Assembly (NCBI RefSeq): GCF_030369675.1
Contig: NZ_CP128477.1
Coordinates: 3,924,501-3,988,500, forward strand
Direction of reading: 5' to 3'
Source of the DNA: Peteryoungia algae
GTDB lineage: Bacteria > Pseudomonadota > Alphaproteobacteria > Rhizobiales > Rhizobiaceae
DNA: 64,000 nt
Shown here: one piece after another, positions 1-64,000 of the stretch
Numbering within the stretch: the stretch's first letter is position 1
How the letters are laid out: every line of letters begins with the position of its first letter
Made by a program: the position numbers and the translations under genes
The notes under the pieces: generated by a model
What the model was told of the DNA's origin: nothing
Database searches by the model: none
Seen by the model: the letters and a program-made list of their open reading frames with translations, nothing else

Positions 1-242
1 CGTTCTCGAATGTCGGCGAACAGAACGCAGCCTTCGCCCAGCAATTCCTGCGCGACGAAGGCATCAAGGTGGTCGGATCCTCGACGGGTGGAGATCACGG
101 CCGCAAACTGGAATTCTGGCCGGTCAGCGGTCGGGCAAGACAGTATCCGCTCACAGGCGCAGAAACGCAGAAGACGGTGGCGCTGGAGCAGCGTCCGGTT
201 CCTGTTTCGAGGCCGGTGGAAAATTCAATCGAGTTCTTCTAG
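1..242 (+). CDS. cheD: Chemoreceptor glutamine deamidase CheD, C-terminal part
   Basis: The window opens inside this gene; about 79 C-terminal codons are present, with the reading frame beginning at base 3 and a TAG stop at 240-242. The residues [21 protein letters not shown] are typical of the CheD C-terminal region, which ends in a GR-K-EFWP stretch. CheD deamidates glutamines in methyl-accepting chemotaxis proteins and interacts with CheC-type phosphatases in other bacteria. The neighbours cheT and fliF match the end of a rhizobial chemotaxis operon. The catalytic Cys/His residues lie upstream of the window and cannot be checked. Confidence 0.85.
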
Positions 243-255
243 TACTGGACATCGG

Positions 256-645
256 ATGCAAAACGAAAACTTGGCGGGAAATCAGGATACCCGGGAAGAG
301 CTTCCGGAAATCCTCATGCGCATCGTCAGCGAGCTGCACGACGTGGCTTATCTGATTGAGCGCGTGGAGCCGCACCTGCTTGAGCTCGGTGGCCCGACAA
401 TCCTGGAACATCCGGACAGCCTGAAGGTCCTGCAGGGTATCGATCTCGCCGTGCAGAAGGCGCGCGGGCTCGCGGAATTCGTCGACACCATCACGGGGAC
501 GATACCGTCGGACTGGATGATCGACATGACGACGGCGCTGAGCCTCGTCAAGCTTGCCGACATGCAGAAGGCGCTCGGCGCCGGCCTGCGCCACGGCCAT
601 TCCCAACCGCTCGTCCAGGCGGGTGGAGACTTCGACTTCTTCTAA
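256..645 (+). CDS. cheT: CheT, small chemotaxis-operon protein
   Basis: Encodes 129 residues. The ATG at 256 lies 13 bases after the cheD stop, so the two are probably co-transcribed. The protein is mostly helical, with a leucine-rich stretch around residues 18-50 and the segment SDWMIDMTTALSLVKLADM near residues 85-105. It occupies the position of the S. meliloti cheT gene between cheD and fliF, and the name rests on that synteny plus size. CheT resembles a small CheZ-like phosphatase component in published work; I cannot confirm catalytic residues here. It acts in the cytoplasm on chemotactic signalling. Confidence 0.75.
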   Translation: MQNENLAGNQDTREELPEILMRIVSELHDVAYLIERVEPHLLELGGPTILEHPDSLKVLQGIDLAVQKARGLAEFVDTITGTIPSDWMIDMTTALSLVKLADMQKALGAGLRHGHSQPLVQAGGDFDFF

Positions 646-727
646 TCGTCCCTGAAGGACGGATAGGGCCGCAGATCCCGGTTTGCGAATGGCTGAAATG
701 AATTCGGCCTCCCGCCCCGCGAAACGC

Positions 728-749
728 TCGCACAAGTTTCGATTTCTAT
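728..749 (+). promoter_or_regulatory. Shared flagellar promoter element upstream of fliF
   Basis: The sequence TCGCACAAG, ten bases, then TAT lies 40 to 56 bases ahead of the two possible fliF starts. The same arrangement (T-C-r-CGCAAG, N10, TA) stands upstream of five other flagellar operons in this window. Whether it is bound by Rem or forms part of a core promoter is inference. This copy has one change (CACAAG instead of CGCAAG). Confidence 0.55.
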
Positions 750-804
750 TGTCGCGCCAAGGGCAAAAACGCCCAGAACCTTCTTGTAGATGGTGCGAGA
801 CAGA

Positions 805-2499
805 ATGAATCTGTTAAATCAATTACTTCAGATACCAAAAAACTTCGCGGCGATGGGGCAAGCGAAGATATTGGCGATGGCCGGTGTTGCCGTTGTTTCA
901 TTCGCAATCATTATTGCCGGCGCCCTTTACGTCAACAAACCCTCCTACGAGACCCTTTATGTCGGCCTTGAACCGATTGATCTGAACCAGATCAGCGTCG
1001 CGCTGGCTGAATCCGGTATCGATTTCGAGACCGGCAGCGATGGCCAGAGCATCATGGTGCGCGCCGGCATGACCAGCAAAGCTCGCCTTCTGCTCGCAGA
1101 GCGCGGTTTGCCCAACAGCGCCAATGCCGGCTACGAACTGTTCGACAATGTCGGCTCGCTCGGCCTTACCTCTTTCATGCAGGAAGTAACCCGCGTTCGC
1201 GCTCTGGAAGGTGAAATCGCACGCACCATCCAGCAGATCTCGGGTATCGCCGCAGCACGCGTCCACATCGTCATGCCGGATATCGGCAACTTCCGACGGG
1301 GCGAACAAAACCCCACAGCCTCGGTCATGGTTCGCGCCTCCTCGGATGCCGGACGCAAGGCCGCCGCATCCATTCGCCAGTTGGTGGCTTCCTCCGTGCC
1401 CGGCCTCGACGTCGAGGATGTGACGATTCTCGATTCCACCGGACAGCTCCTGGCCGCCGGCGACGAAACTGGTGGCGAAGCCTCCCGTTCGCTCGGTGTG
1501 GTCCAGTCGGTCCAGCGCGAGATCGAGACCAATATCGACAAGGCGCTCGCGCCCTTCCTCGGCATGGACAACTTCCGTTCCAGTGTCACTGCGCAGATCA
1601 ACACCGACAGCCAGCAGATCCAGGAGACCATCTACGATCCCGAATCACGTGTCGAACGCTCTGTCCGCGTGACGAAGGAGCAGCAGAAGTCACAGCAGCG
1701 TCAGTCCGACACGGCCGCGACAGTCGAGCAGAACATTCCCCAGGCGGCACCGGAAGCTGGCGGTGGCGGTCCTCAGTCCTCCGACGAGCAGGACAAGAAG
1801 GAAGAGCAGACCAACTACGAGATCAACAGCCGGACGGTGGCGACGGTCAAGAACAGCTATACGGTTGAAAAGCTGTCGATCGCCGTCGTCGTCAACCGCG
1901 GGCGCATTGCCAAGATGGTCGGGGAACCCGTCGATCAGGCCAAGATCGACGCCTATCTCGCCGAAATGCAGAAGATCGTCAGCTCTGCGGCCGGCCTCGA
2001 CGGCGAACGCGGCGATGTCGTGACACTGACGGCGATGGACTTCCTGGAGAATCAGCTGCTGGAAGAGTCGGCGACCGGTCCGGGCTTCATGGAAATCCTG
2101 AGCCGCAACACCGCTGGCATCATCAATTCGCTCGCCTTCGTCGCTGTCGCCTTCCTGATTGTCTGGATGGGTATCCGTCCGATGATCCGCACCGCTGGCG
2201 GTGGCACCGCGGACACGGCACTTGCCGGAGGCATCGGCGAACAGGCCGCCGGCCTCGAGCTCCCGGACTTTTCGCCCGCGATCGGTGGCGCTGCAAGCGG
2301 CGGTCTCATGGATGGTTTCGGTTCCGACTTCGGTTTCGACTCCACCGACGACCTGCTGACCATGGACGACGATCCGAATGGAGGCTTCAACCGCCGGGTC
2401 AAGGAAGGTCCCGAGCGGCGCCTGTCGCGCATGGTGGAAATCTCGGAAGAGCGCGCCGCCAAGATCCTTCGCAAATGGGCTGTGGACAACGCCGCCTGA
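805..2499 (+). CDS. fliF: Flagellar MS-ring protein FliF
   Basis: About 564 residues from the ATG at 805; an in-frame ATG at 790 would add five residues and neither has a strong Shine-Dalgarno sequence. FliF forms the inner-membrane MS ring on which the basal body and export gate assemble. A first membrane helix lies at about residues 22-45, ring-building domains follow (including the NPTASV strand), then a low-complexity acidic/Gln-rich segment near 300-340, a second membrane helix near 440-460 (INSLAFVAVAFLIVWMG), and a cytoplasmic tail ending in ERAAKILRKWAVDNAA, the FliG-binding helix. Size is normal for the rhizobial family. Confidence 0.97.
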   Translation: MNLLNQLLQIPKNFAAMGQAKILAMAGVAVVSFAIIIAGALYVNKPSYETLYVGLEPIDLNQISVALAESGIDFETGSDGQSIMVRAGMTSKARLLLAERGLPNSANAGYELFDNVGSLGLTSFMQEVTRVRALEGEIARTIQQISGIAAARVHIVMPDIGNFRRGEQNPTASVMVRASSDAGRKAAASIRQLVASSVPGLDVEDVTILDSTGQLLAAGDETGGEASRSLGVVQSVQREIETNIDKALAPFLGMDNFRSSVTAQINTDSQQIQETIYDPESRVERSVRVTKEQQKSQQRQSDTAATVEQNIPQAAPEAGGGGPQSSDEQDKKEEQTNYEINSRTVATVKNSYTVEKLSIAVVVNRGRIAKMVGEPVDQAKIDAYLAEMQKIVSSAAGLDGERGDVVTLTAMDFLENQLLEESATGPGFMEILSRNTAGIINSLAFVAVAFLIVWMGIRPMIRTAGGGTADTALAGGIGEQAAGLELPDFSPAIGGAASGGLMDGFGSDFGFDSTDDLLTMDDDPNGGFNRRVKEGPERRLSRMVEISEERAAKILRKWAVDNAA

Positions 2500-2522
2500 T
2501 CGCCAAGAAGAAGTCAGTACCG

Positions 2523-2546
2523 ACCGCGCCCGCTGGGCGCGGTTTT
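2523..2546 (+). terminator. Rho-independent terminator after fliF
   Basis: A nine-pair stem (ACCGCGCCC / GGGCGCGGT) with a three-base loop is followed by TTTT, 24 bases after the fliF stop. It separates the che-fliF operon from visN. Confidence 0.85.
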
Positions 2547-2766
2547 GCGTTGTAATCCCATATGCATCCGGGATTGCATCATCGGGCTTGGAGAGGCATG
2601 CTTCAGGCCGTCCCGCAATACAGCGGACACTTGTGACCTTTGCCACTTTATATTTTAGAGTGAACATGATTCGGTGATGGAGATTGCAGTGTCACTGAGT
2701 CGCCATCGGGCTGACGAGGCGAAGACTGCGAAAATGCAAGGCCGTCACTTCAAAGGGGCACGTTGA

Positions 2767-3516
2767 ATGGATGCCGAGCTGACAACGAAGGGCCAAGAGA
2801 GACGGGGGCGTGCATCCGGCTTGGAGGAAAATCCGCAAAATGGCTCTTCGTCGAAGGACGCACTGATCCGGAAGCTGGCTACACCGGCGCTCTCGGGCAA
2901 TATGGGACAATGTCTCCGGGTTCTCTGTGAGTACGTCGGGGCTTCCCATCACCTCTTGGCGCGCTACGACCTTGTGCAGGAGGAGGGGCTGGATTTCGTG
3001 GTGGCGGCCGACTGGCCATTCGACCTCGTACGCCGTCTGGAAAGCGAACTGGCGACCAGCTACTCCCAGTCCACGGAACTTGAGAAGTGCCTTTCTGTAC
3101 TGCAACCGAAATACGCCATCCTGCCCGACGACGCCCATGTGCCTGTCGGGACAAGCCGGCAGTATTGCACGGTCACCATGAATGTCGGGCGCACGCGGCT
3201 GGCCCTGATCTTGCTCTTTCCCCAGGATTACGTGCTCTCGCCCGAACGACTGCGCGAAGTCGGCCTGCTCTCCGGCTATGCCCTCAGCCTTTCAGCGAAC
3301 AAGGGTCACAAGAGCGACCGCGACTTCGATCTGACGGACCGCGAGCTGGAATGCCTCTTCTGGATTGCCGAGGGCAAGACGAGCGACGAGATTGCGACCA
3401 TCCTCGGGATCTCGCGCAACACCATCAACAATTACATCACGAGCGTGATGCGCAAGACCGCCACAAAAACGCGCTCGGAAGCGATCGCCTACGCGGTTCG
3501 CAACAATCTTGTCTAA
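2767..3516 (+). CDS. visN: LuxR-type flagellar master regulator VisN
   Basis: Encodes 249 residues. The N-terminal two thirds resembles an autoinducer-binding-type sensory domain (GASHHLLARYDLVQEEGLDFVVA near residues 57-80) and the C-terminus is a LuxR/GerE helix-turn-helix (LTDRELECLFWIAEGKTSDEIA, then ISRNTINNYI, residues about 190-240). In Sinorhizobium VisN and VisR act together, probably as a heterodimer, at the top of the flagellar hierarchy and activate rem. The gene follows a terminator and a 220-base upstream region, so it has its own promoter. The stop codon lies 8 bases before the visR start, so the two are translated together. Confidence 0.93.
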   Translation: MDAELTTKGQERRGRASGLEENPQNGSSSKDALIRKLATPALSGNMGQCLRVLCEYVGASHHLLARYDLVQEEGLDFVVAADWPFDLVRRLESELATSYSQSTELEKCLSVLQPKYAILPDDAHVPVGTSRQYCTVTMNVGRTRLALILLFPQDYVLSPERLREVGLLSGYALSLSANKGHKSDRDFDLTDRELECLFWIAEGKTSDEIATILGISRNTINNYITSVMRKTATKTRSEAIAYAVRNNLV

Positions 3517-3526
3517 GGGAGCAGGA

Positions 3527-4276
3527 ATGGCCACTACCACGAGACCAGGCGGATCCATCCTCGAAGATGCAACTTGGTCTGGCCAGCGCCCTGTGACGTC
3601 CCGTTCGGACATCTTTCCGAAACTCGTATCCCTGCAGCGATCGCTCAATGCACGCGGCTTTGCGGCTTTCCGCATCGCGGGTGCCAGCCTGCCACACAAA
3701 CGACGCCTCGACCCGGAATTCGAGAACTGGAGCGGTGGCCTCAGCAGTGGTCGCGATGCGTTCGTTGCTGCCTATGGGGACGCCTTGCTCGCCCATATTG
3801 AGACCTCGACGTTACCGGTGCTTTGGAGCGCGGAAGAAAAGACGAGCTTCCTCGATGCCTCGGATTTCACACCGTTTGCTGTGCAACTGCCTGAACGTCT
3901 CCTGTCGCATTCGGGCATTGCGTTCCCCGTCCGGCTGGGAGCCGTCGGGAACGGATATGTCGTGTTCCCGACGATCGGCGGCGCCGATCTGCCCGGAGAA
4001 GTCATCCTGGCGGTGCACAGTCGCTGCTACAAGGTCATGACGGACATCCTGTCGCTCGACGAACGCCGCGCAGCCCCGTCGGAGACCTTGAGCGAACGTG
4101 AAATCGCCTGCCTGCAGCTCGCAGGCGATGGTCGGATCAGTGAAGAAATCGCAGAGCGTCTCGGCTTGTCGGTCCATACCGTCAACGCCTATCTCGGTTC
4201 GGCCACGATCAAGCTCGATTCGGTCAATCGCATCCAGGCAATCGCGAAGGCGATTCGCCTCGGCTACATCACCTGA
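3527..4276 (+). CDS. visR: LuxR-type flagellar master regulator VisR
   Basis: Encodes 249 residues from the ATG at 3527, which is preceded by an AAGGGAGCAGG ribosome site; an upstream TTG at 3509 overlaps visN and is less likely. The layout copies VisN: an N-terminal sensory domain and a C-terminal LuxR helix-turn-helix with LSEREIACLQLAGDGRISEEIA and LSVHTVNAYL (about residues 188-235). It is the partner of VisN and acts in the cytoplasm as a transcription activator. The gene converges on the leftward flhB block, with only 7 bases between the two reading frames and no clear terminator. Confidence 0.93.
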   Translation: MATTTRPGGSILEDATWSGQRPVTSRSDIFPKLVSLQRSLNARGFAAFRIAGASLPHKRRLDPEFENWSGGLSSGRDAFVAAYGDALLAHIETSTLPVLWSAEEKTSFLDASDFTPFAVQLPERLLSHSGIAFPVRLGAVGNGYVVFPTIGGADLPGEVILAVHSRCYKVMTDILSLDERRAAPSETLSEREIACLQLAGDGRISEEIAERLGLSVHTVNAYLGSATIKLDSVNRIQAIAKAIRLGYIT

Positions 4277-4283
4277 CAAGACC

Positions 4284-4724
4284 TTATCCGTAGAGCGGGG
4301 ACGCCTGTCCCTTGACGAAGCGCGCCTCGTTCAGGCGCTCTTCGAGCATGCGCGAATTGGCGTCCGGATCGCCGCAGGATTCGTGAAACGCGATATGCTT
4401 GATGTCGAGCCCGGCCTGTTCGTTCGTCAGCGTGAGCTGCGAGTAGATGGTGATGCCGCGCGGCTTGATCTCGATATCGAGTACGATTTCCGGCGGGCCG
4501 CCCCATTCGAGGCGGTAGTCTCCGCCAGAGCCGAACACCACGGTGCCGGGATGGAAGTACAGCTCGGCAGCGGAGGAGACGAGGTCCGAGAGATTGCCGT
4601 AAAGTTCAAAACGCAGAAGTGAAATGAGGTCGGCAGCGTCGAGAAGGCGCAATTCGCTTGCGACGGGGCTGATCGCCTCTGCCACGATGCGTTCACGCTG
4701 ATCGGTAAAGGAGCACTTCTTCAT
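4284..4724 (-). CDS. Conserved hypothetical protein of rhizobial flagellar clusters
   Basis: A 146-residue protein that I do not recognise by domain. It is soluble, without signal peptide or membrane helix; it is rich in beta-type residues (ELYFHPGTVVFGSGGDYRLEWGG region, then GITIYSQLTLTNEQAG), with a conserved-looking LLRFELYGNLSDL helix near residue 35. It lies 5 bases downstream of the flhB stop on the same strand, so it is surely the last gene of the flhB transcript. A gene of similar size occupies the same place between visR and flhB in Sinorhizobium, as far as I recall (SMc03017). A flagellar role is inferred from position only. Confidence 0.75.
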   Translation of the reverse strand: MKKCSFTDQRERIVAEAISPVASELRLLDAADLISLLRFELYGNLSDLVSSAAELYFHPGTVVFGSGGDYRLEWGGPPEIVLDIEIKPRGITIYSQLTLTNEQAGLDIKHIAFHESCGDPDANSRMLEERLNEARFVKGQASPLYG

Positions 4725-4729
4725 CGGGC

Positions 4730-5812
4730 CTAACGTATCCGTCTCTGTGGGGCCTTGGACGCATAGACCCGGTGCACGAGTTCTGCGACTGCCTTGTAAA
4801 ATACTGACGGAATGACGCTATCCACCGAGACTTGCGCAAACATGGAGCGGGCAAGCGGCGGGTCCTCAAAAATGGGAATGTTGTTTTCGCGCGCGATCTC
4901 GCGAATCTTGAGTGCGACCAGATCCTGGCCTTTGGCAACGACCACCGGAGCGTCGCCTTCCTCGCGAACATAGCGCAGCGCGACGGCGAAATGCGTGGGG
5001 TTTGTGATCACCAGCGTGGCACGGGGAACGCTTGCGATCATGCGCCGTCTTGCCCGGTCCCGGGCAATTGAACGCTGACGCGCCTTGACGATCGGGTCGC
5101 CCTGGGCCTGCTTGTATTCGTCCTTCACCTCCTGCTTGGTCATGCGCAGCTGTTCGTACCAGTGGTAACGCGTCCAGAAAATGTCCACGGCCGCCAGAAG
5201 AGCCGTCGCCATCACGACGATGACCATCATCTTGTTCAGGATCTCGGAGAATTTGACGAAGATCACCTGCGGGTCGGAGAACATCGCGTCGATCACGCCG
5301 AAATAGTCGCTGCGCAGCGAGAAGACCATGATGACGGAGAGCACGACGATCTTGAAGATCGACTTGGCGAACTCCACCATTCCCTGGCTGCTGAAGATCC
5401 GGTTCCATCCTTTGACGATGGAAATTCGATTGAGCTGCGGCCTGATTCGCTCGAGCACGAAATAGGGCATGTTCTGGGCGACATTGGCCGTGACGCCGAA
5501 GAGGATCAGCATGATCAGCATCGGCGCCAGGAACGCTGCGATTTCCCAGCCGATATGGGTGAAGAGCGATACGACATCGACGGCAGTGCCGAGATACCAT
5601 TGATCGGGTCGCTCGAAGATATCCTTCAGCGACTGCCCGAGCCGTGTGATGGCGCCCGGCAGGAAGAAGACTGCATAAAGGTAGAAACCCAGCGCAGTCG
5701 CGAAGATCGGCGCCTCGCGCGAGCTTGGCACGTTTCCCTTTTCCATGGCGTCCCGAAGCTTTTTCTCGGTCGGGTCTTCGGTCTTGCTGTCCTTGTCGTC
5801 ATCCTCGGCCAT
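4730..5812 (-). CDS. flhB: Flagellar export gate protein FlhB
   Basis: About 360 residues. FlhB is the substrate-specificity switch of the flagellar type III export gate. It begins with a charged stretch ([12 protein letters not shown]) typical of the family and has four membrane helices between residues about 36 and 210. The NPTH autocleavage site lies at residues 271-274 (VITNPTHFA), followed by the FlhB-C domain. The start at 5812 is chosen because homologues begin with M-A-(D/E); an ATG at 5824 would add four residues and sits right behind an AAGG. A terminator-like hairpin separates it from the upstream gene fliG. Confidence 0.95.
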
Positions 5813-5926
5813 GACCGCTGCCATCCTTGAAGGCTTGCACGGGGCGGGATCGATGCCCTGGCTGATCGCGCCGGCCGGACCTCTTGCCGGCGGCTCGCCG
5901 TTCTATTCCGGCGTGGTGAACGTAAA

Positions 5927-5957
5927 CACCCGCCGATTGAGGTTCAATCGGCGGGTG
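5927..5957 (-). terminator. Strong hairpin between fliG and flhB
   Basis: A perfect 14-pair stem (CACCCGCCGATTGA on the plus strand, positions 5927-5940, with its complement at 5944-5957) has a three-base loop. Read on the minus strand it comes 35 bases after the fliG stop and is followed by GTTTACGTTC. It looks like a terminator or strong attenuator for the motA-fliG transcript. Confidence 0.7.
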
Positions 5958-5991
5958 AAGAAACGTGACTGTTTTCAACAGAGGCGACGGA

Positions 5992-7029
5992 TCAGGCGGC
6001 TTGTGTTTCGCCTTCTGTCTCCTTGAGTTGGATCTGACCGGCATTGGCGAGGCGGATTGCTTCCTGGGCGACGGCGCGACGGGCGATCGCAATTTCCCGC
6101 GGATTGATACCGGCCGTACCCGCCTGCAGATCCGATTCGATCATGCGGCGCGAACGAGGGCTGATCGAGGCCAGCACGCATTCCTTGATTTCCGCACTGG
6201 CGCCCCGCAGCGCCATGGTGAGGATTTCGCCCGAGATGTCGTTGAGCAACAGCACGCGGCTGCGCTGCGGCATGACGAGCAGATCCTCGAACAGGAAGAT
6301 CTTCGGACGAACCTTGTTGACCGATTCCTTGCTGATCGATTCCAGCGAGGTGAGCAGGGTATCGACTTCGCTCTTTTCCAGCTCGTTCATCAGGTCCGCG
6401 ACCTTGGCCGAACCTGTCGAATTCTTCTCTGCCGCAATCTCTGCGATCAAGTCATGGACCCGGTTCTCGATAATCTGGGCCGCCTTCGGGCTGACATTCT
6501 TCAGGTTGACCGTACGGTTCATGATATCGGCGCGACGGCTCTCCGGCAGCTTGAGCAGCACCTTGGCTCCGAAGGAGGATGGCAGCATGGAGAGGATATA
6601 GGCGACGGTTTGTGGATGTTCGCGCATCAGGAACCGCGCGATGAAGTCCGGATCGGCGTCCTGCAGGCGGTCCCAGATGGAGGCTTCATAGGCCTGGAAC
6701 GCCGTACGACGGCCGAGCAGGCCGTCGACTTCTTCCGGCGTCAGACCTTCCTCGAGAATGCTCTCGATGGCCTTCGCATTGTCCATCAGGCCGGCGCCCT
6801 CGGTGAAGAGGTCTTCGAACTCGTTGACCAGTAGCGTCAGTTCATCCGGCGGTATCGTGCGAAGCGTCTGCGCAGACGCAATGATCGTCTGCAGCTCGGC
6901 CTGGGTGAAGTACTTGAGCAGCTTCCCGGCGACGCCCTTTCCCATGGCCAGCAGCACGGCGGCTGCCTTATCGGCCTGGGAGAGCGGTTTTCCGGTTAAA
7001 GGGCCGCCAAAATCGTCAAAGTCCATCAT
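5992..7029 (-). CDS. fliG: Flagellar motor switch protein FliG
   Basis: 345 residues. FliG forms the rotor ring between FliF and FliM and carries the torque-generating charges. The sequence shows the armadillo-type motifs of the middle domain (EHPQTVAYILSMLP near residue 133, a variant of the EHPQ motif) and the C-terminal torque domain (LFEDLLVMPQRSRVLLLNDI, then RGASAEIKECVLASISPRSRRMIESDL, about 245-310). The start is the first of two adjacent ATGs, with AGAGGAC upstream. It is the last gene of the motA-fliM-fliN-fliG block and is followed by a strong hairpin. Confidence 0.96.
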   Translation of the reverse strand: MMDFDDFGGPLTGKPLSQADKAAAVLLAMGKGVAGKLLKYFTQAELQTIIASAQTLRTIPPDELTLLVNEFEDLFTEGAGLMDNAKAIESILEEGLTPEEVDGLLGRRTAFQAYEASIWDRLQDADPDFIARFLMREHPQTVAYILSMLPSSFGAKVLLKLPESRRADIMNRTVNLKNVSPKAAQIIENRVHDLIAEIAAEKNSTGSAKVADLMNELEKSEVDTLLTSLESISKESVNKVRPKIFLFEDLLVMPQRSRVLLLNDISGEILTMALRGASAEIKECVLASISPRSRRMIESDLQAGTAGINPREIAIARRAVAQEAIRLANAGQIQLKETEGETQAA

Positions 7030-7057
7030 GGTCTTGTCCTCTCTGGCCCATCATGGG

Positions 7058-7681
7058 TCAGGATGTCTTGGTGGCCATCACTTCAATCAGTTTGACACCA
7101 AATCGCGTATCGTCGTTCTCGAGAACGGTGATTTCGCCGCGCGCGATGCGTCGGCCGTTCACCATGATCTCGACAGGCTCGCCGATCTTCTTGTCGAGAG
7201 CGATGATGGCGCCCTCTTCGAGACTCATCAGCCCGGAAACCTGCATTCGGCTCGATCCGAGCACGATCTGGACCTCGATCGGAATGTCCATGATCAGATC
7301 GAGATTGGCGCTCAGACCGCTGCCCGGCTCCTGCTGGCTGCCGGTCGAACCGCCGAAGGCGTTGTCGCCAGCGGCATCGCTCGATCCGCCGAAATCGCTG
7401 CTGCCGCCCAGATCGCTGGAGCCGCCGAAATCACCCAGGCCGAAATCATCGGCCGGCGCTGCGGCTGCACTGCCGCCGAAATCGGACTCGAACGCTGCGA
7501 GCGGATCGTCCTTGAGGCCACCGAAATCGCCGAGATCAGCGCCGAACTCGCCCAGCCCACCGTCGGCATCGGCCTTCAGAACGCCGCGAAGATCATCGAC
7601 GGCCTGGTCGAAATCGCTGTCGCTCGCGCCCGGCATCGCCAGCGCGTCGTCATCTTTCGGGGTTGTCTTCTTCGTTGCCAT
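7058..7681 (-). CDS. fliN: Flagellar motor switch protein FliN with a long repetitive N-terminus
   Basis: 207 residues, against 100-140 in enteric FliN. The C-terminal SpoA/FliN domain lies at about 125-207 (MDIPIEVQIVLGSSRMQVSGLMSL). The extra N-terminal part is acidic and repetitive, with GDFGG, SSDLGG and SSDFGG units from about residue 40 to 115. FliN forms the base of the C ring with FliM and helps dock the export ATPase complex. It lies between fliM and fliG, 28 bases upstream of fliG. Extended FliN proteins are common in alphaproteobacteria; the repeat region may be poorly conserved. Confidence 0.94.
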   Translation of the reverse strand: MATKKTTPKDDDALAMPGASDSDFDQAVDDLRGVLKADADGGLGEFGADLGDFGGLKDDPLAAFESDFGGSAAAAPADDFGLGDFGGSSDLGGSSDFGGSSDAAGDNAFGGSTGSQQEPGSGLSANLDLIMDIPIEVQIVLGSSRMQVSGLMSLEEGAIIALDKKIGEPVEIMVNGRRIARGEITVLENDDTRFGVKLIEVMATKTS

Positions 7682-7741
7682 GGATTCATTATTCCTCTTG
7701 AAACTTGCCTCAAGCTGCCGTGGGTCGAGCCCGGGAAATGT

Positions 7742-8689
7742 CTAGCTCATCAAATGCTTTAGAATTTCATCTTCGGTGCTCACATTGTCCTTTACCCGCA
7801 CGGTGTAGCGGTCGCCCGCCCGGCCGAATTCGCAGCGGTAGAGATCCTTGCCGTTGGCACTGACGTCGACCATGACGTCGCCCTTTTCACGGAAGGGAAT
7901 GACGTCGCCGGCAATCAGCCGCGAGACGGTGGCAAGCGTCAGCGTGTCCAGTTGGATCCGCGCTTCCAGTGTGACATGGGAGCGGCGCACCTGCTCGGCG
8001 ATCTGTTCCTGCCATTCCTTCTTCGACTTGCTGGTTTGGCTCTTCGATTTCGGCATGGTCACAACGGTCTTCAGCAGCGCCTTCTGCGGAACGACCAGGT
8101 AGAACTCGGATTCGACAGTTCCAAGCGTGATGCCGAGCTTGATGGTCACACCATACTCGTCGATGTGATCCTCGTCCGGCTTGGGATGGTCTTCTGCATT
8201 GTGTGCCTTTTCCAGGAGCGGCTCAAAGCCGCCCGAGGCGTTGACACCCGAACGCAGGACATTGGCAATCTTGTCATAGACCATCACGGCCAGATCGAGT
8301 TCGATCTGCGAAAGAGGCCGTTCGATCGGCTCCTGGATCGTCTCGGGCAGGGCGCCGAGCAGGTTCTCCATGAGCGTGATGACAAAGCTGTTGCCGCAGG
8401 CGAGCACGAAGTTCGGAGACCAGTTGCGCAGCTGTCCATTGGTCAGCGAGACGTTGTCGCCGAGGTCGGCGATGAGATCCATCATCAGGCCGCTTTCGTG
8501 GCCGTTGTAGTGAACCTGCATGGTGAGCCCCGTCTCGCTGTGGAAGACGTCGGGCAGGAATTCTATGTAGAGCTGTCCGAAATCGGCGCACAGCTTCTGT
8601 ACGGTATGGGAATCACCGAGCCCGCCAGTCAGCTTGGCCAGAAGAGCCCGATCCATGCGTGGTGGTGTTTCCGTGAGTGCTTCCGTCAT
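7742..8689 (-). CDS. fliM: Flagellar motor switch protein FliM
   Basis: 315 residues. The central CheC-like domain and the C-terminal SpoA domain (SVDVSANGKDLYRCEFGRAGDRYTVRV-type stretch near the end) identify FliM. The N-terminus (MTEALTETPPRMDRALLAKL) lacks the enteric CheY-binding motif LSQ-E-ID-LL; rhizobial FliM proteins are divergent there and the rhizobial motor changes speed rather than direction. The start lies 3 bases from the motA stop, so translation is probably coupled. It forms the C ring with FliG and FliN at the cytoplasmic face of the motor. Confidence 0.94.
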   Translation of the reverse strand: MTEALTETPPRMDRALLAKLTGGLGDSHTVQKLCADFGQLYIEFLPDVFHSETGLTMQVHYNGHESGLMMDLIADLGDNVSLTNGQLRNWSPNFVLACGNSFVITLMENLLGALPETIQEPIERPLSQIELDLAVMVYDKIANVLRSGVNASGGFEPLLEKAHNAEDHPKPDEDHIDEYGVTIKLGITLGTVESEFYLVVPQKALLKTVVTMPKSKSQTSKSKKEWQEQIAEQVRRSHVTLEARIQLDTLTLATVSRLIAGDVIPFREKGDVMVDVSANGKDLYRCEFGRAGDRYTVRVKDNVSTEDEILKHLMS

Positions 8690-8691
8690 GA

Positions 8692-9570
8692 TCAGGCTGC
8701 CTTGCTTTCACCGCCGCCGCCCGGGTTCATCATTTCCTGCTCGACGGCGTCGATCGAGGGACGCTCGTAGGAGGAAATGGTCTTGCGGCCGTATTCGAGT
8801 GCAACCTGCGGGACCGAACCGTTCATATAGGCGAGAAGCGTCTGCTTCACGATGATGTAGAGCCGGTGCTGCTTGGTGCGAACCATCTTGATCTGCGAGA
8901 TGATCGGGTTGCACAGGCAGTAGGACAGGAAGATGCCAAGCATGGTGCCGACGAGTGCGGCGCCGATCAGGCCGCCGAGAACTTCAGGCGATTCGTTGAT
9001 CTTGCTCATGGCCTTGATGACGCCGAGAACCGCCGCGACGATACCGATCGCCGGGAAGCTGTCGCCCATGGCGGTCATGGCATGGTAGGGCTTCATCTTG
9101 TCATAATGGATGGTCTCGATTTCCTCGTCCATCAGCGCCTCGATCTCATGGCTGCGGGCATTGCCGATGATGATCAGACGGACATAGTCACAGATGAACG
9201 CGGTGAGCTCCTTGTTCTTCAGGAGGTTCGGAGCCGCCGTGAAGATCGAGGATTCATCCGGATTGTCGATATGCGCTTCGATTTCATTGCGCGACTTGGT
9301 GCGAAGGTCCCGCATGAGAGAGTAGAGGACACCGAGCACGTCGAGATAGTCGCGCTCCTTGGGAACCGTCTGCTTGAAGGCTTCGCCCATCGCCTTTCCG
9401 GTGTCTTTGATCACCTTCATCGGATTGGCCATGATGAAGCCGCCGATCCCGGCGCCGCCGATGATGACGAGCTCGAACGGCTGGATGAGAACATCCAGAT
9501 GGCCGCCCATGGCCATGAAGCCGCCGAGAACGCAGCCCAGTGTTATGATGAAACCGATGATTAAGTTCAT
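8692..9570 (-). CDS. motA: Flagellar motor stator protein MotA
   Basis: 292 residues. MotA forms, with MotB, the proton-conducting stator. Four membrane helices are visible (about residues 3-25, 31-50, 170-190 and 200-222), with the large cytoplasmic loop between the second and third carrying the [19 protein letters not shown] segment that contacts FliG. The motif [10 protein letters not shown] in the third helix is typical of the family. It is the first gene of the leftward motA-fliM-fliN-fliG operon and has its own promoter element at 9608-9629. Its partner motB lies 15 kb away, as in other rhizobia. Confidence 0.96.
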
Positions 9571-9607
9571 TTTGCCCGCACCCGAACGTTACTCTTCACC
9601 GTAAGCG

Positions 9608-9629
9608 ATAGAGCGCCTGCCTTGCGTGA
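9608..9629 (-). promoter_or_regulatory. Shared flagellar promoter element upstream of motA
   Basis: On the minus strand TCACGCAAG (9621-9629), ten bases and TAT (9608-9610) lie about 38 bases ahead of the motA start. This copy matches the flgE copy exactly in the nine-base box. It supports one promoter for the motA-fliM-fliN-fliG operon. Confidence 0.6.
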
Positions 9630-9795
9630 GGCTGAACCTCGGAGCCAGATTCGACCCCGCATCTTCCCCCGGACGCGCAAGCGATCTCCCGACAGTTTCG
9701 CGCAAGCCTTTTGCCGCAAGAAGAGTGGATAGAGCGTAGGCTACCTGCGTTAAATCATGACTTGCTGATATTCTTCACCCCACGGAGGCAAAACG

Positions 9796-10530
9796 GTGCA
9801 ATCCGGAATTTACGTGTCCCTGTCGTCGCAGATGGCTCTCGAGCGCCGTCTAACAACGGTCGCCGACAACATGGCCAATGTGAACACGGTTGGTTTTCGC
9901 TCGACTGATGTGAAATTCGACGAGATGTTGAGCCGGACCGGCAACGACATCAATGCCAAGGTGGCCTTCGTCAGCCAGGGCAATGACTATCTGTCCACCA
10001 AGACCGGTGAACTGATGGAAACAGGCAACGTCCTCGACTTCGCGATCAAGGGTGATGCCTGGTTTTCGATCGACACCCCGGTCGGCCAGGTCCTGACGCG
10101 TGACGGCCGTTTCACGATGACCGACACTGGTGCACTCGTTTCGACCCGAGGTTATCCGGTACTCGACGCCGGCGGCGCACCGATCCAGCTCAATCGAGCC
10201 GGCGGCCCCCCGGAAGTTGGCGCAAGCGGACAGATCATGCAGGACGGTCGTGTGGTCGCCACCCTCGGCGTGTTCACGGCAGACGTGCGCAACGGCTTTC
10301 TCCGCTTCGAAAACAGCGGCGTGACGACGACCGACAACCCCCAGCCGGTCGTCGACAACCCGGAAATCTCGATTCTTCAGGGCTATGTCGAGAACTCGAA
10401 TGTGAACGGCATCGGCGAGATGACCCAGCTCATTCAGATCAATCGCGCCTTCGAGGCTATCAGCGCACTGATCAGCTCGAGCGAAAGCACAATGAGCGAG
10501 GCGATCAAGGTCCTCGGCGGCAGCAACTGA
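9796..10530 (+). CDS. flgF: Flagellar basal-body rod protein FlgF
   Basis: 244 residues, beginning at a GTG with GGAGG eight bases upstream. FlgF is a proximal rod protein. The N-terminal rod motif (SGIYVSLSSQMALERRL, then ANNMANVNTVGF-like residues at 20-40) and the C-terminal GYVENSNVN...INRAFEAIS segment are family marks. It heads an operon with fliI and a small conserved gene. The divergent motA operon starts 225 bases away. Two imperfect copies of the flagellar promoter element (TCGCGCAAG at 9698-9706, and CGCAAG with nine bases before TAG at 9715-9732) precede it. Confidence 0.95.
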   Translation: MQSGIYVSLSSQMALERRLTTVADNMANVNTVGFRSTDVKFDEMLSRTGNDINAKVAFVSQGNDYLSTKTGELMETGNVLDFAIKGDAWFSIDTPVGQVLTRDGRFTMTDTGALVSTRGYPVLDAGGAPIQLNRAGGPPEVGASGQIMQDGRVVATLGVFTADVRNGFLRFENSGVTTTDNPQPVVDNPEISILQGYVENSNVNGIGEMTQLIQINRAFEAISALISSSESTMSEAIKVLGGSN

Positions 10531-10548
10531 CCCTGAGATCGGAACATC

Positions 10549-11940
10549 ATGACTGCGCCGACAACCGACGAATTTCAACTGTCCCAGAAGCTCGGACAAC
10601 TGGCGGCCCTGGCGCAGCGTTATTCCCGACCGGCCAATTCCGTCACCCAGGGCGGGCATGTGCGCACAATCGCAGCCGGGCACTATACGGTCACAGGCCT
10701 TTCCCGGCATGTGCGCCTCGGTGAGTTCGTCGCCCACCGGTCTTCGACCGGCATTCATCTGGGTGAGGTCGTCCGCGTCGAACCGGATGTTTGCTATGTC
10801 TGCCCCATCGAACCCGGCGAGCCGATCGGTATCCACGATGTCGTGATCCGCAAGGGCGCATTCCGCGTGGCACCAGATGACAGCTGGTGCGGACGAACGA
10901 TCAATGCTCTGGGCGATCCGATCGACAATGGACCGGCTTTGGCGCCGGGACCTGAGCGGCGGCCGATTTCCACGACCGCGCCACCATCTATGACGCGCAG
11001 CCGCGTCGAGACCGGCTTCAAGACAGGCGTTCGCGCCATCGACATCTTCTCGCCCCTTTGCCTCGGCCAGCGCCTCGGCATTTTTGCGGGTTCCGGCGTC
11101 GGCAAGTCCACGCTTCTCTCTATGCTCGCCCGTGCCGATGCCTTCGACAAGGTCGTCATCGCTCTCGTTGGCGAACGCGGCCGTGAAGTGCGCGAATTCA
11201 TCGAGGATACGCTCGGCGACAACATGGCCAAATCGATCGCCGTGGTCGCCACGAGCGATGAGAGCCCGATGCTGCGCAAGATGGCGCCGCTCACTGCAAT
11301 CACCATCGCCGAGCATTTCCGCGACAAGGGCCAGAACGTGCTCTTTATCGTCGACAGCGTCACGCGTTTTGCCCATGCGATCCGCGAAGTCGCGACGGCA
11401 GCCGGCGAGCCGCCGATTGCCCGTGGTTATCCGGCCTCCGTCTTCACCGAGCTGCCGCGCCTGCTTGAGCGCGCCGGACCGGGCGCCGAAGGTGCAGGCA
11501 CGATTACGGCCATCATTTCCATCCTGGTCGATGGCGACAATCACAACGATCCGATCGCTGACTCGACACGCGGCATTCTCGACGGGCACATCGTCCTTGA
11601 TCGCGCGCTGGCCGACGAAGGCCGCTACCCGCCGATCAATCCCTTGACCTCGATTTCCCGTCTCGCCCGCAAGGCCTGGACGTCGGAACAGGAGAAACTG
11701 GTATCGCGCCTCAAGGCGCTGATCCACCGTTTCGAAGAAACCCGCGACCTCCGCCTCATCGGCGGCTACCGAAACGGCTCCGATCCCGATCTCGACATGG
11801 CGATCAAGCAGGTGCCGGTCATCTACGACATTCTGAAGCAGACACCCGGCGAAAAGCCGGCGCTCGATGCCTATGCCGATCTGGCCAACGCCCTCAAGGC
11901 GGCCGCAAGTGGCGGGCAGGGTATGAGACAAAGGGGCTGA
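10549..11940 (+). CDS. fliI: Flagellum-specific export ATPase FliI
   Basis: 463 residues. FliI is the hexameric ATPase of the flagellar type III export apparatus, related to the F1 beta subunit. The Walker A motif GSGVGKST is at about 181-188, Walker B (VLFIVD) at about 264-269, and the glutamate of GERGREV near 209. The N-terminal domain near residues 30-100 is the beta barrel used for ring assembly. It follows flgF by 18 bases. FliH, its usual regulator, is not annotated nearby but a likely candidate is encoded at 23985-24632. Confidence 0.97.
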   Translation: MTAPTTDEFQLSQKLGQLAALAQRYSRPANSVTQGGHVRTIAAGHYTVTGLSRHVRLGEFVAHRSSTGIHLGEVVRVEPDVCYVCPIEPGEPIGIHDVVIRKGAFRVAPDDSWCGRTINALGDPIDNGPALAPGPERRPISTTAPPSMTRSRVETGFKTGVRAIDIFSPLCLGQRLGIFAGSGVGKSTLLSMLARADAFDKVVIALVGERGREVREFIEDTLGDNMAKSIAVVATSDESPMLRKMAPLTAITIAEHFRDKGQNVLFIVDSVTRFAHAIREVATAAGEPPIARGYPASVFTELPRLLERAGPGAEGAGTITAIISILVDGDNHNDPIADSTRGILDGHIVLDRALADEGRYPPINPLTSISRLARKAWTSEQEKLVSRLKALIHRFEETRDLRLIGGYRNGSDPDLDMAIKQVPVIYDILKQTPGEKPALDAYADLANALKAAASGGQGMRQRG

Positions 11941-11942
11941 CC

Positions 11943-12515
11943 ATGACCGATTTCGATGCTGACGAGCCCGTGGCGCCGATCCGGCCGGCTTTTGCCCGTC
12001 GGCGCATCCCAACCATCGACCGGGTGCTGGCCGTGACCGGCATCGCGCTCGCTTGTGGCGCTGCCTTCTTCCCCTGGTATGTCTTCTTCAATGAAGAAAA
12101 GTTCGGGGTTCGGGTTGCCGACTGGGAGCGGACCCGCGACCTGCCCGAAGGTCCGGGCCGCAATGTGTTCAGCGTCTCGCCCCTTGCGCTCGTCGACCGT
12201 GACGACGAAGACGGTGAAGCCAAATCCGAGGTCGAGACCCAGGTTGACCAGATCGTCACCGCCACCGTGCCGACCCTGGGCCGAGAAGAGCCGGTGGGTC
12301 TCGATGCCGGAGCATCCCAGCCCTTTCCGGGCAAGAGCGGGTTCCGCCTGCTGCATGTCGCGAACGGCCGCGCACTGATCGAGGACAAGGCCGGCATGTA
12401 TCTCGTCCGCGTCGGCTCCATCCTGCCGGACAACAGTCGTGTCGCGACCCTCGAACAGCGCGACGGCAAGTGGGTCATCGTCACCTCCGCCGGCGAGGTC
12501 GTGCAAAACAATTGA
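11943..12515 (+). CDS. Conserved membrane protein of the flagellar cluster, function unknown
   Basis: 190 residues, starting 2 bases after the fliI stop, so clearly in the same operon. One membrane helix lies at about residues 26-48 (RVLAVTGIALACGAAFFPWYVF) after a basic cytoplasmic N-terminus. The rest would be periplasmic: an acidic linker to about 125, then a compact beta-rich domain (FRLLHVANGRALIEDK, MYLVRVGSILPD, WVIVTSAGEVV) that recalls the small domains of PilP/GspC-type secretion proteins. That resemblance is by eye only. Position matches the unnamed gene between fliI and flgB in Sinorhizobium. A role in assembly is inferred from position. Confidence 0.75.
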   Translation: MTDFDADEPVAPIRPAFARRRIPTIDRVLAVTGIALACGAAFFPWYVFFNEEKFGVRVADWERTRDLPEGPGRNVFSVSPLALVDRDDEDGEAKSEVETQVDQIVTATVPTLGREEPVGLDAGASQPFPGKSGFRLLHVANGRALIEDKAGMYLVRVGSILPDNSRVATLEQRDGKWVIVTSAGEVVQNN

Positions 12516-12537
12516 AGAAGTGTGGGGCGGGCAAGTC

Positions 12538-12559
12538 CCACGCAAGATTAGTGCCCTAG
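12538..12559 (+). promoter_or_regulatory. Shared flagellar promoter element upstream of flgB
   Basis: CCACGCAAG, ten bases and TAG lie 32 bases ahead of the flgB start. The element gives the ten-gene flgB-fliP run its own promoter although it follows the flgF-fliI operon by only 75 bases. Confidence 0.6.
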
Positions 12560-12590
12560 GCTCCGATCAGTAATAGACGGAGTGATGTGA

Positions 12591-12986
12591 ATGAATCCCA
12601 TCCAGTTGTTCGAGCTGGCCTCCCGACAGGCGGAATGGCTTTCGGTACGCCAGCAGGTCGTGGCGACCAACATCGCCAATGTCAACACGCCGAAATTCGC
12701 GGCCAAGGATATCACGCCCTTCAGCGCGGTTCTGGACAAGACCGGCATGGTGCAGGGCATGGCCGTGACTCAGCCGGGCCACATGGCATCCAACGATTTC
12801 TCCAGCCGCAACATCGCCGTCGAGGACGAGGATCTCAACAACGAGATCGGGATCCAGGAATCCGGCAACACCGTCGCATTGTCGGACGAGTTGAGAAAAA
12901 CGGGCGAAATCAAGCGCAACCATGAACTCAACACTTCGCTGATGTCCTCCTTCCATCGCATGATGCTAATGACGGTGAAACGCTGA
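12591..12986 (+). CDS. flgB: Flagellar basal-body rod protein FlgB
   Basis: 131 residues. FlgB is the most membrane-proximal rod subunit. The N-terminal rod motif is present ([26 protein letters not shown], residues 7-32) and the C-terminus carries the paired helix [19 protein letters not shown]. It is the first gene of the flgB-flgC-fliE-flgG-flgA-flgI-motE-flgH-fliL-fliP run; its stop overlaps the flgC start by one base. The promoter element at 12538 precedes it. Confidence 0.95.
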
Positions 12987-13408
12987 TGACTGATCCATTG
13001 CTGGCAAGTCTGAAGGTTGCGGGAAGCGGGCTCGAGGCCCAGTCGACACGCCTTCGTATCGTCTCGGAAAACATTGCGAACGCCCGCACGACCGGCGACA
13101 CGCCTGGTGCCGATCCCTATCGCCGCAAGACGATCACCTTCGGGGCAGAGCTTGACCGCGCGAGCGGCGCCCAGACTGTCGAGGTCAAGAAACTCGGCGT
13201 CGACTTCGCTGACTTCATCGAGGAATACGACCCGGGCAACCCGGCTGCGGACGAGCGCGGCATCGTCAAGATGCCGAACGTCAACATCCTCATCGAGATG
13301 GCTGACATGCGCGAATCCAACCGCTCCTATGAAGCGAATCTGCAGACCATCAAGCAGACACGCGACATGATTTCCCAGACCATAGCGCTGCTGAAGGCCT
13401 CACAATGA
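12986..13408 (+). CDS. flgC: Flagellar basal-body rod protein FlgC
   Basis: 140 residues, overlapping flgB by one base and fliE by four. FlgC is a proximal rod subunit. Residues 5-30 hold the rod motif ([25 protein letters not shown]) and the C-terminus holds [19 protein letters not shown], both strongly conserved in the family. Length is normal. The tight overlaps imply coupled translation, as expected for subunits needed in fixed amounts. Confidence 0.95.
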
Positions 13409-13743
13409 TCGAATCCATCACCAAGACCAGCTCTCTTTCCGGCATGAACGGCCTGGATTCGCTTTCGAGCTCCTTTTCGACCAAGGGCCTGACCGCAGAG
13501 GGCACGACTCCCGGCACGTCCACCGGCGAGACCTTTCTGTCGGCGCTCAACAACATGGCGGCGCAGGCCGCAGGCGATCTGAAGCAGGCGGAGCAGACCT
13601 CGTTCGACGGCCTGATGGGCAAGGCGAACACTCGCGAAGTGGTCGATGCCGTCATGCAGGCTGAACAGTCACTCCAGACGGCAATCGCTTTCCGCGACAA
13701 GCTCGTCAACGCCTATCTCGACATCACGAAAATGCAGATCTAG
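13405..13743 (+). CDS. fliE: Flagellar MS-ring/rod junction protein FliE
   Basis: 112 residues. FliE joins the MS ring to the rod and is the first rod-type export substrate. The C-terminal half shows the family pattern ([32 protein letters not shown]); the N-terminal half is Ser/Thr/Gly-rich and probably flexible. Its ATG overlaps the flgC stop (ATGA) and flgG begins 15 bases after its stop. Confidence 0.93.
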
Positions 13744-13758
13744 CAGGGGTACCAAACT

Positions 13759-14547
13759 ATGAGAGCGCTCGCCATCGCAGCCACGGGTATGGACGCCCAG
13801 CAGACCAACCTCGAAGTCATCGCGAACAATATCGCCAACATCAACACGACCGGCTTCAAGCGGGCGCGTGCTGAGTTCTCCGACCTTCTCTATCAGACGG
13901 AGCGCGCCCAGGGCGTGCCGAACCGCGCCAATCAGGCCATCGTGCCGGAAGGTGCCAATATCGGCCTCGGTGTCCAGACGGCCGCTGTCCGCAACATCCA
14001 TACCCAGGGCCAGCTGACCCAGACCGGCAACGAACTCGATCTCTCCCTGATCGGTCGCGGCTGGTTCCAGATCGAAAGCCCGGATGGCGCGACCCTCTAC
14101 AGCCGCTCGGGTGCCTTCAACATGAATGCGGAAGGCCAGCTCGTCACCATCGACGGCTACCTCGTCACGCCGCAGATCACCATCCCGCAGGATGCGAGCG
14201 AAGTCGTCATCAGCCGTACCGGTCAGGTACAGGCCCGCATCGGCAACGATGCGGACTACACCGACCTTGGGCAGCTGACGATCGCTAACTTCGTCAACGA
14301 AGCCGGCCTGAAGCCGCTCGGTGACAACCTCTTTGCCGAGACCGCCGCTTCGGGTGCCGCCATTGTCGGCGCGCCGGAAGATCCGGGCTTCGGCTACATC
14401 AAGCAGTCCTATCTGGAAGCCTCGAACGTCGATTCGGTGAAGGAGATCACGGACATGATCTCCGCTCAGCGCGCCTACGAGATGAATTCCAAGGTCATCA
14501 CCACTGCCGACGAGATGGCTCAGATCGTCAGCAAGAACCTCAAGTAA
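13759..14547 (+). CDS. flgG: Flagellar distal rod protein FlgG
   Basis: 262 residues, the standard length for FlgG. FlgG builds the distal rod, which runs through the P and L rings. The N-terminal motif [38 protein letters not shown] region (residues 1-35) and the C-terminal [30 protein letters not shown] segment are diagnostic (given here only as location). It sits between fliE and flgA in the ring-and-rod operon. Confidence 0.96.
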
Positions 14548-14564
14548 GACAACTGGAGGCAAAC

Positions 14565-15041
14565 ATGAGGTTTCGCCAGAAAATCGGACATGCCCTGCGG
14601 GCGGCGGCAATCGCCGCCGCAGCCTTTGGCTTCACCGCTGGCTTTGCGTTGGCGCAAAACACGGCTGTGATCCCCAAGCAGGTGATCTATCCGGGCGAAA
14701 CCATTTCCTCCGAACAGCTCGACGTTGTTGCCGTGACCAATCCGAACCTGGCGGGCGGCTATGCCCGTGTCCGGGAGGAAGTGGTCGGCATGGTCGCAAA
14801 GCGCACCTTGCTTCCCGGGCGCACCATCCCGGTGCATGGGCTGCGGGAAGCGTTTGCGGTGAAGCGCGGCAGCAGTGTTCGCCTGACCTTTGCAATTGGC
14901 TCCATGCTCATCAGCGCGAGTGGAACGCCCCTGACCGACGCTTCCGTCGGCCAGGTCGTCAAGGTCCGTAATATCGATTCCGGTTCGATCGTCTCTGGCA
15001 CGGTCATGGCCGATGGTACCGTACAGGTGATGGCAAAATGA
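14565..15041 (+). CDS. flgA: P-ring assembly chaperone FlgA
   Basis: 158 residues with a Sec signal peptide (basic start, hydrophobic core at about 10-30, cleavage near FALA-Q). FlgA is a periplasmic chaperone for P-ring formation by FlgI. The SAF-type domain is visible in the mature part (IYPGETISSEQLDVV, then TLLPGRTIPVHGLREAF). The family is often longer (about 220 residues); this short form without the extra N-terminal domain is usual in rhizobia. Its stop overlaps the flgI start (ATGA). Confidence 0.92.
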   Translation: MRFRQKIGHALRAAAIAAAAFGFTAGFALAQNTAVIPKQVIYPGETISSEQLDVVAVTNPNLAGGYARVREEVVGMVAKRTLLPGRTIPVHGLREAFAVKRGSSVRLTFAIGSMLISASGTPLTDASVGQVVKVRNIDSGSIVSGTVMADGTVQVMAK

Positions 15042-16159
15042 GACTGAACGCACCCATGCGGATCGCATTCTGTGCGCTGGCGCTGGTCCTGGCTCCCTTC
15101 GAGCCGGCGCTCAGTGCCAATTCGCGCATCAAGGACATCGCCTCTCTCCAGTCCGGCCGCGACAATCAGCTGATCGGCTATGGCCTCGTGGTCGGCTTGC
15201 AGGGAAGTGGCGACAGCCTGCGCTCTTCACCCTTCACCGACCAGTCCATGCGCGCCATGCTGCAGAACTTGGGGATCTCGACCCAGGGCGGCCAGTCGAA
15301 TGCCAAGAACGTCGCAGCAGTCATGGTGACCGCCAATCTGCCACCCTTCGCGAGCCCTGGCAGCCGTATCGACGTGACAGTCAGTTCGCTGGGCGACGCC
15401 ACATCCTTGCGTGGCGGCACGCTTGTCATGACCTCTCTCACCGGTGCCGACGGCCAGATCTACGCCGTCGCCCAGGGCTCGGTCGTGGTCTCCGGATTCA
15501 ACGCCCAGGGTGATGCCGCCTCCGTTCAGGAGGGGATCACCACCTCGGGGCGCGTTCCGACGGGTGCGATCATCGAGCGCGAACTGCCGTCCAAATTCAA
15601 GGACAGCGTCAATCTCGTGCTGCAGCTGCGCAATGCCGATTTTACCACCTCCCTGCGCGTCGCCGACACCATCAACGCCTATGCTGCCGCAAATTACGGG
15701 GCACCAATCGCCGAAGCGCGCGACAGCCAGGAAATCGTGATCCAGAAGCCGCGTACTGCCGATCTCGCACGCCTGATGGCGGATATCGAGAATCTGGTGG
15801 TCGCAACGGATTCGCCGGCCCGCGTCGTCATCAACGAACGGACCGGCACCATCGTCATCGGTGCAGATGTCCGCGTCTCGCGCGTTGCGGTGAGCTATGG
15901 AACGCTGACTGTTCAGGTGCAGGAGACCCCGCAGGTCATCCAGCCGGAGCCATTCTCGCGCGGCGAGACGGCGATACAGCCGCAGACCGACATCGCGGTG
16001 CAAAAGGAAGGCGACAAGATCGCCATCGTCGATGGCCCTGATCTCAGAACACTCGTCAGCGGCCTCAACAGCATCGGCGTCAAGCCGGATGGCATCATTG
16101 CGATCCTGCAGGGCATCAAGTCCGCCGGTGCGCTTCAAGCGGAGCTTGTCCTGCAATGA
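15038..16159 (+). CDS. flgI: Flagellar P-ring protein FlgI
   Basis: 373 residues with an N-terminal signal peptide (hydrophobic to about residue 25, ALSA-N). FlgI forms the periplasmic P ring around the rod. The conserved opening RIKDIASLQSGRDNQLIGYGLVVGLQGSGD follows the signal peptide, and the C-terminal GLNSIGVKPDGIIAILQGIKSAGAL motif is complete. Overlaps flgA and motE by four bases each, which places FlgA, its chaperone, and MotE in the same translation unit. Confidence 0.96.
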   Translation: MRLNAPMRIAFCALALVLAPFEPALSANSRIKDIASLQSGRDNQLIGYGLVVGLQGSGDSLRSSPFTDQSMRAMLQNLGISTQGGQSNAKNVAAVMVTANLPPFASPGSRIDVTVSSLGDATSLRGGTLVMTSLTGADGQIYAVAQGSVVVSGFNAQGDAASVQEGITTSGRVPTGAIIERELPSKFKDSVNLVLQLRNADFTTSLRVADTINAYAAANYGAPIAEARDSQEIVIQKPRTADLARLMADIENLVVATDSPARVVINERTGTIVIGADVRVSRVAVSYGTLTVQVQETPQVIQPEPFSRGETAIQPQTDIAVQKEGDKIAIVDGPDLRTLVSGLNSIGVKPDGIIAILQGIKSAGALQAELVLQ

Positions 16160-16692
16160 TGAAGTCCGGCCACACCCGTTTAGTCCGCACAGCATTGCGC
16201 AACGCCGCCGTCGTGCTCGCCATAGCCACACTGCCGTCTTTCGTGCAGACGGCCGTCGGCCAGCAACAGCCGCTGGAAAGCGCCACCGAAGCCGAAATCC
16301 GCCAGTTCTGCACCGGAATCGCCGATGCCGCTCGTGACCAGCGCTATCTGTTGCAGAAGCAGGAGCTGGAAAAGCTGCAGGCGGATGTCGATAGCCGGAT
16401 CGCGATCCTCGAGCAGCGCCGCGTCGAATACGAGGACTGGCTGGGGCGCCGGAACGAATTCATGAAGCAGGCCGAAGGCCAGCTCGTCGAGATCTACAAG
16501 AAGATGGCACCGGATGCGGCCGCCCCGCAGCTGGAGGAGACGAACGTCATTCTGGCTGCCGCCATCATCATGAAGCTGCCGCCGCGTCAGTCGAGCCTGA
16601 TCCTGACCGAGATGAGCCCGGAGAAGGCGGCGAAAGTCGCCTCGATCATGTCGAGCGCCGGCGACCCCAATACTTCGAAGGACCCGTCATGA
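16156..16692 (+). CDS. motE: MotE, periplasmic chaperone of the motility protein MotC
   Basis: 178 residues with a signal peptide (hydrophobic to about residue 35, TAVGQ). The mature protein has a long coiled coil (LLQKQELEKLQADVDSRI and onwards, about residues 62-105) and a C-terminal MotE domain (LEETNVILAAAIIMKLPPRQSSLILTEM). In S. meliloti MotE stabilises periplasmic MotC, which is encoded here at 25988. The domain is also found in the MgtE N-terminal-like superfamily. Placed between flgI and flgH by ATGA overlaps on both sides. Confidence 0.9.
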   Translation: MMKSGHTRLVRTALRNAAVVLAIATLPSFVQTAVGQQQPLESATEAEIRQFCTGIADAARDQRYLLQKQELEKLQADVDSRIAILEQRRVEYEDWLGRRNEFMKQAEGQLVEIYKKMAPDAAAPQLEETNVILAAAIIMKLPPRQSSLILTEMSPEKAAKVASIMSSAGDPNTSKDPS

Positions 16693-17408
16693 TGAAGCGT
16701 TACCCGGCTCTGCTGGCCGTTCTCCTGCTCTCTGGTTGCCAGAGCCAGACCGTAAAGGAAATCGGCAACGCGCCTTCCATGAGCCCGATCGGGTCCGGTC
16801 TGCGCTACAGCCAGACGCCGCAGATGGCCATGTATCCGAAGCAGCAGGCCCAGACAGCCAGCGGCTATTCGCTTTGGAGCGACAGCCAGTCCGCGCTGTT
16901 CAAGGATGCCCGCGCCCTCAACGTCGGGGATATTCTCACGGTCAATATCGAGATCAACGACCGGGCCTCCTTCAGCAACGAGACCGATCGCAGCCGCGAC
17001 AACAACACCGGACTTACCTGGGGCGCGAACATCACGAACTTCCTCGGTTTCTCGACCGACACAGGAACGACCGGTGACCTCTCCACCGATTCGACCACCA
17101 GTTCGTCAGGCAAGGGCTCGACCGAGCGTTCGGAAAAGCTGAACCTGCTCGTGGCCGCCGTCGTGACCGGTGTGCTCGAAAATGGCAATCTGCTGATCAG
17201 CGGTTCCCAGGAAGTGCGCGTCAACCACGAACTGCGCATCCTCAACGTCGCCGGTATCGTCCGTCCGCAGGATGTCGACGCCGAGAACGAGATCTCCTAT
17301 GATCGCATCGCCGAAGCGCGCATCTCCTATGGTGGCCGTGGCCGTCTGACCGAGGTGCAGCAGCCGCCGATCGGCCAGCAGGTCGTCGACATCTACTCAC
17401 CCTTCTGA
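16689..17408 (+). CDS. flgH: Flagellar L-ring lipoprotein FlgH
   Basis: 239 residues. FlgH forms the outer-membrane L ring. The N-terminus is a lipoprotein signal peptide with lipobox LLSG-C, the lipidated cysteine being residue 17. The mature part shows SLWSDSQSALFKDARALNVGDILTVNI (about 58-85) and the C-terminal VDAENEISYDRIAEARISYGGRG, both family signatures. Two adjacent ATGs exist; the first overlaps motE. Confidence 0.96.
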   Translation: MMKRYPALLAVLLLSGCQSQTVKEIGNAPSMSPIGSGLRYSQTPQMAMYPKQQAQTASGYSLWSDSQSALFKDARALNVGDILTVNIEINDRASFSNETDRSRDNNTGLTWGANITNFLGFSTDTGTTGDLSTDSTTSSSGKGSTERSEKLNLLVAAVVTGVLENGNLLISGSQEVRVNHELRILNVAGIVRPQDVDAENEISYDRIAEARISYGGRGRLTEVQQPPIGQQVVDIYSPF

Positions 17409-17428
17409 CCGGGCCCGGGGGTAAGCAA

Positions 17429-17944
17429 ATGGAAGATCCTCAGGAAGGCGAAGGCAAGAAGAAGTCCGGGCTGATGGCACTTGTCATCCCTCTCGTCGTA
17501 CTGACTGCGGTCGGTGGCGGTGGCGGCTGGGTCATCGGCAACATGCTGGCCCCCCAGGTGAAGCAGGCCGATGAAGCGGCAAAGGCCGCCGCAGCGGCGG
17601 CTGGCGAACAAGGCGAGGCGAAAAAGGACGAGGAGGGGCTTCCGCCGATCTCCACGGAGGCCAACGGCGTGGTCGCGCTCGAGCCGATCACCACCAACCT
17701 TGCCTACCCCTCGGAAAACTGGATTCGTCTTGAGGTCGCGCTGATGTTCAACGGCGCGCCGGACGTCAAGATCGCCGAGGACGTGCATCAGGACATCATG
17801 GCTTACCTGCGCACAGTGTCGCTGCAGCAGGTCGAAGGTCCACGAGGCTTTCAATATCTCAAGGATGACGTTCAGGAGCGAGTTGACCTGCGCTCCGAAG
17901 GCCGCGTATCCAAGGTGATGTTCAGAACGCTCGTGATCGAATGA
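17429..17944 (+). CDS. fliL: Flagellar basal-body-associated protein FliL
   Basis: 171 residues: a short basic cytoplasmic start, one membrane helix at about residues 12-34, an Ala/Lys/Glu-rich linker, then the periplasmic FliL domain (about 75-171). FliL surrounds stator units and supports torque. It overlaps the fliP start by four bases. A second protein with the same layout and a similar C-terminal pattern is encoded at 39973-40512. Confidence 0.93.
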   Translation: MEDPQEGEGKKKSGLMALVIPLVVLTAVGGGGGWVIGNMLAPQVKQADEAAKAAAAAAGEQGEAKKDEEGLPPISTEANGVVALEPITTNLAYPSENWIRLEVALMFNGAPDVKIAEDVHQDIMAYLRTVSLQQVEGPRGFQYLKDDVQERVDLRSEGRVSKVMFRTLVIE

Positions 17945-18678
17945 TTCGGTTTCTCATCTTCGTCGCTATCATGATGATGGCGCCGGAACTGGCTGTGGCC
18001 CAGCAGTTCCCGACGGATATCTTCAACACCCCGATCGATGGATCGGTGGCGGCGTGGATCATTCGCACATTCGGTCTGCTCACGGTGCTGTCGGTCGCAC
18101 CTGGCATCCTGATCATGGTGACGAGCTTTCCGCGTTTCCTGATCGCGTTCTCGATCCTGCGTTCCGGCATGGGACTCGCGTCCACCCCCTCCAACATGAT
18201 CCTGACCAGTATGGCGCTCTTCATGACCTTCTATGTCATGGCGCCCACCATGGACCGGTCCTGGCGTGACGGCGTCCAGCCGCTTCTCAGCAACCAGATC
18301 ACGGAAGCCCAGGCCGTCGCCCTGATCGCCGAGCCCTTCCGCACATTCATGACAGCAAACACGCGCGACAAGGATCTCGCGCTCTTCGTCGATATCGCCA
18401 ATGAGCGCGGTCAGGCGACGATCGTCGATGGCCAGGTCGATTACCGCGTGCTGATCCCGGCCTTCATGCTGTCGGAAATTCGCCGCGGCTTCGAGATCGG
18501 TTTCCTGATCATCCTGCCCTTCCTGGTGATCGATATGGTGGTCGCCACGATCACCATGGCTATGGGTATGATGATGCTCCCGCCCACATCGATCTCTCTG
18601 CCGTTCAAGATCTTGTTCTTCGTCCTGATCGACGGCTGGAACCTGCTGGTCGGCAGCCTCGTCCGGTCATTTGCTTAA
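17941..18678 (+). CDS. fliP: Flagellar export gate protein FliP
   Basis: 245 residues with a cleavable signal peptide (ELAVAQ) and four membrane helices. FliP forms, with FliQ and FliR, the core of the export gate. Conserved motifs include SFPRFLIAFSILRSGMG near residue 62 and PFLVIDMVVATITMAMGMMMLPP near 200-225. It is the last gene of the flgB operon; the following 237 bases hold a weak GC hairpin (18738-18756) without a clear T-run and then the flaA leader. FliO was not found. Confidence 0.96.
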   Translation: MIRFLIFVAIMMMAPELAVAQQFPTDIFNTPIDGSVAAWIIRTFGLLTVLSVAPGILIMVTSFPRFLIAFSILRSGMGLASTPSNMILTSMALFMTFYVMAPTMDRSWRDGVQPLLSNQITEAQAVALIAEPFRTFMTANTRDKDLALFVDIANERGQATIVDGQVDYRVLIPAFMLSEIRRGFEIGFLIILPFLVIDMVVATITMAMGMMMLPPTSISLPFKILFFVLIDGWNLLVGSLVRSFA

Positions 18679-18854
18679 CGGCCGGGACGTTTCTTCCGCA
18701 CCCATTATCCCCTTCTTTACCATGGGTTTGTTCAACCCCGGAGTCTCCCGCTCCGGTTAAGGTGTTGGCAAGGAATGACTGCGAGTTTGGTTCTCGCACG
18801 ACGGGTCTGGTAGCAACGAAAAATACCAAAAAGGCATGACGCCGAACGTTCGTG

Positions 18855-18908
18855 ACCGGTAAGTTTTTAGTCCGGTATGTCCCCAATTGTATCTCGTTTT
18901 AAGGGACA
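18855..18908 (+). promoter_or_regulatory. flaA leader: two hairpins, the second covering the ribosome site
   Basis: Stem I pairs ACCGG (18855-18859) with CCGGT (18872-18876). Stem II pairs TGTCCC (18878-18883) with GGGACA (18903-18908), which contains the flaA ribosome site AAGGGAC just ahead of the ATG at 18916. The same plan is found before flaB and flaD. I infer translational control, for example by FlbT. Confidence 0.55.
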
Positions 18909-18915
18909 AAATAAC

Positions 18916-19836
18916 ATGGCCAGCATTCTGACCAACTCCAGCGCAATGTCTGCGCTTTCCACCCTGCGCTCCATCGCTTCCAGCATGGAATCCACGCAGA
19001 ATTCCATCTCGACTGGCATGAAGGTTTCCAAGGCTTCTGACAACGCTGCCTACTGGTCGATCTCGACCGGCATGCGTTCGGACAACATGGCACTTGGCGC
19101 CGTTACCGACGCTCTCGGCGTTGGCGCAGCCAAGGTCGACACGGCCTATGCCGGTATGGAATCGGCCATCGACGTGGTCAAGGAAATCAAGGCAAAGGTT
19201 GTCGCCGCCAACGAAGAAGGCGTCGACAAGGGCAAGATCCAGGAAGAAATCACTCAGCTCATCGATCAGCTGAAGTCCATCGGCTCCAGCTCGTCGTTCA
19301 ACGGTGAAAACTGGCTCGTATCCACGGCCAACGCCACGAAAACCGTCGTGTCTGGCTTCGTTCGCGATGCCGATGGCAACGTCAGCGTCAAGAAGACTGA
19401 CTATGATCTTGACGCCACTTCGATGCTGTACACCGAAGCGACGGCGGGAACGATCGATGCCGACTCCGGCATTCTGAACAAGGTCGGTGCCACCGTGACC
19501 GTCGGCGCCACGACTTACACCCAGATCTCTGTTCTCGATCTCGACGTTGAGACCGATGACCTTGGTGACGCCCTCTACTCTGTCGACCTGGCACTCGAAA
19601 GCATGACGAGCGCCGGCGCAAAGCTCGGTTCCTTGTCTTCGCGTATCGACCTCCAGACAGACTTCTCCGCGAAGCTGTCTGACGCCATCGAAAAGGGCGT
19701 TGGTCGTCTGGTGGACGCTGACATGAACGAAGAGTCGACCCGCCTCAAGGCCCTGCAGACCCAGCAGCAGCTGGCAATCCAGGCACTCTCGATCGCCAAC
19801 AGCGACTCGCAGAACATCCTGTCGCTCTTCCGCTAA
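18916..19836 (+). CDS. flaA: Flagellin FlaA
   Basis: 306 residues; the start at 18916 is set by the conserved opening MASILTNSSAMSALSTLRS and the AAGGGAC site in front. Flagellin is secreted and polymerises into the filament. The N-terminal D0/D1 helices (1-140) and the C-terminal helices (LKALQTQQQLAIQALSIANS, ending ILSLFR) are conserved; the middle (about 150-220) is variable and the shortest of the four flagellins here. In Sinorhizobium the first gene is the principal flagellin. It has its own leader and is closed by a terminator at 19966, so it is a single-gene transcript. Confidence 0.95.
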   Translation: MASILTNSSAMSALSTLRSIASSMESTQNSISTGMKVSKASDNAAYWSISTGMRSDNMALGAVTDALGVGAAKVDTAYAGMESAIDVVKEIKAKVVAANEEGVDKGKIQEEITQLIDQLKSIGSSSSFNGENWLVSTANATKTVVSGFVRDADGNVSVKKTDYDLDATSMLYTEATAGTIDADSGILNKVGATVTVGATTYTQISVLDLDVETDDLGDALYSVDLALESMTSAGAKLGSLSSRIDLQTDFSAKLSDAIEKGVGRLVDADMNEESTRLKALQTQQQLAIQALSIANSDSQNILSLFR

Positions 19837-19965
19837 GAGCTGGAACAAGTCGGTCCGCAAGGACCGGCTAGATTATCCCGACGCCAATATGCCTTGGTGG
19901 CTGACCAGAGGTGCGCGAAGGGAAAGCTTCAATATCCGGAGGCTGATCCGGACACGAGGCAAGGC

Positions 19966-20003
19966 AAAGGCCGCATTCGGAAACGAATGCGGCCTTTCCG
20001 TTT
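19966..20003 (+). terminator. Terminator after flaA
   Basis: A perfect 14-pair stem (AAAGGCCGCATTCG at 19966-19979 and its complement at 19984-19997) is closed by a GAAA loop and followed by CCGTTTTGTT. Confidence 0.9.
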
Positions 20004-20184
20004 TGTTAAACAAAATCTGCTACGCGCACGCACGCGCGAAGGTTGCAAATATTTTCAAAAAATGTCCGGTTCCCGATTTCGTTTAGGCCTTCATTAACCT
20101 TGATAGTTTTATCTAGGCCTATCGAAACGGCGAGCTAACTCATAAAATTCAGCCAGTTAGCAGGCATGATGCTGTGCGCCGTTA

Positions 20185-20230
20185 CCGGTTAGACCGGAAT
20201 GTCCCTTCTCAGTCAGCCATTCAAGGGGCA
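20185..20230 (+). promoter_or_regulatory. flaB leader: two hairpins, the second covering the ribosome site
   Basis: Stem I pairs CCGGT (20185-20189) with ACCGG (20193-20197), the reverse of the flaA pairing. Stem II pairs TGTCCC (20200-20205) with GGGGCA (20225-20230), where one pair has become G-U. The ribosome site AAGGGG is inside stem II. Confidence 0.55.
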
Positions 20231-20238
20231 CTACTACT

Positions 20239-21234
20239 ATGACGAGCATTCTTACCAATGTCGCCGCCATGTCGGCACTCCAGACTCTGCGCACGATCGG
20301 CAGCAGCATGGAAGACACCCAGGCCCGCGTATCGTCCGGTCTCCGCGTCGGCGAAGCCTCCGACAACGCTGCCTATTGGTCGATCGCCACCACGATGAAA
20401 TCCGACAACATGGCGCTGTCCGCCGTGTCTGACGCCCTCGGCCTCGGCGCCTCCAAGATCGATACCGCCTATGCCGGTATGGAATCCGCCATCGACGTCG
20501 TAAAGGAAATCAAGGCCAAGCTGGTCACCGCCACCGAAGAAGGCGTCGACAAGGCGAAGGTCCAGGAAGAAATCACGCAGCTGCAGGGTCAGCTGAAGTC
20601 CATCGCCGACTCCGCATCCTTCAGCGGTGAAAACTGGATCGCTGGCGGTACCGACACATCGACCGGTTCTGTCGACGTGACTGTCGTATCCGGTTTCGTC
20701 CGCGACGCCAGCAACAACGTCGCCGTCAAGACCACGTCTTACACGCTCGACGCCACGACGGCCGGCAGCATGACTCTCCTGTTCGGCGGTGACGCGGCCG
20801 GTGCAATCGACACCGCGACCGGTATCCTCGGCGCGACGGGTGCAGACTACACGACCACCGACTTCGACTCGACCGTCGGCGGTGTTGACGCTGCAGCGAC
20901 TGCCGTAGCTGGCATGTCTGTCTACACGCTGGACATCAATGGTTTCGACGGCGCGGCCATGGCTGAAGCCCTGACGCTCGTTGATGCGGCCCTGGCCTTC
21001 ATGACCAGCGCTGGTGCCGACCTCGGCTCGATCTCGATGCGCATCGACCTGCAGGAAGACTTCGTCAACAAGCTGTCGGACTCGCTCGACTCGGGCGTAG
21101 GCCGTCTGGTTGACGCGGACATGAATGAAGAGTCCACCCGCCTCAAGGCACTGCAGACCCAGCAGCAGCTGGCTGTCCAGTCGCTGTCGATCGCCAACTC
21201 TTCTTCGGAAGTCATCCTCTCGCTCTTCCGTTAA
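20239..21234 (+). CDS. flaB: Flagellin FlaB
   Basis: 331 residues, starting MTSILTNVAAMSALQTLR after an AAGGGG ribosome site. It is a paralogue of the flanking flagellins, with conserved helices at both ends and a longer variable centre (about 150-245, rich in Thr, Gly, Asp and Ala). The C-terminus LKALQTQQQLAVQSLSIANSS...ILSLFR is typical. Secondary flagellins of this type are needed with FlaA for a fully functional complex filament in Sinorhizobium. Single-gene unit with its own leader and terminator. Confidence 0.95.
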   Translation: MTSILTNVAAMSALQTLRTIGSSMEDTQARVSSGLRVGEASDNAAYWSIATTMKSDNMALSAVSDALGLGASKIDTAYAGMESAIDVVKEIKAKLVTATEEGVDKAKVQEEITQLQGQLKSIADSASFSGENWIAGGTDTSTGSVDVTVVSGFVRDASNNVAVKTTSYTLDATTAGSMTLLFGGDAAGAIDTATGILGATGADYTTTDFDSTVGGVDAAATAVAGMSVYTLDINGFDGAAMAEALTLVDAALAFMTSAGADLGSISMRIDLQEDFVNKLSDSLDSGVGRLVDADMNEESTRLKALQTQQQLAVQSLSIANSSSEVILSLFR

Positions 21235-21255
21235 GACTGAAGAGATCCAGCATCG

Positions 21256-21280
21256 AAGCCGCCCTCCGGGGCGGCTTTTT
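21256..21280 (+). terminator. Terminator after flaB
   Basis: A nine-pair stem (AAGCCGCCC / GGGCGGCTT) with a TCCG loop runs directly into TTTTT, 21 bases after the flaB stop. Confidence 0.9.
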
Positions 21281-21307
21281 GCGTCTTAACAGATTTTTCA
21301 GATCCGC

Positions 21308-21324
21308 TTAACCATCCGTTAACC
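21308..21324 (+). promoter_or_regulatory. CtrA-type box upstream of flaD
   Basis: TTAACCATCCGTTAACC contains TTAA-N7-TTAA, the recognition pattern of the cell-cycle regulator CtrA in alphaproteobacteria, including the flanking CC of the rhizobial form. It lies about 135 bases ahead of the third flagellin gene. Binding is inferred. Confidence 0.5.
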
Positions 21325-21405
21325 ATACGCCCGTTAGAAGGGATCATGTAACGATGAGTTAACCAAGACGAAGAACTGGTTAAGGGCATTAGGCCGCGTC
21401 ATCGT

Positions 21406-21451
21406 TCCCGGAGAGACCGGGATGTCCCCAAATCTAGCCATTTAAGGGACA
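21406..21451 (+). promoter_or_regulatory. flaD leader: two hairpins, the second covering the ribosome site
   Basis: Stem I pairs TCCCGG (21406-21411) with CCGGGA (21417-21422). Stem II pairs TGTCCC (21423-21428) with GGGACA (21446-21451) and includes the ribosome site AAGGGAC. The GTG start is at 21457. Confidence 0.55.
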
Positions 21452-21456
21452 CGACC

Positions 21457-22455
21457 GTGACCAGCATTTTGACGAACAACGCAGCGATGGCTGCACTCCA
21501 GACCCTCCGTTCCATCGACTCGAAGATGCAGGACACGCAAGCGCGTGTATCCTCCGGTCTGCGTGTCGGCGGAGCCTCCGACAACGCCGCCTACTGGTCG
21601 ATTGCGACCACCATGCGCTCCGACAACATGGCGCTCTCTGCCGTGCAGGACGCACTCGGCCTCGGCGCCGCCAAGATCGATACCGCTTATGCCGCCATGG
21701 AAAGCGCAATCGAAGTTGTCAAGGAAATCAAGGCGAAAGTCGTCGCCGCCACCGAAGAAGGCGTCGACAAGAACAAGATCCAGGAAGAAATCGACCAGCT
21801 GCAGGAACAGCTGCGCTCCATCTCTGAATCGGCAAGCTTCAGCGGTCAGAACTGGGTCGCAACCGGCGCCGATACCGCCACTGCACCCATCGACGTGACC
21901 GTCGTCTCGGGCTTCATCCGCGACTCGAGCGGCAATGTGTCGGTTTCCACGACGCTCTATTCCCTCGATGCAACAACAGCCGACGGCATGACTGTGTTGT
22001 TCGGCGGTGATGTAAACGGCCTGATCGACTACAACTCCGGTATTCTCGGCAGCATCTCCGACACCTTCGACGCCTTCGTCGACTGGGACAATGATGGGGC
22101 CACAGGCGCCGCAGCAGCGGAAATCGCCGGTGTCTCCATCGACCAGCTTGATATCACCGGCCTGACGACTGCCGGTATGCAGGAAGCCCTCTCGCTCGTC
22201 GAGTACGGCCTGCAGCAGATGACCAGTGCTGCAGCGGCTCTTGGTTCGATCTCCATGCGCATCGGCATGCAGGAAGACTTTGTCGCAGCCCTCACCGACT
22301 CGATCGACAGTGGCGTTGGCCGCCTCGTCGACGCAGACATGAACGAGGAATCGACCCGCCTCAAGGCGCTGCAGACCCAGCAGCAGCTGGCCATCCAGTC
22401 GCTCTCGATCGCTAACTCCTCTTCCGAAAGCATTCTGACACTCTTCCGTCAGTAA
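21457..22455 (+). CDS. flaD: Flagellin, third of the tandem set (flaD by position)
   Basis: 332 residues, starting at a GTG with AAGGGAC upstream; the encoded start MTSILTNNAAMAALQTLRS agrees with the paralogues, so the GTG is real. Conserved flagellin ends flank a variable centre of about 100 residues. It is closest to FlaB by eye in the first 150 residues. The name follows the Sinorhizobium order flaA-flaB-flaD-flaC and is not proven by sequence. It has its own CtrA-type box, leader and terminator. Confidence 0.9.
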   Translation: MTSILTNNAAMAALQTLRSIDSKMQDTQARVSSGLRVGGASDNAAYWSIATTMRSDNMALSAVQDALGLGAAKIDTAYAAMESAIEVVKEIKAKVVAATEEGVDKNKIQEEIDQLQEQLRSISESASFSGQNWVATGADTATAPIDVTVVSGFIRDSSGNVSVSTTLYSLDATTADGMTVLFGGDVNGLIDYNSGILGSISDTFDAFVDWDNDGATGAAAAEIAGVSIDQLDITGLTTAGMQEALSLVEYGLQQMTSAAAALGSISMRIGMQEDFVAALTDSIDSGVGRLVDADMNEESTRLKALQTQQQLAIQSLSIANSSSESILTLFRQ

Positions 22456-22516
22456 GCGGCGCTCTGGCTAGGGGCGACTTCGTCCCGCCCTGACAGTGTC
22501 GGATGCCATCGGTGTG

Positions 22517-22550
22517 AATCCGCGCCTCGCAAGAGGCGCGGATTTTCGTT
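22517..22550 (+). terminator. Terminator after the third flagellin gene
   Basis: A perfect 12-pair stem (AATCCGCGCCTC and complement) with a GCAA loop is followed by TTCGTTT. Confidence 0.88.
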
Positions 22551-22644
22551 TGAGCCTTGCGCGAAACTTTTGCGAATTTCGTTTCGACTACAAAAGAGAA
22601 GTCGATACCTTGCCATAACCTCGGTCTCTTTGTTAACTGCCGCT

Positions 22645-22659
22645 GTTAACGATTTGTTA
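22645..22659 (+). promoter_or_regulatory. CtrA-type box upstream of flaC
   Basis: TTAACGATTTGTTAA is a perfect TTAA-N7-TTAA; a third GTTAAC lies just upstream at 22631-22636. It is about 100 bases ahead of the fourth flagellin gene. Confidence 0.5.
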
Positions 22660-22760
22660 ACAGTGACGGGGATCGCGCAAAGGCGCGTTCTGCATGATGC
22701 CCTCCCGTTTTCCCGGCAAACCGCCGGATGCGCAGTCCTGAACGCTTAGGGGCACCAAGC

Positions 22761-23720
22761 ATGACCAGTATTATGACCAATGCGGCCGCCATGGCGGCGC
22801 TGCAGACGCTTCGTTCGATCGACAACAACCTCGAGACGACCCAGCGACGCGTTTCCTCGGGTTACCGGGTCGAAACGGCAGCCGACAATGCCGGCTATTG
22901 GTCCATTGCCACCACGATGCGCTCCGACAATGCGGCGCTCTCGACCGTTTCCGACGCGCTCGGCCTCGGTGCGGCAACCGTCGATACCGCCTATACGGCG
23001 CTCGACAATGTCGTTGACGTGATGTCCACGATCAAGGCGAAGCTGGTTGCGGCCAGCGAACCGGGCGTCGACAAGAACAAGATCAACGAGGAAATGACGC
23101 AGCTGAAAAATCAGCTGATCTCGGCCGCGCAGTCCGCCTCCTTCTCCGGCGAGAACTGGCTTTACAACACCAATGCTGCGCCCCTTGGCACAAAGCAGGT
23201 TGTCTCGTCCTTCGTCCGTGGCGCAGATGGCAGCGTGCAGGTCACGACGCTGGACTTCGATACGGCCGAATCCGTCCTGATCGACATTCAGGACCCGTCG
23301 CAGGGCTTCCTCACCAAGGCGATCGATGCCGACGTCCTGCGCAACACCGGGACCGGCGTCCGCGATTACTACCTCCTCGACATGGGCGCAGCCCCTGCCG
23401 GCACTGAAATCGCGATCGACACCAATACCGACACCGAAACGCTCGCCGACATGATTTCTGTCGTTGATAACGTCATCCAGCAGCTGACTGATGCCGCCGC
23501 TACCCTCGGCGCGATCACCAGCCGCATTGAGATGCAGGACAACTTCGTCTCGAACCTCATGGACGTGATCGACAAGGGCATCGGTCGTCTTGTTGATGCC
23601 GACATGAACGAGGAATCGACACGCCTGAAGGCGCTGCAGACCCAGCAGCAGCTCGGCATCCAGGCTCTTTCGATCGCCAACAGCAGCGCCGAAAAGCTCC
23701 TGACGCTCTTCCAGCGGTAA
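22761..23720 (+). CDS. flaC: Flagellin, fourth of the tandem set (flaC by position)
   Basis: 319 residues from the ATG at 22761 (MTSIMTNAAAMAALQTLRS). It is the most divergent of the four: the N-terminal helix region differs at many sites (ETAADNAGYWS, TVSDALGLGAATVDTAYTALDNVVDV) and the centre is unlike the others. The C-terminus LKALQTQQQLGIQALSIANSSAEKLLTLFQR is intact. Its leader keeps the CCGG-type hairpin (22713-22727) but lacks the perfect TGTCCC/GGGACA pairing, so its translation may be set differently. Name by position only. Confidence 0.9.
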   Translation: MTSIMTNAAAMAALQTLRSIDNNLETTQRRVSSGYRVETAADNAGYWSIATTMRSDNAALSTVSDALGLGAATVDTAYTALDNVVDVMSTIKAKLVAASEPGVDKNKINEEMTQLKNQLISAAQSASFSGENWLYNTNAAPLGTKQVVSSFVRGADGSVQVTTLDFDTAESVLIDIQDPSQGFLTKAIDADVLRNTGTGVRDYYLLDMGAAPAGTEIAIDTNTDTETLADMISVVDNVIQQLTDAAATLGAITSRIEMQDNFVSNLMDVIDKGIGRLVDADMNEESTRLKALQTQQQLGIQALSIANSSAEKLLTLFQR

Positions 23721-23728
23721 AGCGTGAA

Positions 23729-23758
23729 ACGCCGGATGTGAGTACATCCGGCGTCTTC
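23729..23758 (+). terminator. Terminator after the fourth flagellin gene
   Basis: An 11-pair stem (ACGCCGGATGT / ACATCCGGCGT, 23729-23739 and 23744-23754) with a four-base loop is followed by CTTCGT. The T-run is short. Confidence 0.75.
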
Positions 23759-23797
23759 GTGCCGGTTAAGCGCGGGTCGCGCACAACACCTTCATCT

Positions 23798-23819
23798 TCG
23801 CGCAAGTTTGAGACCCTAG
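23798..23819 (+). promoter_or_regulatory. Shared flagellar promoter element of the motB-motC-fliK operon
   Basis: TCGCGCAAG, ten bases and TAG form a perfect copy of the box. It lies 166 bases ahead of the first gene, leaving an unusually long leader compared with 30-60 bases for the other copies. Confidence 0.6.
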
Positions 23820-23984
23820 CTTGGTGGAGAGCACGAGGCACCACTGCGTCGATCCGTGCCGAATGAGCTTCGACCGATCCTGGAAGATGAAAGAACGCGT
23901 ACGGGACATGCTGATGTTTGATCTTCTTCTCGTGCAATGCCGCATTCGCGGGTCCCGAACTGTCGCCGATGGAGGCGATTGCTG

Positions 23985-24632
23985 ATGAGCATGCGTCTGG
24001 CCAGCTACCTCAAGGACTTTTCCACCGCGACAGTGCCACCGGCACCATCGGCGCCGACCTTCGACATGCCATCAGTGGATGCGTTTGACATGGACTTTCC
24101 GGCCCTTCCGGAGCCTGAGCCGCTGGATGCAGAGGCCATCCGACGCGAAGCCTATGCCGAGGGGCACGAAGCGGGCGAAAAGGCTGCGGCAGACCGTTTG
24201 GAAGTGGACCGACAGGCCATGGAGATCGCCCATGCCCAGGCCCTTGCCGAACGTGACCAGAAGCTGCGCGACGAATTTGCCGAGATCCTCGCGACAAAAC
24301 TGCCCGATGTGATCCAGAAACTGTCGCTTGCCGTCAGTGAGCAGGCGGCGATTGCGCTTGCGCCTGTGATCGGTGAGGCGCTCGCCGACAAGGCTGTCAA
24401 GGATCTCGCCGCGCTTCTGCAGGCCGCAATTGCCGCTGGCGAGGCGGGCAAGATCGAAGTGAAGGGGCCGCGCCTCCTGTTCGAAAAACTCCAGGCGGAC
24501 ATGCCCGAACATACGAGCTTCCTTCGCTATACGGAGGATGAAGATCTCGACCTGACGGCCGAGTTCGGTGAGGCCGCTCTCGTGACCCGCATTTCTGCAT
24601 TTACGGCGAGCCTGAAGAAAGTTCTGGCATGA
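23985..24632 (+). CDS. Probable FliH-type regulator of the export ATPase
   Basis: 215 residues from the ATG at 23985, which has GGAGG upstream. Residues 50-115 hold a charged helix with small-residue spacing ([18 protein letters not shown], then [17 protein letters not shown]), and residues 125-215 resemble the FliH / V-ATPase subunit E C-terminal domain (AEGAAL-type end: [25 protein letters not shown]). FliH binds FliI and the C ring. No other FliH candidate exists among the flagellar genes here. Its stop overlaps the motB start (ATGA). The assignment is by pattern and context; homologues are mostly annotated as hypothetical. Confidence 0.65.
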
Positions 24633-25984
24633 GTGAAGAAAACCACCATCACGGCAAGAACGAGATCATCATCGTCAAGCGTCACAAGGGTGACCACGAT
24701 GGCGCCCATGGCGGCGCCTGGAAGATCGCCTATGCCGACTTCATGACCGCGATGATGGCCTTCTTCCTCGTCATGTGGCTGGTCAATGCCGCCAATGAGG
24801 AAACCAAGGCCTCGGTCGCAAGCTACTTCAACCCCATCAAGCTCTCGGATGAAAAGCCCACGGAAAAGGGGCTGGAAAAGCCGGTTGAGACCAGTGAGGG
24901 TGAAGAGAAGAAAGAGCGCTCGCAGGTAGACGAAGACGAGGACAAGGTCGGCTCGGCTGCGGCGACCGGTGACGACCAGACCGCATCCTCGGGCGATGAG
25001 GCCAACTATTCCGAGGCTGACTTCTTCGAAAACCCCTATTCGGTTCTGGCGGAAATCGCCCAGGAAGTAGGCCAGCAGGCCAATGTAAGCGCCAAGGGGG
25101 AGGGTGGTGCCGCCGATTCCGGTCCCTCGACCGGCGCTCAGGGCGGGGAAGCCTATCGCGATCCTTTCGATCCGGATTTCTGGACCCAGCAGGTCCAGAC
25201 CGCCAATGGTCCGCCGGGTGAGCCGACCGATGCCCAGACACCGGCGGAACAGGCCCAAACCGCTGCGCCTCAGATTGCCGATCCTGTCGATCCTGCCGAG
25301 CCGTCCACCGAGCCGGACCAGCAGATCGCACTGGTCGTTCCAGGTCAGAAGCCGCAGATCGAGGCAACGCCCTCCGAGGCGCTGACGGATGAAAAGCCGG
25401 CTGAAGGCAAGGCTGAGAAGAGCGATGTCGGCAAGGCCGATCAATCCGGTGAGGACACACAGGACAAGCCCGAAATCGTCGAGATGGACCCGACGACCGA
25501 CGAGCAGCTCAAGGTGCAGCTCGCCGCCGCGGATGAGCTCAAGGCACAGATCGAACAGGCGATCGGCGGCGGCGCCGGCAAGCTCGCCGAAGGTCTCCTC
25601 GTCACGCCGGCCGAAGGCGGGCTTCTGGTGACGATCAGCGATCAGAGCGATGCTGCCATGTTCAATGTCGGCTCTGCCGTACCGCGCCGCGAGCTGGTGC
25701 TCGCCATGGAGCGGCTCGGCAAGATACTGGAGGAAAAGGCCGGCCGGATTGTCATACGCGGACATACCGACGGCCGACAGTTCAAGGGCACGGAGAACGA
25801 CAACTGGCGTCTCTCCATGGCGCGGGCCCATAGCGCCTACTACATGCTGGTGCGCGGCGGGCTGAGCGAAGGTCGCGTCGAGCAGGTCTCCGGCTTTGCT
25901 GACCGGCGCCTGCAGGTGCCGGACGATCCGCTGGCCGATTCCAACCGCCGCATCGAGATCCTCATCGAAGCAGAGCAGGGATAA
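24629..25984 (+). CDS. motB: Flagellar motor stator protein MotB
   Basis: 451 residues, longer than enteric MotB (about 310) because of an acidic, low-complexity linker from about 75 to 290. The single membrane helix (about 33-56, [19 protein letters not shown]) carries the proton-accepting Asp37. The C-terminal OmpA-like peptidoglycan-binding domain is complete ([10 protein letters not shown] near 378, then [10 protein letters not shown] at the end). It pairs with MotA and, in rhizobia, works with the periplasmic MotC. Four-base overlap with the gene before it and 3 bases to motC. Confidence 0.95.
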
Positions 25985-25987
25985 ACT

Positions 25988-27304
25988 ATGGCGATCCGGC
26001 GTATGTCCCTCCGCCTGCTGCTATCCGGCCTGACCGTTCTCGCGGTCGGATCGCTTGGCCATGCGCAGACGGTAGATGACACGCTCGAGCCCTATCGGAT
26101 GCTGCGCTCGCTGCAATTCGTCCAGGACACGGTCGTCCGGGGAGATCATTCGGCAGCCGAGATGCAGCGTTTCATGCTCGGCACGATCGACGACCGGCTG
26201 CGCACGGCGGATTCCAAGGTCTATCAGGATCCGCGCAATGTGGATGCTGCCCTCATCTATGCCATGAGCGGCGGCAACCCGGCGACACTCGAATATCTCG
26301 TCGCACGCGACATCGACGGCAATTTCGACAACCGCGTGAGCGACGCGCTTCGCAAGTATCTGAGTGGCAAGGGCACACTGATCGCCAAGAGCCTCGGAGA
26401 CATCGCAAGCGAGTACAAGAACGCCAAGATCGGTCCCTACCTCGCGCTCGTGGCTGGCAACGTCACCTTGACCAAGGATCCCGCAGCCGCATTGAAATTC
26501 TACGACTGGGCACGGCTGACGGCGCCGGGCACCATTGTCGAAGAGGCGGCGCTGCGACGTTCCCTTGCGGTCGCTGTCGATGCCAAGATCGTCGGCAAGG
26601 CCTCGCTCTACGCCAACGGTTATGCACGCCGCTTCCTCTATTCTCCTTACGCCAGCCAGTTCGCGGATCTTTTTGTACGCTTCGTCGTGGAACACTACGA
26701 GGTCTTGAAGCCGCAGGATATCGAGGCGACCCTCGGATACATGGATGTCGACCGGCGTCGGGAAGTCTATCTGCGCGTCGCGCGCGAAGCAGCCATCGCC
26801 GGCCGCAAGGAACTGGCGACGATGGCCTCCGACCAAGCCAGGCTGCTTTCGGGCAGCGAGGAAGGGGCAGACGCGCTCGCCAATCTTTACGGGAGCCTGG
26901 TGGGTGTGCCGACGGAGAACGTCGACGACGCCATGGCTGTCTTGATGCAGATCCCGGAAGAGGCGCTCTCGCCACGTGACAGGGCCTTGCGCCAGGCGGC
27001 CGAGACCGTGGCAAAGCAGGTGCTGCGCAAGCCGCAACCGAGCCCGCCAGTACAACCGACACCGCTCATCGAGCAAGGTGAAAGCCAGGCTGCGGACGCT
27101 GATCCGGATCTCCAGGATCCCTTCGCCCAGCCATCGGAAACGACACCGTTGCCCGTATCTGCGCAGGCCGAGCCCGCCGCAGCCCAAACGACTGTTCCGT
27201 CTGGCGAGCGGGTAAATATCGACCCGGAACTGCGTACCTTTGTCGACTCGGGTCGATCCAAGCTCGACGCCATTGACGATCTTCTCAAGAAAGAAGGCCC
27301 ATGA
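25988..27304 (+). CDS. motC: Periplasmic motility protein MotC
   Basis: 438 residues with a signal peptide (about residues 1-26, SLGHAQ). The mature protein is helical through about residue 340 and ends in a Pro/Gln/Ala-rich segment followed by a short conserved tail (NIDPELRTFVDSGRSKLDAIDDLL). In S. meliloti MotC is a periplasmic protein essential for rotation that interacts with MotB and depends on MotE. Its stop overlaps the fliK start (ATGA). The family is confined largely to rhizobia and close relatives. Confidence 0.92.
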   Translation: MAIRRMSLRLLLSGLTVLAVGSLGHAQTVDDTLEPYRMLRSLQFVQDTVVRGDHSAAEMQRFMLGTIDDRLRTADSKVYQDPRNVDAALIYAMSGGNPATLEYLVARDIDGNFDNRVSDALRKYLSGKGTLIAKSLGDIASEYKNAKIGPYLALVAGNVTLTKDPAAALKFYDWARLTAPGTIVEEAALRRSLAVAVDAKIVGKASLYANGYARRFLYSPYASQFADLFVRFVVEHYEVLKPQDIEATLGYMDVDRRREVYLRVAREAAIAGRKELATMASDQARLLSGSEEGADALANLYGSLVGVPTENVDDAMAVLMQIPEEALSPRDRALRQAAETVAKQVLRKPQPSPPVQPTPLIEQGESQAADADPDLQDPFAQPSETTPLPVSAQAEPAAAQTTVPSGERVNIDPELRTFVDSGRSKLDAIDDLLKKEGP

Positions 27305-28686
27305 CCATGATGGACGCACTCTCAGCCCCCAGATTACCGGACAGTGCCGCATCGACAGGTCACGCCCGCAGCGACAAAGCCGAAGATGGCGGCAGTTTCT
27401 CCAAGGTCCTGTCGAGTTCAGGCGAAAAGGATCGCGGTGCGCGCGACAAGGAGACCGCCGCCGACGAGCCGGCCGAGGTTGAGGTCACGGATGCCGCGAA
27501 GGCCAAGGCCAAGCGCCCGCTGATCGACATCGGCAACACACTCGCAACCGAACTCGAGGGGCTGCCCGACGATATCTCGGTGGATGAACTGGCCCGGCTC
27601 CTGGCAGCGGTGCGAGCCAAGGGCAAGGACAAAAACGGTGATGCACCCTCGATCGAGATCGAGGGGCTCGATCCGAAGCTGAAGGCAGAGCTTGCCAAAG
27701 TCGTGGCGGCCGTCCGTGACAAGAAGGTTTCTGAGGGCGAGCAGACAACGGCAGATCCCGGTTCGGCGGACGACGTCCAGGCCGATACGCAGACCCCCGA
27801 TCTCATCGACCTGCTCAAATTGCTGGCCGGCGGTGACGCTGTGAAGTCGGGTCTTGATGACGTCAAGGCGACGAGCGAGAAGACCGACAAGGACGACCCG
27901 AAGCTGAAGATGGCGGATGCTTTGCTCATTCATGCGGTTGCCGGTGACCAGGCGGACGCGTCCGACTCGGAAGGCGGACGGTCCGACGGAGAGCGGGATT
28001 TCCGCTTTGTCAGGGCGGACGGCAAGGGGCAGCCGCTCCTGCTGCGTGGTGAGGGCAAAAACGGTCCCGAACAGTCCGAGCAAAAGGCGGTCGAGACGGT
28101 CAACGTCATCGACAGCCGCCGCTACATTGCCCCGGTTTCGACCACCAATGCAGCGTCGATTACCGCTGCCATGATCGGTGATGGCGAATGGGTTTCGGCC
28201 ATGTCGCCGGGGTCGGAGCTTGCCAATGCTGCAGCCCAGTCCAGTCAGGGTAAGGTCGTGCACACGCTCAAACTCCAGATGACACCGATCGAGCTCGGCA
28301 GCGTCACGGCGACCCTGCGCCTCTCGGGCGAGGAGCTCAGCGTGCAATTGACGGTCGACAACCCGGCGGCCCTGCGCCAGCTGACCAATGACCAGACCGA
28401 CATCCTCAAGGCGCTGCGCGCACAGGGGCTCGTTGTGGATCAGGTTCAGGTGAACATGCAGGTCGCCTCGACCGATCGCAGCGCCGACAGCGGCCAGAAC
28501 GCCTCCCAGGGCCAGCAATCCGGCCAGCAGGCCTCCCAGCCGGGAAACCAAGGTGGAAGTGAACGGCAGCAGCGTGGCGAAACGGCAGGAAACGGAGCGA
28601 GGGCAGGAGATGGGCGCGTGGTTCAGGCGAAGGATACTGCAGCTTCCGACGCTGGCGGTTCTCGCGCTGGTCAGCTTTATCTCTGA
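27301..28686 (+). CDS. fliK: Flagellar hook-length control protein FliK (formerly MotD)
   Basis: 461 residues. FliK measures hook length and triggers the FlhB specificity switch. The N-terminal two thirds are low-complexity (Ser, Asp, Lys, Ala) as expected of a secreted ruler. The C-terminal domain shows the Flg_hook pattern: LQMTPIELGSVTATLRLSGEELSVQLTV (about 325-350) followed by LRAQGLVVDQVQVNM. A Gln/Gly/Ser-rich tail closes it. The last 77 bases overlap the start of the next gene in another frame. Confidence 0.9.
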   Translation: MTMMDALSAPRLPDSAASTGHARSDKAEDGGSFSKVLSSSGEKDRGARDKETAADEPAEVEVTDAAKAKAKRPLIDIGNTLATELEGLPDDISVDELARLLAAVRAKGKDKNGDAPSIEIEGLDPKLKAELAKVVAAVRDKKVSEGEQTTADPGSADDVQADTQTPDLIDLLKLLAGGDAVKSGLDDVKATSEKTDKDDPKLKMADALLIHAVAGDQADASDSEGGRSDGERDFRFVRADGKGQPLLLRGEGKNGPEQSEQKAVETVNVIDSRRYIAPVSTTNAASITAAMIGDGEWVSAMSPGSELANAAAQSSQGKVVHTLKLQMTPIELGSVTATLRLSGEELSVQLTVDNPAALRQLTNDQTDILKALRAQGLVVDQVQVNMQVASTDRSADSGQNASQGQQSGQQASQPGNQGGSERQQRGETAGNGARAGDGRVVQAKDTAASDAGGSRAGQLYL

Positions 28687-29191
28687 GGCTGAAGCCAGCC
28701 GCGGTGCCTGTGAAGGTGCCATCAGCGCTGCAGCGGCCAAATATGGTATTCCTGAAGGCATCCTCTACTCGGTCGGTCTGACGGAGACCGGGCGCAAGGG
28801 GAGCCTGCAGCCCTATGCTATGAACGTTGAGGGTAAGGCGCACTATTTCGATGGCCTGGAAGATGCCTTGCAAGCCTTTCAGAGCGCCAGACAAGGTGGG
28901 GCGGTTCTGATCGATGTGGGTTGCATGCAGATCAACCAGCACTTCCACGGGGAGCATTTCACCAGCGTCGAAGCCATGTTCGATCCGAGGCGCAATGTGG
29001 AATATGCTGCCCGCTTCCTCAGCGATCTGCATGGTCGTCACGAGACCTGGACGATGGCAGTCGCGCGCTACCATGCGGGGCCGAACAATGACCCCGCGCA
29101 AAAGCGCTATGTCTGTCGCGTGATTGCCAATCTCGTCGCCACGGGCTACGGAAACTGGACACCTAATGCGCGACAATTTTGTGGTGAATAA
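28610..29191 (+). CDS. Lytic transglycosylase of the flagellar cluster
   Basis: 193 residues from the ATG at 28610, which has CAGGAG upstream; the start lies inside fliK. A signal peptide (about 1-30) leads to a single SLT domain: GIPEGILYSVGLTETG contains the catalytic glutamate, followed by DVGCMQINQHFHG and AVARYHAGPNN. It cleaves peptidoglycan in the periplasm. FlgJ of this cluster lacks a muramidase domain, so this enzyme is the likely partner that opens the wall for the rod. Same place as the unnamed SMc03045-type gene in Sinorhizobium. Confidence 0.88.
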   Translation: MGAWFRRRILQLPTLAVLALVSFISEAEASRGACEGAISAAAAKYGIPEGILYSVGLTETGRKGSLQPYAMNVEGKAHYFDGLEDALQAFQSARQGGAVLIDVGCMQINQHFHGEHFTSVEAMFDPRRNVEYAARFLSDLHGRHETWTMAVARYHAGPNNDPAQKRYVCRVIANLVATGYGNWTPNARQFCGE

Positions 29192-29365
29192 CAATCTCTG
29201 ATTGATTGACAGCCTTGATTGTGCCGATTTGCCAAATGTGGCAACACTGCGATGAACAAGGCGCTGGCAAGACCTTGTGCGAAGCTTGCGTTAACTTTTC
29301 CACCGGAAATTTGTGCCAGATCCACCCACTGGATACTATATCTAGTTCAAATCGGCACCGAATGG

Positions 29366-29380
29366 TTAATCAATCGTTAA
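29366..29380 (+). promoter_or_regulatory. CtrA-type box upstream of rem
   Basis: TTAATCAATCGTTAA is TTAA-N7-TTAA and is followed nine bases later by a third TTAA. It lies about 95 bases ahead of rem, in a 280-base gap that otherwise holds only AT-rich sequence. Confidence 0.5.
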
Positions 29381-29471
29381 TTACTATGGTTAAGTTCTCC
29401 TAGTTGTTCATGAATCCCCCGATTCGTACCCATGGTGCATCGAAACACCACACTGATTCGGAGGCGGCTGA

Positions 29472-30143
29472 ATGATCGTCGTGGTAGATGAGCGTGAGCT
29501 CGTGAAAGACGGATACACATCACTATTTGGGCGCGAGGGAATTCCCTCGACCGGATTCGACCCTCGCGAGTTCGGCGAATGGGTCAATACGGCGGCAGAC
29601 AGCGACATCGCTGCCGTCGAAGCATTCCTGCTTGGCCAGGGCGAGCACACCCTGGAATTGCCGAGGGCGATCCGTGACCGGACGCAGGCGCCGGTGATCG
29701 CTGTAAGCGATCAACCTTCCCTCGAGGCCACTCTGGCACTGTTCGACTGCGGCGTCGACGATGTCGTGCGCAAGCCTGTTCATCCGCGGGAGATCCTGGC
29801 GCGTGCCGCCGCGATCCGTCGTCGTCTGCGGGCTATCACCAACTTCACCGAAATCGGACCGATCAAGGTGTTTTCCGACGGTCGCGATCCCGAGATCGCT
29901 GGCGGTCCCTTCCCGCTGCCGCGCCGCGAGCGCCGCATCCTGGAATATTTGGTCTCCAACCGCGGTCGTCGCGTTTCAAAGACCCAGATCTTCAACGCGA
30001 TCTATGGCATTTTCGATGAGGAAGTCGAAGAAAACGTCGTTGAAAGCCACATCTCCAAGCTGCGCAAGAAGCTGCGCAAGAAGCTCGGTTTCGATCCCGT
30101 CGATTCCAAACGCTTCCTCGGCTACTGCATCGACTGGAGCTGA
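29472..30143 (+). CDS. rem: Flagellar transcription activator Rem (OmpR family)
   Basis: 223 residues. Rem is the second-level activator in the Sinorhizobium flagellar cascade, itself under VisNR. The C-terminal winged helix (about 125-222) carries [31 protein letters not shown] and the recognition helix [13 protein letters not shown]. The N-terminal part folds like a receiver domain but has no aspartate where the phosphoryl-accepting residue should be ([10 protein letters not shown] near 52-61), so control by phosphorylation is unlikely. Single-gene unit, followed by a terminator, with a CtrA-type box upstream. Confidence 0.92.
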
Positions 30144-30154
30144 TTTCGACACCG

Positions 30155-30183
30155 CGGCCGCCCTTGTGCGGCCGTAGTTTTTT
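30155..30183 (+). terminator. Terminator after rem
   Basis: A seven-pair GC stem (CGGCCGC / GCGGCCG) with a six-base loop is followed by TAG and TTTTTT. Confidence 0.85.
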
Positions 30184-30230
30184 CGGCGTGACGCGGCGGA
30201 AAAACAGCGGGGCTTTCCAGCCAGACAGCT

Positions 30231-30252
30231 TCACGCAAGGCCCACCTCATAC
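30231..30252 (+). promoter_or_regulatory. Shared flagellar promoter element upstream of flgE
   Basis: TCACGCAAG, ten bases and TAC lie 34 bases ahead of the flgE start. The nine-base box is identical to that of motA. Confidence 0.6.
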
Positions 30253-30285
30253 TCTCCCCATTGACTACAAAACGAGGATTTTGAC

Positions 30286-31491
30286 ATGAGCCTTTACGGA
30301 ACCATGCGAACGGGTGTCTCCGGCATGAATGCCCAGTCGAACCGGCTGAGCACTGTCGCTGACAACATCGCCAATTCCAGCACCGTCGGCTACAAGAAGG
30401 CCTCGGTGCAATTTTCGTCCATGATTCTGCCGGCCACGAACGGCGCCTACAATTCTGGCGGTGTCGAGACGGATGTCCGTTACTCGATCTCGAGCCAGGG
30501 TACCTTCAGCTACACCACCTCGACGACTGACCTCGCGATCAACGGCGACGGCTTCTTCATCGTCAAGGGTGACGACGGTACCCCTTACATGACCCGCGCT
30601 GGCTCCTTCGTCCTGCAGGAGGATGGTACGCTGAAGAATACGGCGGGCTATACGCTTCAGGGATACGAGTACGATTCGACTGCCGATCCGACCATCGTCG
30701 TCAACGGCTTCGATGGCCTTGAGCCAGTGGACCTTTCGGGCTCCGGCATCTCTGCTGTCGCATCGACCACGGGCGCCCTGAACGTCAATCTGCCGAATTC
30801 GCTGGCTGTTGGCGAGCAAAAGACCACGTCCTTGAAAGTCTATGACAGCCAGGGGACGAGCCGACTCATCACGTTCACCTATGAGAAGACCGCGGACAAT
30901 TTCTGGACTGTTGAGGCTGTCGAGGCCGATGGCCTTACGAATGTCGTGCCTGCAACTGTCCTCGAATTCGATGCCAACGGCAATCTGGTCAACCCAGTTC
31001 CGCCGGAGTTGACCATCGGGACCTACCCGGTTGGCGGCGCCACGGTAGAGAACATCACCCTCGACATCGGCAATACGACCCAGCTCGCCTCCGACTTCTC
31101 GGTCGAAGAAGGCGAAGTCAACGGTAACGCCGCTTCGAAGGTCAAGGGCTACGAGATCGACGACAAGGGCATTGTCTCGATCGCCTACGAGAACGGCGAC
31201 CTGGTGCCGAAGTTCCGCGTTGCTCTCGCAAGCGTCCAGAGCCCGGACAACCTCAATCCGGTGGCCGGCAACATGTACACCCAGTCGAACGATTCGGGTG
31301 TCGTCATCCTCGGCTACGCCGGGTCGAGCGGCTTCGGTACAATCCTGTCCGGTGCCCTCGAAGACTCCAACGTGGACGTCGCTGAAGAGCTTACGGCCAT
31401 GATCGAGTCACAGCGGAATTACACCGCAAACTCCAAGGTTTTCCAGACGGGCTCCGAGTTGATGGAAGTCCTGGTCAACCTGAAGAGATAA
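30286..31491 (+). CDS. flgE: Flagellar hook protein FlgE
   Basis: 401 residues. FlgE polymerises into the hook. The N-terminal motif (MRTGVSGMNAQSNRLSTVADNIANSST) and the C-terminal LEDSNVDVAEELTAMIESQRNYTANSKVFQT segment are family marks; the centre (about 120-330) is the variable surface domain with DGDGFFIV-type motif near 85. It heads the flgE-flgK-flgL-flaF-flbT-flgD-fliQ operon, is preceded by its own promoter element, and is followed by flgK 21 bases on. Confidence 0.96.
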   Translation: MSLYGTMRTGVSGMNAQSNRLSTVADNIANSSTVGYKKASVQFSSMILPATNGAYNSGGVETDVRYSISSQGTFSYTTSTTDLAINGDGFFIVKGDDGTPYMTRAGSFVLQEDGTLKNTAGYTLQGYEYDSTADPTIVVNGFDGLEPVDLSGSGISAVASTTGALNVNLPNSLAVGEQKTTSLKVYDSQGTSRLITFTYEKTADNFWTVEAVEADGLTNVVPATVLEFDANGNLVNPVPPELTIGTYPVGGATVENITLDIGNTTQLASDFSVEEGEVNGNAASKVKGYEIDDKGIVSIAYENGDLVPKFRVALASVQSPDNLNPVAGNMYTQSNDSGVVILGYAGSSGFGTILSGALEDSNVDVAEELTAMIESQRNYTANSKVFQTGSELMEVLVNLKR

Positions 31492-31512
31492 TCGAAAGAG
31501 TGGGTTAGTCCT

Positions 31513-32967
31513 ATGTCGCTTGCATCGTCGCTCAATACGGCCAACTCGATTTTCCGGAACACGGCTCAGCAGACCTCCGTGATTTCGACGAACATCGCCA
31601 ACACCGGTAACGAAAACTATGTTCGCCGTGATGCAGTGGTGGTGCAGACCGTTTACGGTTTCTCGAGTGTACAGAACGAGCGGTCGCAGCAGATGGCCCT
31701 GTTGCGGCAGATGTCATCCTCGACTGCGCAGCAAAGTGCGCAGTCGACGCTGCTCGACGGACTGACCACGCTTTCCGATGCGCTCGGCGGCAACGACTAC
31801 GAACTGTCGCCGTCGGCCTATCTCGCCAATCTTCAGAGTAGCCTTCAGTCCTTTGCTGCATCGCCGGGCGAATACGCGCTTGCCTCGACGGTCGTGACGG
31901 ACGCGATCGATGTGGTGAACTCGCTCAACAACGCAACCACCACGACGCAGGAGCTCCGTGAAGACACGGATGCGCAGATGTTCGAGCAGGTGGATACGCT
32001 GAACAAGCTGCTCGCCGAGTTCAAGATCGTCAACGACACGGTCGTCAGGCAAACAGCCACCGGCGGCAATGCCGACGACTATCTCGATCGGCGTGACACG
32101 CTCCTCAAGGAGATCTCCGCGATCGTCGGTGTCTCCGTGAACATGCGCGACAACAGCGACATGGTCCTCTACACCTATGATGGCACGACGCTGTTCGAAA
32201 CCGATCCGCGCGAAGTCAGCTTCGTGCGCACCTATACCTACGATTCCACCGTCACCGGCAATGCGATCTACATCGACGGTACGGCAGTGCGGGCGGGTGT
32301 CGGCGGAAACACGGATGGCCAGGGGTCGCTGGCCTCGCTGGTCCAGATCCGCGATGTGATTGCTCCCACGTTCCAGACCCAGCTTGATGAAATTGCGCGT
32401 GGCCTGATCGAAGCCTTCCAGGAAACCGATATTGGTGGCGGTGGTGAACTGCCCGGCCTGTTCACCTGGCCCGGTGGCACGATCCCGGCAACGGGCACCG
32501 TCGAACCTGGTCTCGCCGCCCTCATTCGCGTCAATACGGCGGTACGCTCCGATGCCGGCGGTGATCCGATGCTGATCCGCGACGGTGGCATCAACGGGGC
32601 CACCTATGTCCAGAACGTGGATGGCTCGTCCGGTTACACCGACCTCATCAACGCCTATGTGGACGAGCTGGCGGCCAACCGCAGCTTCTCCGCCGATGCG
32701 GACCTGAAGACCGACGCAAGCGTCCTGTCCTTTGCCAGCAACTCGATCGGCTGGCTCGAAGAGCTGCGGTCGAATGCGACGACGGCCAACGAAAACAAGC
32801 AGGCGCTTTATGAGCGGACCTTCCAGACCTACTCTTCGAAGACGGCCGTCAGCCTCGACGAAGAACTCTCGCTGCTGCTCGATGTAGAGCAGTCCTACAA
32901 GGCCGCGGCCAAGCTCGTCTCCACTGTCGACGAGATGCTGAAGGCCGTTCTCGAAATGGCGGGGTAA
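31513..32967 (+). CDS. flgK: Hook-filament junction protein FlgK (HAP1)
   Basis: 484 residues. FlgK joins hook and filament. The conserved start (ASSLNTANSIFRNTAQQTSVISTNIANTGNENYVR-type region, residues 4-40) and the C-terminal SLDEELSLLLDVEQSYKAAAKLVSTVDEML motif are complete. The middle domain is longer and less conserved. Six bases separate its stop from the flgL ATG at 32974. Confidence 0.95.
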   Translation: MSLASSLNTANSIFRNTAQQTSVISTNIANTGNENYVRRDAVVVQTVYGFSSVQNERSQQMALLRQMSSSTAQQSAQSTLLDGLTTLSDALGGNDYELSPSAYLANLQSSLQSFAASPGEYALASTVVTDAIDVVNSLNNATTTTQELREDTDAQMFEQVDTLNKLLAEFKIVNDTVVRQTATGGNADDYLDRRDTLLKEISAIVGVSVNMRDNSDMVLYTYDGTTLFETDPREVSFVRTYTYDSTVTGNAIYIDGTAVRAGVGGNTDGQGSLASLVQIRDVIAPTFQTQLDEIARGLIEAFQETDIGGGGELPGLFTWPGGTIPATGTVEPGLAALIRVNTAVRSDAGGDPMLIRDGGINGATYVQNVDGSSGYTDLINAYVDELAANRSFSADADLKTDASVLSFASNSIGWLEELRSNATTANENKQALYERTFQTYSSKTAVSLDEELSLLLDVEQSYKAAAKLVSTVDEMLKAVLEMAG

Positions 32968-32973
32968 TCATTG

Positions 32974-34038
32974 ATGTCGACGGCCAGCGTATCCAATCTC
33001 TCGACCCAGACATCCATGCGCCTGACGATCAGGCAGGCGCAGAATGAACTTCTGAAGGCGCAGCAGGAAGTCAGCACCGGTTTTTACGCCGATATCGGCG
33101 CGGAGCTGGGCAGCAAGACATCGACGGTTGTCGACCTCAATCGCGAGAGCCTGCGGCTGACCTCGATGATCAACAACAATTCGATCGCGACCCAGCGGCT
33201 TTCGGCCTCTCAGGAAGCGCTGAAGCAGATGGCGACCGCTGCGGAAGAGATGAACAACGCGTTGATCACGATCTCCGGATCGTCCAACAGCGACACGATC
33301 AACACGACGGTCATGACCGTGTCGAACTCACTGTCGACGATGACCAGCATGGCCAATCAGGCCGCCAACGGCGAATTCCTGTTTTCCGGCATCAATACCG
33401 ACGTCAAGCCGATCCAGGAATACACCGACACATCTCCTGCAAAGATCGCCTTCGATGCCGCCTTTACCACCTACTTCGGCTTTCCGCCGACAGATACTGT
33501 TGGCACGGCAACGATCGCCGCCAGCGGCGCGGCCCCGAGCATGGAAGATTTCATCGGCTCCGTGCTTGAGCCAATGTACACCGGAGCCGATTGGAATACG
33601 GATTGGTCGAACGCCACAGACCAGGCGATGACAAGCAGGATCTCCCAGTCGGAGACGGTCCAGACCTCGACGTCGGCCAATGAAAATGGGTTTCGTTACT
33701 TCGCGCTCGCAGCCATCGTGACAAAGGAACTGATGACGATTGGCGCTCCCGCCAATGCAGTCTCCGTCGCGATCAACAAGGCCATTGATTACACCGGTCG
33801 CGCGATTTCGGGCATCAACGCCACCCGCTCTGAACTCGGTCTATCGGAAAACCGCGTCGAGAAGGCAGATGCCTCGCTGAGGATCCAGGTCGATATCATT
33901 GAGACCAGCCTGTCGAGCAAGATTGAAGTAGATGCGTACGAAGCCTCGACTCGCGTTAACTCTCTGCTTTCCATGGTGGAAGCATCTTACACCCTGACCG
34001 CGAGGATCCAGGGCTTGAGCCTTGTCAACTACCTTTGA
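32974..34038 (+). CDS. flgL: Hook-filament junction protein FlgL (HAP3)
   Basis: 354 residues from the ATG at 32974 (a TTG at 32971 adds one residue and is ignored). FlgL is the second junction protein between hook and filament. It has flagellin-like terminal helices (STQTSMRLTIRQAQNELLKAQQEVSTG near 10-40, and the C-terminal ASTRVNSLLSMVEASYTLTARIQGLSLVNYL), with a distinct centre. It follows flgK closely and precedes the flagellin regulators flaF and flbT. Confidence 0.94.
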   Translation: MSTASVSNLSTQTSMRLTIRQAQNELLKAQQEVSTGFYADIGAELGSKTSTVVDLNRESLRLTSMINNNSIATQRLSASQEALKQMATAAEEMNNALITISGSSNSDTINTTVMTVSNSLSTMTSMANQAANGEFLFSGINTDVKPIQEYTDTSPAKIAFDAAFTTYFGFPPTDTVGTATIAASGAAPSMEDFIGSVLEPMYTGADWNTDWSNATDQAMTSRISQSETVQTSTSANENGFRYFALAAIVTKELMTIGAPANAVSVAINKAIDYTGRAISGINATRSELGLSENRVEKADASLRIQVDIIETSLSSKIEVDAYEASTRVNSLLSMVEASYTLTARIQGLSLVNYL

Positions 34039-34074
34039 TGAGCAAAGGGTGAAATGAAACTGAAGGGCAACTGA

Positions 34075-34422
34075 ATGTACCAGTTCTCATATGCCGAAAT
34101 TATGGAAGATGGCGTCGCCGACGCCAAGGAGCGTGAACGGCAGGCCCTTGACCGTTGCATCCAGCTTCTGAGCGCCGCACGGGAGAAGAAGGGTTATTCC
34201 CGCGAGGCGATCGAGGCTCTGTTCTATACTCGCCGGGTCTGGGTCCGGCTGATCGAAGATCTGCAAAACCCCGAAAACCAGTTGGGCGAGGAAGTCCGCG
34301 CCAACCTGATTTCCATCGCCATCTGGATTTTGAAAGAGTGTGACCGGATCCGCAAGCGCGAGTCGGAAAACTTCCAGGGCATCATCGACGTGACAACCAT
34401 CATCAGGGATGGACTTAAATGA
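34075..34422 (+). CDS. flaF: Flagellin synthesis regulator FlaF
   Basis: 115 residues, a small helical cytoplasmic protein. FlaF and FlbT are an alphaproteobacterial pair: FlaF promotes flagellin translation or secretion and FlbT holds it back, as shown in Caulobacter and Brucella. Family marks are the N-terminal [24 protein letters not shown] and the middle [17 protein letters not shown]. Its stop overlaps the flbT start (ATGA). Confidence 0.93.
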
Positions 34423-34868
34423 AGAGCACTTTGCGCATCTCGCTCAAGTCGGGCGAACGTATTTTTATCAACGGAGCGGTTCTGCGCGTCGACCGCAAGG
34501 TTGCCCTCGAGTTCCTGAACGATGTGACCTTCCTGCTCGAGAACCACGTTCTGCAGCCGGAACAGGCGACCACGCCCCTGCGTCAGCTCTACTTCATCGC
34601 CCAGATGATGCTGATCAATCCGGAAGGCAAGGACCAGTCGCTCGCGATGTTCCGCAAGTCGGTGATCATGCTGCTGTCGTGCTTCGAGAACGAAGAAATT
34701 CTCGCTGAACTGAAGCGCATCGACGGCATGGTGTCGTCAGGCCGAGCTTTCGACGCGCTGAAAGCGATCCGCCAACTCTATCCGATTGAAGACCGTATCC
34801 TGAACAATCAGGAAATGGCGCCGGCAACGATCGAGCAGATCCGCAAGGAGATCGCACCATGGCGGTAG
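34419..34868 (+). CDS. flbT: Flagellin mRNA regulator FlbT
   Basis: 149 residues. FlbT binds the 5' leader of flagellin mRNA in Caulobacter and lowers its translation or stability until the hook is complete. The family start [23 protein letters not shown] and the middle [12 protein letters not shown] [14 protein letters not shown] are present. It overlaps flaF by four bases and flgD by ten. The paired hairpins before flaA, flaB and flaD are candidate targets. Confidence 0.94.
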
Positions 34869-35302
34869 ACAGTGTAGCCGCCACCACTGCGGCCACGACA
34901 TCGTCGGCCAGCAGCAGCACGGCGAGCCAGGCTGCCGCGAAGGCATCGATCGATTACGATAGCTTCCTGAAGCTTCTGATCGCGCAGATGAAGAACCAGG
35001 ACCCGACCGATCCGATGGATGCCAGCGAGCAGATTGCGCAGCTGGCGACCTTCTCGCAGGTCGAGCAGTCGATCCAGATGAACTCGAACCTCGAGACTCT
35101 CATCACCGGAAACGCCCTGACGAATGCCTCCTCCTACATCGGCAAGACGATCACCAGTGCCGATGAAAAGACCACCGGCGTCGTGGCCTCTGTGCGCGTC
35201 TATACGGACACGATGGTCGCGACGACAACCGACGGCAAGGAAATCCCGATTGTGGTTGGCGTTCGCGTCGGCACAGCAAGCACCACGACGACCGACTCCT
35301 GA
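34859..35302 (+). CDS. flgD: Hook cap protein FlgD
   Basis: 147 residues. FlgD caps the growing hook. Only the conserved N-terminal part is long ([25 protein letters not shown], residues 32-56, then [10 protein letters not shown]); the C-terminal fibronectin/TTDN-type domains of the 230-residue enteric protein are missing, as is usual in rhizobia. Its start overlaps flbT by ten bases. A hairpin (35312-35350) separates it from fliQ. Confidence 0.92.
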
Positions 35303-35311
35303 TATGCTAGG

Positions 35312-35350
35312 CCTTTCGGAGTGGAGGGTATGATTCGCCGCTCCGAAAGG
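35312..35350 (+). promoter_or_regulatory. Hairpin covering the fliQ ribosome site
   Basis: A perfect ten-pair stem (CCTTTCGGAG at 35312-35321 and CTCCGAAAGG at 35341-35350) encloses a 19-base loop. The right arm ends in GAAAGG, the likely ribosome site of fliQ (ATG at 35361). There is no T-run, so translation control is more likely than termination. Confidence 0.6.
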
Positions 35351-35360
35351 ATATCGTCTC

Positions 35361-35627
35361 ATGAATGAGGCAGACGCTCTCGACATCTTGCAGGCAGCAA
35401 TTTGGACGATCATCATCGCCTCGGGGCCGGCCGTTGCCGCCGGTATGATCGTCGGCGTGACGATCGCCCTGATCCAGGCGCTGACCCAGGTCCAGGAAAT
35501 GACCTTGACCTTCGTGCCGAAGATCCTCGCGATCATGATCACCATCGGCATATCCGCTCCCTTTGTCGGTGCGCAGATCAATCTCTTCACGACCCTCGTC
35601 TTTTCGCGAATACAGTCCGGCTTCTAG
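35361..35627 (+). CDS. fliQ: Flagellar export gate protein FliQ
   Basis: 88 residues with two membrane helices (about 13-38 and 52-75). FliQ is a small subunit of the FliPQR export gate. The pattern VGVTIALIQALTQVQEMTLTFVPKI is characteristic. It is the last gene of the flgE operon, 59 bases after flgD, with its ribosome site inside a hairpin. A new promoter element for flhA follows 20 bases after its stop. Confidence 0.94.
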   Translation: MNEADALDILQAAIWTIIIASGPAVAAGMIVGVTIALIQALTQVQEMTLTFVPKILAIMITIGISAPFVGAQINLFTTLVFSRIQSGF

Positions 35628-35647
35628 CGCTGACCGGTCTGACACCC

Positions 35648-35669
35648 TCGCGCAAGCTTCGACCGCTAT
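35648..35669 (+). promoter_or_regulatory. Shared flagellar promoter element upstream of flhA
   Basis: TCGCGCAAG, ten bases and TAT form a perfect copy, 61 bases ahead of the flhA start. It gives flhA-fliR and the small genes after it an independent promoter. Confidence 0.6.
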
Positions 35670-35729
35670 CTCTCGGAAGCAGACTGCCGGAAGCATGATC
35701 TTCCGGATGACTTCTCATGAAGAGATGGA

Positions 35730-37823
35730 ATGGACATGGCGCAACCACCTGCACTCGTAATCCCGAAGGTGAGCCCCAGCGGGCGTGACATCGGATTCGC
35801 GTTCGGGATCGTGATGATCCTGTGCATCCTCTTCCTGCCGATTCCACCATTCCTGATCGATGTCGGCCTCGCATTCTCGATCGCCTTGTCCGTCCTCATC
35901 CTGATGGTGTCGCTCTGGATCCAGCGACCGCTCGACTTCTCGTCCTTCCCGACCATCCTGCTGATTGCCACCATGATCCGCCTGTCGCTGAACATTGCGA
36001 CGACGCGCGTGATCCTGACCCACGGTCACGAGGGGCATGGGGCTGCTGGCGGCGTCATCGCAGGCTTCTCCACGCTCGTCATGGGTGGCGATTTCGTCAT
36101 CGGTCTGATCGTCTTCCTGATCCTGATCACGGTCAATTTCATCGTCATCACCAAGGGTGCGACGCGTATCGCCGAAGTCGGTGCCCGCTTCACCCTCGAC
36201 GCCATCCCCGGCAAGCAGATGTCGATCGACGCCGACCTGTCCGCAGGCATCATCGACGAGAAGGAAGCACAGCACAGACGTCGCGAACTGGAGCAGGAAA
36301 GCTCCTTCTTCGGTGCCATGGATGGTGCGTCGAAATTCGTCCGCGGCGATGCGATTGCCGGCCTTATCATCACCGCCATCAACGTCGCTGGCGGTATCAT
36401 CATCGGCTACTTCCGCCACGGCATGGAACTTGGCGAAGCAGCCGATGTCTTCGTCAAGCTCTCCGTCGGCGATGGTATCGTCTCCCAGGTCCCGGCACTG
36501 ATCGTTTCGCTCGCTGCCGGTCTTCTGGTCTCACGCGGCGGCACGCCGGGCTCGACCGACCAGGCCGTCGTCAATCAGCTGAGCGGCTACCCGCGCGCAT
36601 TGTTCGTCGCGGCTGCTCTCATGGGTGCGCTCGCGATTGTGCCGGGCCTGCCTCTGATCCCGTTCACCTTGCTTGGTGGTATCATGGCTTTCGGCGCCTG
36701 GTTCATTCCGCGCCAGCTCGAGGCCGAGAGCAAGCTGAAGCGCGAGGACGAGGAAAAGAAGGTCATCCAGAGCAAGGAAGCCGAGAAGGACTCGGTCAAG
36801 TCGGTCCTGAAGACCTCGGAAATCGAACTCGCACTTGGCAAGCTCGTCTCGACGCGTCTCCTCGGCGCCCACCAGGAACTCGCCTTCCGCGTCGGCAAGA
36901 TGCGCAAGAAGTTCGCCAGCCAGTACGGCTTCGTGGTGCCCGAGATCAAGGTCACCGACGATATCGCCATACCGGAGAAAGCCTACCAGATCCGCATTCA
37001 TGGCACGACGGTCGCCTCGAACAACCTGCGTGTCGGCGAAGTCCTCGTTGTCACCGGCTCCGGCCGCAAGCCGAAGGTTCCCGGTGACGAGATCCGCGAA
37101 CCCGCCTTCGGCATGCCGGCAGTTTCGGTGCTGGAGACCTTCACCGAGGAATTGAAGCGCGAAGGCTTCCATCCCATCGACAATGTTTCGGTCGTGTTGA
37201 CCCATGTCTCGGAAGTCATCCGGAACAACCTGCCGCAGCTTCTGTCCTACAAGGACGTCAAGGTGCTGATCGATCGCCTCGATCCCGAATACAAGAAGCT
37301 GGCGGACGAAATCTGCTCGTCGCACATGTCCTACTCGGGCCTGCAGGCGGTCCTGAAGCTGCTCTTGGCCGAACGTGTGTCGATCCGCAACCTGCACCTC
37401 ATTCTCGAAGCCGTCGCCGAACTCGCGCCGCATGTTCGCAAGACCGAGCAGATCGTCGAGCACGTCCGCGTCCGCATGGCCCAGCAGCTTTGCGGCGACC
37501 TGACCGACAACGGCGTCCTGCGTGTCCTCCGCCTGGGTTCGAAGTGGGACCTCGTCTTCCACCAGGCACTGAAGCGCGATGCCAAGGGTGAAATCGTCGA
37601 ATTCGACATCGATCCGCGCAGCCTCGAAGAGTTTTCCGAACAGGCGAGTCAGGTTATCCGTGAATTCATGGACCGCGGCCTGCCCTTCGTTCTTGTCACA
37701 TCGCCCGAAACGCGGTCCTATGTCCGCATGATCATCGAACGACTCTTTGCCACGCTGCCTGTTCTCTCCCATGTGGAACTGGCCAAGGGCATCGAGATCA
37801 AGATTTTGGGCTCCATTTCATGA
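35730..37823 (+). CDS. flhA: Flagellar export gate protein FlhA
   Basis: 697 residues. FlhA is the large export-gate component; its C-terminal domain forms the nonameric docking ring for chaperone-substrate complexes. Eight membrane helices lie in the first 330 residues, with the FHIPEP-type cytoplasmic loop ([23 protein letters not shown], about 150-172). The cytoplasmic domain runs to the end ([22 protein letters not shown] near 487). A start at 35736 (M-A-Q) would shorten it by two residues. Its stop overlaps fliR by four bases. Confidence 0.97.
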
Positions 37824-38569
37824 TTTCTGACCCGCAGGGGACTGTGCTGGTACTGTTTGCGATCTTCTGTCGCATCGGCTCCTGCATCATGACCCTGCCG
37901 GGCTTCTCTTCAGCCCGCATCTCAATGACGGTGCGGTTCTTCCTGGCATTCGCGGTCTCCATGGCAATGACGTCATTGCTGTTCGACGCGCTTTACCCCC
38001 GCGTCTCCGTTGGCGGAGCCACACTCGTCGGCGTCATCGTCGCCGAAATTCTGATCGGCATGATGTATGGTCTGGTCCCGCGCCTCTACGTGCTCGGGTT
38101 GCAGTTCACGGGCTCTGTCGTGTCCATGGCGATCGGCCTCAACACGCCTGGCGCCACCGACATCCTCGAAGACACGTCCGAGAACCAGATGACCAACCTG
38201 ATTTCCTTCGGCGGTCTGCTGCTGCTCTTCATGATGGATTTCCATCATGTCGTATTCCGGGCACTGGTCGATTCCTACACCGTGATGCCTCTGGGCGGCA
38301 TGCCGGACAGCCAGAAGATGCTGATCACGCTGACCGACACCCTGTCCCAGACCTTCATGCTGATGCTGCGACTGGCGAGCCCCTTCATGATCTTCGGACT
38401 GATGTTCAACGTCGCCGTTGGTCTGGTGAACAAGCTCGCGCCGCAAGTGCCGGTCTTCTACATCTCCACGCCCTACCTTCTCCTGGGTGGTCTCCTGCTG
38501 GTCTATTTCACCATCGCGGCCATGGTCATGCAGTTTGCCCAGAATTTCCCGATGATCTTCAACTTCTGA
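37820..38569 (+). CDS. fliR: Flagellar export gate protein FliR
   Basis: 249 residues with six membrane helices. FliR completes the FliPQR gate. Visible marks are the early [19 protein letters not shown] segment (12-30) and the central [25 protein letters not shown] stretch. It overlaps flhA by four bases and is followed 10 bases later by a small coiled-coil gene. Confidence 0.95.
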
Positions 38570-38579
38570 GGAGGGCGCC

Positions 38580-38990
38580 TTGGGACCGAACAAGAAATCC
38601 GACAAGCTGAAGCGCCTCGTGGCAGTGCAGCGGCATATGGAGCGCATGGCAGAAAGTGATCTCGGCATCACCGCCCAGCGCATCGAGGAAAATGCGCGGT
38701 CGATGGACACCGTGATGGACGCGATCGGCTCTCTTGAGCCGCTGCACAGGCTCTTCGCGCAGAATTATGCCGATCGCTTCGATCGCTTGTCCAACACGGA
38801 CAAGCAGTTGCACGGTCTCCAGCAGGTTCAGGAAATGAAGCTCATGCGCGAGCGCGCCAAGGGCGACCGTCTAGAGGAAAACATGAAGGATGCGCGCGAT
38901 CACGAGGAACGGCAGCGGGACGATGACGCGATCTACGACCTGATCGATCTGCAATTTGCCACACCAGCCTCCAGCAAGCTTCAGGAGTGA
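38580..38990 (+). CDS. Small coiled-coil protein, FliJ-like candidate
   Basis: 136 residues from a TTG start that has GAGGAGGG six bases upstream. It is hydrophilic and almost wholly helical: charged heptads run from about residue 8 to 118 (LKRLVAVQRHMERMAE, LQQVQEMKLMRERAK, DARDHEERQRDD). FliJ, the export-complex stalk, is a 140-residue antiparallel coiled coil, and no fliJ is otherwise seen here. Size, fold and place (between fliR and flgJ) fit, but the sequence alone is not decisive; I rate FliJ as the best guess. Confidence 0.6.
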   Translation: MGPNKKSDKLKRLVAVQRHMERMAESDLGITAQRIEENARSMDTVMDAIGSLEPLHRLFAQNYADRFDRLSNTDKQLHGLQQVQEMKLMRERAKGDRLEENMKDARDHEERQRDDDAIYDLIDLQFATPASSKLQE

Positions 38991-39023
38991 TAGTCGCCTC
39001 GAACCGAAAACGAGGATATCACC

Positions 39024-39578
39024 TTGGCCATATCTCCTCCGAGCGATCTGGTGCTGGACGTGGTCCGCGCCGCTGACCCGGCGCAAGTCGCAGCCGCCCA
39101 GGAACAGTTGAAGACCAACCGTGCAAACTTCATGGCGACCAGTCTCGCCGAGAAGGGCGCGGGCTTTGGCGCTACCGTCGATATCCTGAACCGGACCACC
39201 AATGCCGCGCGGACCGAGGCAATGGCCGAGAAGACGGAAGACGTCGGCAAGCCACCGAAGATCTATCGCGATTTCGAGGCCGTCTACCTGACCAACTTCG
39301 TCCAGAGCATGCTTCCGGACGAGAGTGAGGAAGTCTACGGCAAGGGCAATTCCGGCGAGATGTGGAAGAGCATGATGGCCGAGCAGCTGGGCTCGACCAT
39401 CGCCAATGCCGGCGGCGTCGGCATCGCACAGCAGATGTATGACGAGGCACTCCAGCGCGTGCGCGGACAGGAGGGCGTCAACGCCGCGACCGATGAAACG
39501 GACCGCGGGCTGGCCATGAGCTGGGTAACGGATCTCGAGCGTCGCACCCTGGGTGCAGGCGCTGACACCAAAAACTGA
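39024..39578 (+). CDS. flgJ: Rod-cap protein FlgJ, rod-binding domain only
   Basis: 184 residues from a TTG start (CGAGGA upstream). The rod-binding domain lies at about 75-140 (DFEAVYLTNFVQSMLP, then MWKSMMAEQLGSTIANAGGVGIA). The C-terminal muramidase domain found in enteric FlgJ (313 residues) is absent. The wall-cutting function is probably supplied by the lytic transglycosylase encoded after fliK. Acts in the periplasm at the rod tip. Confidence 0.88.
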   Translation: MAISPPSDLVLDVVRAADPAQVAAAQEQLKTNRANFMATSLAEKGAGFGATVDILNRTTNAARTEAMAEKTEDVGKPPKIYRDFEAVYLTNFVQSMLPDESEEVYGKGNSGEMWKSMMAEQLGSTIANAGGVGIAQQMYDEALQRVRGQEGVNAATDETDRGLAMSWVTDLERRTLGAGADTKN

Positions 39579-39607
39579 TCGAATTTCGAAAGACAGGGCA
39601 GGATTTC

Positions 39608-39973
39608 ATGGAAGTTGTTTCGAGCGAATACCGCGTGAAGACGGTGCTGAGCCGCCTGGAGCGCATCATCGACAATGAGAACGAGCGGATCGGCAAGGAT
39701 CCGGAATTCGATTTCAAGGTCTCGAACGCGCACAAGAGCCGGTGCCTCTATGAGCTCACCATGCTCTTCCGTGATACGGATCCGCGCGAATTCGCCGTCA
39801 ATTACGTCGAGCAGCTCCATGTCCTCAAGGAAAAGCTCGCACTCAACGCCCGTCGAGTTGAGGCCCATCTTTCGGCAGTCCGCGCCGTCGCCGATCTCTT
39901 GAAGAATGCGGTTCGCGATGCCGATGGTGACGGCACCTATTCTCAGGAACAGTTCCAGTTCAGCGAGTTCTGA
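39608..39973 (+). CDS. FlgN-like export chaperone candidate
   Basis: 121 residues, soluble and helical. The first helix RVKTVLSRLERIIDNENERI (residues 9-28) and the later LKEKLALNARRVEAHLSAVRAVADLLKNAVRDADGDGTYS have the pattern I associate with alphaproteobacterial FlgN proteins, where an NARR-type helix is followed by a short tail with a TY motif. FlgN escorts FlgK and FlgL to the export gate. The gene shares one base with the next one. No other chaperone gene is visible, so the role is inferred. Confidence 0.55.
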   Translation: MEVVSSEYRVKTVLSRLERIIDNENERIGKDPEFDFKVSNAHKSRCLYELTMLFRDTDPREFAVNYVEQLHVLKEKLALNARRVEAHLSAVRAVADLLKNAVRDADGDGTYSQEQFQFSEF

Positions 39974-40512
39974 TGGGCAAGATACTCGGAATCGGCCTTT
40001 GGGTCTGCATCGTCACGCTGGGAGCCGTCTATGGCTCGATCTACCTGGCGACAGCCCCGGCCGGCCCGAGCGAGGAAGACGCCAAGAAGGCGGCGCTGGA
40101 ATTGATCCGGGGCGAGCCGATCACCATCCCCGTCATCGGGGGCGGTGATGTCACCGGCTACTTCCTCACCCGCATTTCCTTCATGATGGACAAGGAAAAG
40201 GTCAAGGGCCAGACCTTGCCCACGACCGAACTGATGACCGACCAGCTGTTCACATTGCTCGTCGGCAACAAGATGGTCGACATCGGCAATGTCTCGAGCT
40301 TCGACGTCAACGACTTCCGCGAGAAGATCAAGACGGAGATGAATGCACGCCTCGGTGAAGGCATGGTCGATCAGGTCCTCATCGAGCAGCTCGATTACGT
40401 CTCCAAGGAAGCGGCCCGCAAGTCGGCAGACGGTGGCTCCAGGCCGATGGAGACGACGACCGTGGTCGAGGGCGAAAAGCTTGACGAGCAGCCGGCATCT
40501 TCCGGCCACTGA
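39973..40512 (+). CDS. Second FliL-like membrane protein
   Basis: 179 residues: a very short cytoplasmic start, one membrane helix (about 4-26), then a periplasmic domain. The C-terminal part FREKIKTEMNARLGEGMVDQVLIEQLDYVSK follows the FliL pattern (lysine-rich helix, N-x-x-LG, then a strand), as does the strand GYFLTRISFMMD. It is not the classical FliL, which is encoded at 17429. It starts on the last base of the previous stop codon (TGATG) and ends the flhA operon. A role at the stator is inferred. Confidence 0.6.
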   Translation: MGKILGIGLWVCIVTLGAVYGSIYLATAPAGPSEEDAKKAALELIRGEPITIPVIGGGDVTGYFLTRISFMMDKEKVKGQTLPTTELMTDQLFTLLVGNKMVDIGNVSSFDVNDFREKIKTEMNARLGEGMVDQVLIEQLDYVSKEAARKSADGGSRPMETTTVVEGEKLDEQPASSGH

Positions 40513-40650
40513 CGGTCCTGATCGGGGCCAGCCAGCTGGTCGTGCTGGTTAACATTGGACTGACGCGAAGCCGATAATTTCGCTATCGTTCTTCACCTGG
40601 ATTTCAGTTCTGATCGCTAGTGTCCGGTGGATCGATCCTCGGGACATGTC

Positions 40651-41472
40651 ATGCCAGCTTCTTCATCGTCAGCCTATAAACAATCGGCGGAAACCTTGCT
40701 CGCCGCCGATGAGCCGGTGGTTCCCGTTCTGCCGGTTCTCGGCATGCCGGTGCACGATCTCGGCTGGAATCAGGCCCTGGCACTTATCGAGCAGAAGCTG
40801 ACTTCGCAGCAGGGGTTCACGCACATCGCATTCCTCAATGCGAACAATGCCAATGTCATGGTGCGGGACCCTGAATATCGCGAGGTTCTGGGGCGTTGCC
40901 TTGTTCTGCCCGATGGCATCGGCGTGGATATTGCTGCGCACTTCATCCATGGCGGTCGCTTCAGGGCCAATCTCAACGGCACCGATTTCGTTCCGGCATC
41001 CCTGACCTTCATCGCAAAACCGCTGCGTATCGGTTTGCTTGGCGCGACGTCGCAGGTGCTGCAGGCCGCTGCGGTCAATTTCCGCAAGCATACGCCGTGG
41101 CACGAGTTCATCGAGATTTCGGACGGCTATTTCGACCGCGCCGATCCGGCGCTGATCCTGAAGCGCATCGAGATGGCCCGTATCGACCTGCTGCTGGTTG
41201 CCATGGGAACACCCTTGCAGGAAAAATGGGTCGACAGACATCTCACCGCAGACCATGCGCGTGTCGTGATCAGCGTCGGCGCCTTGCTCGATTTCGTTTC
41301 CGGCCGAGTGACGCGGGCCCCGGGCTGGGTCCGCCACCTGCGCTTGGAATGGCTTTACCGTCTGTGGCTTGAACCCAACCGCCTCTGGCGGCGCTACATC
41401 CTCGGCATTCCCGTCTTCCTCGGTCATGTCCTGAGCCACAGGCTGCGCCAGCCGCCGGCACCGCTCGGCTGA
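40651..41472 (+). CDS. WecB/TagA/CpsF family glycosyltransferase
   Basis: 273 residues from the ATG at 40651; a GTG at 40627 would add eight. Family marks are FLNANNANVMVRDPEYREVL (about residues 50-70), LPDGIGVDI (83-91), LNGTDF, LGATSQV and the LVAMGTPLQEKWVDRHL block, plus a C-terminal amphipathic helix rich in Arg and Trp that anchors such enzymes to the membrane. They transfer N-acetylmannosaminuronate, N-acetylmannosamine or glucose-type residues to lipid-linked sugars in surface polysaccharide synthesis. It stands alone between the flagellar cluster and folD; the sugar is unknown. Confidence 0.88.
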   Translation: MPASSSSAYKQSAETLLAADEPVVPVLPVLGMPVHDLGWNQALALIEQKLTSQQGFTHIAFLNANNANVMVRDPEYREVLGRCLVLPDGIGVDIAAHFIHGGRFRANLNGTDFVPASLTFIAKPLRIGLLGATSQVLQAAAVNFRKHTPWHEFIEISDGYFDRADPALILKRIEMARIDLLLVAMGTPLQEKWVDRHLTADHARVVISVGALLDFVSGRVTRAPGWVRHLRLEWLYRLWLEPNRLWRRYILGIPVFLGHVLSHRLRQPPAPLG

Positions 41473-41510
41473 CCAAAACCGGCAGGTCCTGCCTTGCAAT
41501 ATGCCGCAAT

Positions 41511-41539
41511 TTGACAGCATAGGACGGGGACAGGCAAAT
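41511..41539 (+). promoter_or_regulatory. Sigma-70-type promoter of folD
   Basis: TTGACA (41511-41516), 17 bases and GCAAAT (41534-41539) lie 56 bases ahead of the proposed folD start. Confidence 0.5.
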
Positions 41540-41595
41540 GGTGCCCCTGCGTTGGCGCTAGCTTGCTGCCAGTTGAAGACGGGGATTTGAGCACA

Positions 41596-42495
41596 GTGAC
41601 CACGGTAATCGATGGAAAGGCAGCCGCCGCTTCGGTGATCGAAGCGGTAACCTCAGCGGCAAGCGGGCTGGAGACCTCCGGTCACCGCAAGCCCGGTCTC
41701 GCGGTCGTCATTGTCGGCAATGATCCGGCAAGCCACGCCTATGTCGGCGCGAAAAGTCGAATGGCCAAGCAGTGCGGCTTCAATTCGATCCAGCACACGC
41801 TTCCCGAAGATACGGCGCAGCAAGACCTGATGGCACTGGTCGCATCGCTCAACGCCGATGCCGAGATCGATGGCATCCTGGTGCAACTGCCGCTTCCCAA
41901 GCATTTGGATAGCGAACAGGTCATCCAGTCGATTTTACCGGAAAAGGATGTCGATGGTCTGCACATCGTCAATGCCGGCAAGCTCGCAACCGGCGACCTG
42001 AAGACCGGTCTTCTTTCCTGCACTCCAGCCGGTGCCATGATCCTGGTGCGCCAGATCCATGGCAAGGATCTGTCGGGCCTGAATGCGCTGGTCATCGGTC
42101 GCTCCAACCTCTTCGGCAAGCCGATGGCGCAGCTTCTGCTCAATGCCAATGCGACTGTCACCATCGGCCACTCGCGAAGCCGGGATCTGCCCGAACTCGC
42201 CCGCCAAGCCGACATCCTCGTCGCAGCCGTCGGCCGTGCCGAAATGGTGAAGGCCGATTGGCTGAAGCCTGGCGCCACCGTCATCGATGTCGGCATCAAC
42301 CGGGTGGCGGCTCCCGAAAAGGGCGAGGGCAAGTTCAAGCTGGTCGGCGACGTCGCCTTTGCCGAATGCAAACCGGTTGCCAAGGCGATCTCGCCGGTTC
42401 CAGGTGGCGTCGGCCCAATGACCATCGCCATGCTGATGGCCAACACCGTGATCGCCGCGCATCGTCGGGCCGGTGTCGCAGCGCCCAGCTTCTGA
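41596..42495 (+). CDS. folD: Bifunctional methylenetetrahydrofolate dehydrogenase/cyclohydrolase FolD
   Basis: 299 residues from the GTG at 41596 (ACGGGGAT upstream). FolD converts 5,10-methylene-THF to 10-formyl-THF in two steps in the cytoplasm. Marks are the catalytic [13 protein letters not shown] (Tyr and Lys), [18 protein letters not shown], the nucleotide loop [17 protein letters not shown] and the closing [15 protein letters not shown]. In-frame TTG codons further upstream would give a longer product with no family support. Convergent with aglR, 23 bases away. Confidence 0.95.
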
Positions 42496-42518
42496 TAGAG
42501 CGTCTGACGCGGAACCGG

Positions 42519-43544
42519 TCAGGCAGGCACTGGCCCTGTCGAAGCCCGCACCACCAGTTCCACCTTCCATAATTCCTGTGCGGGGGGCGCGGGTTCGCTC
42601 TGCTGGATCATCGCGATAAGGCGTTCGCCCACCCGCAGCCCCGCTGCGCGCAGCGATGAGCGGGTCGTCGTCAGCGGGGTCGAGAAATTTTCCGGCTTCA
42701 GCAGTGGCAATTCGTCGTCATGTGCGATCAGCGAGATGTCGGTGCCAAGCTTCAGCCCCAACTCGTTCATCGCCCTGACGGCGCCGAGCGCCAGCACGGT
42801 ACTGGCACACAGAACTGCGGTCGGCCGGGCCGGGCCGGCCAGGATCTCCTTCATGCCGCGATAGCCTTGCTCGTCGCTCATGAAACTGTGTCGCGTATGG
42901 CGCGGATCGAGGATCAGCCCCCTTTCGGCAAGTGCCTTCTCTGCCCCGTGCCGGCGCCGACAGGCAAAATCGAGATCTGCCTGACCGTTCAGCAGTGCCA
43001 CCCGCGTGTGGCCGAGCTGCAGGAGAAAGCGCGTGGCATCGTAGAAGGCGCCTTCATTGTCGACGTCCAGGAAGGGATAGTCGAGGTCGAGCCCAAAGGA
43101 GCGGCCATGCACGATGAAGGGCAGGGAGAGCGACTTGGCCATGGCGATCCGGGGATCCCTCTCCCGGATATAGGCGAGATAATAACCATCGACACTGCCG
43201 CTCGCCACCAGCCAGCGGATGGCCTGCTCCTCGTCTTCGGCCCGCGACGGCATGATGACGAAATGGAAGTCATGTTCGATCGAAGCCTCGGCGAGACCGC
43301 TCTGGAATTCGGCAAAATGCATGTCTGAGCTGTGGTCGGGGGAAATCGGCATGATCAGTCCGATGGATCCGGCCTTGCCGGTCGCAAGCCTTTGGGCGGC
43401 GCGGTTCGGCCGATAGCCGGTTTCCTTCGCTGCCTTCAACACCCGTTGCCGTGTGTCCTCGTTGACCTCGGGATAGCCGTTGAGTGCGCGGCTGATCGTC
43501 GTCTGCGACAGCCCGAGCATCTGGGACAGTTCTTTCAGATTCAC
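42519..43544 (-). CDS. aglR: LacI-type regulator AglR of the alpha-glucoside operon
   Basis: 341 residues from the GTG at 43544, where the LacI helix-turn-helix begins at once (VNLKELSQMLGLSQTTISRALNGYPEVNEDTR) and GGAGAGGA lies upstream. A longer frame to 43634 adds residues unlike the family. The rest is a periplasmic-binding-protein-like sensor domain. It is divergent from aglE, and two near-palindromic CAAAGCGCTT(T/C)G sites in the gap are likely its operators. In S. meliloti AglR is taken to repress the agl operon, with an alpha-glucoside inducer. Confidence 0.9.
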   Translation of the reverse strand: MNLKELSQMLGLSQTTISRALNGYPEVNEDTRQRVLKAAKETGYRPNRAAQRLATGKAGSIGLIMPISPDHSSDMHFAEFQSGLAEASIEHDFHFVIMPSRAEDEEQAIRWLVASGSVDGYYLAYIRERDPRIAMAKSLSLPFIVHGRSFGLDLDYPFLDVDNEGAFYDATRFLLQLGHTRVALLNGQADLDFACRRRHGAEKALAERGLILDPRHTRHSFMSDEQGYRGMKEILAGPARPTAVLCASTVLALGAVRAMNELGLKLGTDISLIAHDDELPLLKPENFSTPLTTTRSSLRAAGLRVGERLIAMIQQSEPAPPAQELWKVELVVRASTGPVPA

Positions 43545-43592
43545 TGCGGATTTCCTCTCCTCACCCGGGCGAAAACCTCCTCCGTCTTCGAC

Positions 43593-43604
43593 CAAAGCGC
43601 TTCG
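43593..43604. promoter_or_regulatory. Probable AglR operator near aglR
   Basis: CAAAGCGCTTCG matches the perfect palindrome of the second site except at one base. It lies about 50 bases ahead of the aglR start, which suggests autoregulation. Confidence 0.6.
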
Positions 43605-43716
43605 AATATGGCGCAGAGGCTGGCCTTGCGACAAGCGAAATCTGAACGCCGATGAGGCATTTGCCTCAGAGCGGGCGGCCTTGTGCGTCTAATTGCGGCA
43701 ACTCCCCAAAAGCCCC

Positions 43717-43745
43717 TTGACTCCCGATAGAACCCAATGTGATGA
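43717..43745 (+). promoter_or_regulatory. Probable aglE promoter
   Basis: TTGACT (43717-43722), 17 bases and a poor minus-ten TGATGA (43740-43745) sit just before the operator at 43755. The minus-ten is weak, so exact position is uncertain. Confidence 0.4.
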
Positions 43746-43754
43746 AATAGGGGC

Positions 43755-43766
43755 CAAAGCGCTTTG
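43755..43766. promoter_or_regulatory. Probable AglR operator in front of aglE
   Basis: CAAAGCGCTTTG is a perfect 12-base palindrome with the central CG typical of LacI-family sites. It lies 57 bases ahead of the aglE start, placed to overlap the start of transcription. Confidence 0.65.
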
Positions 43767-43823
43767 AGGATCATGCGCTGATCAGGGACGATTGGCCGTC
43801 CGATGTGATGGGAGGTAAATCAC

Positions 43824-45176
43824 ATGAAGAAGATGTTTTTGATGACCGTGGCGGCTGCCGCGCTCGTGGCCGGCACAGCTGCCGCGCAGGAACTCAAGTT
43901 TGCTCCGGGCGAAGATGCGAAGTTCAATTGGGCGAGCTTCGAGGAATTGAAGAAGATACAGCTCGATGGCGAGCAGATCACCATCTTTGGCCCCTGGCTC
44001 GGCCCTGACCAGGTGCTCGTCGAAAGCGTGCTGGCCTACTTTGCTGCCGCAACCGGCGCTGATGTTCGCTACACCGGCTCCGACAGCTTCGAACAGCAGA
44101 TCGTCGTCGACCTTGAAGCTGGCTCCGCCCCGAATATCGCGATCTTCCCGCAGCCTGGCCTCGCATCCGACATGGCAAAGCGCGGCTTCCTGACCGATCT
44201 CGGCGCTGAAAACGCCTCCTGGCTGAAGGACAACTACTCTGCCGGTCAGTCCTGGGTCGATCTCGGCACCTATGCCGGCAAGGATGGCAACAAGGCCTTC
44301 TACGGCTTCCCCTACAAGACCGATGTAAAGTCGCTCGTCTGGTATTCGCCGGAAAACTTCGAAGACGCCGGCTATGAAGTGCCCAAGACGATGGAAGAGC
44401 TCAAGGCTCTGACCGAGAAGATTGCCGCCGATGGCGGTACGCCGTGGTGCATCGGTCTCGGCTCTGGTGCTGCCACCGGCTGGCCCGCGACCGACTGGGT
44501 CGAGGACATGATGCTGCGCACCGCGTCGCCGGAAGACTATGACAAGTGGGTATCGAACGAGTTGAAGTTCGACGATCCGATCGTCGTCAACGCCATCAAC
44601 GAGTTCGGCTGGTTCGCCAACAACGACAAGTTCGTCGTCGGTGGTGCCGGTGCGGTCGCGTCGACCGACTTCCGTGACAGCCCGAAGGGCCTCTTCGCTT
44701 CGCCGCCGCAGTGCTACCTGCACCATCAGGCATCGTTCATCCCGTCGTTCTTCCCCGAAGGCACGTCTGTGGGTGAAGACGCGGACTTCTTCTACTTCCC
44801 CGCCTATGCCGGAAAGGATCTCGGCAGCCCGGTTCTCGGTGCCGGTACCACCTTCACGATCACCAAGGACAGCAAGGCTGCCCGCGCCTTCGTCGAATTC
44901 CTCAAGTCGCCGATCGCCCATGAAGTCTGGATGGCGCAGAAGGGCTTCCTGACCCCCCACAAGGGCGTCAACACGGAAGTCTTCACCGATCCGACCGTTC
45001 GCAAGATGAACGACATCCTGCTGCAGGCAACAACCTTCCGCTTCGACGGTTCTGACCTGATGCCGGGCGCTGTCGGTGCCGGTAGCTTCTGGACCGGCAT
45101 GGTGGACTTTGTCGGTGGCAAGTCGGCCGAAGATGTAGCAAAGTCGATCCAGGCGTCCTGGGACGGCATCAAGTAA
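43824..45176 (+). CDS. aglE: Alpha-glucoside ABC transporter, periplasmic binding protein AglE
   Basis: 450 residues with a clear signal peptide (residues 1-21, AGTAAA-Q). It belongs to the family 1 extracellular sugar-binding proteins and should deliver sucrose, maltose or trehalose-type alpha-glucosides to the AglFG permease. Features include the FYGFPYKTDVKSLVWYSPENF segment near residue 155 and a SPIAHEVWMAQKGFLTPHKGV stretch near 360. First gene of aglEFGAK, downstream of the palindromic operator. A hairpin separates it from aglF, allowing higher expression of the binding protein. Confidence 0.93.
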   Translation: MKKMFLMTVAAAALVAGTAAAQELKFAPGEDAKFNWASFEELKKIQLDGEQITIFGPWLGPDQVLVESVLAYFAAATGADVRYTGSDSFEQQIVVDLEAGSAPNIAIFPQPGLASDMAKRGFLTDLGAENASWLKDNYSAGQSWVDLGTYAGKDGNKAFYGFPYKTDVKSLVWYSPENFEDAGYEVPKTMEELKALTEKIAADGGTPWCIGLGSGAATGWPATDWVEDMMLRTASPEDYDKWVSNELKFDDPIVVNAINEFGWFANNDKFVVGGAGAVASTDFRDSPKGLFASPPQCYLHHQASFIPSFFPEGTSVGEDADFFYFPAYAGKDLGSPVLGAGTTFTITKDSKAARAFVEFLKSPIAHEVWMAQKGFLTPHKGVNTEVFTDPTVRKMNDILLQATTFRFDGSDLMPGAVGAGSFWTGMVDFVGGKSAEDVAKSIQASWDGIK

Positions 45177-45205
45177 TCTGCCGCAGAGCAGAACCGCATA
45201 CCGAG

Positions 45206-45230
45206 CGTCCGGGCCACTGTGGCCCGGGCG
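45206..45230 (+). repeat. Hairpin between aglE and aglF
   Basis: An 11-pair GC-rich stem (CGTCCGGGCCA / TGGCCCGGGCG, one G-U pair) with a CTG loop lies 30 bases after the aglE stop, followed by TTCGCAAAAA. No T-run, so it more likely stabilises aglE mRNA or gives partial termination. Confidence 0.7.
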
Positions 45231-45272
45231 TTCGCAAAAACAATCAGAAGGCATGCGGAGGGGGAGATCATC

Positions 45273-46514
45273 ATGAATCCGGCGTTGCAGGCTCTGATCA
45301 CGATCGTCATCGGCGTCGGTGGTTGTATCGGGTATTTCTATCTGTCGAACATGTTCGTCGACAGGGTGCTGTTCCCCGCAAAGGGAGAGCATGCCGGTCG
45401 CAACATCAACCGCGCCAATATGGTTCGACCCTGGTTGTTCCTGTTTCCTGCGGTCTTCGCTCTTGGCCTCTATCTCGCTTATCCGGTTGTCGCCACGATG
45501 TGGCTGTCCGTCACGGACCGCAACCTCGGCGGCGCCTTTGTCGGCCTCGACAACTATCAGCGCATGATGGGCGAACCGAAATTCTGGGAAGCGATCAGCA
45601 ACAATCTTCTCTGGCTGACCGTTGTGCCGGCGGTGTCGACAGCTTTCGGTCTTCTTGCAGCCCAGCTCACCGACCGCATTTCATGGGGCAACATTGCCAA
45701 GTCGCTGATCTTCATGCCGATGGCGATTTCCTTCGTCGGTGCATCCGTCATTTTCAAGCTCGTCTACGATACGCGCCCCGCCGGTGAAGAGCAGATCGGC
45801 ATCCTGAATGCCCTCTGGCTTTCCTTCGACGGCGGCATCGGCGCCATCATCGTCTTGCGGATCGTGCCGGCGCTGCTTTTGGCAGGCTTCATGGCCTTCA
45901 TCATCTACGGTGTCTACCAGCTCCTGCGACCCCTGGCCGGCGGCGTCGGACGTCGGGGTGGCAGCTCTGCCTTCGGCGTGGTCGGCCGTCTCGTCGTGAC
46001 GCTTGCAGCGGCCTGGCTTGGCTACAAGGCTCTGGTCTCCATCTATTCCGTCCTGACATTCGACTATCCCTATGGGCAGCCCCAGACCTGGCTCACCATT
46101 TCCTTCTGGAACAACTTCTTCCTGATGGTGGTGCTGATCTGGATCCAGACCGGTTTTGCCATGGTCATCCTCTCGGCGGCCCTGCGCGGCATCCCGGAGG
46201 AAACGATCGAGGCAGCGGTCATCGACGGGGCCAACGACTTCGAGATCTTCTTCAAGATCAAGATCCCGCAGATCATGGGCACCGTCGTTGTCGTCTGGAC
46301 GACCATCACTCTCGTGGTCCTCAAGGTCTTCGACATCGTCTTTGCCATGACCAACGGTCAGTGGGAAACGCAGGTGCTGGCCAACTACATGTTCGACAAG
46401 CTGTTCCGCGCCAATGACTGGGGCGTCGGCTCGGCCAGCGCCATGGTCATCATGCTGCTGGTGCTGCCGATCCTTGTCTGGAATGTCTACAACGCTCGAA
46501 AAGAAATGCGCTGA
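45273..46514 (+). CDS. aglF: Alpha-glucoside ABC transporter permease AglF
   Basis: 413 residues from the ATG at 45273, which has GGAGGGGGAGA upstream. It is a MalF-type permease: an N-terminal helix (about 5-27), further helices, and the cytoplasmic EAA loop (RGIPEETIEAAVIDGANDFEIFFKI, about 308-332) that contacts AglK. Like MalF it has extra residues, here a membrane-associated segment near 180-260. It works with AglG to carry alpha-glucosides across the inner membrane. Confidence 0.93.
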   Translation: MNPALQALITIVIGVGGCIGYFYLSNMFVDRVLFPAKGEHAGRNINRANMVRPWLFLFPAVFALGLYLAYPVVATMWLSVTDRNLGGAFVGLDNYQRMMGEPKFWEAISNNLLWLTVVPAVSTAFGLLAAQLTDRISWGNIAKSLIFMPMAISFVGASVIFKLVYDTRPAGEEQIGILNALWLSFDGGIGAIIVLRIVPALLLAGFMAFIIYGVYQLLRPLAGGVGRRGGSSAFGVVGRLVVTLAAAWLGYKALVSIYSVLTFDYPYGQPQTWLTISFWNNFFLMVVLIWIQTGFAMVILSAALRGIPEETIEAAVIDGANDFEIFFKIKIPQIMGTVVVVWTTITLVVLKVFDIVFAMTNGQWETQVLANYMFDKLFRANDWGVGSASAMVIMLLVLPILVWNVYNARKEMR

Positions 46515-46528
46515 GGGGAGGCGGGATC

Positions 46529-47692
46529 ATGGCTAAAGTCGCAGGCAAAAAATCCAGTCTCGTCTGGGCCGTCCACCTTTCGGTGGCCGTACTCGTTGTT
46601 CTCTGGTTGCTCCCCACCACAGGTCTCTTTATTTCCTCGTTCCGGACTGCGGACCAGATCGCGACCAGCGGCTGGTGGAGCTCGCTCTTTTCGCAGGAGC
46701 AGAACTTGGTCTTGAGAACGGCGGATCCGTCGACCCAACGTCAGGAGGGAAACCTCTGGATCATCGAGGGCAATGTTCTCAGTGAAGGCGGCGCTTCTGC
46801 CGAAGCGGAAATCTCCACCTGGGGCACGTCCTCCCGGGCCATCGGCGAGTACGAACCCGGTGCGACCGCCGACATGGGCGACGATGGTCGTGTGACCCTG
46901 CAGGCGAATGGTGACTACCGCCTGGAAAGCGATGCCGAGATGACTGGCAGCCGCGGCGAGCGCATCTTCGTCACGGCAGAGCTGCCGCCGGAATTTACGC
47001 TCGGCAACTATCAGACCGTCCTGTTTTCCGCTTCGACCACCGACTCCATGGCGAAGGCCTTCTTCAACACGTTGACAGTGACCATCCCCGCGACCGTCAT
47101 CCCGATCGTCATCGCCGCATTCGCTGCTTATGCACTGGCCTGGATGGAGTTTCCGGGGCGTGCACTGCTGATCGCGGCCGTCGTCGCGCTTCTCGTCGTG
47201 CCGCTGCAGCTCGCGCTCATCCCGCTCCTGCGCCTGCATCTCTCGATCGGCATCGGCAAGGGTTACCTCGGCGTATGGCTCGCCCATACGGGTTTTGGCC
47301 TTCCACTCGCCATCTACCTCTTGCGCAACTACATGGTCGGGCTCCCGCGCGACATCATCGAATGCGCCAAGGTCGACGGTGCGACCGACTTCCAGATCTT
47401 CACCCGCATCATCCTGCCGCTCTCTTTCCCGGCCCTCGCTTCCTTTGCCATCTTCCAGTTCCTCTGGACCTGGAACGACTTGCTGGTCGCCAAGGTCTTC
47501 CTGATCGATGCGACGGGTGAGACGACGGTCATGACCAACCAGATCGTCGAGCTTCTGGGCACGCGCGGCGGCAACTGGGAGATTCTGGCCACGGCGGCCT
47601 TCGTATCGATTGCCGTGCCGCTTCTCGTCTTCTTCTTCATGCAACGCTACCTGGTCCGTGGCCTCCTTGCCGGTTCGGTCAAGGGTGGCTGA
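46529..47692 (+). CDS. aglG: Alpha-glucoside ABC transporter permease AglG
   Basis: 387 residues. It is a MalG-type permease with the EAA loop near 272-300 (VGLPRDIIECAKVDGATDFQIFTRI). Between the first helix (11-35) and the second (about 175-197) lies a periplasmic insert of about 130 residues that MalG of enterics does not have; it is rich in Gly, Glu and Thr. Fifteen bases after aglF; 37 bases before aglA. Confidence 0.92.
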   Translation: MAKVAGKKSSLVWAVHLSVAVLVVLWLLPTTGLFISSFRTADQIATSGWWSSLFSQEQNLVLRTADPSTQRQEGNLWIIEGNVLSEGGASAEAEISTWGTSSRAIGEYEPGATADMGDDGRVTLQANGDYRLESDAEMTGSRGERIFVTAELPPEFTLGNYQTVLFSASTTDSMAKAFFNTLTVTIPATVIPIVIAAFAAYALAWMEFPGRALLIAAVVALLVVPLQLALIPLLRLHLSIGIGKGYLGVWLAHTGFGLPLAIYLLRNYMVGLPRDIIECAKVDGATDFQIFTRIILPLSFPALASFAIFQFLWTWNDLLVAKVFLIDATGETTVMTNQIVELLGTRGGNWEILATAAFVSIAVPLLVFFFMQRYLVRGLLAGSVKGG

Positions 47693-47729
47693 GGCCGGGG
47701 CGACAGACCAAGCCAACAGGAATAGCTAA

Positions 47730-49385
47730 ATGAGTGCAGTTTCGAATCCCGTCATGACGCCCGACAAGGACTGGTGGCGCGGCGCGGTGATCTATCAGAT
47801 CTATCCGCGCTCCTACCAGGATTCCAACGGCGACGGCATCGGCGACCTGAAGGGCATCACCGCCCGTCTGTCGCACATCGCCGAACTTGGTGCGGATGCG
47901 ATCTGGATTTCGCCCTTCTTCACCTCGCCGATGAAGGACTTCGGCTATGACGTGTCGAACTATGTCGATGTCGATCCGATGTTCGGCTCTCTGACGGACT
48001 TCGACGGCCTGATCGCCGAGGCTCATCGCCTCAATATCCGGGTGATGATCGACCTCGTCATGTCGCATTCCTCCGATCAGCATCCCTGGTTCGTCGAGAG
48101 CCGGTCGAGCCGCGTGAACGAAAAGGCCGATTGGTATGTCTGGGCGGACTCCAAGCCGGACGGCACGCCGCCGAACAACTGGCTGTCGATTTTCGGTGGT
48201 TCCGCCTGGCAGTGGGATCCGAGCCGCATGCAGTATTACCTGCACAACTTCCTGACCTCGCAGCCGGATATGAACCTCCACAATCCGGAAGTGCAGGACG
48301 CGCTGCTTGCCGCCACCCGTTTCTGGCTCGACCGCGGCGTCGATGGCTTCCGTCTCGACACCATCAACTTCTATTTCCACGACAAGGAGCTGCGGGACAA
48401 TCCGGCGCTTGCGCCTGAGCGCCGCAATGCCTCGACAGCACCCGCCGTCAACCCCTACAACTTCCAGGAACACATCTACGACAAGAACCGCCCGGAAAAC
48501 ATTGCCTTCCTGAAGCGGTTCCGTGCTCTGCTCGACGAGTATCCGGCGATCGCTGCGGTCGGCGAAGTCGGAGACAGCCAGCGCGGCCTTGAGATCGTCG
48601 GCGAATACACATCCGGCGACGACAAGATGCAGATGTGCTACGCCTTTGAATTCCTGGCGCCGGAGCCTCTGACGCCCGAAGTCGTGCGCAATACCCAGAA
48701 CGCGTTTGCGGCTGCAGCGCCCGAAGGCTGGGCCTGCTGGGCCTTTTCCAACCACGACGTCGTTCGCCACGTATCGCGTTGGGGCGCCAGCGTCCTCGAC
48801 CGCGAAGCCTATGCCAGGATGATCTCGGCGGTGCTGCTGACCCAGCGAGGCTCGGTCTGCATCTATCAGGGCGAGGAACTCGGCCTGACCGAAGCCGATA
48901 TTGCCTACGAAGATCTCCAGGATCCCTATGGCATCCAGTTCTGGCCGGAATTCAAGGGCCGCGACGGCTGCCGCACGCCCATGGTCTGGGACGACCACGC
49001 GCTGCAGGCGGGCTTCTCGACGGCGCAGAAGACCTGGCTGCCGATCCCGGTCGAACATGTCCTGCGCGCGGTCAATACCCAGGTCGGCAAGCCTGACACG
49101 GTGCTCGAGCACTATCGGCGCTTTCTGACCTTCCGGCGCCAGTATCCGGCTTTCGCCAAGGGTGATATCTCGTTCCACGAGACCGGCGAAGACCAGCTGG
49201 CCTATACCCGCGCCTTCGGCAACGAAAAGCTGCTCTGCATCTTCAACATGAATGCGCAAGAGGCCGCGATCGCCTTGCCGAGCGGCGAGTGGATTGCGCT
49301 CGAAGGCCATGGGTTTGCCGCTACAGTCAAAGATAACAATGTAGAGTTGCCGGCTTGGGGCGCCTATTTCGCGCGTCACGCCTGA
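47730..49385 (+). CDS. aglA: Alpha-glucosidase AglA (glycoside hydrolase family 13)
   Basis: 551 residues without a signal peptide, so cytoplasmic. It should cleave imported alpha-glucosides to glucose. The GH13 motifs are complete: DLVMSHSSDQH (108-118), GVDGFRLD with nucleophile Asp210, VGEV with acid Glu279, and FSNHD with transition-state Asp343. The opening WWRGAVIYQIYPRSYQDSNGDG is the oligo-1,6-glucosidase / sucrose hydrolase type. It sits between permease and ATPase genes of the same operon, the order known for rhizobial agl genes. Confidence 0.94.
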   Translation: MSAVSNPVMTPDKDWWRGAVIYQIYPRSYQDSNGDGIGDLKGITARLSHIAELGADAIWISPFFTSPMKDFGYDVSNYVDVDPMFGSLTDFDGLIAEAHRLNIRVMIDLVMSHSSDQHPWFVESRSSRVNEKADWYVWADSKPDGTPPNNWLSIFGGSAWQWDPSRMQYYLHNFLTSQPDMNLHNPEVQDALLAATRFWLDRGVDGFRLDTINFYFHDKELRDNPALAPERRNASTAPAVNPYNFQEHIYDKNRPENIAFLKRFRALLDEYPAIAAVGEVGDSQRGLEIVGEYTSGDDKMQMCYAFEFLAPEPLTPEVVRNTQNAFAAAAPEGWACWAFSNHDVVRHVSRWGASVLDREAYARMISAVLLTQRGSVCIYQGEELGLTEADIAYEDLQDPYGIQFWPEFKGRDGCRTPMVWDDHALQAGFSTAQKTWLPIPVEHVLRAVNTQVGKPDTVLEHYRRFLTFRRQYPAFAKGDISFHETGEDQLAYTRAFGNEKLLCIFNMNAQEAAIALPSGEWIALEGHGFAATVKDNNVELPAWGAYFARHA

Positions 49386-49399
49386 CAGGGGAGGAAAGC

Positions 49400-50488
49400 A
49401 TGACGGGTCTGGTTCTCAAGGACATCCGCAAGGCATATGGGCAGGTCAAAGTCCTGCATGGCATCGATCTGGAGATCAAGGAAGGCGAGTTCATCGTCTT
49501 TGTCGGACCGTCGGGCTGCGGCAAGTCAACGCTGTTGCGCATGATTGCGGGGCTTGAAGACATCACGAGCGGCGAGATGTATATCGACGGCCAGCTCATC
49601 AATGATGTGCCGCCTTCGAAGCGCGGCATCGCCATGGTCTTCCAGTCCTACGCGCTCTATCCGCACATGACGGTCTACGACAACATGGCCTTCGGCATGC
49701 GGATCGCCGGCGAAAGCCGGGAGGAGATCGATCGCCGCGTCACGTCGGCTGCGGCGATCCTCCAGCTCGAACCCTATCTGGACCGCTTGCCGAAAGCCCT
49801 TTCGGGTGGCCAGCGCCAGCGCGTTGCCATCGGTCGCGCCATCTGCCGTGATCCCAAGGTCTTCCTCTTCGACGAGCCGCTGTCCAACCTCGATGCCGCC
49901 CTTCGCGTCGCGACCCGCATCGAGATCGCCAAGCTCAACGAGCAGATGGCGGATACCACGATGATCTATGTCACGCATGACCAGGTCGAGGCGATGACGC
50001 TGGCGGACCGGATCGTCGTGCTCTCGGCCGGGCATATCGAGCAGGTAGGTCCTCCGCTGGAACTCTATGAGCGTCCGCAGAACCTCTTCGTCGCCCGCTT
50101 CATCGGATCACCCGCGATGAACATCATGCCGGCAACCGTGACCACAACGGGAGATGTAACGAAGATCACGCTCAAGGACGGTTCGGAAGTGGCTGTGGAT
50201 GTCGCGACGTCGGCTTCGGAACAGGGCAAGGCTGCAAGCTTCGGCGTCCGTCCGGAAGACCTGGCGATTGCGGCGGACGGTGAATACCTCTTCGAGGGCA
50301 AGGTCGATATTGTCGAAGCACTCGGTGAAGTGACGCTCCTATATGTGCAGGGCCCGGTGGAAGAAGAGCCGGTCGTCGTCAAGCTCCCCGGCATAGTCGA
50401 TGTGAAGAAGGGCGCCGTTTTGCGCTTCTCCGCCGACAAGACCAAGCTTCATCTCTTCGACGCTGCGGGCCAGACCTATCGTCGTTGA
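49400..50488 (+). CDS. aglK: Alpha-glucoside ABC transporter ATPase AglK
   Basis: 362 residues from the ATG at 49400 (GGGGAGGAAAG upstream). It energises the AglEFG importer. Walker A GPSGCGKS is at 36-43, the Q-loop near 82, the signature LSGGQ at 134-138, Walker B VFLFDE at 154-159 and the switch His at 193; the C-terminal TOBE-type regulatory domain follows (SFGVRPEDLAI near 275). Last gene of the operon, closed by a weak hairpin at 50517. Confidence 0.95.
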   Translation: MTGLVLKDIRKAYGQVKVLHGIDLEIKEGEFIVFVGPSGCGKSTLLRMIAGLEDITSGEMYIDGQLINDVPPSKRGIAMVFQSYALYPHMTVYDNMAFGMRIAGESREEIDRRVTSAAAILQLEPYLDRLPKALSGGQRQRVAIGRAICRDPKVFLFDEPLSNLDAALRVATRIEIAKLNEQMADTTMIYVTHDQVEAMTLADRIVVLSAGHIEQVGPPLELYERPQNLFVARFIGSPAMNIMPATVTTTGDVTKITLKDGSEVAVDVATSASEQGKAASFGVRPEDLAIAADGEYLFEGKVDIVEALGEVTLLYVQGPVEEEPVVVKLPGIVDVKKGAVLRFSADKTKLHLFDAAGQTYRR

Positions 50489-50516
50489 TCACAGCGTCAC
50501 AAAGTGACACTTTAAG

Positions 50517-50547
50517 GCCCTGTTATCCTTACCGATGGCAGGGCTTT
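50517..50547 (+). terminator. Probable terminator after aglK
   Basis: GCCCTG (50517-50522) pairs with CAGGGC (50539-50544) across a 16-base loop and is followed by TTTT. A small GTCAC-AAA-GTGAC hairpin precedes it at 50496-50508. Confidence 0.55.
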
Positions 50548-50645
50548 TCTGTGGCTAGATCTGGACCCTGCGCCAACACTGACTGTTAAGTTGTGGCTGC
50601 TAGCCTTTTGTCCATAACAGTGGACAAAAGACGAGGGCAGAAACG

Positions 50646-51053
50646 ATGAGGACGGCGAGTGGCGGATCTCATTTCCTGAAGAAGGAAGAATCCTTCATGT
50701 ACGACCGGGAAAACCGGTATCGCATGGAGGATACGATGAATGCCGGGCGGCTCGAATACACCGAGAACGGCATGTCGCACATGGCGGCGCGGCGCTGCGA
50801 TATAATCCGCATTTCGCTGAGCGGAGCGGTGGTCGCGCTGGTCACCCAGGTCAACCTGCCACAGCAATTCTATCTCGACATCCCCGATGCCCGCATCAAC
50901 AAGGTTGGCGCGGTGCTGATGAAGAGCTTTGCCAACAACACGGCCGAGATCCGCTTCCTGCGGCTGCTGACGCAGAAGGAACTGGACCGCATTTTTGTCT
51001 TCTCGACCCATCCGGCGCACAAGGATCGCGTCCTCGACGTCCGCAGCTGGTAA
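50646..51053 (+). CDS. PilZ-like protein, degenerate c-di-GMP site
   Basis: 135 residues from the ATG at 50646 (GAGGGCAG upstream); another ATG lies at 50697. After about 45 charged residues comes a beta-rich domain with the PilZ layout: RRCDIIRISLSGAVVAL, LPQQFYLDI, then GAVLMKSFANNTAEIRFL. Two arginines are present before the CDI strand, but the classical RxxxR and D-S-x-GG c-di-GMP motifs are incomplete (ISLSGA replaces the latter). Short proteins of this type are common in rhizobia and mostly uncharacterised. Stand-alone gene with a terminator at 51074. Confidence 0.65.
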   Translation: MRTASGGSHFLKKEESFMYDRENRYRMEDTMNAGRLEYTENGMSHMAARRCDIIRISLSGAVVALVTQVNLPQQFYLDIPDARINKVGAVLMKSFANNTAEIRFLRLLTQKELDRIFVFSTHPAHKDRVLDVRSW

Positions 51054-51073
51054 GCAGCGCCCATGAGCTCCAG

Positions 51074-51107
51074 AAGGCCGGTGTGGCGAAGGCTGCACCG
51101 GCCTTTT
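51074..51107 (+). terminator. Terminator after the PilZ-like gene
   Basis: A ten-pair stem (AAGGCCGGTG / CACCGGCCTT) with a 12-base loop ends in a TTTT run. Confidence 0.82.
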
Positions 51108-51178
51108 GCATTTCTGACGGGTCATTCCGTTCAGTACCGTCGATCTTCCAGACACATCCGCCAGAGGAAAAGCCTGTC

Positions 51179-51386
51179 CTGTCAGAAGGCTGGATGAACA
51201 CCGACCTGTTCGAACTGATCGACAAGCCGGCCGGCGGCCGATGAGCGCCGCGAGGGCGTGTCGATGAAGCGACATGGCAGCAGCGAGCAAAACGCCACCG
51301 CTGCCGCGCTTCTTGCATCCGCTGTTCCGGCCTATATCGCGGGCCAGAACCTGGGGGCGGGCGGCGGATTAACCCGTCACGTTTGA
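51179..51386 (+). pseudogene. Remnant of a short-chain dehydrogenase/reductase gene
   Basis: Two short frames together recall the end of an SDR enzyme. Frame one (from 51179) reads LSEGWMNTDLFELIDK and stops at a TGA at 51242-51244. Frame two continues with DERREGVSMKRHGSSE and ends in AYIAGQNLGAGGGLTRHV with a TGA at 51384. The latter is the usual SDR C-terminus (x-YITGQ-x-LGVDGG). A one-base loss near 51239 would join them. The Rossmann nucleotide-binding half and the YxxxK site are absent, so only about a quarter of a gene remains. It is inactive by any reading. Confidence 0.6.
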
Positions 51387-51571
51387 TACTGTTTTGCGGC
51401 GGGCGCTCGGAATGTGACATAAAGCGCCGGACGTAAACCTCTTGGTTACCAAACTTCTTCATTCTTTAGGACAGTCGACAGGACGGCATTGCCACAACCC
51501 TGTCCCAGTAAAGCCGGCTTCTGCTGCTATGTCGCCGGCTCCCAGAGTTTTTGGTAAGCGAGTTCAGTAAC

Positions 51572-52900
51572 ATGGCGTCCTCGACCCCTAAGGTCACCGG
51601 CGGCAATGGCGTCGCCGTTCAAACGACGAAGTCGCGCGCAAAGAAGCGCGGCTCGAGTATGCCGACGCTCTTGGGCATCGGCCTTGCCTGCCTCTTCTGG
51701 GGCACCGCAAGTATTGCCGTTTTCAAGGGCCTTTCCTCCTCTACCATCGACGTTCCGACCATGGCGGGCCACAACCTGCCGAAGCCGGATCTCGCCCTTG
51801 TCAAGCCGCTGGCGTCGCAGGCGGCACAGACGAAGGGAGCGAACCTTGTCGCTCTCGAAGAGATGCACAATCGTTTCGCCGAAGCGATCGCCGCAACCGA
51901 CCATCTCGGCCTTCTCATGCTCCCGGCCGCCATGCGACTTGCTGAAGTCGACAAGTCTGACCGGCTGCTTCTCGCCCGCGTCGAGAGCGTGACGGGGCCC
52001 CAGGCGCTTGCGGTTCTGCGTGATGCCCTCTTGCAGGCTGAAGCGGGCCGACAGCAGGCAGCACTCGCAACCGCAGCCCATGATCGTCGTAGCGGCGTCG
52101 ATGATGTCGACCCTGTCGTGACGGCCTCGATTTCCCAGGAAGCATCCGCCGCGATGCCGGCCGCCCTCGGCTATGCCGCAGTACCATCCGCGCCGGAGAT
52201 GATGGCCGTCGCCGATCCACGCGAGGAGCCCTTCGAGGAACTTCTCTCCGAGCCGGCAGGCGAGGATCACGGCGCTCTTCCGGATGACGGTCCGGTCCCC
52301 GGCGCCAAGCCACAGGCAAAGCCGCAGGCCGAGCGCGTGCCGGCCCCAGAGGCGCCTTCCGCTACCCGCACGCCGGATAAGCCGAAGAAGACGCTGCTTA
52401 ACATGCTGGCCTATGCCAAGCCCGACAATCCGGTGACCACCGATGACGGGGCAGGGGGCCTGTTCAGCCGCAAGAAAAGCCTTCCCGGACCCGGAAGCCG
52501 GATCGCCGTCTATGTGATCGAGGATTCGGTCGTGCACATGCCGAACGGCGAAAAGCTCAAGGCCCATTCCGGCCGCGGTCATATGCGCGACAATCCAAAA
52601 TTCGTGCATGTGAAGAACTACGGACCAACGCCGCCGAATGTCTACAAACTGCGGATGCGCGAAGCACGCTTCCATGGCATCGAGGCGATCCGCATGAACC
52701 CGGTCGGCGATGCGAAAATGTACAATCGCGATGGCTTCCTCACCCACACCTATCTGCTCCGCCGTCGCGGAGACAGTTCCGGCTGCGTGGTGTTTGAAGA
52801 TTATAATCGCTTCCTGAACGCCTATAAGCGCGGGCATGTACAGACATTGATCGTGGTCCCGAGCATGCGGGATCTGCCGAAATACATGGCGATGATTTAA
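51572..52900 (+). CDS. Membrane-anchored protein with a DUF2778/Tlde1-type domain
   Basis: 442 residues from the ATG at 51572. A basic N-terminus is followed by one membrane helix (31-51), a long Ala/Pro-rich linker and a C-terminal domain (about 305-442). That domain has RDGFLTHTYLLRR and SSGCVVFEDYNRF; His392 and Cys405 fit the H-x(13)-SxGC arrangement of L,D-transpeptidase-like Tlde1 (DUF2778) enzymes, which act on peptidoglycan. With the helix pointing outwards the domain would face the periplasm. No type VI secretion gene or immunity gene is nearby, so a housekeeping cell-wall role is more likely than a toxin role. Substrate unknown. Confidence 0.75.
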   Translation: MASSTPKVTGGNGVAVQTTKSRAKKRGSSMPTLLGIGLACLFWGTASIAVFKGLSSSTIDVPTMAGHNLPKPDLALVKPLASQAAQTKGANLVALEEMHNRFAEAIAATDHLGLLMLPAAMRLAEVDKSDRLLLARVESVTGPQALAVLRDALLQAEAGRQQAALATAAHDRRSGVDDVDPVVTASISQEASAAMPAALGYAAVPSAPEMMAVADPREEPFEELLSEPAGEDHGALPDDGPVPGAKPQAKPQAERVPAPEAPSATRTPDKPKKTLLNMLAYAKPDNPVTTDDGAGGLFSRKKSLPGPGSRIAVYVIEDSVVHMPNGEKLKAHSGRGHMRDNPKFVHVKNYGPTPPNVYKLRMREARFHGIEAIRMNPVGDAKMYNRDGFLTHTYLLRRRGDSSGCVVFEDYNRFLNAYKRGHVQTLIVVPSMRDLPKYMAMI

Positions 52901-52906
52901 TAGGAA

Positions 52907-52941
52907 GGGCCTCCGTGTCATCGACACGGAGGCCCAATTTT
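52907..52941. terminator. Bidirectional terminator between convergent genes
   Basis: A perfect 13-pair stem (GGGCCTCCGTGTC / GACACGGAGGCCC) with a three-base loop is followed by AATTTT on the plus strand and by TTCC(T) on the minus strand. It lies 6 bases after the stop of the Tlde1-type gene. Confidence 0.88.
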
Positions 52942-53011
52942 GACGCTCCCGATCTCGGGATGACGCTTGCTTGGCCGGCAGGCTGTAGTTCTGCCTGTCG
53001 ACCTCAGAAGC

Positions 53012-53797
53012 TTACATGGCCGGGACAACCGTGATCGACTTGATCACGGCAGGTGCACCCGAAATGTCGCCGGCCTTGGTCGCCGCACCCGTTTCCAGAT
53101 TGACCGTGTAGAGCGTGCTGTCAGCCACCAGCCATGCGGTGTTCATGCCGTCGGCACCCGCCTCGATGTCGAAGGCGTAGGTCTGCGGGCTGCCTTCGAT
53201 GCCCAGCTTGCCGATGGCCTTCAGCGTGCCGTCGTTGGGCTTGGTCTGCTGGATCAGGGCGCCGATCGTGGCATCGATGTTGTACATCGCGGTCTTCTCA
53301 GGCTTGCCGAGGGAGTTGGTATAGGCTGCAGCAACCGTATTCGGTGTTTCGCCCTTGTGCATGTCGCCCTCTTCGAAGGCGAGGCTGCCATCGACTGTGA
53401 CCGCACCCGTGTCGGGATGGACGCGGTGATTGGTCGTTCCGGTCATGTAGCGTATGCGGTCGGCAGCCGGGTTGAAGTTCACGATGACAGGCGCATCGCC
53501 GATTGTCAGCGGCTTGTCCATCTTGGCGAGTTCAGTGGCGGCACCCGTTTCCGGATCGATGGTGACGATGGCATTGTCGGCGGTCACGCCGACGATGGTT
53601 TTGTTGGCTGGGCGGTAGTCGATGCCCACGAGCCGATCGACGCCGGTCACGTCCATGCTCTTGGAGACCTCAGGATTGGCTGTGTCGAACATCACGAGCG
53701 TCTTGTCGCCTGCAAGGCCGACGACCTGGGCGGCCTGCGCGCCGAAGGCTGTGAGTGCGGTTGCGGCAGCAAGGCTGAGGATACGGATGCTGGTCAT
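53012..53797 (-). CDS. Secreted DUF4394 domain protein
   Basis: 261 residues from the ATG at 53797 (GGGAGA upstream), with a signal peptide (1-23, FGAQAA). The rest is one DUF4394 domain: repeated beta units such as LVGIDYRPANKTIVGVT, IGDAPVIVNFNPAADRIRYMTG and GSPQTYAFDIEAG, suggesting a beta-propeller. Function unknown; probably periplasmic. It is divergent from an ECF sigma factor gene, and both have the same promoter elements (TGCATCC and GCGTGTC), so it is the likely target of that sigma factor. A longer frame up to 53953 runs through the promoter and is not credible. Confidence 0.85.
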   Translation of the reverse strand: MTSIRILSLAAATALTAFGAQAAQVVGLAGDKTLVMFDTANPEVSKSMDVTGVDRLVGIDYRPANKTIVGVTADNAIVTIDPETGAATELAKMDKPLTIGDAPVIVNFNPAADRIRYMTGTTNHRVHPDTGAVTVDGSLAFEEGDMHKGETPNTVAAAYTNSLGKPEKTAMYNIDATIGALIQQTKPNDGTLKAIGKLGIEGSPQTYAFDIEAGADGMNTAWLVADSTLYTVNLETGAATKAGDISGAPAVIKSITVVPAM

Positions 53798-53855
53798 GGA
53801 AACTTCTCCCGTCTGAATGGTGCGGCGACACCCTTCTGGTGCCTCCTGAACCCTA

Positions 53856-53883
53856 GACACGCGGCGACGGCCGATTGGATGCA
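53856..53883 (-). promoter_or_regulatory. ECF-type promoter of the DUF4394 gene
   Basis: On the minus strand TGCATCC (53877-53883), 14 bases and GCGTGTC (53856-53862) lie about 58 bases ahead of the start codon. The same two elements occur on the other strand for the sigma gene. Confidence 0.65.
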
Positions 53884-53907
53884 GCACTCGAAGAATTTTT
53901 TCTCGGC

Positions 53908-53934
53908 TGCATCCGGAGCCCGGTCTCGCGTGTC
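53908..53934 (+). promoter_or_regulatory. ECF-type promoter of the sigma factor gene
   Basis: TGCATCC (53908-53914), 13 bases and GCGTGTC (53928-53934). With the divergent copy it forms a 9-base inverted repeat GGATGCAGC...GCTGCATCC (53877-53885 and 53906-53914). It implies autoregulation and a leader of about 120 bases. Confidence 0.65.
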
Positions 53935-54063
53935 GGGAAGATGAAGGAGACAATGATGGAAATGGTCATGACGAGAGCCGTTCAGTCAGCCGGAACGCCT
54001 GTGCCCGGTTGCCAAATCTTCAGCAATGCCTACTTTCCGCAGAGCAGATTGGAAGGATGCGGG

Positions 54064-54615
54064 ATGGGGAATGACGAAGACGAGCTCGGTGCGGCGCTGA
54101 GAGCCTGTGCTGCGGGAGATCGCGCCGGCCTCGCCATGATCTACCGCAGCGAAGCGGCCCGCATGGTCACCATTGCGGAAAGGATCCTTCGGCGGCACGA
54201 TCTGGCGGAAGAAATCGTCCAGGAAGCCTTCCTGCAGATCTGGAACAAGGCCTGGCAATACGATCCCTCCCGGGGGTCGGCGCGTGGCTGGATTTTTGCC
54301 GTTGTCCGCTCGCGCTCGCTCAACGCACTGCGGAACGGCGGACGGGAGGATCTCGCGGATGCAGAGAGCATCGAGCGCCTTCAGGATGAGGGGGCGGATG
54401 CGCTCTATACCGACCTCTTCGATCAGCTGGATACGGCAAGCCGCCTGCGCTCTTGTCTGGGGCGACTGGATGGCCTGCGCCGCAAAACGGTACTGATGGC
54501 CTATGTCTCCGGCTATAGCCACGGCGAGATCGCCGGTCGCCTGAAGCTGCCGCTCGGCACGGCCAAGGCCTGGATCAGGCGCTCGCTCTCGGCGCTCAGG
54601 GAGTGCATGGCATGA
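54064..54615 (+). CDS. ECF-family RNA polymerase sigma factor
   Basis: 183 residues from the ATG at 54064 (GGAAGGATG upstream); longer frames run through the promoter. Region 2 lies at about 22-90 (LAEEIVQEAFLQIWNKAW) with SRGSARGWIFAVVRSRSLNALR at its end, and region 4 at about 128-180 (VLMAYVSGYSHGEIAGRLKLPLGTAKAWIRRSL). The type and its RskA-like partner fit the SigK-like ECF groups. The stop overlaps the anti-sigma gene (ATGA). Its probable targets are its own operon and the divergent DUF4394 gene. Confidence 0.93.
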   Translation: MGNDEDELGAALRACAAGDRAGLAMIYRSEAARMVTIAERILRRHDLAEEIVQEAFLQIWNKAWQYDPSRGSARGWIFAVVRSRSLNALRNGGREDLADAESIERLQDEGADALYTDLFDQLDTASRLRSCLGRLDGLRRKTVLMAYVSGYSHGEIAGRLKLPLGTAKAWIRRSLSALRECMA

Positions 54616-55319
54616 GCACCTGGCACACCCCGACAGAGCGCGCTGATGCCTATGTCCTCGGATTGATGGACGAGCACGACCGCAGGGTCATGGACAACGA
54701 ATTGGAGAGCGATCCGGTTCTGGCACGAGCGGTTGGCGAAGCACGCGACCGCTTCATCGAACTCGATCTGGTCGGTCCGACAGCCACGGTCTCGGCAGAC
54801 CTCTGGTCTCGTATAGAGGCAAAGCTCGGGACAGCGGGCAAGCGCGAAATCGCAGGCCCCCATCCAGCTGCCGCAAACGACAACCGTCTGGTCCGCTGGC
54901 GCGCCATCGCTATGTCGGCCGTGGCCGCCTCTGTCCTGCTTGTGGCGGCCTTGGGTTACACCACCATGACCCGGCTGGAGCCGCAGGTCGTCGCGATCCT
55001 GATGAATGCCGAGGGGGAGCCGGTGGTCATGATCGAGGACTTCGGCAACGACACGGCCAAGGTCGTCCCGCTCATTGATCTGGCGGTGGCGGATGATCGC
55101 TCGCTGCAGCTCTGGACGCTGCCATCGGCCGACACCGGCCCGGTCTCGCTCGGGGTGCTCGATGGCTGGGAGACTGCGACGGTGTCAGGTCCAGATCTGC
55201 CACGGCCGGCGGAAGAGCAGCTTTACGAGATCACGGTGGAACCGTTCGGAGGTTCGCCCACGGGCAAACCAACAGGGCCGATCGTCGGCAAGGGCTTCGC
55301 CAAGGCGCCGCGTCCCTGA
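54612..55319 (+). CDS. RskA-like anti-sigma factor
   Basis: 235 residues from the ATG at 54612, overlapping the sigma factor stop. The N-terminal cytoplasmic helical part (ERADAYVLGLMDEHDRRVMDNELESD, 9-34) has the anti-sigma layout without a zinc-binding HxxxCxxC motif. One membrane helix lies at about 98-117, then a periplasmic RskA-type domain (RSLQLWTLPSADTGPVSLGVL near 162). It should hold the sigma factor at the membrane until regulated proteolysis; the signal is unknown. No redox-type cysteines are seen. Confidence 0.9.
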   Translation: MSTWHTPTERADAYVLGLMDEHDRRVMDNELESDPVLARAVGEARDRFIELDLVGPTATVSADLWSRIEAKLGTAGKREIAGPHPAAANDNRLVRWRAIAMSAVAASVLLVAALGYTTMTRLEPQVVAILMNAEGEPVVMIEDFGNDTAKVVPLIDLAVADDRSLQLWTLPSADTGPVSLGVLDGWETATVSGPDLPRPAEEQLYEITVEPFGGSPTGKPTGPIVGKGFAKAPRP

Positions 55320-55443
55320 CAATGAAAGGTCCGGCATCCGTCGGGCTGACGCGCGGGGGGGCTGAGCAGCAATTGTAGTTCGGTGCTGTCAACGGTCGAT
55401 GGCAGTCTCGCGGACCCGTGACCGAACCCTTCAGAAGGCAAAG

Positions 55444-55475
55444 AAACAGGGCCGCGTTTGACCGCGACCCTGTTT
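55444..55475 (-). terminator. Terminator after edd
   Basis: AAACAGGG-x-CGCG pairs with CGCG-x-CCCTGTTT (one mismatch) across a six-base loop; on the minus strand TTTCTTT follows. It lies 21 bases after the edd stop. Confidence 0.78.
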
Positions 55476-55495
55476 GCCATGAAGCGACGGAGACG

Positions 55496-57313
55496 TCAGA
55501 AGAGAACGCTGGCGCCCTGATCTGCCGGACCCGCAATGCGACGGAAGCTGGCGAAAAGTTCCCGGCCCATGCCGAACTCGTTGTCGTCGAGATTGGTCGT
55601 GGCAAGCGGCCTTGCGTTGAACTCGGCAGCATCGACCAGAACTTCCAGTGTTCCGGCTATGGCATCGAGACGGACAATGTCGCCGTTCTTGATCTTCGCG
55701 ATCGGGCCGCCATCAACGGCTTCTGGCGTCAGGTGGATCGCCGCCGGGATCTTGCCCGATGCGCCGGACATGCGACCGTCCGTCACCAGAGCGACCTTGA
55801 AGCCGCGATCCTGCAAAACGCCCAGTGGCGGGGTCAGGCGATGCAGTTCCGGCATGCCGTTGGCCTTGGGGCCCTGGAAGCGAACAACGGCGATGAAGTC
55901 GCGCTCCAGCTTGCCGGCCTTGAAGGCGTCCTGCAATTCCTGCTGGTCGTTGAAGACGATCGCCGGCGCCTCGACGACGTGACGTTCCGGTTTGACGGCA
56001 GAAATCTTGATGACCGCCTTGCCAAGATTGCCGGTCAGCATCTTCAACCCGCCATTCGCCTGGAACGGCTTGTCGATGGTGGTCAGGACCTTCGGATCGG
56101 CACTGACCTCTGCTGAGGGTTCGCGATGCACGGTGCCATCGTCGGCCAGCTTCGGATCGATCGTATAGGAAGCGAGACCCTGGCCATAAACGGTGCGCAC
56201 GTCGTCATGCACGTAACCGGCCTTGAGCAGCTGCTTGATCAGAAAGCCCATGCCGCCGGCGGCGTGGAAGTGGTTCACGTCGGCAAGTCCGTTCGGATAG
56301 ACGCGGGCGAGCAGCGGCACGATGTCGGAGAGTTCCGAAATGTCCTGCCAGGTGAGCTGGATGCCGCCGGCGCGCGCCATGGCGATCAGATGGATCGTGT
56401 GATTTGTCGAACCGCCCGTGGCATGCAGGCCGACGACGCCGTTGACGATCGAGCGTTCGTCGATCATCTCGCCGGCCGGCGTGAACTCGTTGCCGAGGGC
56501 GGTGATGGCAAGCGCACGTTTGGTGGCTTCCTTGGTGAATGCGTCGCGCAGCGGGGTGCCCGGATTGATGAAGGAGGCACCGGGCAGGTGGAAGCCCATG
56601 ATCTCCATCAGCATCTGGTTGGAATTGGCCGTGCCATAGAAGGTGCAGGTGCCCGGCCCGTGATAGGACTTGGACTCGGCTTCGAGCAGTTCTGCGCGAC
56701 CGACCTTGCCTTCTGCGTAGAGCTGGCGGATCCGCGACTTCTCGTCATTCGGCAGCCCTGTGGTCATCGGCCCTGCAGGAATGAAGACGGCGGGGAGGTG
56801 GCCGAAGGTGAGGGCCGCGATCATCAGCCCCGGCACGATCTTGTCACAGACGCCGAGATAGACGGAGCTATCGAACATATTGTGCGACAGGCCGATGGCT
56901 GCCGACATCGCGATCGCATCGCGCGAAAAGAGCGAGAGCTCCATGCCGGGCTGTCCCTGGGTCACGCCATCGCACATGGCGGGAACGCCGCCTGCGACCT
57001 GCGCTACGCCACCCACTTCGGACGCGGCCTGGCGGATCATCGCCGGATAGGTCTCGAAGGGCTGGTGCGCCGAGAGCATGTCATTATAGGCGGTGATGAT
57101 GCCGAGGTTCGGCACGACGTCACCGGCGAGCGCATCCTTGTCCCTGGGCGAACAGACGGCGAAGCCGTGGGCAAGGTTGCCACAGGACAGGGTCGAGCGG
57201 TGCACGCCCTTCGAAATCGCCCGGCGGGTCCGGTCGAGATAGGCTTCACGGGTCGGCTTGGATCGCTCGACGATCCGCTTGGTGATGGCTTCGATACGGC
57301 TATCAGCACTCAT
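55496..57313 (-). CDS. edd: Phosphogluconate dehydratase Edd
   Basis: 605 residues, the normal length. Edd removes water from 6-phosphogluconate to give KDPG in the Entner-Doudoroff pathway and carries a [4Fe-4S] cluster. IlvD/Edd family marks are [24 protein letters not shown] (about 107-130), [39 protein letters not shown] and [15 protein letters not shown] near 520, with the cluster cysteines in the first three. Third gene of the zwf-pgl-edd operon. The KDPG aldolase gene eda is not in this window. Confidence 0.96.
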
Positions 57314-57435
57314 AGGAATGGCTCCTCATCTGGCGCGGGCGCTGAGGCGCACATCGCGCAAAGGCCTTCTCGGCCATGAAACTCGTCATAGGTGCGTCGA
57401 CCTGCCGAAACGCTCCGGCAGACGAGGGCTCCCGC

Positions 57436-58134
57436 TCAGGGCGCCCAGTAGATCTCAGGCTTGGTCTGAGCGCGTTCGAGAACGGCCCGGATCGGCATGT
57501 CTTGCTCGTCGGTGCCGGCAAGCGCCTTCTCCAGCACGGCCTTCTTTTCCGTACCCTCGATGTGAACCGCGAGCAGGCCGGCATCGTGAAGCGCCGAGAA
57601 GGAGAGGGTGAGGCGAGCCTCGCCCGCACCCGGTGCTTCCATCGTCATGACGCGGCGCGGCAGCGTCAGATCAAGCGCTGCGGCAAGGTGATCGCCACCG
57701 GGAAAGAAGGAGGCCGTGTGCCCGTCCGTTCCCATGCCGAGGATCGCCACGTCGAAGGGTTTGCTCATGCCAGGCACGATCCCGGACGCTGTCCTCGCGG
57801 CATCCTCGATCGTTGCCTCGGGACGGTACAGCGGTACGAATTCCGCTGCCGCAGCCTCATTCTTCAGGAGATGCGTCTTCACCAGCAGATGGTTGGAGCG
57901 CGGATTGTCTTCGGGCACGAAACGTTCATCGACAAGCGTGACCTTCACCTTGGCCCAGTCGAGAGTCCGTGTCGACAGAGCTTCGAAGAAAGCCTTGGGC
58001 GTCGAGCCACCGGACACGGCAAGCGTCGCTTCGCCACGACGCCCAATCGCTGCGGACAAGGCCGAAGCCACGGTTTCGGCGAGATCGGTCGCAAGGGCGG
58101 ACCCGTTCTCGAATGTCTTCATCTGATGCGCCAT
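57436..58134 (-). CDS. pgl: 6-phosphogluconolactonase Pgl
   Basis: 232 residues. It hydrolyses 6-phosphogluconolactone to 6-phosphogluconate. DevB-type marks are LAVSGGSTPKAFFEALS (38-54), VTLVDERFVPEDNPRSN (69-85) and LGMGTDGHTASFFPG (about 138-152). An internal ATG at residue 5 is an alternative start. It lies between zwf (11 bases) and edd (122 bases) and completes the oxidative branch. Confidence 0.95.
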   Translation of the reverse strand: MAHQMKTFENGSALATDLAETVASALSAAIGRRGEATLAVSGGSTPKAFFEALSTRTLDWAKVKVTLVDERFVPEDNPRSNHLLVKTHLLKNEAAAAEFVPLYRPEATIEDAARTASGIVPGMSKPFDVAILGMGTDGHTASFFPGGDHLAAALDLTLPRRVMTMEAPGAGEARLTLSFSALHDAGLLAVHIEGTEKKAVLEKALAGTDEQDMPIRAVLERAQTKPEIYWAP

Positions 58135-58145
58135 CGGTCCGGGCC

Positions 58146-59618
58146 TCAGTCGATTTCGTGCCAGGTGCGACCGTCACGCTCGATCAGCGCGATGGCCTGG
58201 CTCGGGCCCCAGGTGCCGGATGTGTATCCCTGCGCCTTCTGGCCGATTTCTTCCCACGACTTGAGGATCGGGTCGCACCAGTTCCACGCGGCCTCGACTT
58301 CGTCGCGGCGCATGAACAGGGTCTGGTTCGAGCGGATGACATCCATCAGAAGGCGTTCATAGGCGTCGGGATTGCGCACGTCGAAGGCCTGCGCAAAGCT
58401 CATGTCGAGCGATACGTGGCGCAGGCGCATGCCGCCCGGGCCCGGATCCTTGATCATCAGCCACTGCTTGACGCCTTCGTCCGGCTGCAGGCGGATCACG
58501 AGCTTGTTTGCTTCGATGCGTCCCGCATTCTCGCCGAAGATGGAGTGCGGGATCGGCTTGAAGGTGATGACGATCTCCGACATCCGGGTCGCGAGACGCT
58601 TGCCGGTGCGCAGATAGAAGGGCACGCCGGCCCAGCGCCAATTGTTGATCTCTGCCTTGATCGCCACGAAGGTTTCGGTGTCGGAGGCAGCCCCCAGTTC
58701 TTCCTGGTAGCCGTTGACGGCACCGCCGGCAGAAGCACCGGCGCGATATTGGCCGCGGACCGTCTGCTTCTCGACATTGGCAGGTGTGATCGGCTTCAGC
58801 GAACGAAGGACCTTGAGTTTCTCGTCACGGACCGCTTCCGCGTCGAGCGAGGATGGAGCTTCCATGGCCACGAGGCAGAGCAGCTGCAGAATATGGTTCT
58901 GCACCATATCGCGCAGGGCGCCAGCCTTGTCGTAATAGGTGACGCGACCTTCGAGGCCGACGGATTCCGCGACCGTAATCTGGACGTGGTCGATATGGGC
59001 CGAGTTCCACAGCGGCTCGTAGAGCGCATTGGCGAAGCGCAGCGCCATCAGGTTCTGCACCGTCTCCTTGCCGAGATAGTGGTCGATACGGAAGATCTGG
59101 TCTTCCTTGAACACCTTGCCGATTGTGTCGTTCAGGATCTGCGCCGAGGCGAGGTCACGGCCGATCGGCTTCTCGACGACGATGCGGGTCGACTTGGTGA
59201 TCAGCTTGTGGTCGCGGATCTTGTCGGCGATATCGCCGAAGATCGAGGGCGAGACGGCGAGATAGAAGGCACGAACGATGTCCTTGCCCTGATCGAGAAG
59301 CTTCTTCAGATCTTCCCACCCCTGGTCCGCCTTGGCGTCGACAGAAATGTAGTAGATGCGCTCGAGGAACTTGGCGACTTCGGCCTCATCCAGCTCCTCG
59401 GCCTTCAGGTGCTCGTGCAGGGCATCCAACGTGAACTTGCGGTATTCCTCATGTGTCATCGCAGTACGCGATGCGCCGATGATCCGGGTCGGCTCGGTCA
59501 GCTGACCGGCGAGCTGACGGTGGAACAGGGCCGGCAACAGCTTGCGCTCGGCGAGGTCGCCGGTGCCGCCGAAGACGACATAGTCAAAGGGTTCAACGGG
59601 GATGATCTGGCTGCTCAT
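58146..59618 (-). CDS. zwf: Glucose-6-phosphate dehydrogenase Zwf
   Basis: 490 residues. Zwf oxidises glucose 6-phosphate to the lactone with NADP. Marks are the nucleotide loop GGTGDLAERKLLPALF (18-33), the substrate motif RIDHYLGKETVQNL (about 178-191, with catalytic His) and KPIGRDLASA. It is the first gene of zwf-pgl-edd, the usual order in Rhizobiaceae. The upstream gap (59619-59936) must hold the promoter. Confidence 0.97.
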   Translation of the reverse strand: MSSQIIPVEPFDYVVFGGTGDLAERKLLPALFHRQLAGQLTEPTRIIGASRTAMTHEEYRKFTLDALHEHLKAEELDEAEVAKFLERIYYISVDAKADQGWEDLKKLLDQGKDIVRAFYLAVSPSIFGDIADKIRDHKLITKSTRIVVEKPIGRDLASAQILNDTIGKVFKEDQIFRIDHYLGKETVQNLMALRFANALYEPLWNSAHIDHVQITVAESVGLEGRVTYYDKAGALRDMVQNHILQLLCLVAMEAPSSLDAEAVRDEKLKVLRSLKPITPANVEKQTVRGQYRAGASAGGAVNGYQEELGAASDTETFVAIKAEINNWRWAGVPFYLRTGKRLATRMSEIVITFKPIPHSIFGENAGRIEANKLVIRLQPDEGVKQWLMIKDPGPGGMRLRHVSLDMSFAQAFDVRNPDAYERLLMDVIRSNQTLFMRRDEVEAAWNWCDPILKSWEEIGQKAQGYTSGTWGPSQAIALIERDGRTWHEID

Positions 59619-59936
59619 GCGGCATCTCTCGTTCGGACAATTCGTTGAACGGATTCTAATCTAATCGATTTAAAAAAGCCACCCTCACCGCAGCGATTTT
59701 GTTTTTGCGGGGCGTTGGCACCCTTGGCGAACGCTGTTCTGCGACAATGAATCACACGCCAGGATGACGGCAGCGCGACGCCCGGGCGACAGAACATGCC
59801 GAACGGATGAGAAGGATCGGCAAGGCAGCAAAGATAGTGCCACAGGCGGCGAGAAAAGAGCGTGCCCCGTCAAACCCGGCTGCGTTGAAGACGCTTGTCA
59901 CGCGCACCGGTGCACACGCCCGCCGAACTGCCATTA
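59619..59936 (-). other. Upstream region of zwf (318 bases)
   Basis: Read leftward, this gap holds a possible minus-ten TAGAAT (59653-59658 on the plus strand as ATTCTA) with a poor minus-35, an AT-rich stretch with AATCGATT (59663-59670) and T-rich tracts at 59697-59706. Two small frames of about 60 codons have no recognisable features. No terminator was found for the puuB-type gene that ends at 59937. Confidence 0.45.
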
Positions 59937-61223
59937 TCAGAACCGGTCGCGAAGCGCATACCAAGTGAGCGCCAGAAACAGCAGCGGCTTGCGCAGGCTT
60001 GCGCCTCCTGGGAAGGGTGGAATCTTCAGCTCTTTGAGCAGGTCGAGTTCTCGCGCATTGCCGGCCACCATGTCCGCATACATTTTGCCGGAATAATTGG
60101 AAAGCATCACGCCATGCCCGGAATAGCCGGCAAGCGAGGTTACCCCTGGAAGAACGTCGCGGGCAAAGGGCTTGCGGGGAAGCGTGATGCCGACCGATCC
60201 GCCCCATCCGTGTGTAATCTCGATATCTCCGAGATCCGGATAGATCTCCGCGATTTGCCGGCGGATATGGCTGGAAATGTCGCGCGGGCTGTCGGCCGTA
60301 TAGGCCTCGCGCCCGCCGAAAAGCAGACGCCCGTCACGGCTCTTGCGGAAGTAGCGCACAACAAACCGGCTGTCGGCCACGGCCTCCGAGCCCGGCAGCA
60401 CCTGGGGAAAGCGGTCGAGCGGTGCCGTCGCTCCGATGAAGGAGCGGATCGGCATGACATGTGCCGCCGTCACCGGTTCCAGATTGCCGATATAGGCATT
60501 GGTCGCGATCAACACCCGGTCGGCCGTGATCGTACCCTTCGGCGTATCAATGACGGTCTTGCCGCCCGCCTGGCGAATGGCACTTGCCGGCGTCATCTCG
60601 TGGATCCGGGCGCCGGATGCAGCGGCAACCCGAGCCAGACCGACGAGAAGTTTCAGCGGGTGGATATGCCCGGTGCCGGTGTCACGAACGCCGAAGTGAT
60701 ACCGTGTCGAACCGACACGTTCATGCGTCTCCTCCCGATCCATGAACGAGATATGCGGATAGCCGTAGCGCGCCGCCATGGTTTCGGCCTCATGGCGGTA
60801 GTCGGATTCCCCGCCACGCTTGTGGGACACGTTCAACTGCCCGGGCAGATATTCAATGTCGATACCGTGCTGTTCGGCGAAGTCGAGCAGGTAGTGCTTG
60901 GCATTCTCCGCCATCTCGAACAGAGCCTTCGACCGCTCGAAGCCGAGTTCGGCCTCCAGCTCTGCCGGAGAGGCGCGCTGGCCGGTGCCGAGCTGGCCGC
61001 CATTGCGCCCCGATGCACCGTCTCCGAAGCGGCCGCCTTCGATGAGAACGACCGAGACGCCGAGCCGGGCGAGATTGAAGGCGGCCTGAAGGCCGGTGAA
61101 GCCGCCGCCGATGATGGCGACGTCAGCCGAGGTGGAGCCATCGAGGGCCGGATATTCCGGCCGCTCGCCCACACTTGCCTCATACCAGGAAATCCCCGGT
61201 GCAATCGGGCTTTGCCATGTCAT
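59937..61223 (-). CDS. puuB: FAD-dependent oxidoreductase, PuuB/OrdL type
   Basis: 428 residues of the DAO family. The FAD-binding motif VAIIGGGFTGLQAAFNLARLG lies at about 36-56; GASGRNGGQLGTGQR (68-82) and the C-terminal GYSGHGVMLSNYSGK (about 378-392) are typical of gamma-glutamylputrescine oxidase (PuuB). Together with the upstream PuuA-type gene (13 bases away) it suggests putrescine breakdown by gamma-glutamylation. Other amines are possible, since family members differ in substrate; no puuC or puuD is present here. Confidence 0.82.
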   Translation of the reverse strand: MTWQSPIAPGISWYEASVGERPEYPALDGSTSADVAIIGGGFTGLQAAFNLARLGVSVVLIEGGRFGDGASGRNGGQLGTGQRASPAELEAELGFERSKALFEMAENAKHYLLDFAEQHGIDIEYLPGQLNVSHKRGGESDYRHEAETMAARYGYPHISFMDREETHERVGSTRYHFGVRDTGTGHIHPLKLLVGLARVAAASGARIHEMTPASAIRQAGGKTVIDTPKGTITADRVLIATNAYIGNLEPVTAAHVMPIRSFIGATAPLDRFPQVLPGSEAVADSRFVVRYFRKSRDGRLLFGGREAYTADSPRDISSHIRRQIAEIYPDLGDIEITHGWGGSVGITLPRKPFARDVLPGVTSLAGYSGHGVMLSNYSGKMYADMVAGNARELDLLKELKIPPFPGGASLRKPLLFLALTWYALRDRF

Positions 61224-61236
61224 GGGGTCTACTCCC

Positions 61237-62673
61237 TCACACGTTAAGCAGGAGGAATTCGCGTTCCCACGGGCTGATCACCTGCATGAAGGTCTCGAAC
61301 TCACCGCGCTTCACGCCGGCATAGAGCCCGACGAATTCGGCTCCGAACACGTCGTTGAAGTCAGGCTCGCCCTCGAGCAGGGCCACTGCCTCCAGAAGGC
61401 CGCGTGGCAGATCCACGGACCCTTCATTGGCAGATCCTTCTGCCGCAGCCGTCGGTTCGATTTCCTTGATGATGCCGAGATAACCGCAGGCGAGCGAGGC
61501 CGCGAGCGCGAGGTAGGGATTGGCGTCAGAGCTCGGCAGACGGTTTTCGACACGCCGTGCCGCTGCATCCGAAACCGGCACGCGGAAGGCCGTCGTGCGG
61601 TTGTCGTAACCCCAGGCATTGTTGACGGGGGCAGCCATGTCCGGGGTCAGACGGCGATAGGAGTTCACGTAAGGCGCCAGCATCACCAGCGAACTCGGCA
61701 CGTATTTCTGCATGCCGCCGATGAAGTGGAAGAACTCCGGCGAGGCTGATCCGTCGGGATTGGAGAAGATGTTCTTGCCCGACTTGGCGTCGACCACCGA
61801 CTGGTGAATGTGCATGGCAGAGCCCGGCTGTCCCTGCATGGGCTTGGCCATGAAGGTCGCGTAGATCCCGTGTTTCAGCGCCGCCTCGCGGATCGTGCGC
61901 TTGAACATGAAGACCTGATCGGCAAGCTCGATCGGATCGCCGTGGCGCAGGTTGATCTCGAGTTGTGCCGGGCCTTCCTCGTGGATCAGGGTATCGATCT
62001 CGAGCCCCTGCTTCTCCGAGAAGTGATAGATGTCGTCGATCAACTCGTCGAATTCGTTGATGGCGGCAATCGAATAGCCCTGGCCTCCGATGATCGAGCG
62101 GCCGGAACGGCCCTTCGGCGGACGCAGTGGGTAATCAGGGTCGTCGTTCATCGCGACGAGATAGAACTCGATTTCCGGCGCGACGACCGGCTTCCAGCCC
62201 TTTTCGTCATAGAGGCGCAGCACGTTTTTCAGAACGTTGCGCGGCGTATAGGAAACGTTTTTGCCATCGACATCGACGATATCGCAGATCACCTGTGCGG
62301 TCGGATCGGTCTCCCACGGCACGACGGAGAGCGTCGAAAGATCCGGCAGCAATTTAAGATCGCTGTCGCGCGGCTCGTAGCGGAAATTCTCCGTCTCATC
62401 GGGATATTCGCCCGAGATCGTATGACGATAGAGCGCCGAGGGCAGGGCCAGCGAGGTGTTCGAGGTGAACTTGGACGAAGGCATCATTTTGCCGCGCGGA
62501 ACGCCGGCAAGGTCGGGCGTGATGCATTCGATGTCTTCGATGCCGCGGGCCTGGAGCCAGGTCGCTGCTTCCTTCCAGTTCGAGACGCCACGCTTCGATC
62601 CGGGATCTGGCGGGACAGTCGCCTTTTTGGAAGCAGCGTTCTGGGGTCTCATCATGGATTTCTTCGCGGGCAT
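61237..62673 (-). CDS. puuA: Glutamine synthetase family protein, PuuA type
   Basis: 478 residues. The GS catalytic fold is clear: EIEFYLVA (metal-binding Glu, about 150), EEGPAQLEINLRHGDP, AMHIHQSVVD, and the NRLPSSDANPYLALAASLACGYLGI block. The N-terminal extension (AKKSMMRPQNAASKK) is basic and probably disordered. The pairing with a PuuB-type oxidase favours gamma-glutamylputrescine synthetase over glutamine synthesis. It heads the two-gene leftward unit and is divergent from the flavoprotein at 62795 across a 121-base gap. Confidence 0.82.
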   Translation of the reverse strand: MPAKKSMMRPQNAASKKATVPPDPGSKRGVSNWKEAATWLQARGIEDIECITPDLAGVPRGKMMPSSKFTSNTSLALPSALYRHTISGEYPDETENFRYEPRDSDLKLLPDLSTLSVVPWETDPTAQVICDIVDVDGKNVSYTPRNVLKNVLRLYDEKGWKPVVAPEIEFYLVAMNDDPDYPLRPPKGRSGRSIIGGQGYSIAAINEFDELIDDIYHFSEKQGLEIDTLIHEEGPAQLEINLRHGDPIELADQVFMFKRTIREAALKHGIYATFMAKPMQGQPGSAMHIHQSVVDAKSGKNIFSNPDGSASPEFFHFIGGMQKYVPSSLVMLAPYVNSYRRLTPDMAAPVNNAWGYDNRTTAFRVPVSDAAARRVENRLPSSDANPYLALAASLACGYLGIIKEIEPTAAAEGSANEGSVDLPRGLLEAVALLEGEPDFNDVFGAEFVGLYAGVKRGEFETFMQVISPWEREFLLLNV

Positions 62674-62794
62674 GTCTCACCGGTTGGCTGTTGATGCTCG
62701 CCATCATAGCCAGACTTTGGCCTTTGGCGAGGGGGACGCGTTGACTTTGATCATAAGTTTGTCGAGACAGACAGCGGATCCCCGGGAGAGCAGT

Positions 62795-63976
62795 ATGTCC
62801 AGGAAGTATGACGTCGCCATCATCGGAGCCGGTGCCGCCGGCATGATGGCGGCATTCACAGCCGGTCGGCGCGGCCGCTCTGTCGTCGTGCTCGACCATG
62901 CCAAGGCGCCTGGCGAAAAGATCCGTATCTCCGGCGGCGGGCGTTGCAACTTTACCAATATTCATGCCGGGCCGAAAAACTACCTCTCTGAGAATCCGCA
63001 TTTCGCCAAGTCGGCGCTCGCCCGCTACACACCGGCCGATTTCATCGCCATGGTCGACCGCCACAAGATCGCCTGGCACGAGAAGACCCTCGGCCAGCTC
63101 TTCTGCGACGATAGCGCCAGGGACATCATCCGCATGCTGCTCGAAGAAATGCGGGCGGTCCATGTCGAGCTGAAACTCTCCTGCGTGATCACCGAGGTTG
63201 AAAAGGGGGCGGATGGCTTCCGACTGGCGACGACCGAAGGTCCGATCCTCGCGACAAGCCTCGTGGTCGCCTGTGGCGGCAAGTCGATCCCGAAGATGGG
63301 CGCGACAGGATTTGCCTATCGCCTCGCTGAACAGTTCGGCTTGCCCGTCACCGAGACCCGGCCGGCGCTGGTGCCGCTGACCCTTGAACCCAATCTCTTG
63401 GGCGAACTGTCGGAACTCGCGGGCGTTGCCGTCGATGCCGATGTCAGCTGCGGCAAGACCCGCTTCAGGGAGGCGCTGCTCTTCACCCATCGTGGGCTTT
63501 CCGGCCCCTCGATCCTGCAAATCTCCAGCTTCTGGCGCGAGGGCGACGAGATCCTGCTCACGCTCCAGCCGGATGTGGATTTCCTGGAGACGTTGAAGGC
63601 GGCCAAGCGCGAGAATGGCCGCCAGCAGGTCCAGACGGTACTTTCCCAGCAACTCCCGAAGCGGCTTGCCCAATATCTGACTGATGCGGCCAAGCTGGAG
63701 CGGCCACTCGCCGACCTGCCCGACAAGGCGCTGTCATCGCTTGCTGAGCGTATCCGTCGCTGGCCCATCAAGCCTGCAGGTTCGGAGGGGTATCGAACGG
63801 CCGAAGTGACACTCGGTGGCGTAGACACCGCCGCGCTGGACGGCCGCACGATGCAGGCCAAGACAGTGCCGGGGCTCTACTTTATCGGCGAATGCGTCGA
63901 TGTGACCGGTTGGCTCGGCGGCTATAACTTTCAGTGGGCCTGGGCCTCCGGTCATGTCGTTGGCGAAAGCCTCTGA
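62795..63976 (+). CDS. HI0933/YhiN (BaiN) family flavoprotein
   Basis: 393 residues from the ATG at 62795 (GGGAGAG upstream); the long upstream frame overlaps the puuA-type gene and is not real. It carries the FAD loop YDVAIIGAGAAGMMAAFTAGRRG (4-26), GEKIRISGGGRCNFTN (about 41-56), a central domain with LFTHRGLSGPSILQIS and the closing GLYFIGECVDVTGWLGGYNFQWAWASG. These NAD(P)/FAD oxidoreductases are widespread; physiological substrate is not settled. A TTGACT at 62741 may be part of its promoter. Confidence 0.9.
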   Translation: MSRKYDVAIIGAGAAGMMAAFTAGRRGRSVVVLDHAKAPGEKIRISGGGRCNFTNIHAGPKNYLSENPHFAKSALARYTPADFIAMVDRHKIAWHEKTLGQLFCDDSARDIIRMLLEEMRAVHVELKLSCVITEVEKGADGFRLATTEGPILATSLVVACGGKSIPKMGATGFAYRLAEQFGLPVTETRPALVPLTLEPNLLGELSELAGVAVDADVSCGKTRFREALLFTHRGLSGPSILQISSFWREGDEILLTLQPDVDFLETLKAAKRENGRQQVQTVLSQQLPKRLAQYLTDAAKLERPLADLPDKALSSLAERIRRWPIKPAGSEGYRTAEVTLGGVDTAALDGRTMQAKTVPGLYFIGECVDVTGWLGGYNFQWAWASGHVVGESL

Positions 63977-64000
63977 AAAAGCTCCCGTTTCGGACAAGCT

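Follow-up and report, generated by a model that had tools for sequence, protein, structure and literature searches.

One common folded RNA at the head of flagellin messages in rhizobia and many of their relatives

The window, a stretch of 64,000 nucleotides analysed as a whole, carries four flagellin genes, namely flaA, flaB, flaD and a flaC-type gene. Their leaders raise the question of whether one selected RNA structure governs the translation of all four and, if so, what reads it. The original prediction was a two-hairpin structure (stems I and II) that hides the ribosome site and may be a target of FlbT. We find that the flagellin messages of rhizobia and many of their relatives open with one common folded RNA, which also heads the messages of a few chemotaxis receptors. 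In the flagellin leaders, its predicted fold hides the site where the ribosome lands, and through it the cell can probably limit filament protein synthesis to times of need. The strongest evidence for this RNA lies outside stems I and II: two additional helices, together with a small hairpin, precede stem I.

Architecture of the flagellin leaders

From 5′ to 3′, the element comprises stem A, stem I and stem II over the ribosome site. Stem A lies upstream of stem I and encloses the hairpin P0 and a small GC-AUGAN-GC hairpin. On sequence and comparative evidence, each leader has two domains: an upstream three-way junction, and a downstream part in which stem I is directly followed by stem II, the 3′ arm of which is the ribosome site. 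The two hairpins proposed earlier form the downstream part of a larger element. The features of the window are as follows.

18797-18803 with 18847-18854, + strand: flaA stem A, one bulged base (minimum-energy fold of the leader alone)
18808-18812 with 18824-18828, + strand: flaA P0 (same fold)
18833-18843, + strand: flaA AUGAN hairpin, GGC-AUGAC-GCC (same fold)
18855-18859 with 18872-18876, + strand: flaA stem I, ACCGG/CCGGT (sequence, fold)
18878-18883 with 18903-18908, + strand: flaA stem II, TGTCCC/GGGACA, 19 nt enclosed, ribosome site covered
18916-19836, + strand: flaA, flagellin, also by Pfam; element upstream
20126-20132 with 20177-20183, + strand: flaB stem A (sequence-only alignment, RNAalifold, fold)
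20134-20140 with 20155-20161, + strand: flaB P0 (same three sources)
20163-20173, + strand: flaB AUGAN hairpin (same three sources)
20185-20189 with 20193-20197, + strand: flaB stem I, CCGGT/ACCGG (sequence, fold)
20200-20205 with 20225-20230, + strand: flaB stem II, TGTCCC/GGGGCA, 19 nt enclosed
20239-21234, + strand: flaB, flagellin; element upstream
about 21350-21356 with 21400-21406, + strand: flaD stem A (minimum-energy fold of the leader alone)
21359-21365 with 21377-21383, + strand: flaD P0 (same fold)
21385-21395, + strand: flaD hairpin, GGC-AUUAG-GCC (same fold)
21406-21411 with 21417-21422, + strand: flaD stem I, TCCCGG/CCGGGA (sequence, fold)
21423-21428 with 21446-21451, + strand: flaD stem II, TGTCCC/GGGACA, 17 nt enclosed
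21457-22455, + strand: flaD, flagellin; element upstream
22666-22670 with 22704-22708, + strand: flaC-type stem A (fold from -125)
22674-22678 with 22683-22687, + strand: flaC-type P0 (fold from -125)
22692-22700, + strand: flaC-type hairpin, GC-AUGAU-GC (fold from -125)
22713-22717 with 22723-22727, + strand: flaC-type stem I, CCGGC/GCCGG (sequence; fold from -125)
22761-23720, + strand: flaC-type gene, the fourth flagellin; element upstream
34075-34422, + strand: flaF (Pfam PF07309, E 3.4e-34)
34419-34868, + strand: flbT, candidate RNA-binding partner (Pfam PF07378 FlbT, E 8.1e-43)

All stem I sequences of the original prediction are present, as are the stem II sequences of flaA, flaB and flaD with their 17-19 enclosed nucleotides. 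The fourth gene has a stem I, and no perfect stem II was found in its leader, also as predicted. The minimum-energy fold of the flaD leader alone contains all five helices; the flaC-type leader takes another fold if a stretch shorter than that from -125 is used. The covariance model R1 matches the leaders of flaB (20099-20241, 115.3 bits) and flaD (21324-21459, 83.8 bits), which are in its seed, and that of flaA (18772-18918, 52.6 bits), which is not. Its match to the flaC-type leader is weak (only 21.4 bits, E 0.003).

RNAalifold, unprompted, recovered stem A, P0, the small hairpin and stem II. In the stretches folded, the predicted unpaired probability of the ribosome site is 0.00-0.18. The folding energies of the four single leaders are not significantly below those of shuffled sequences (z 1.04, 0.01, -1.59 and 0.41). 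The fourth flagellin leader and the che-type leaders (L101, L137 and L138) are without a normal stem II, so the cover over the ribosome site is not universal. The loop of the small hairpin is AUGAN, or AUCAN or AUUAN in a few leaders. The third loop base of the GCATGANGC hairpin is G, C or T; it should be noted that the anchor pattern demands GCAT-N-A, and the loop-base counts are partly true by definition.

Covariation and pairing across relatives

In a sequence-only alignment (A2, 33 of 56 non-redundant leaders, picked by leader type), 89% of the cells of stem A and about 93% of those of P0 are paired, and each helix has two-sided changes in 6 of its 7 pairs. Such changes occur in 1 of the 5 pairs of stem I and in none of the 6 pairs of stem II, which is mostly invariant. 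The covariation score of the whole structure in these leaders is 0.279, compared with 0.186 after shuffling, and slid versions do not exceed 0.126. When 241 leaders were tested against a tree-aware null, the five highest-ranking of 11,935 column pairs all belonged to stem A or P0 or lay one column away from such a pair, the best having an E of 0.017. An earlier tree-aware test on 167 leaders, i.e. those of 169 flagellin starts with enough upstream sequence, gave no pair below E 0.05 (best 0.11).

Two further analyses bear on the individual helices. In an alignment-free swap test, an element's own arms pair better than swapped arms, with nominal p values of 1e-7 for stem A, 1.6e-10 for P0, 6e-4 for stem I and 3e-6 for stem II, and a value of 0.69 for the control region. 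The test used 96 divergent elements, namely those with two CCGG among the 101 of 241 left at 70% identity. In addition, G-U outnumbers A-C mismatches by 21:4 in stem A, 18:1 in P0 and 36:3 in stem II; the large excess in stem A and P0 points to pairing in RNA. Stem I fails this comparison, G-U being the fewer (2:12, 18:43 and 11:14), and consists of a nearly invariant palindromic CCGG core.

Among 111 distinct order-wide matches, 93.2% of cells are paired, and 23 of 25 pairs show two-sided changes. The covariation score is 0.535 versus 0.169, in an alignment that was fitted to the model. Even here, stem II has few two-sided changes.

Taken together, these results support a selected RNA structure covering the ribosome site, as originally predicted, on both sequence and comparative grounds, and the structure of the element is well supported. 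Two points of the prediction find no support in their original form, namely the two-hairpin architecture and the use of stem I as evidence of compensatory change. The variants from which both arms were said to change together do exist, but they are mostly differences of flank or register around the palindromic CCGG, and the 33 leaders offer a single two-sided pair. The covariation expected of a larger alignment is strong in stem A and P0, but weak in stem I and, among the 33 leaders, absent from stem II.

Distribution, gene context and known RNA families

A covariance model over flagellin leaders of the family, suggested earlier as a check, matches 85 of 121 family genomes at E 0.001, this genome included; the other 36 give no match at that threshold. 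Within the order, 34 of 199 genomes are matched. The majority of the matches inspected run up to the start of a flagellin gene. A second model, R2, gave an order-wide tally of 65 of 199, which we set aside because its E-values are too optimistic (two 16-17-bit matches in this genome receive an E of about 1e-3).

Of 245 elements, 238 precede flagellins and 5 precede chemoreceptor genes, in which receptor domains were identified. This set derives from 261 places in two alignments, A4 (the best 150 of 241 R1 matches) and A5 (built from 100 sources, a subset of the family- and order-wide matches), less 6 places without the anchor motif and 10 duplicates; 241 of the elements had enough flank for the tests. 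Because the named loci were chosen for their resemblance to flagellins, the genes around them carry no weight as evidence; L137, L138 and L143 were picked for lying away from flagellins.

Beyond the order, a class-wide R1 search of 239 other genomes gave 6 weak matches (E ≤0.1), one of them (L149) at a contig edge, with no flagellin recognised downstream. R1 has no match in 29 flagellin loci outside the order, where R2 gives two weak matches only (16.6 and 10.5 bits), both at flagellin starts. In 336 other genomes, R2 has 6 matches at E ≤1e-5, none of them followed by a recognised flagellin.

No Rfam 15 family matches the leaders in a scan of the window at the gathering threshold. At E up to 10 over 18600-22900, all matches are below gathering, most of them in coding or terminator stretches. 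One of these sub-threshold matches, MIR2629, which appears on both strands, is a TTAA palindrome extending into the flaC-type element at its 5′ end. For seven order-wide loci at E up to 0.1, two unrelated families appear (3 rows), all away from the element.

One of the closest known systems is RF01736, the flg-Rhizobiales motif, likewise a structured RNA candidate that precedes a flagellar gene in members of this order. It differs from the flagellin element in sequence and hairpins, and in having downstream, at 9 of 12 loci, a rod gene that we take to be flgF-like. RF01736 has no match anywhere in this genome at E 0.001, nor in the window at the gathering threshold or over 18600-22900 at E up to 10. 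Identity with this motif, reportedly described by Weinberg et al. in 2010, was rejected on the grounds of the different gene downstream and the missing model match. In genome G035, 3.75 Mb separate the two RNAs, and a different FlbT gene lies near each.

Candidate partners and competing readings

The best reading, which we regard as moderately probable as a whole, is that the four leaders are copies of one cis-acting RNA family of Hyphomicrobiales, which serves as a translational gate on late motility genes, its junction being read by a trans factor, most likely FlbT. By default, stem II would keep ribosomes off. The conserved junction and AUGAN hairpin would be the recognition site of the factor, which may act with FlaF or flagellin as its partner and would choose between keeping stem II closed and letting the message be translated or degraded. 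Since the element also precedes chemoreceptor genes, synthesis of filament and chemotaxis proteins could be tied to completion of the hook-basal body.

More tentatively, and slightly short of an even chance in our view, the order-wide family marks out a regulon in which late motility genes are controlled post-transcriptionally, with a recognition domain (the three-way junction and AUGAN hairpin) and a latch. In flagellins, this domain would be joined to the ribosome-site latch; in some chemoreceptor messages, another region would follow it. FlbT or an FlbT-flagellin complex would permit filament and chemotaxis proteins only after the hook-basal body is finished.

FlbT is probably the reader of the element. 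As the original prediction pointed out, flbT lies in the same flagellar cluster as the flagellin genes; flaF lies there too. The element, presumably transcribed, is part of the flagellin leaders and spans the ribosome site. Location in a flagellin 5′ UTR is a feature it shares with the leader that FlbT reportedly controls in Caulobacter (Anderson and Gober 2000). A difference is that the element here is a defined multi-helix RNA family. Caulobacter flagellins are also described as RpoN-dependent, a further difference, and FlbT-FljJ co-repression is reported for that system (Ardissone et al. 2020). Reviews attribute to FlbT an effect on the messages or the production of flagellin in Caulobacter, Brucella and Bradyrhizobium, as a promoter of message decay in the first and an activator in the other two; one such review calls its mechanism and its opposite roles in Caulobacter and Brucella unclear. 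FlaF is called a flagellin secretion chaperone in Caulobacter. The CsrA-FliW system of Campylobacter resembles the proposed gate in its post-transcriptional control of flagellin messages; CsrA binds GGA motifs, whereas the conserved loop here is AUGAN. FlbT binding, the transcription start and the regulation of the element are all putative, and the available parts of the transcription-start literature give no position for flagellin genes. In flaC-type leaders, a CtrA-like box adjoins stem A.

Of 80 genomes chosen among those with the element, 78 encode FlbT, and the two that do not are 76% and 86% complete. This co-occurrence is weak evidence because FlbT is also found outside the order (Caulobacter control), without an R1 match at the flagellin loci sampled there. 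Six of the 78 genomes have a pair of FlbT genes; one member of the pair sits 12-21 kb from the element, in keeping with the FlbT reading. The second lies far from the element-bearing flagellin, and this, like the wider spread of FlbT, speaks for another partner of a real RNA: a different RNA-binding protein, a small RNA, or a metabolite at the junction, such as a nucleotide second messenger in a riboswitch-like class. The three-way junction and its strongly conserved small hairpin would suit recognition of any kind. We nevertheless consider such a partner unlikely, given that no Rfam family, riboswitches included, matches the leaders, and that the flagellin and chemoreceptor set resembles the late class in Caulobacter, where one paper ascribes flagellins and Che proteins to FlbT control as class III targets. 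Now that a strongly covarying RNA and its small conserved hairpin are defined, the FlbT question becomes directly testable. The RNA also provides a model with which to search for members of the regulon, and its occurrence suggests a common gate for flagellins and some chemoreceptors.

The conserved blocks could also be read as DNA sites, namely a promoter element at GCATGANGC, CtrA half-sites (GTTAACC/GGTTAAC) and CCGG repeats. The P0 arms of flaB- and flaD-type leaders do read like CtrA half-sites, and TTAA-N7-TTAA boxes, some of which are P0 arms, occur in 72 of 166 upstream regions versus 31 of 1540 random stretches. CtrA is described as binding at flaA in S. meliloti. The spacing from GCATGANGC to CCGG hardly varies, being 21-22 nt in 224 of 236 cases, and the A-C excess in stem I points the same way. 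We hold this reading to be very unlikely, since the arms of P0 and stem A change in concert into forms without TTAA, many leaders having other complementary P0 arms (e.g. CTGTCGCC/GGCGACAG or CCGGTCA/TGACCGG), and since the G-U excess in stem A, P0 and stem II is not favoured by a DNA palindrome. A promoter at GCATGANGC was rejected, since this sequence forms a hairpin with a variable third loop base, an outer pair that changes on both sides, and paired arms flanking it.

Also very unlikely is an RNA thermometer or mRNA-stability hairpin lacking a specific partner, in which a short stem II, containing a U-G pair in the majority of the 33 seed leaders, melts over the ribosome site as temperature changes or the 5′ structure blocks RNases: it leaves unexplained the junction, the conserved AUGAN hairpin and the leaders with a junction but no stem II, and no Rfam thermometer family matched the region at E up to 10.

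Two smaller candidates were also rejected. Stem II is not a transcription terminator, as it is followed by no T run and sits over the ribosome site. An upstream ORF from the ATG after stem I lies at distances from the flagellin start in all frames (90, 72 and 48 of 210), and its TG is the start of the stem II 5′ arm.

The leader element and its architecture

Judged by sequence comparison, the leaders of the flagellin genes form a conserved RNA leader family. The original prediction of structured flagellin leaders was right, yet understated: covariation is strong in helices beyond the two stems that it named. The genome carrying the window is a single contig of 4.40 Mb, and the relevant genes are as follows (the names flaA, flaB, flaC and flaD are assigned by likeness).

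18916-23720: four flagellin genes
34075-34422: flaF
34419-34868: flbT

All the predicted stems were found, at or very near where they had been placed, and the stretch enclosed by stem II measures 19 bases in flaA, 19 in flaB and 17 in flaD. The proposal that stem II hides the ribosome site holds, as predicted pairing, for these three leaders (unpaired probability 0.00-0.05 over the stretches folded), but the fourth leader lacks a perfect stem II (0.05-0.18, depending on the stretch folded).

A set of 169 flagellin starts was assembled from 75 sources (the window, and named loci chosen for their likeness to flagellin). Most of these leaders share the consensus GCATGANGC, ~21 nt, CCGG, loop, CCGG, ATGTCCC and GGGRCA. 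A hairpin, P0, lies immediately before GCATGANGC; its arms vary between genes with their complementarity kept, and a column-pair scan indicated a further helix, stem A, that encloses both. Applied to 33 leaders aligned by sequence, RNAalifold recovered stem A, P0 and stem II together with a small hairpin, GGC-AUGAN-GCY, formed by the conserved motif GCATGANGC itself; stem I was absent from this structure. The order of the element is thus stem A (enclosing P0 and the AUGAN hairpin), stem I and stem II. The flaD leader, folded alone, gives all five helices. Among 241 elements chosen by a pattern demanding GCAT-N-A, the loop of the small hairpin is ATGAN in 220, the six-base ATGANN in 8, ATCAN in 8 and ATTAN in 5.

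Examples of the arms of stem A and P0
Stem A, flaB: AACGGCG/CGCCGTT
Stem A, flaD: AACGATG/CATCGTT
Stem A, fourth gene: ACGGG/CCCGT
P0: GTTAACC/GGTTAAC; CTGTCGCC/GGCGACAG; CCGGTCA/TGACCGG
P0 with G-U pairs: TTTGGTTCC/GGACCGAG

Covariation and RNA character of the helices

The helices were evaluated on a sequence-only alignment of 33 leaders (of 56 non-redundant) and by an alignment-free comparison, in which pairing between the two arms of an element was set against pairing after arms had been exchanged among elements.

Pairing (33 aligned leaders), pairs with two-sided changes, G-U : A-C mismatches, and elements whose own arms beat the swapped mean (96 divergent elements; p-values are only nominal because the sequences are related)
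Stem A: 89% paired; 6/7 pairs; 21:4; 66/96
P0: ~93% paired; 6/7 pairs; 18:1; 71/96
Stem I: 78% paired; 1/5 pairs; 2:12; 59/96
Stem II: 94% paired; 0/6 pairs; 36:3; 78/96
Control stretch: own arms better in 46/96

On the same alignment, the whole-structure covariation score is 0.279; shuffles score 0.186, and slid versions no more than 0.126. We also used a home-made, R-scape-like, tree-aware test, in which substitutions are re-dropped on the tree. With 167 leaders, no pair reaches E <0.05, the top rank being a P0 pair (E 0.11). With 241 order-wide leaders, the top five of 11,935 pairs lie in the stem A/P0 group (one being a next-column neighbour), and the best has an E of 0.017, the sole pair below 0.05. 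In alignments that were fitted to the covariance model and lean towards it, 93.2% of cells are paired in 111 distinct order-wide matches, with two-sided changes in 23 of 25 pairs, and 91.9% in 147 mostly Rhizobiaceae matches (17 of 25 pairs).

The claim that the two arms of stem I change together stands in part. Order-wide, its outer pair varies in concert (AU 35, GC 19, GU 10, UA 10, CG 5, UG 1, unpaired 29), but only one of its five pairs shows a two-sided change among the 33 aligned leaders. The outer pair is unpaired in 89 of the 147 mostly Rhizobiaceae matches.

A DNA inverted repeat should leave G-T and A-C mismatches equally on one strand, whereas an RNA helix should show G-U in excess. 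Since G-U far exceeds A-C in stem A, P0 and stem II, these helices behave as sense-strand RNA. Stem I does not pass this test, but its invariant core dominates its cells. Folded singly, the leaders have energies that are not significantly different from those of shuffled sequences (z -1.59 to 1.04); stability is therefore evidence neither for nor against.

Distribution and downstream genes

The covariance model built from the 33 leaders (R1) yields 241 matches at E <=1 in 78 sources. It matches 85 of 121 whole genomes of Rhizobiaceae at E 0.001, and across the order (Hyphomicrobiales, going by named relatives) 34 of 199 at E 0.01; both counts include the window genome and cover genomes irrespective of whether they have flagella. 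Outside the order, R1 gave 6 weak matches in a class draw of 240 genomes, with no flagellin recognised downstream, and none on 29 flagellin loci. On these 29 loci the order-wide model (R2) gave three weak matches, two of them ending at the start of a flagellin gene (L165, 16.6 bits; L179, 10.5 bits) and too weak to count. The L165 leader reads CAATATGGC-ATGAA-GCCGTATTG, its match ending at the start codon, and is possibly a distant relative.

Among 245 elements with the anchor motif, most of them from loci fetched by flagellin likeness, 238 precede flagellin genes (233 by pattern test and five on inspection) and 5 precede chemoreceptor genes; of the other two, one precedes a gene of no recognised kind and one is a wrong-strand match. 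The 111 distinct order-wide matches comprise 104 flagellins, 5 chemoreceptors and 2 that are neither. In the window genome, R1 scores best at five places, before the four flagellin genes and a single chemoreceptor gene.

G000:C1:3916437-3916580 (L101): fifth copy in the window genome, 27 kb upstream of flaA and outside the window, before a globin-coupled chemoreceptor gene

Two other family genomes carry elements before chemoreceptor genes at a distance similar to that of L101 (L137 and L138). Elements also precede chemoreceptor genes in a single genus from a different family within the order (L143 in G090, L246 in G124). The products downstream of L101 and L137 have Protoglobin and MCPsignal domains and that of L143 has HAMP and MCPsignal, while sequence likeness was the basis for assigning those at L138 and L246. 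In L101, L137 and L138, stem A, P0, the AUGAN hairpin and stem I are retained, the ribosome-site stem II is missing and the start codon lies further downstream. The upstream part of the element is thus separable from the latch that stem II would form by pairing with the ribosome site. In L143 and L246, a GGGGC ribosome-site-like arm directly precedes the chemoreceptor gene. A flagellin gene outside the main cluster (L006; G000:C1:88398-88802, minus strand) is preceded only by the hairpin GACGC-ATGAT-GCGTC, which looks as if the AUGAN hairpin had been kept alone; the R2 search gave no match there.

No Rfam 15 family scored above chance in the window leaders or matched at the element in seven order-wide loci. 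Identity with RF01736 (flg-Rhizobiales) was rejected: it is a different motif, with repeated GGGAG stretches, and in 9 of 12 loci (L009-L020) the gene that follows it is flgF-like. It matches 18 of 150 order genomes at E 0.001, 3 of them exceeding the family cut-off, and may represent a second motif that acts on flagellar genes post-transcriptionally. Among the open-licence papers listed (titles and abstract openings), we found no description of a structured leader before flagellin genes of this order; one may be in print elsewhere.

FlbT as a candidate factor, and the putative promoter region

The presence of a conserved recognition domain next to the putative latch points to a trans-acting factor, for which FlbT is the best candidate; its link to the leader family is plausible and putative. 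According to published accounts, Caulobacter FlbT binds the flagellin 5′ UTR, repressing translation or promoting decay, FljJ acts as a co-repressor until secretion relieves it, and class III targets include Che proteins; FlbT activates flagellin production in Brucella and induces LafA translation in Bradyrhizobium. Of 80 element-bearing genomes tested, 78 have an FlbT gene, both misses being incomplete assemblies. Six genomes have two FlbT genes, one of which is located 12-21 kb from the element-bearing flagellin, and in G035 RF01736 is 21 kb from the other FlbT gene. This co-occurrence and proximity are consistent with an FlbT-RNA pair but do not demonstrate it, because genes of a flagellar cluster are passed on together as a block.

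Upstream of stem A, many flaB- and flaD-type leaders carry a TTAACCAT box along with a hexamer resembling TTTTCT, which would place the transcription start immediately ahead of stem A. TTAA-N7-TTAA boxes were found in 72 of the 166 upstream regions, as against 31 of 1540 random stretches, but some of the 72 are P0's own arms. In flaC-type leaders this box abuts stem A, at odds with a simple -35 position. At 22625-22674 of the window, TTAA-rich palindromes (GTTAAC repeats) lie upstream of the element of the fourth flagellin and overlap its beginning; these are possible CtrA or operator sites.
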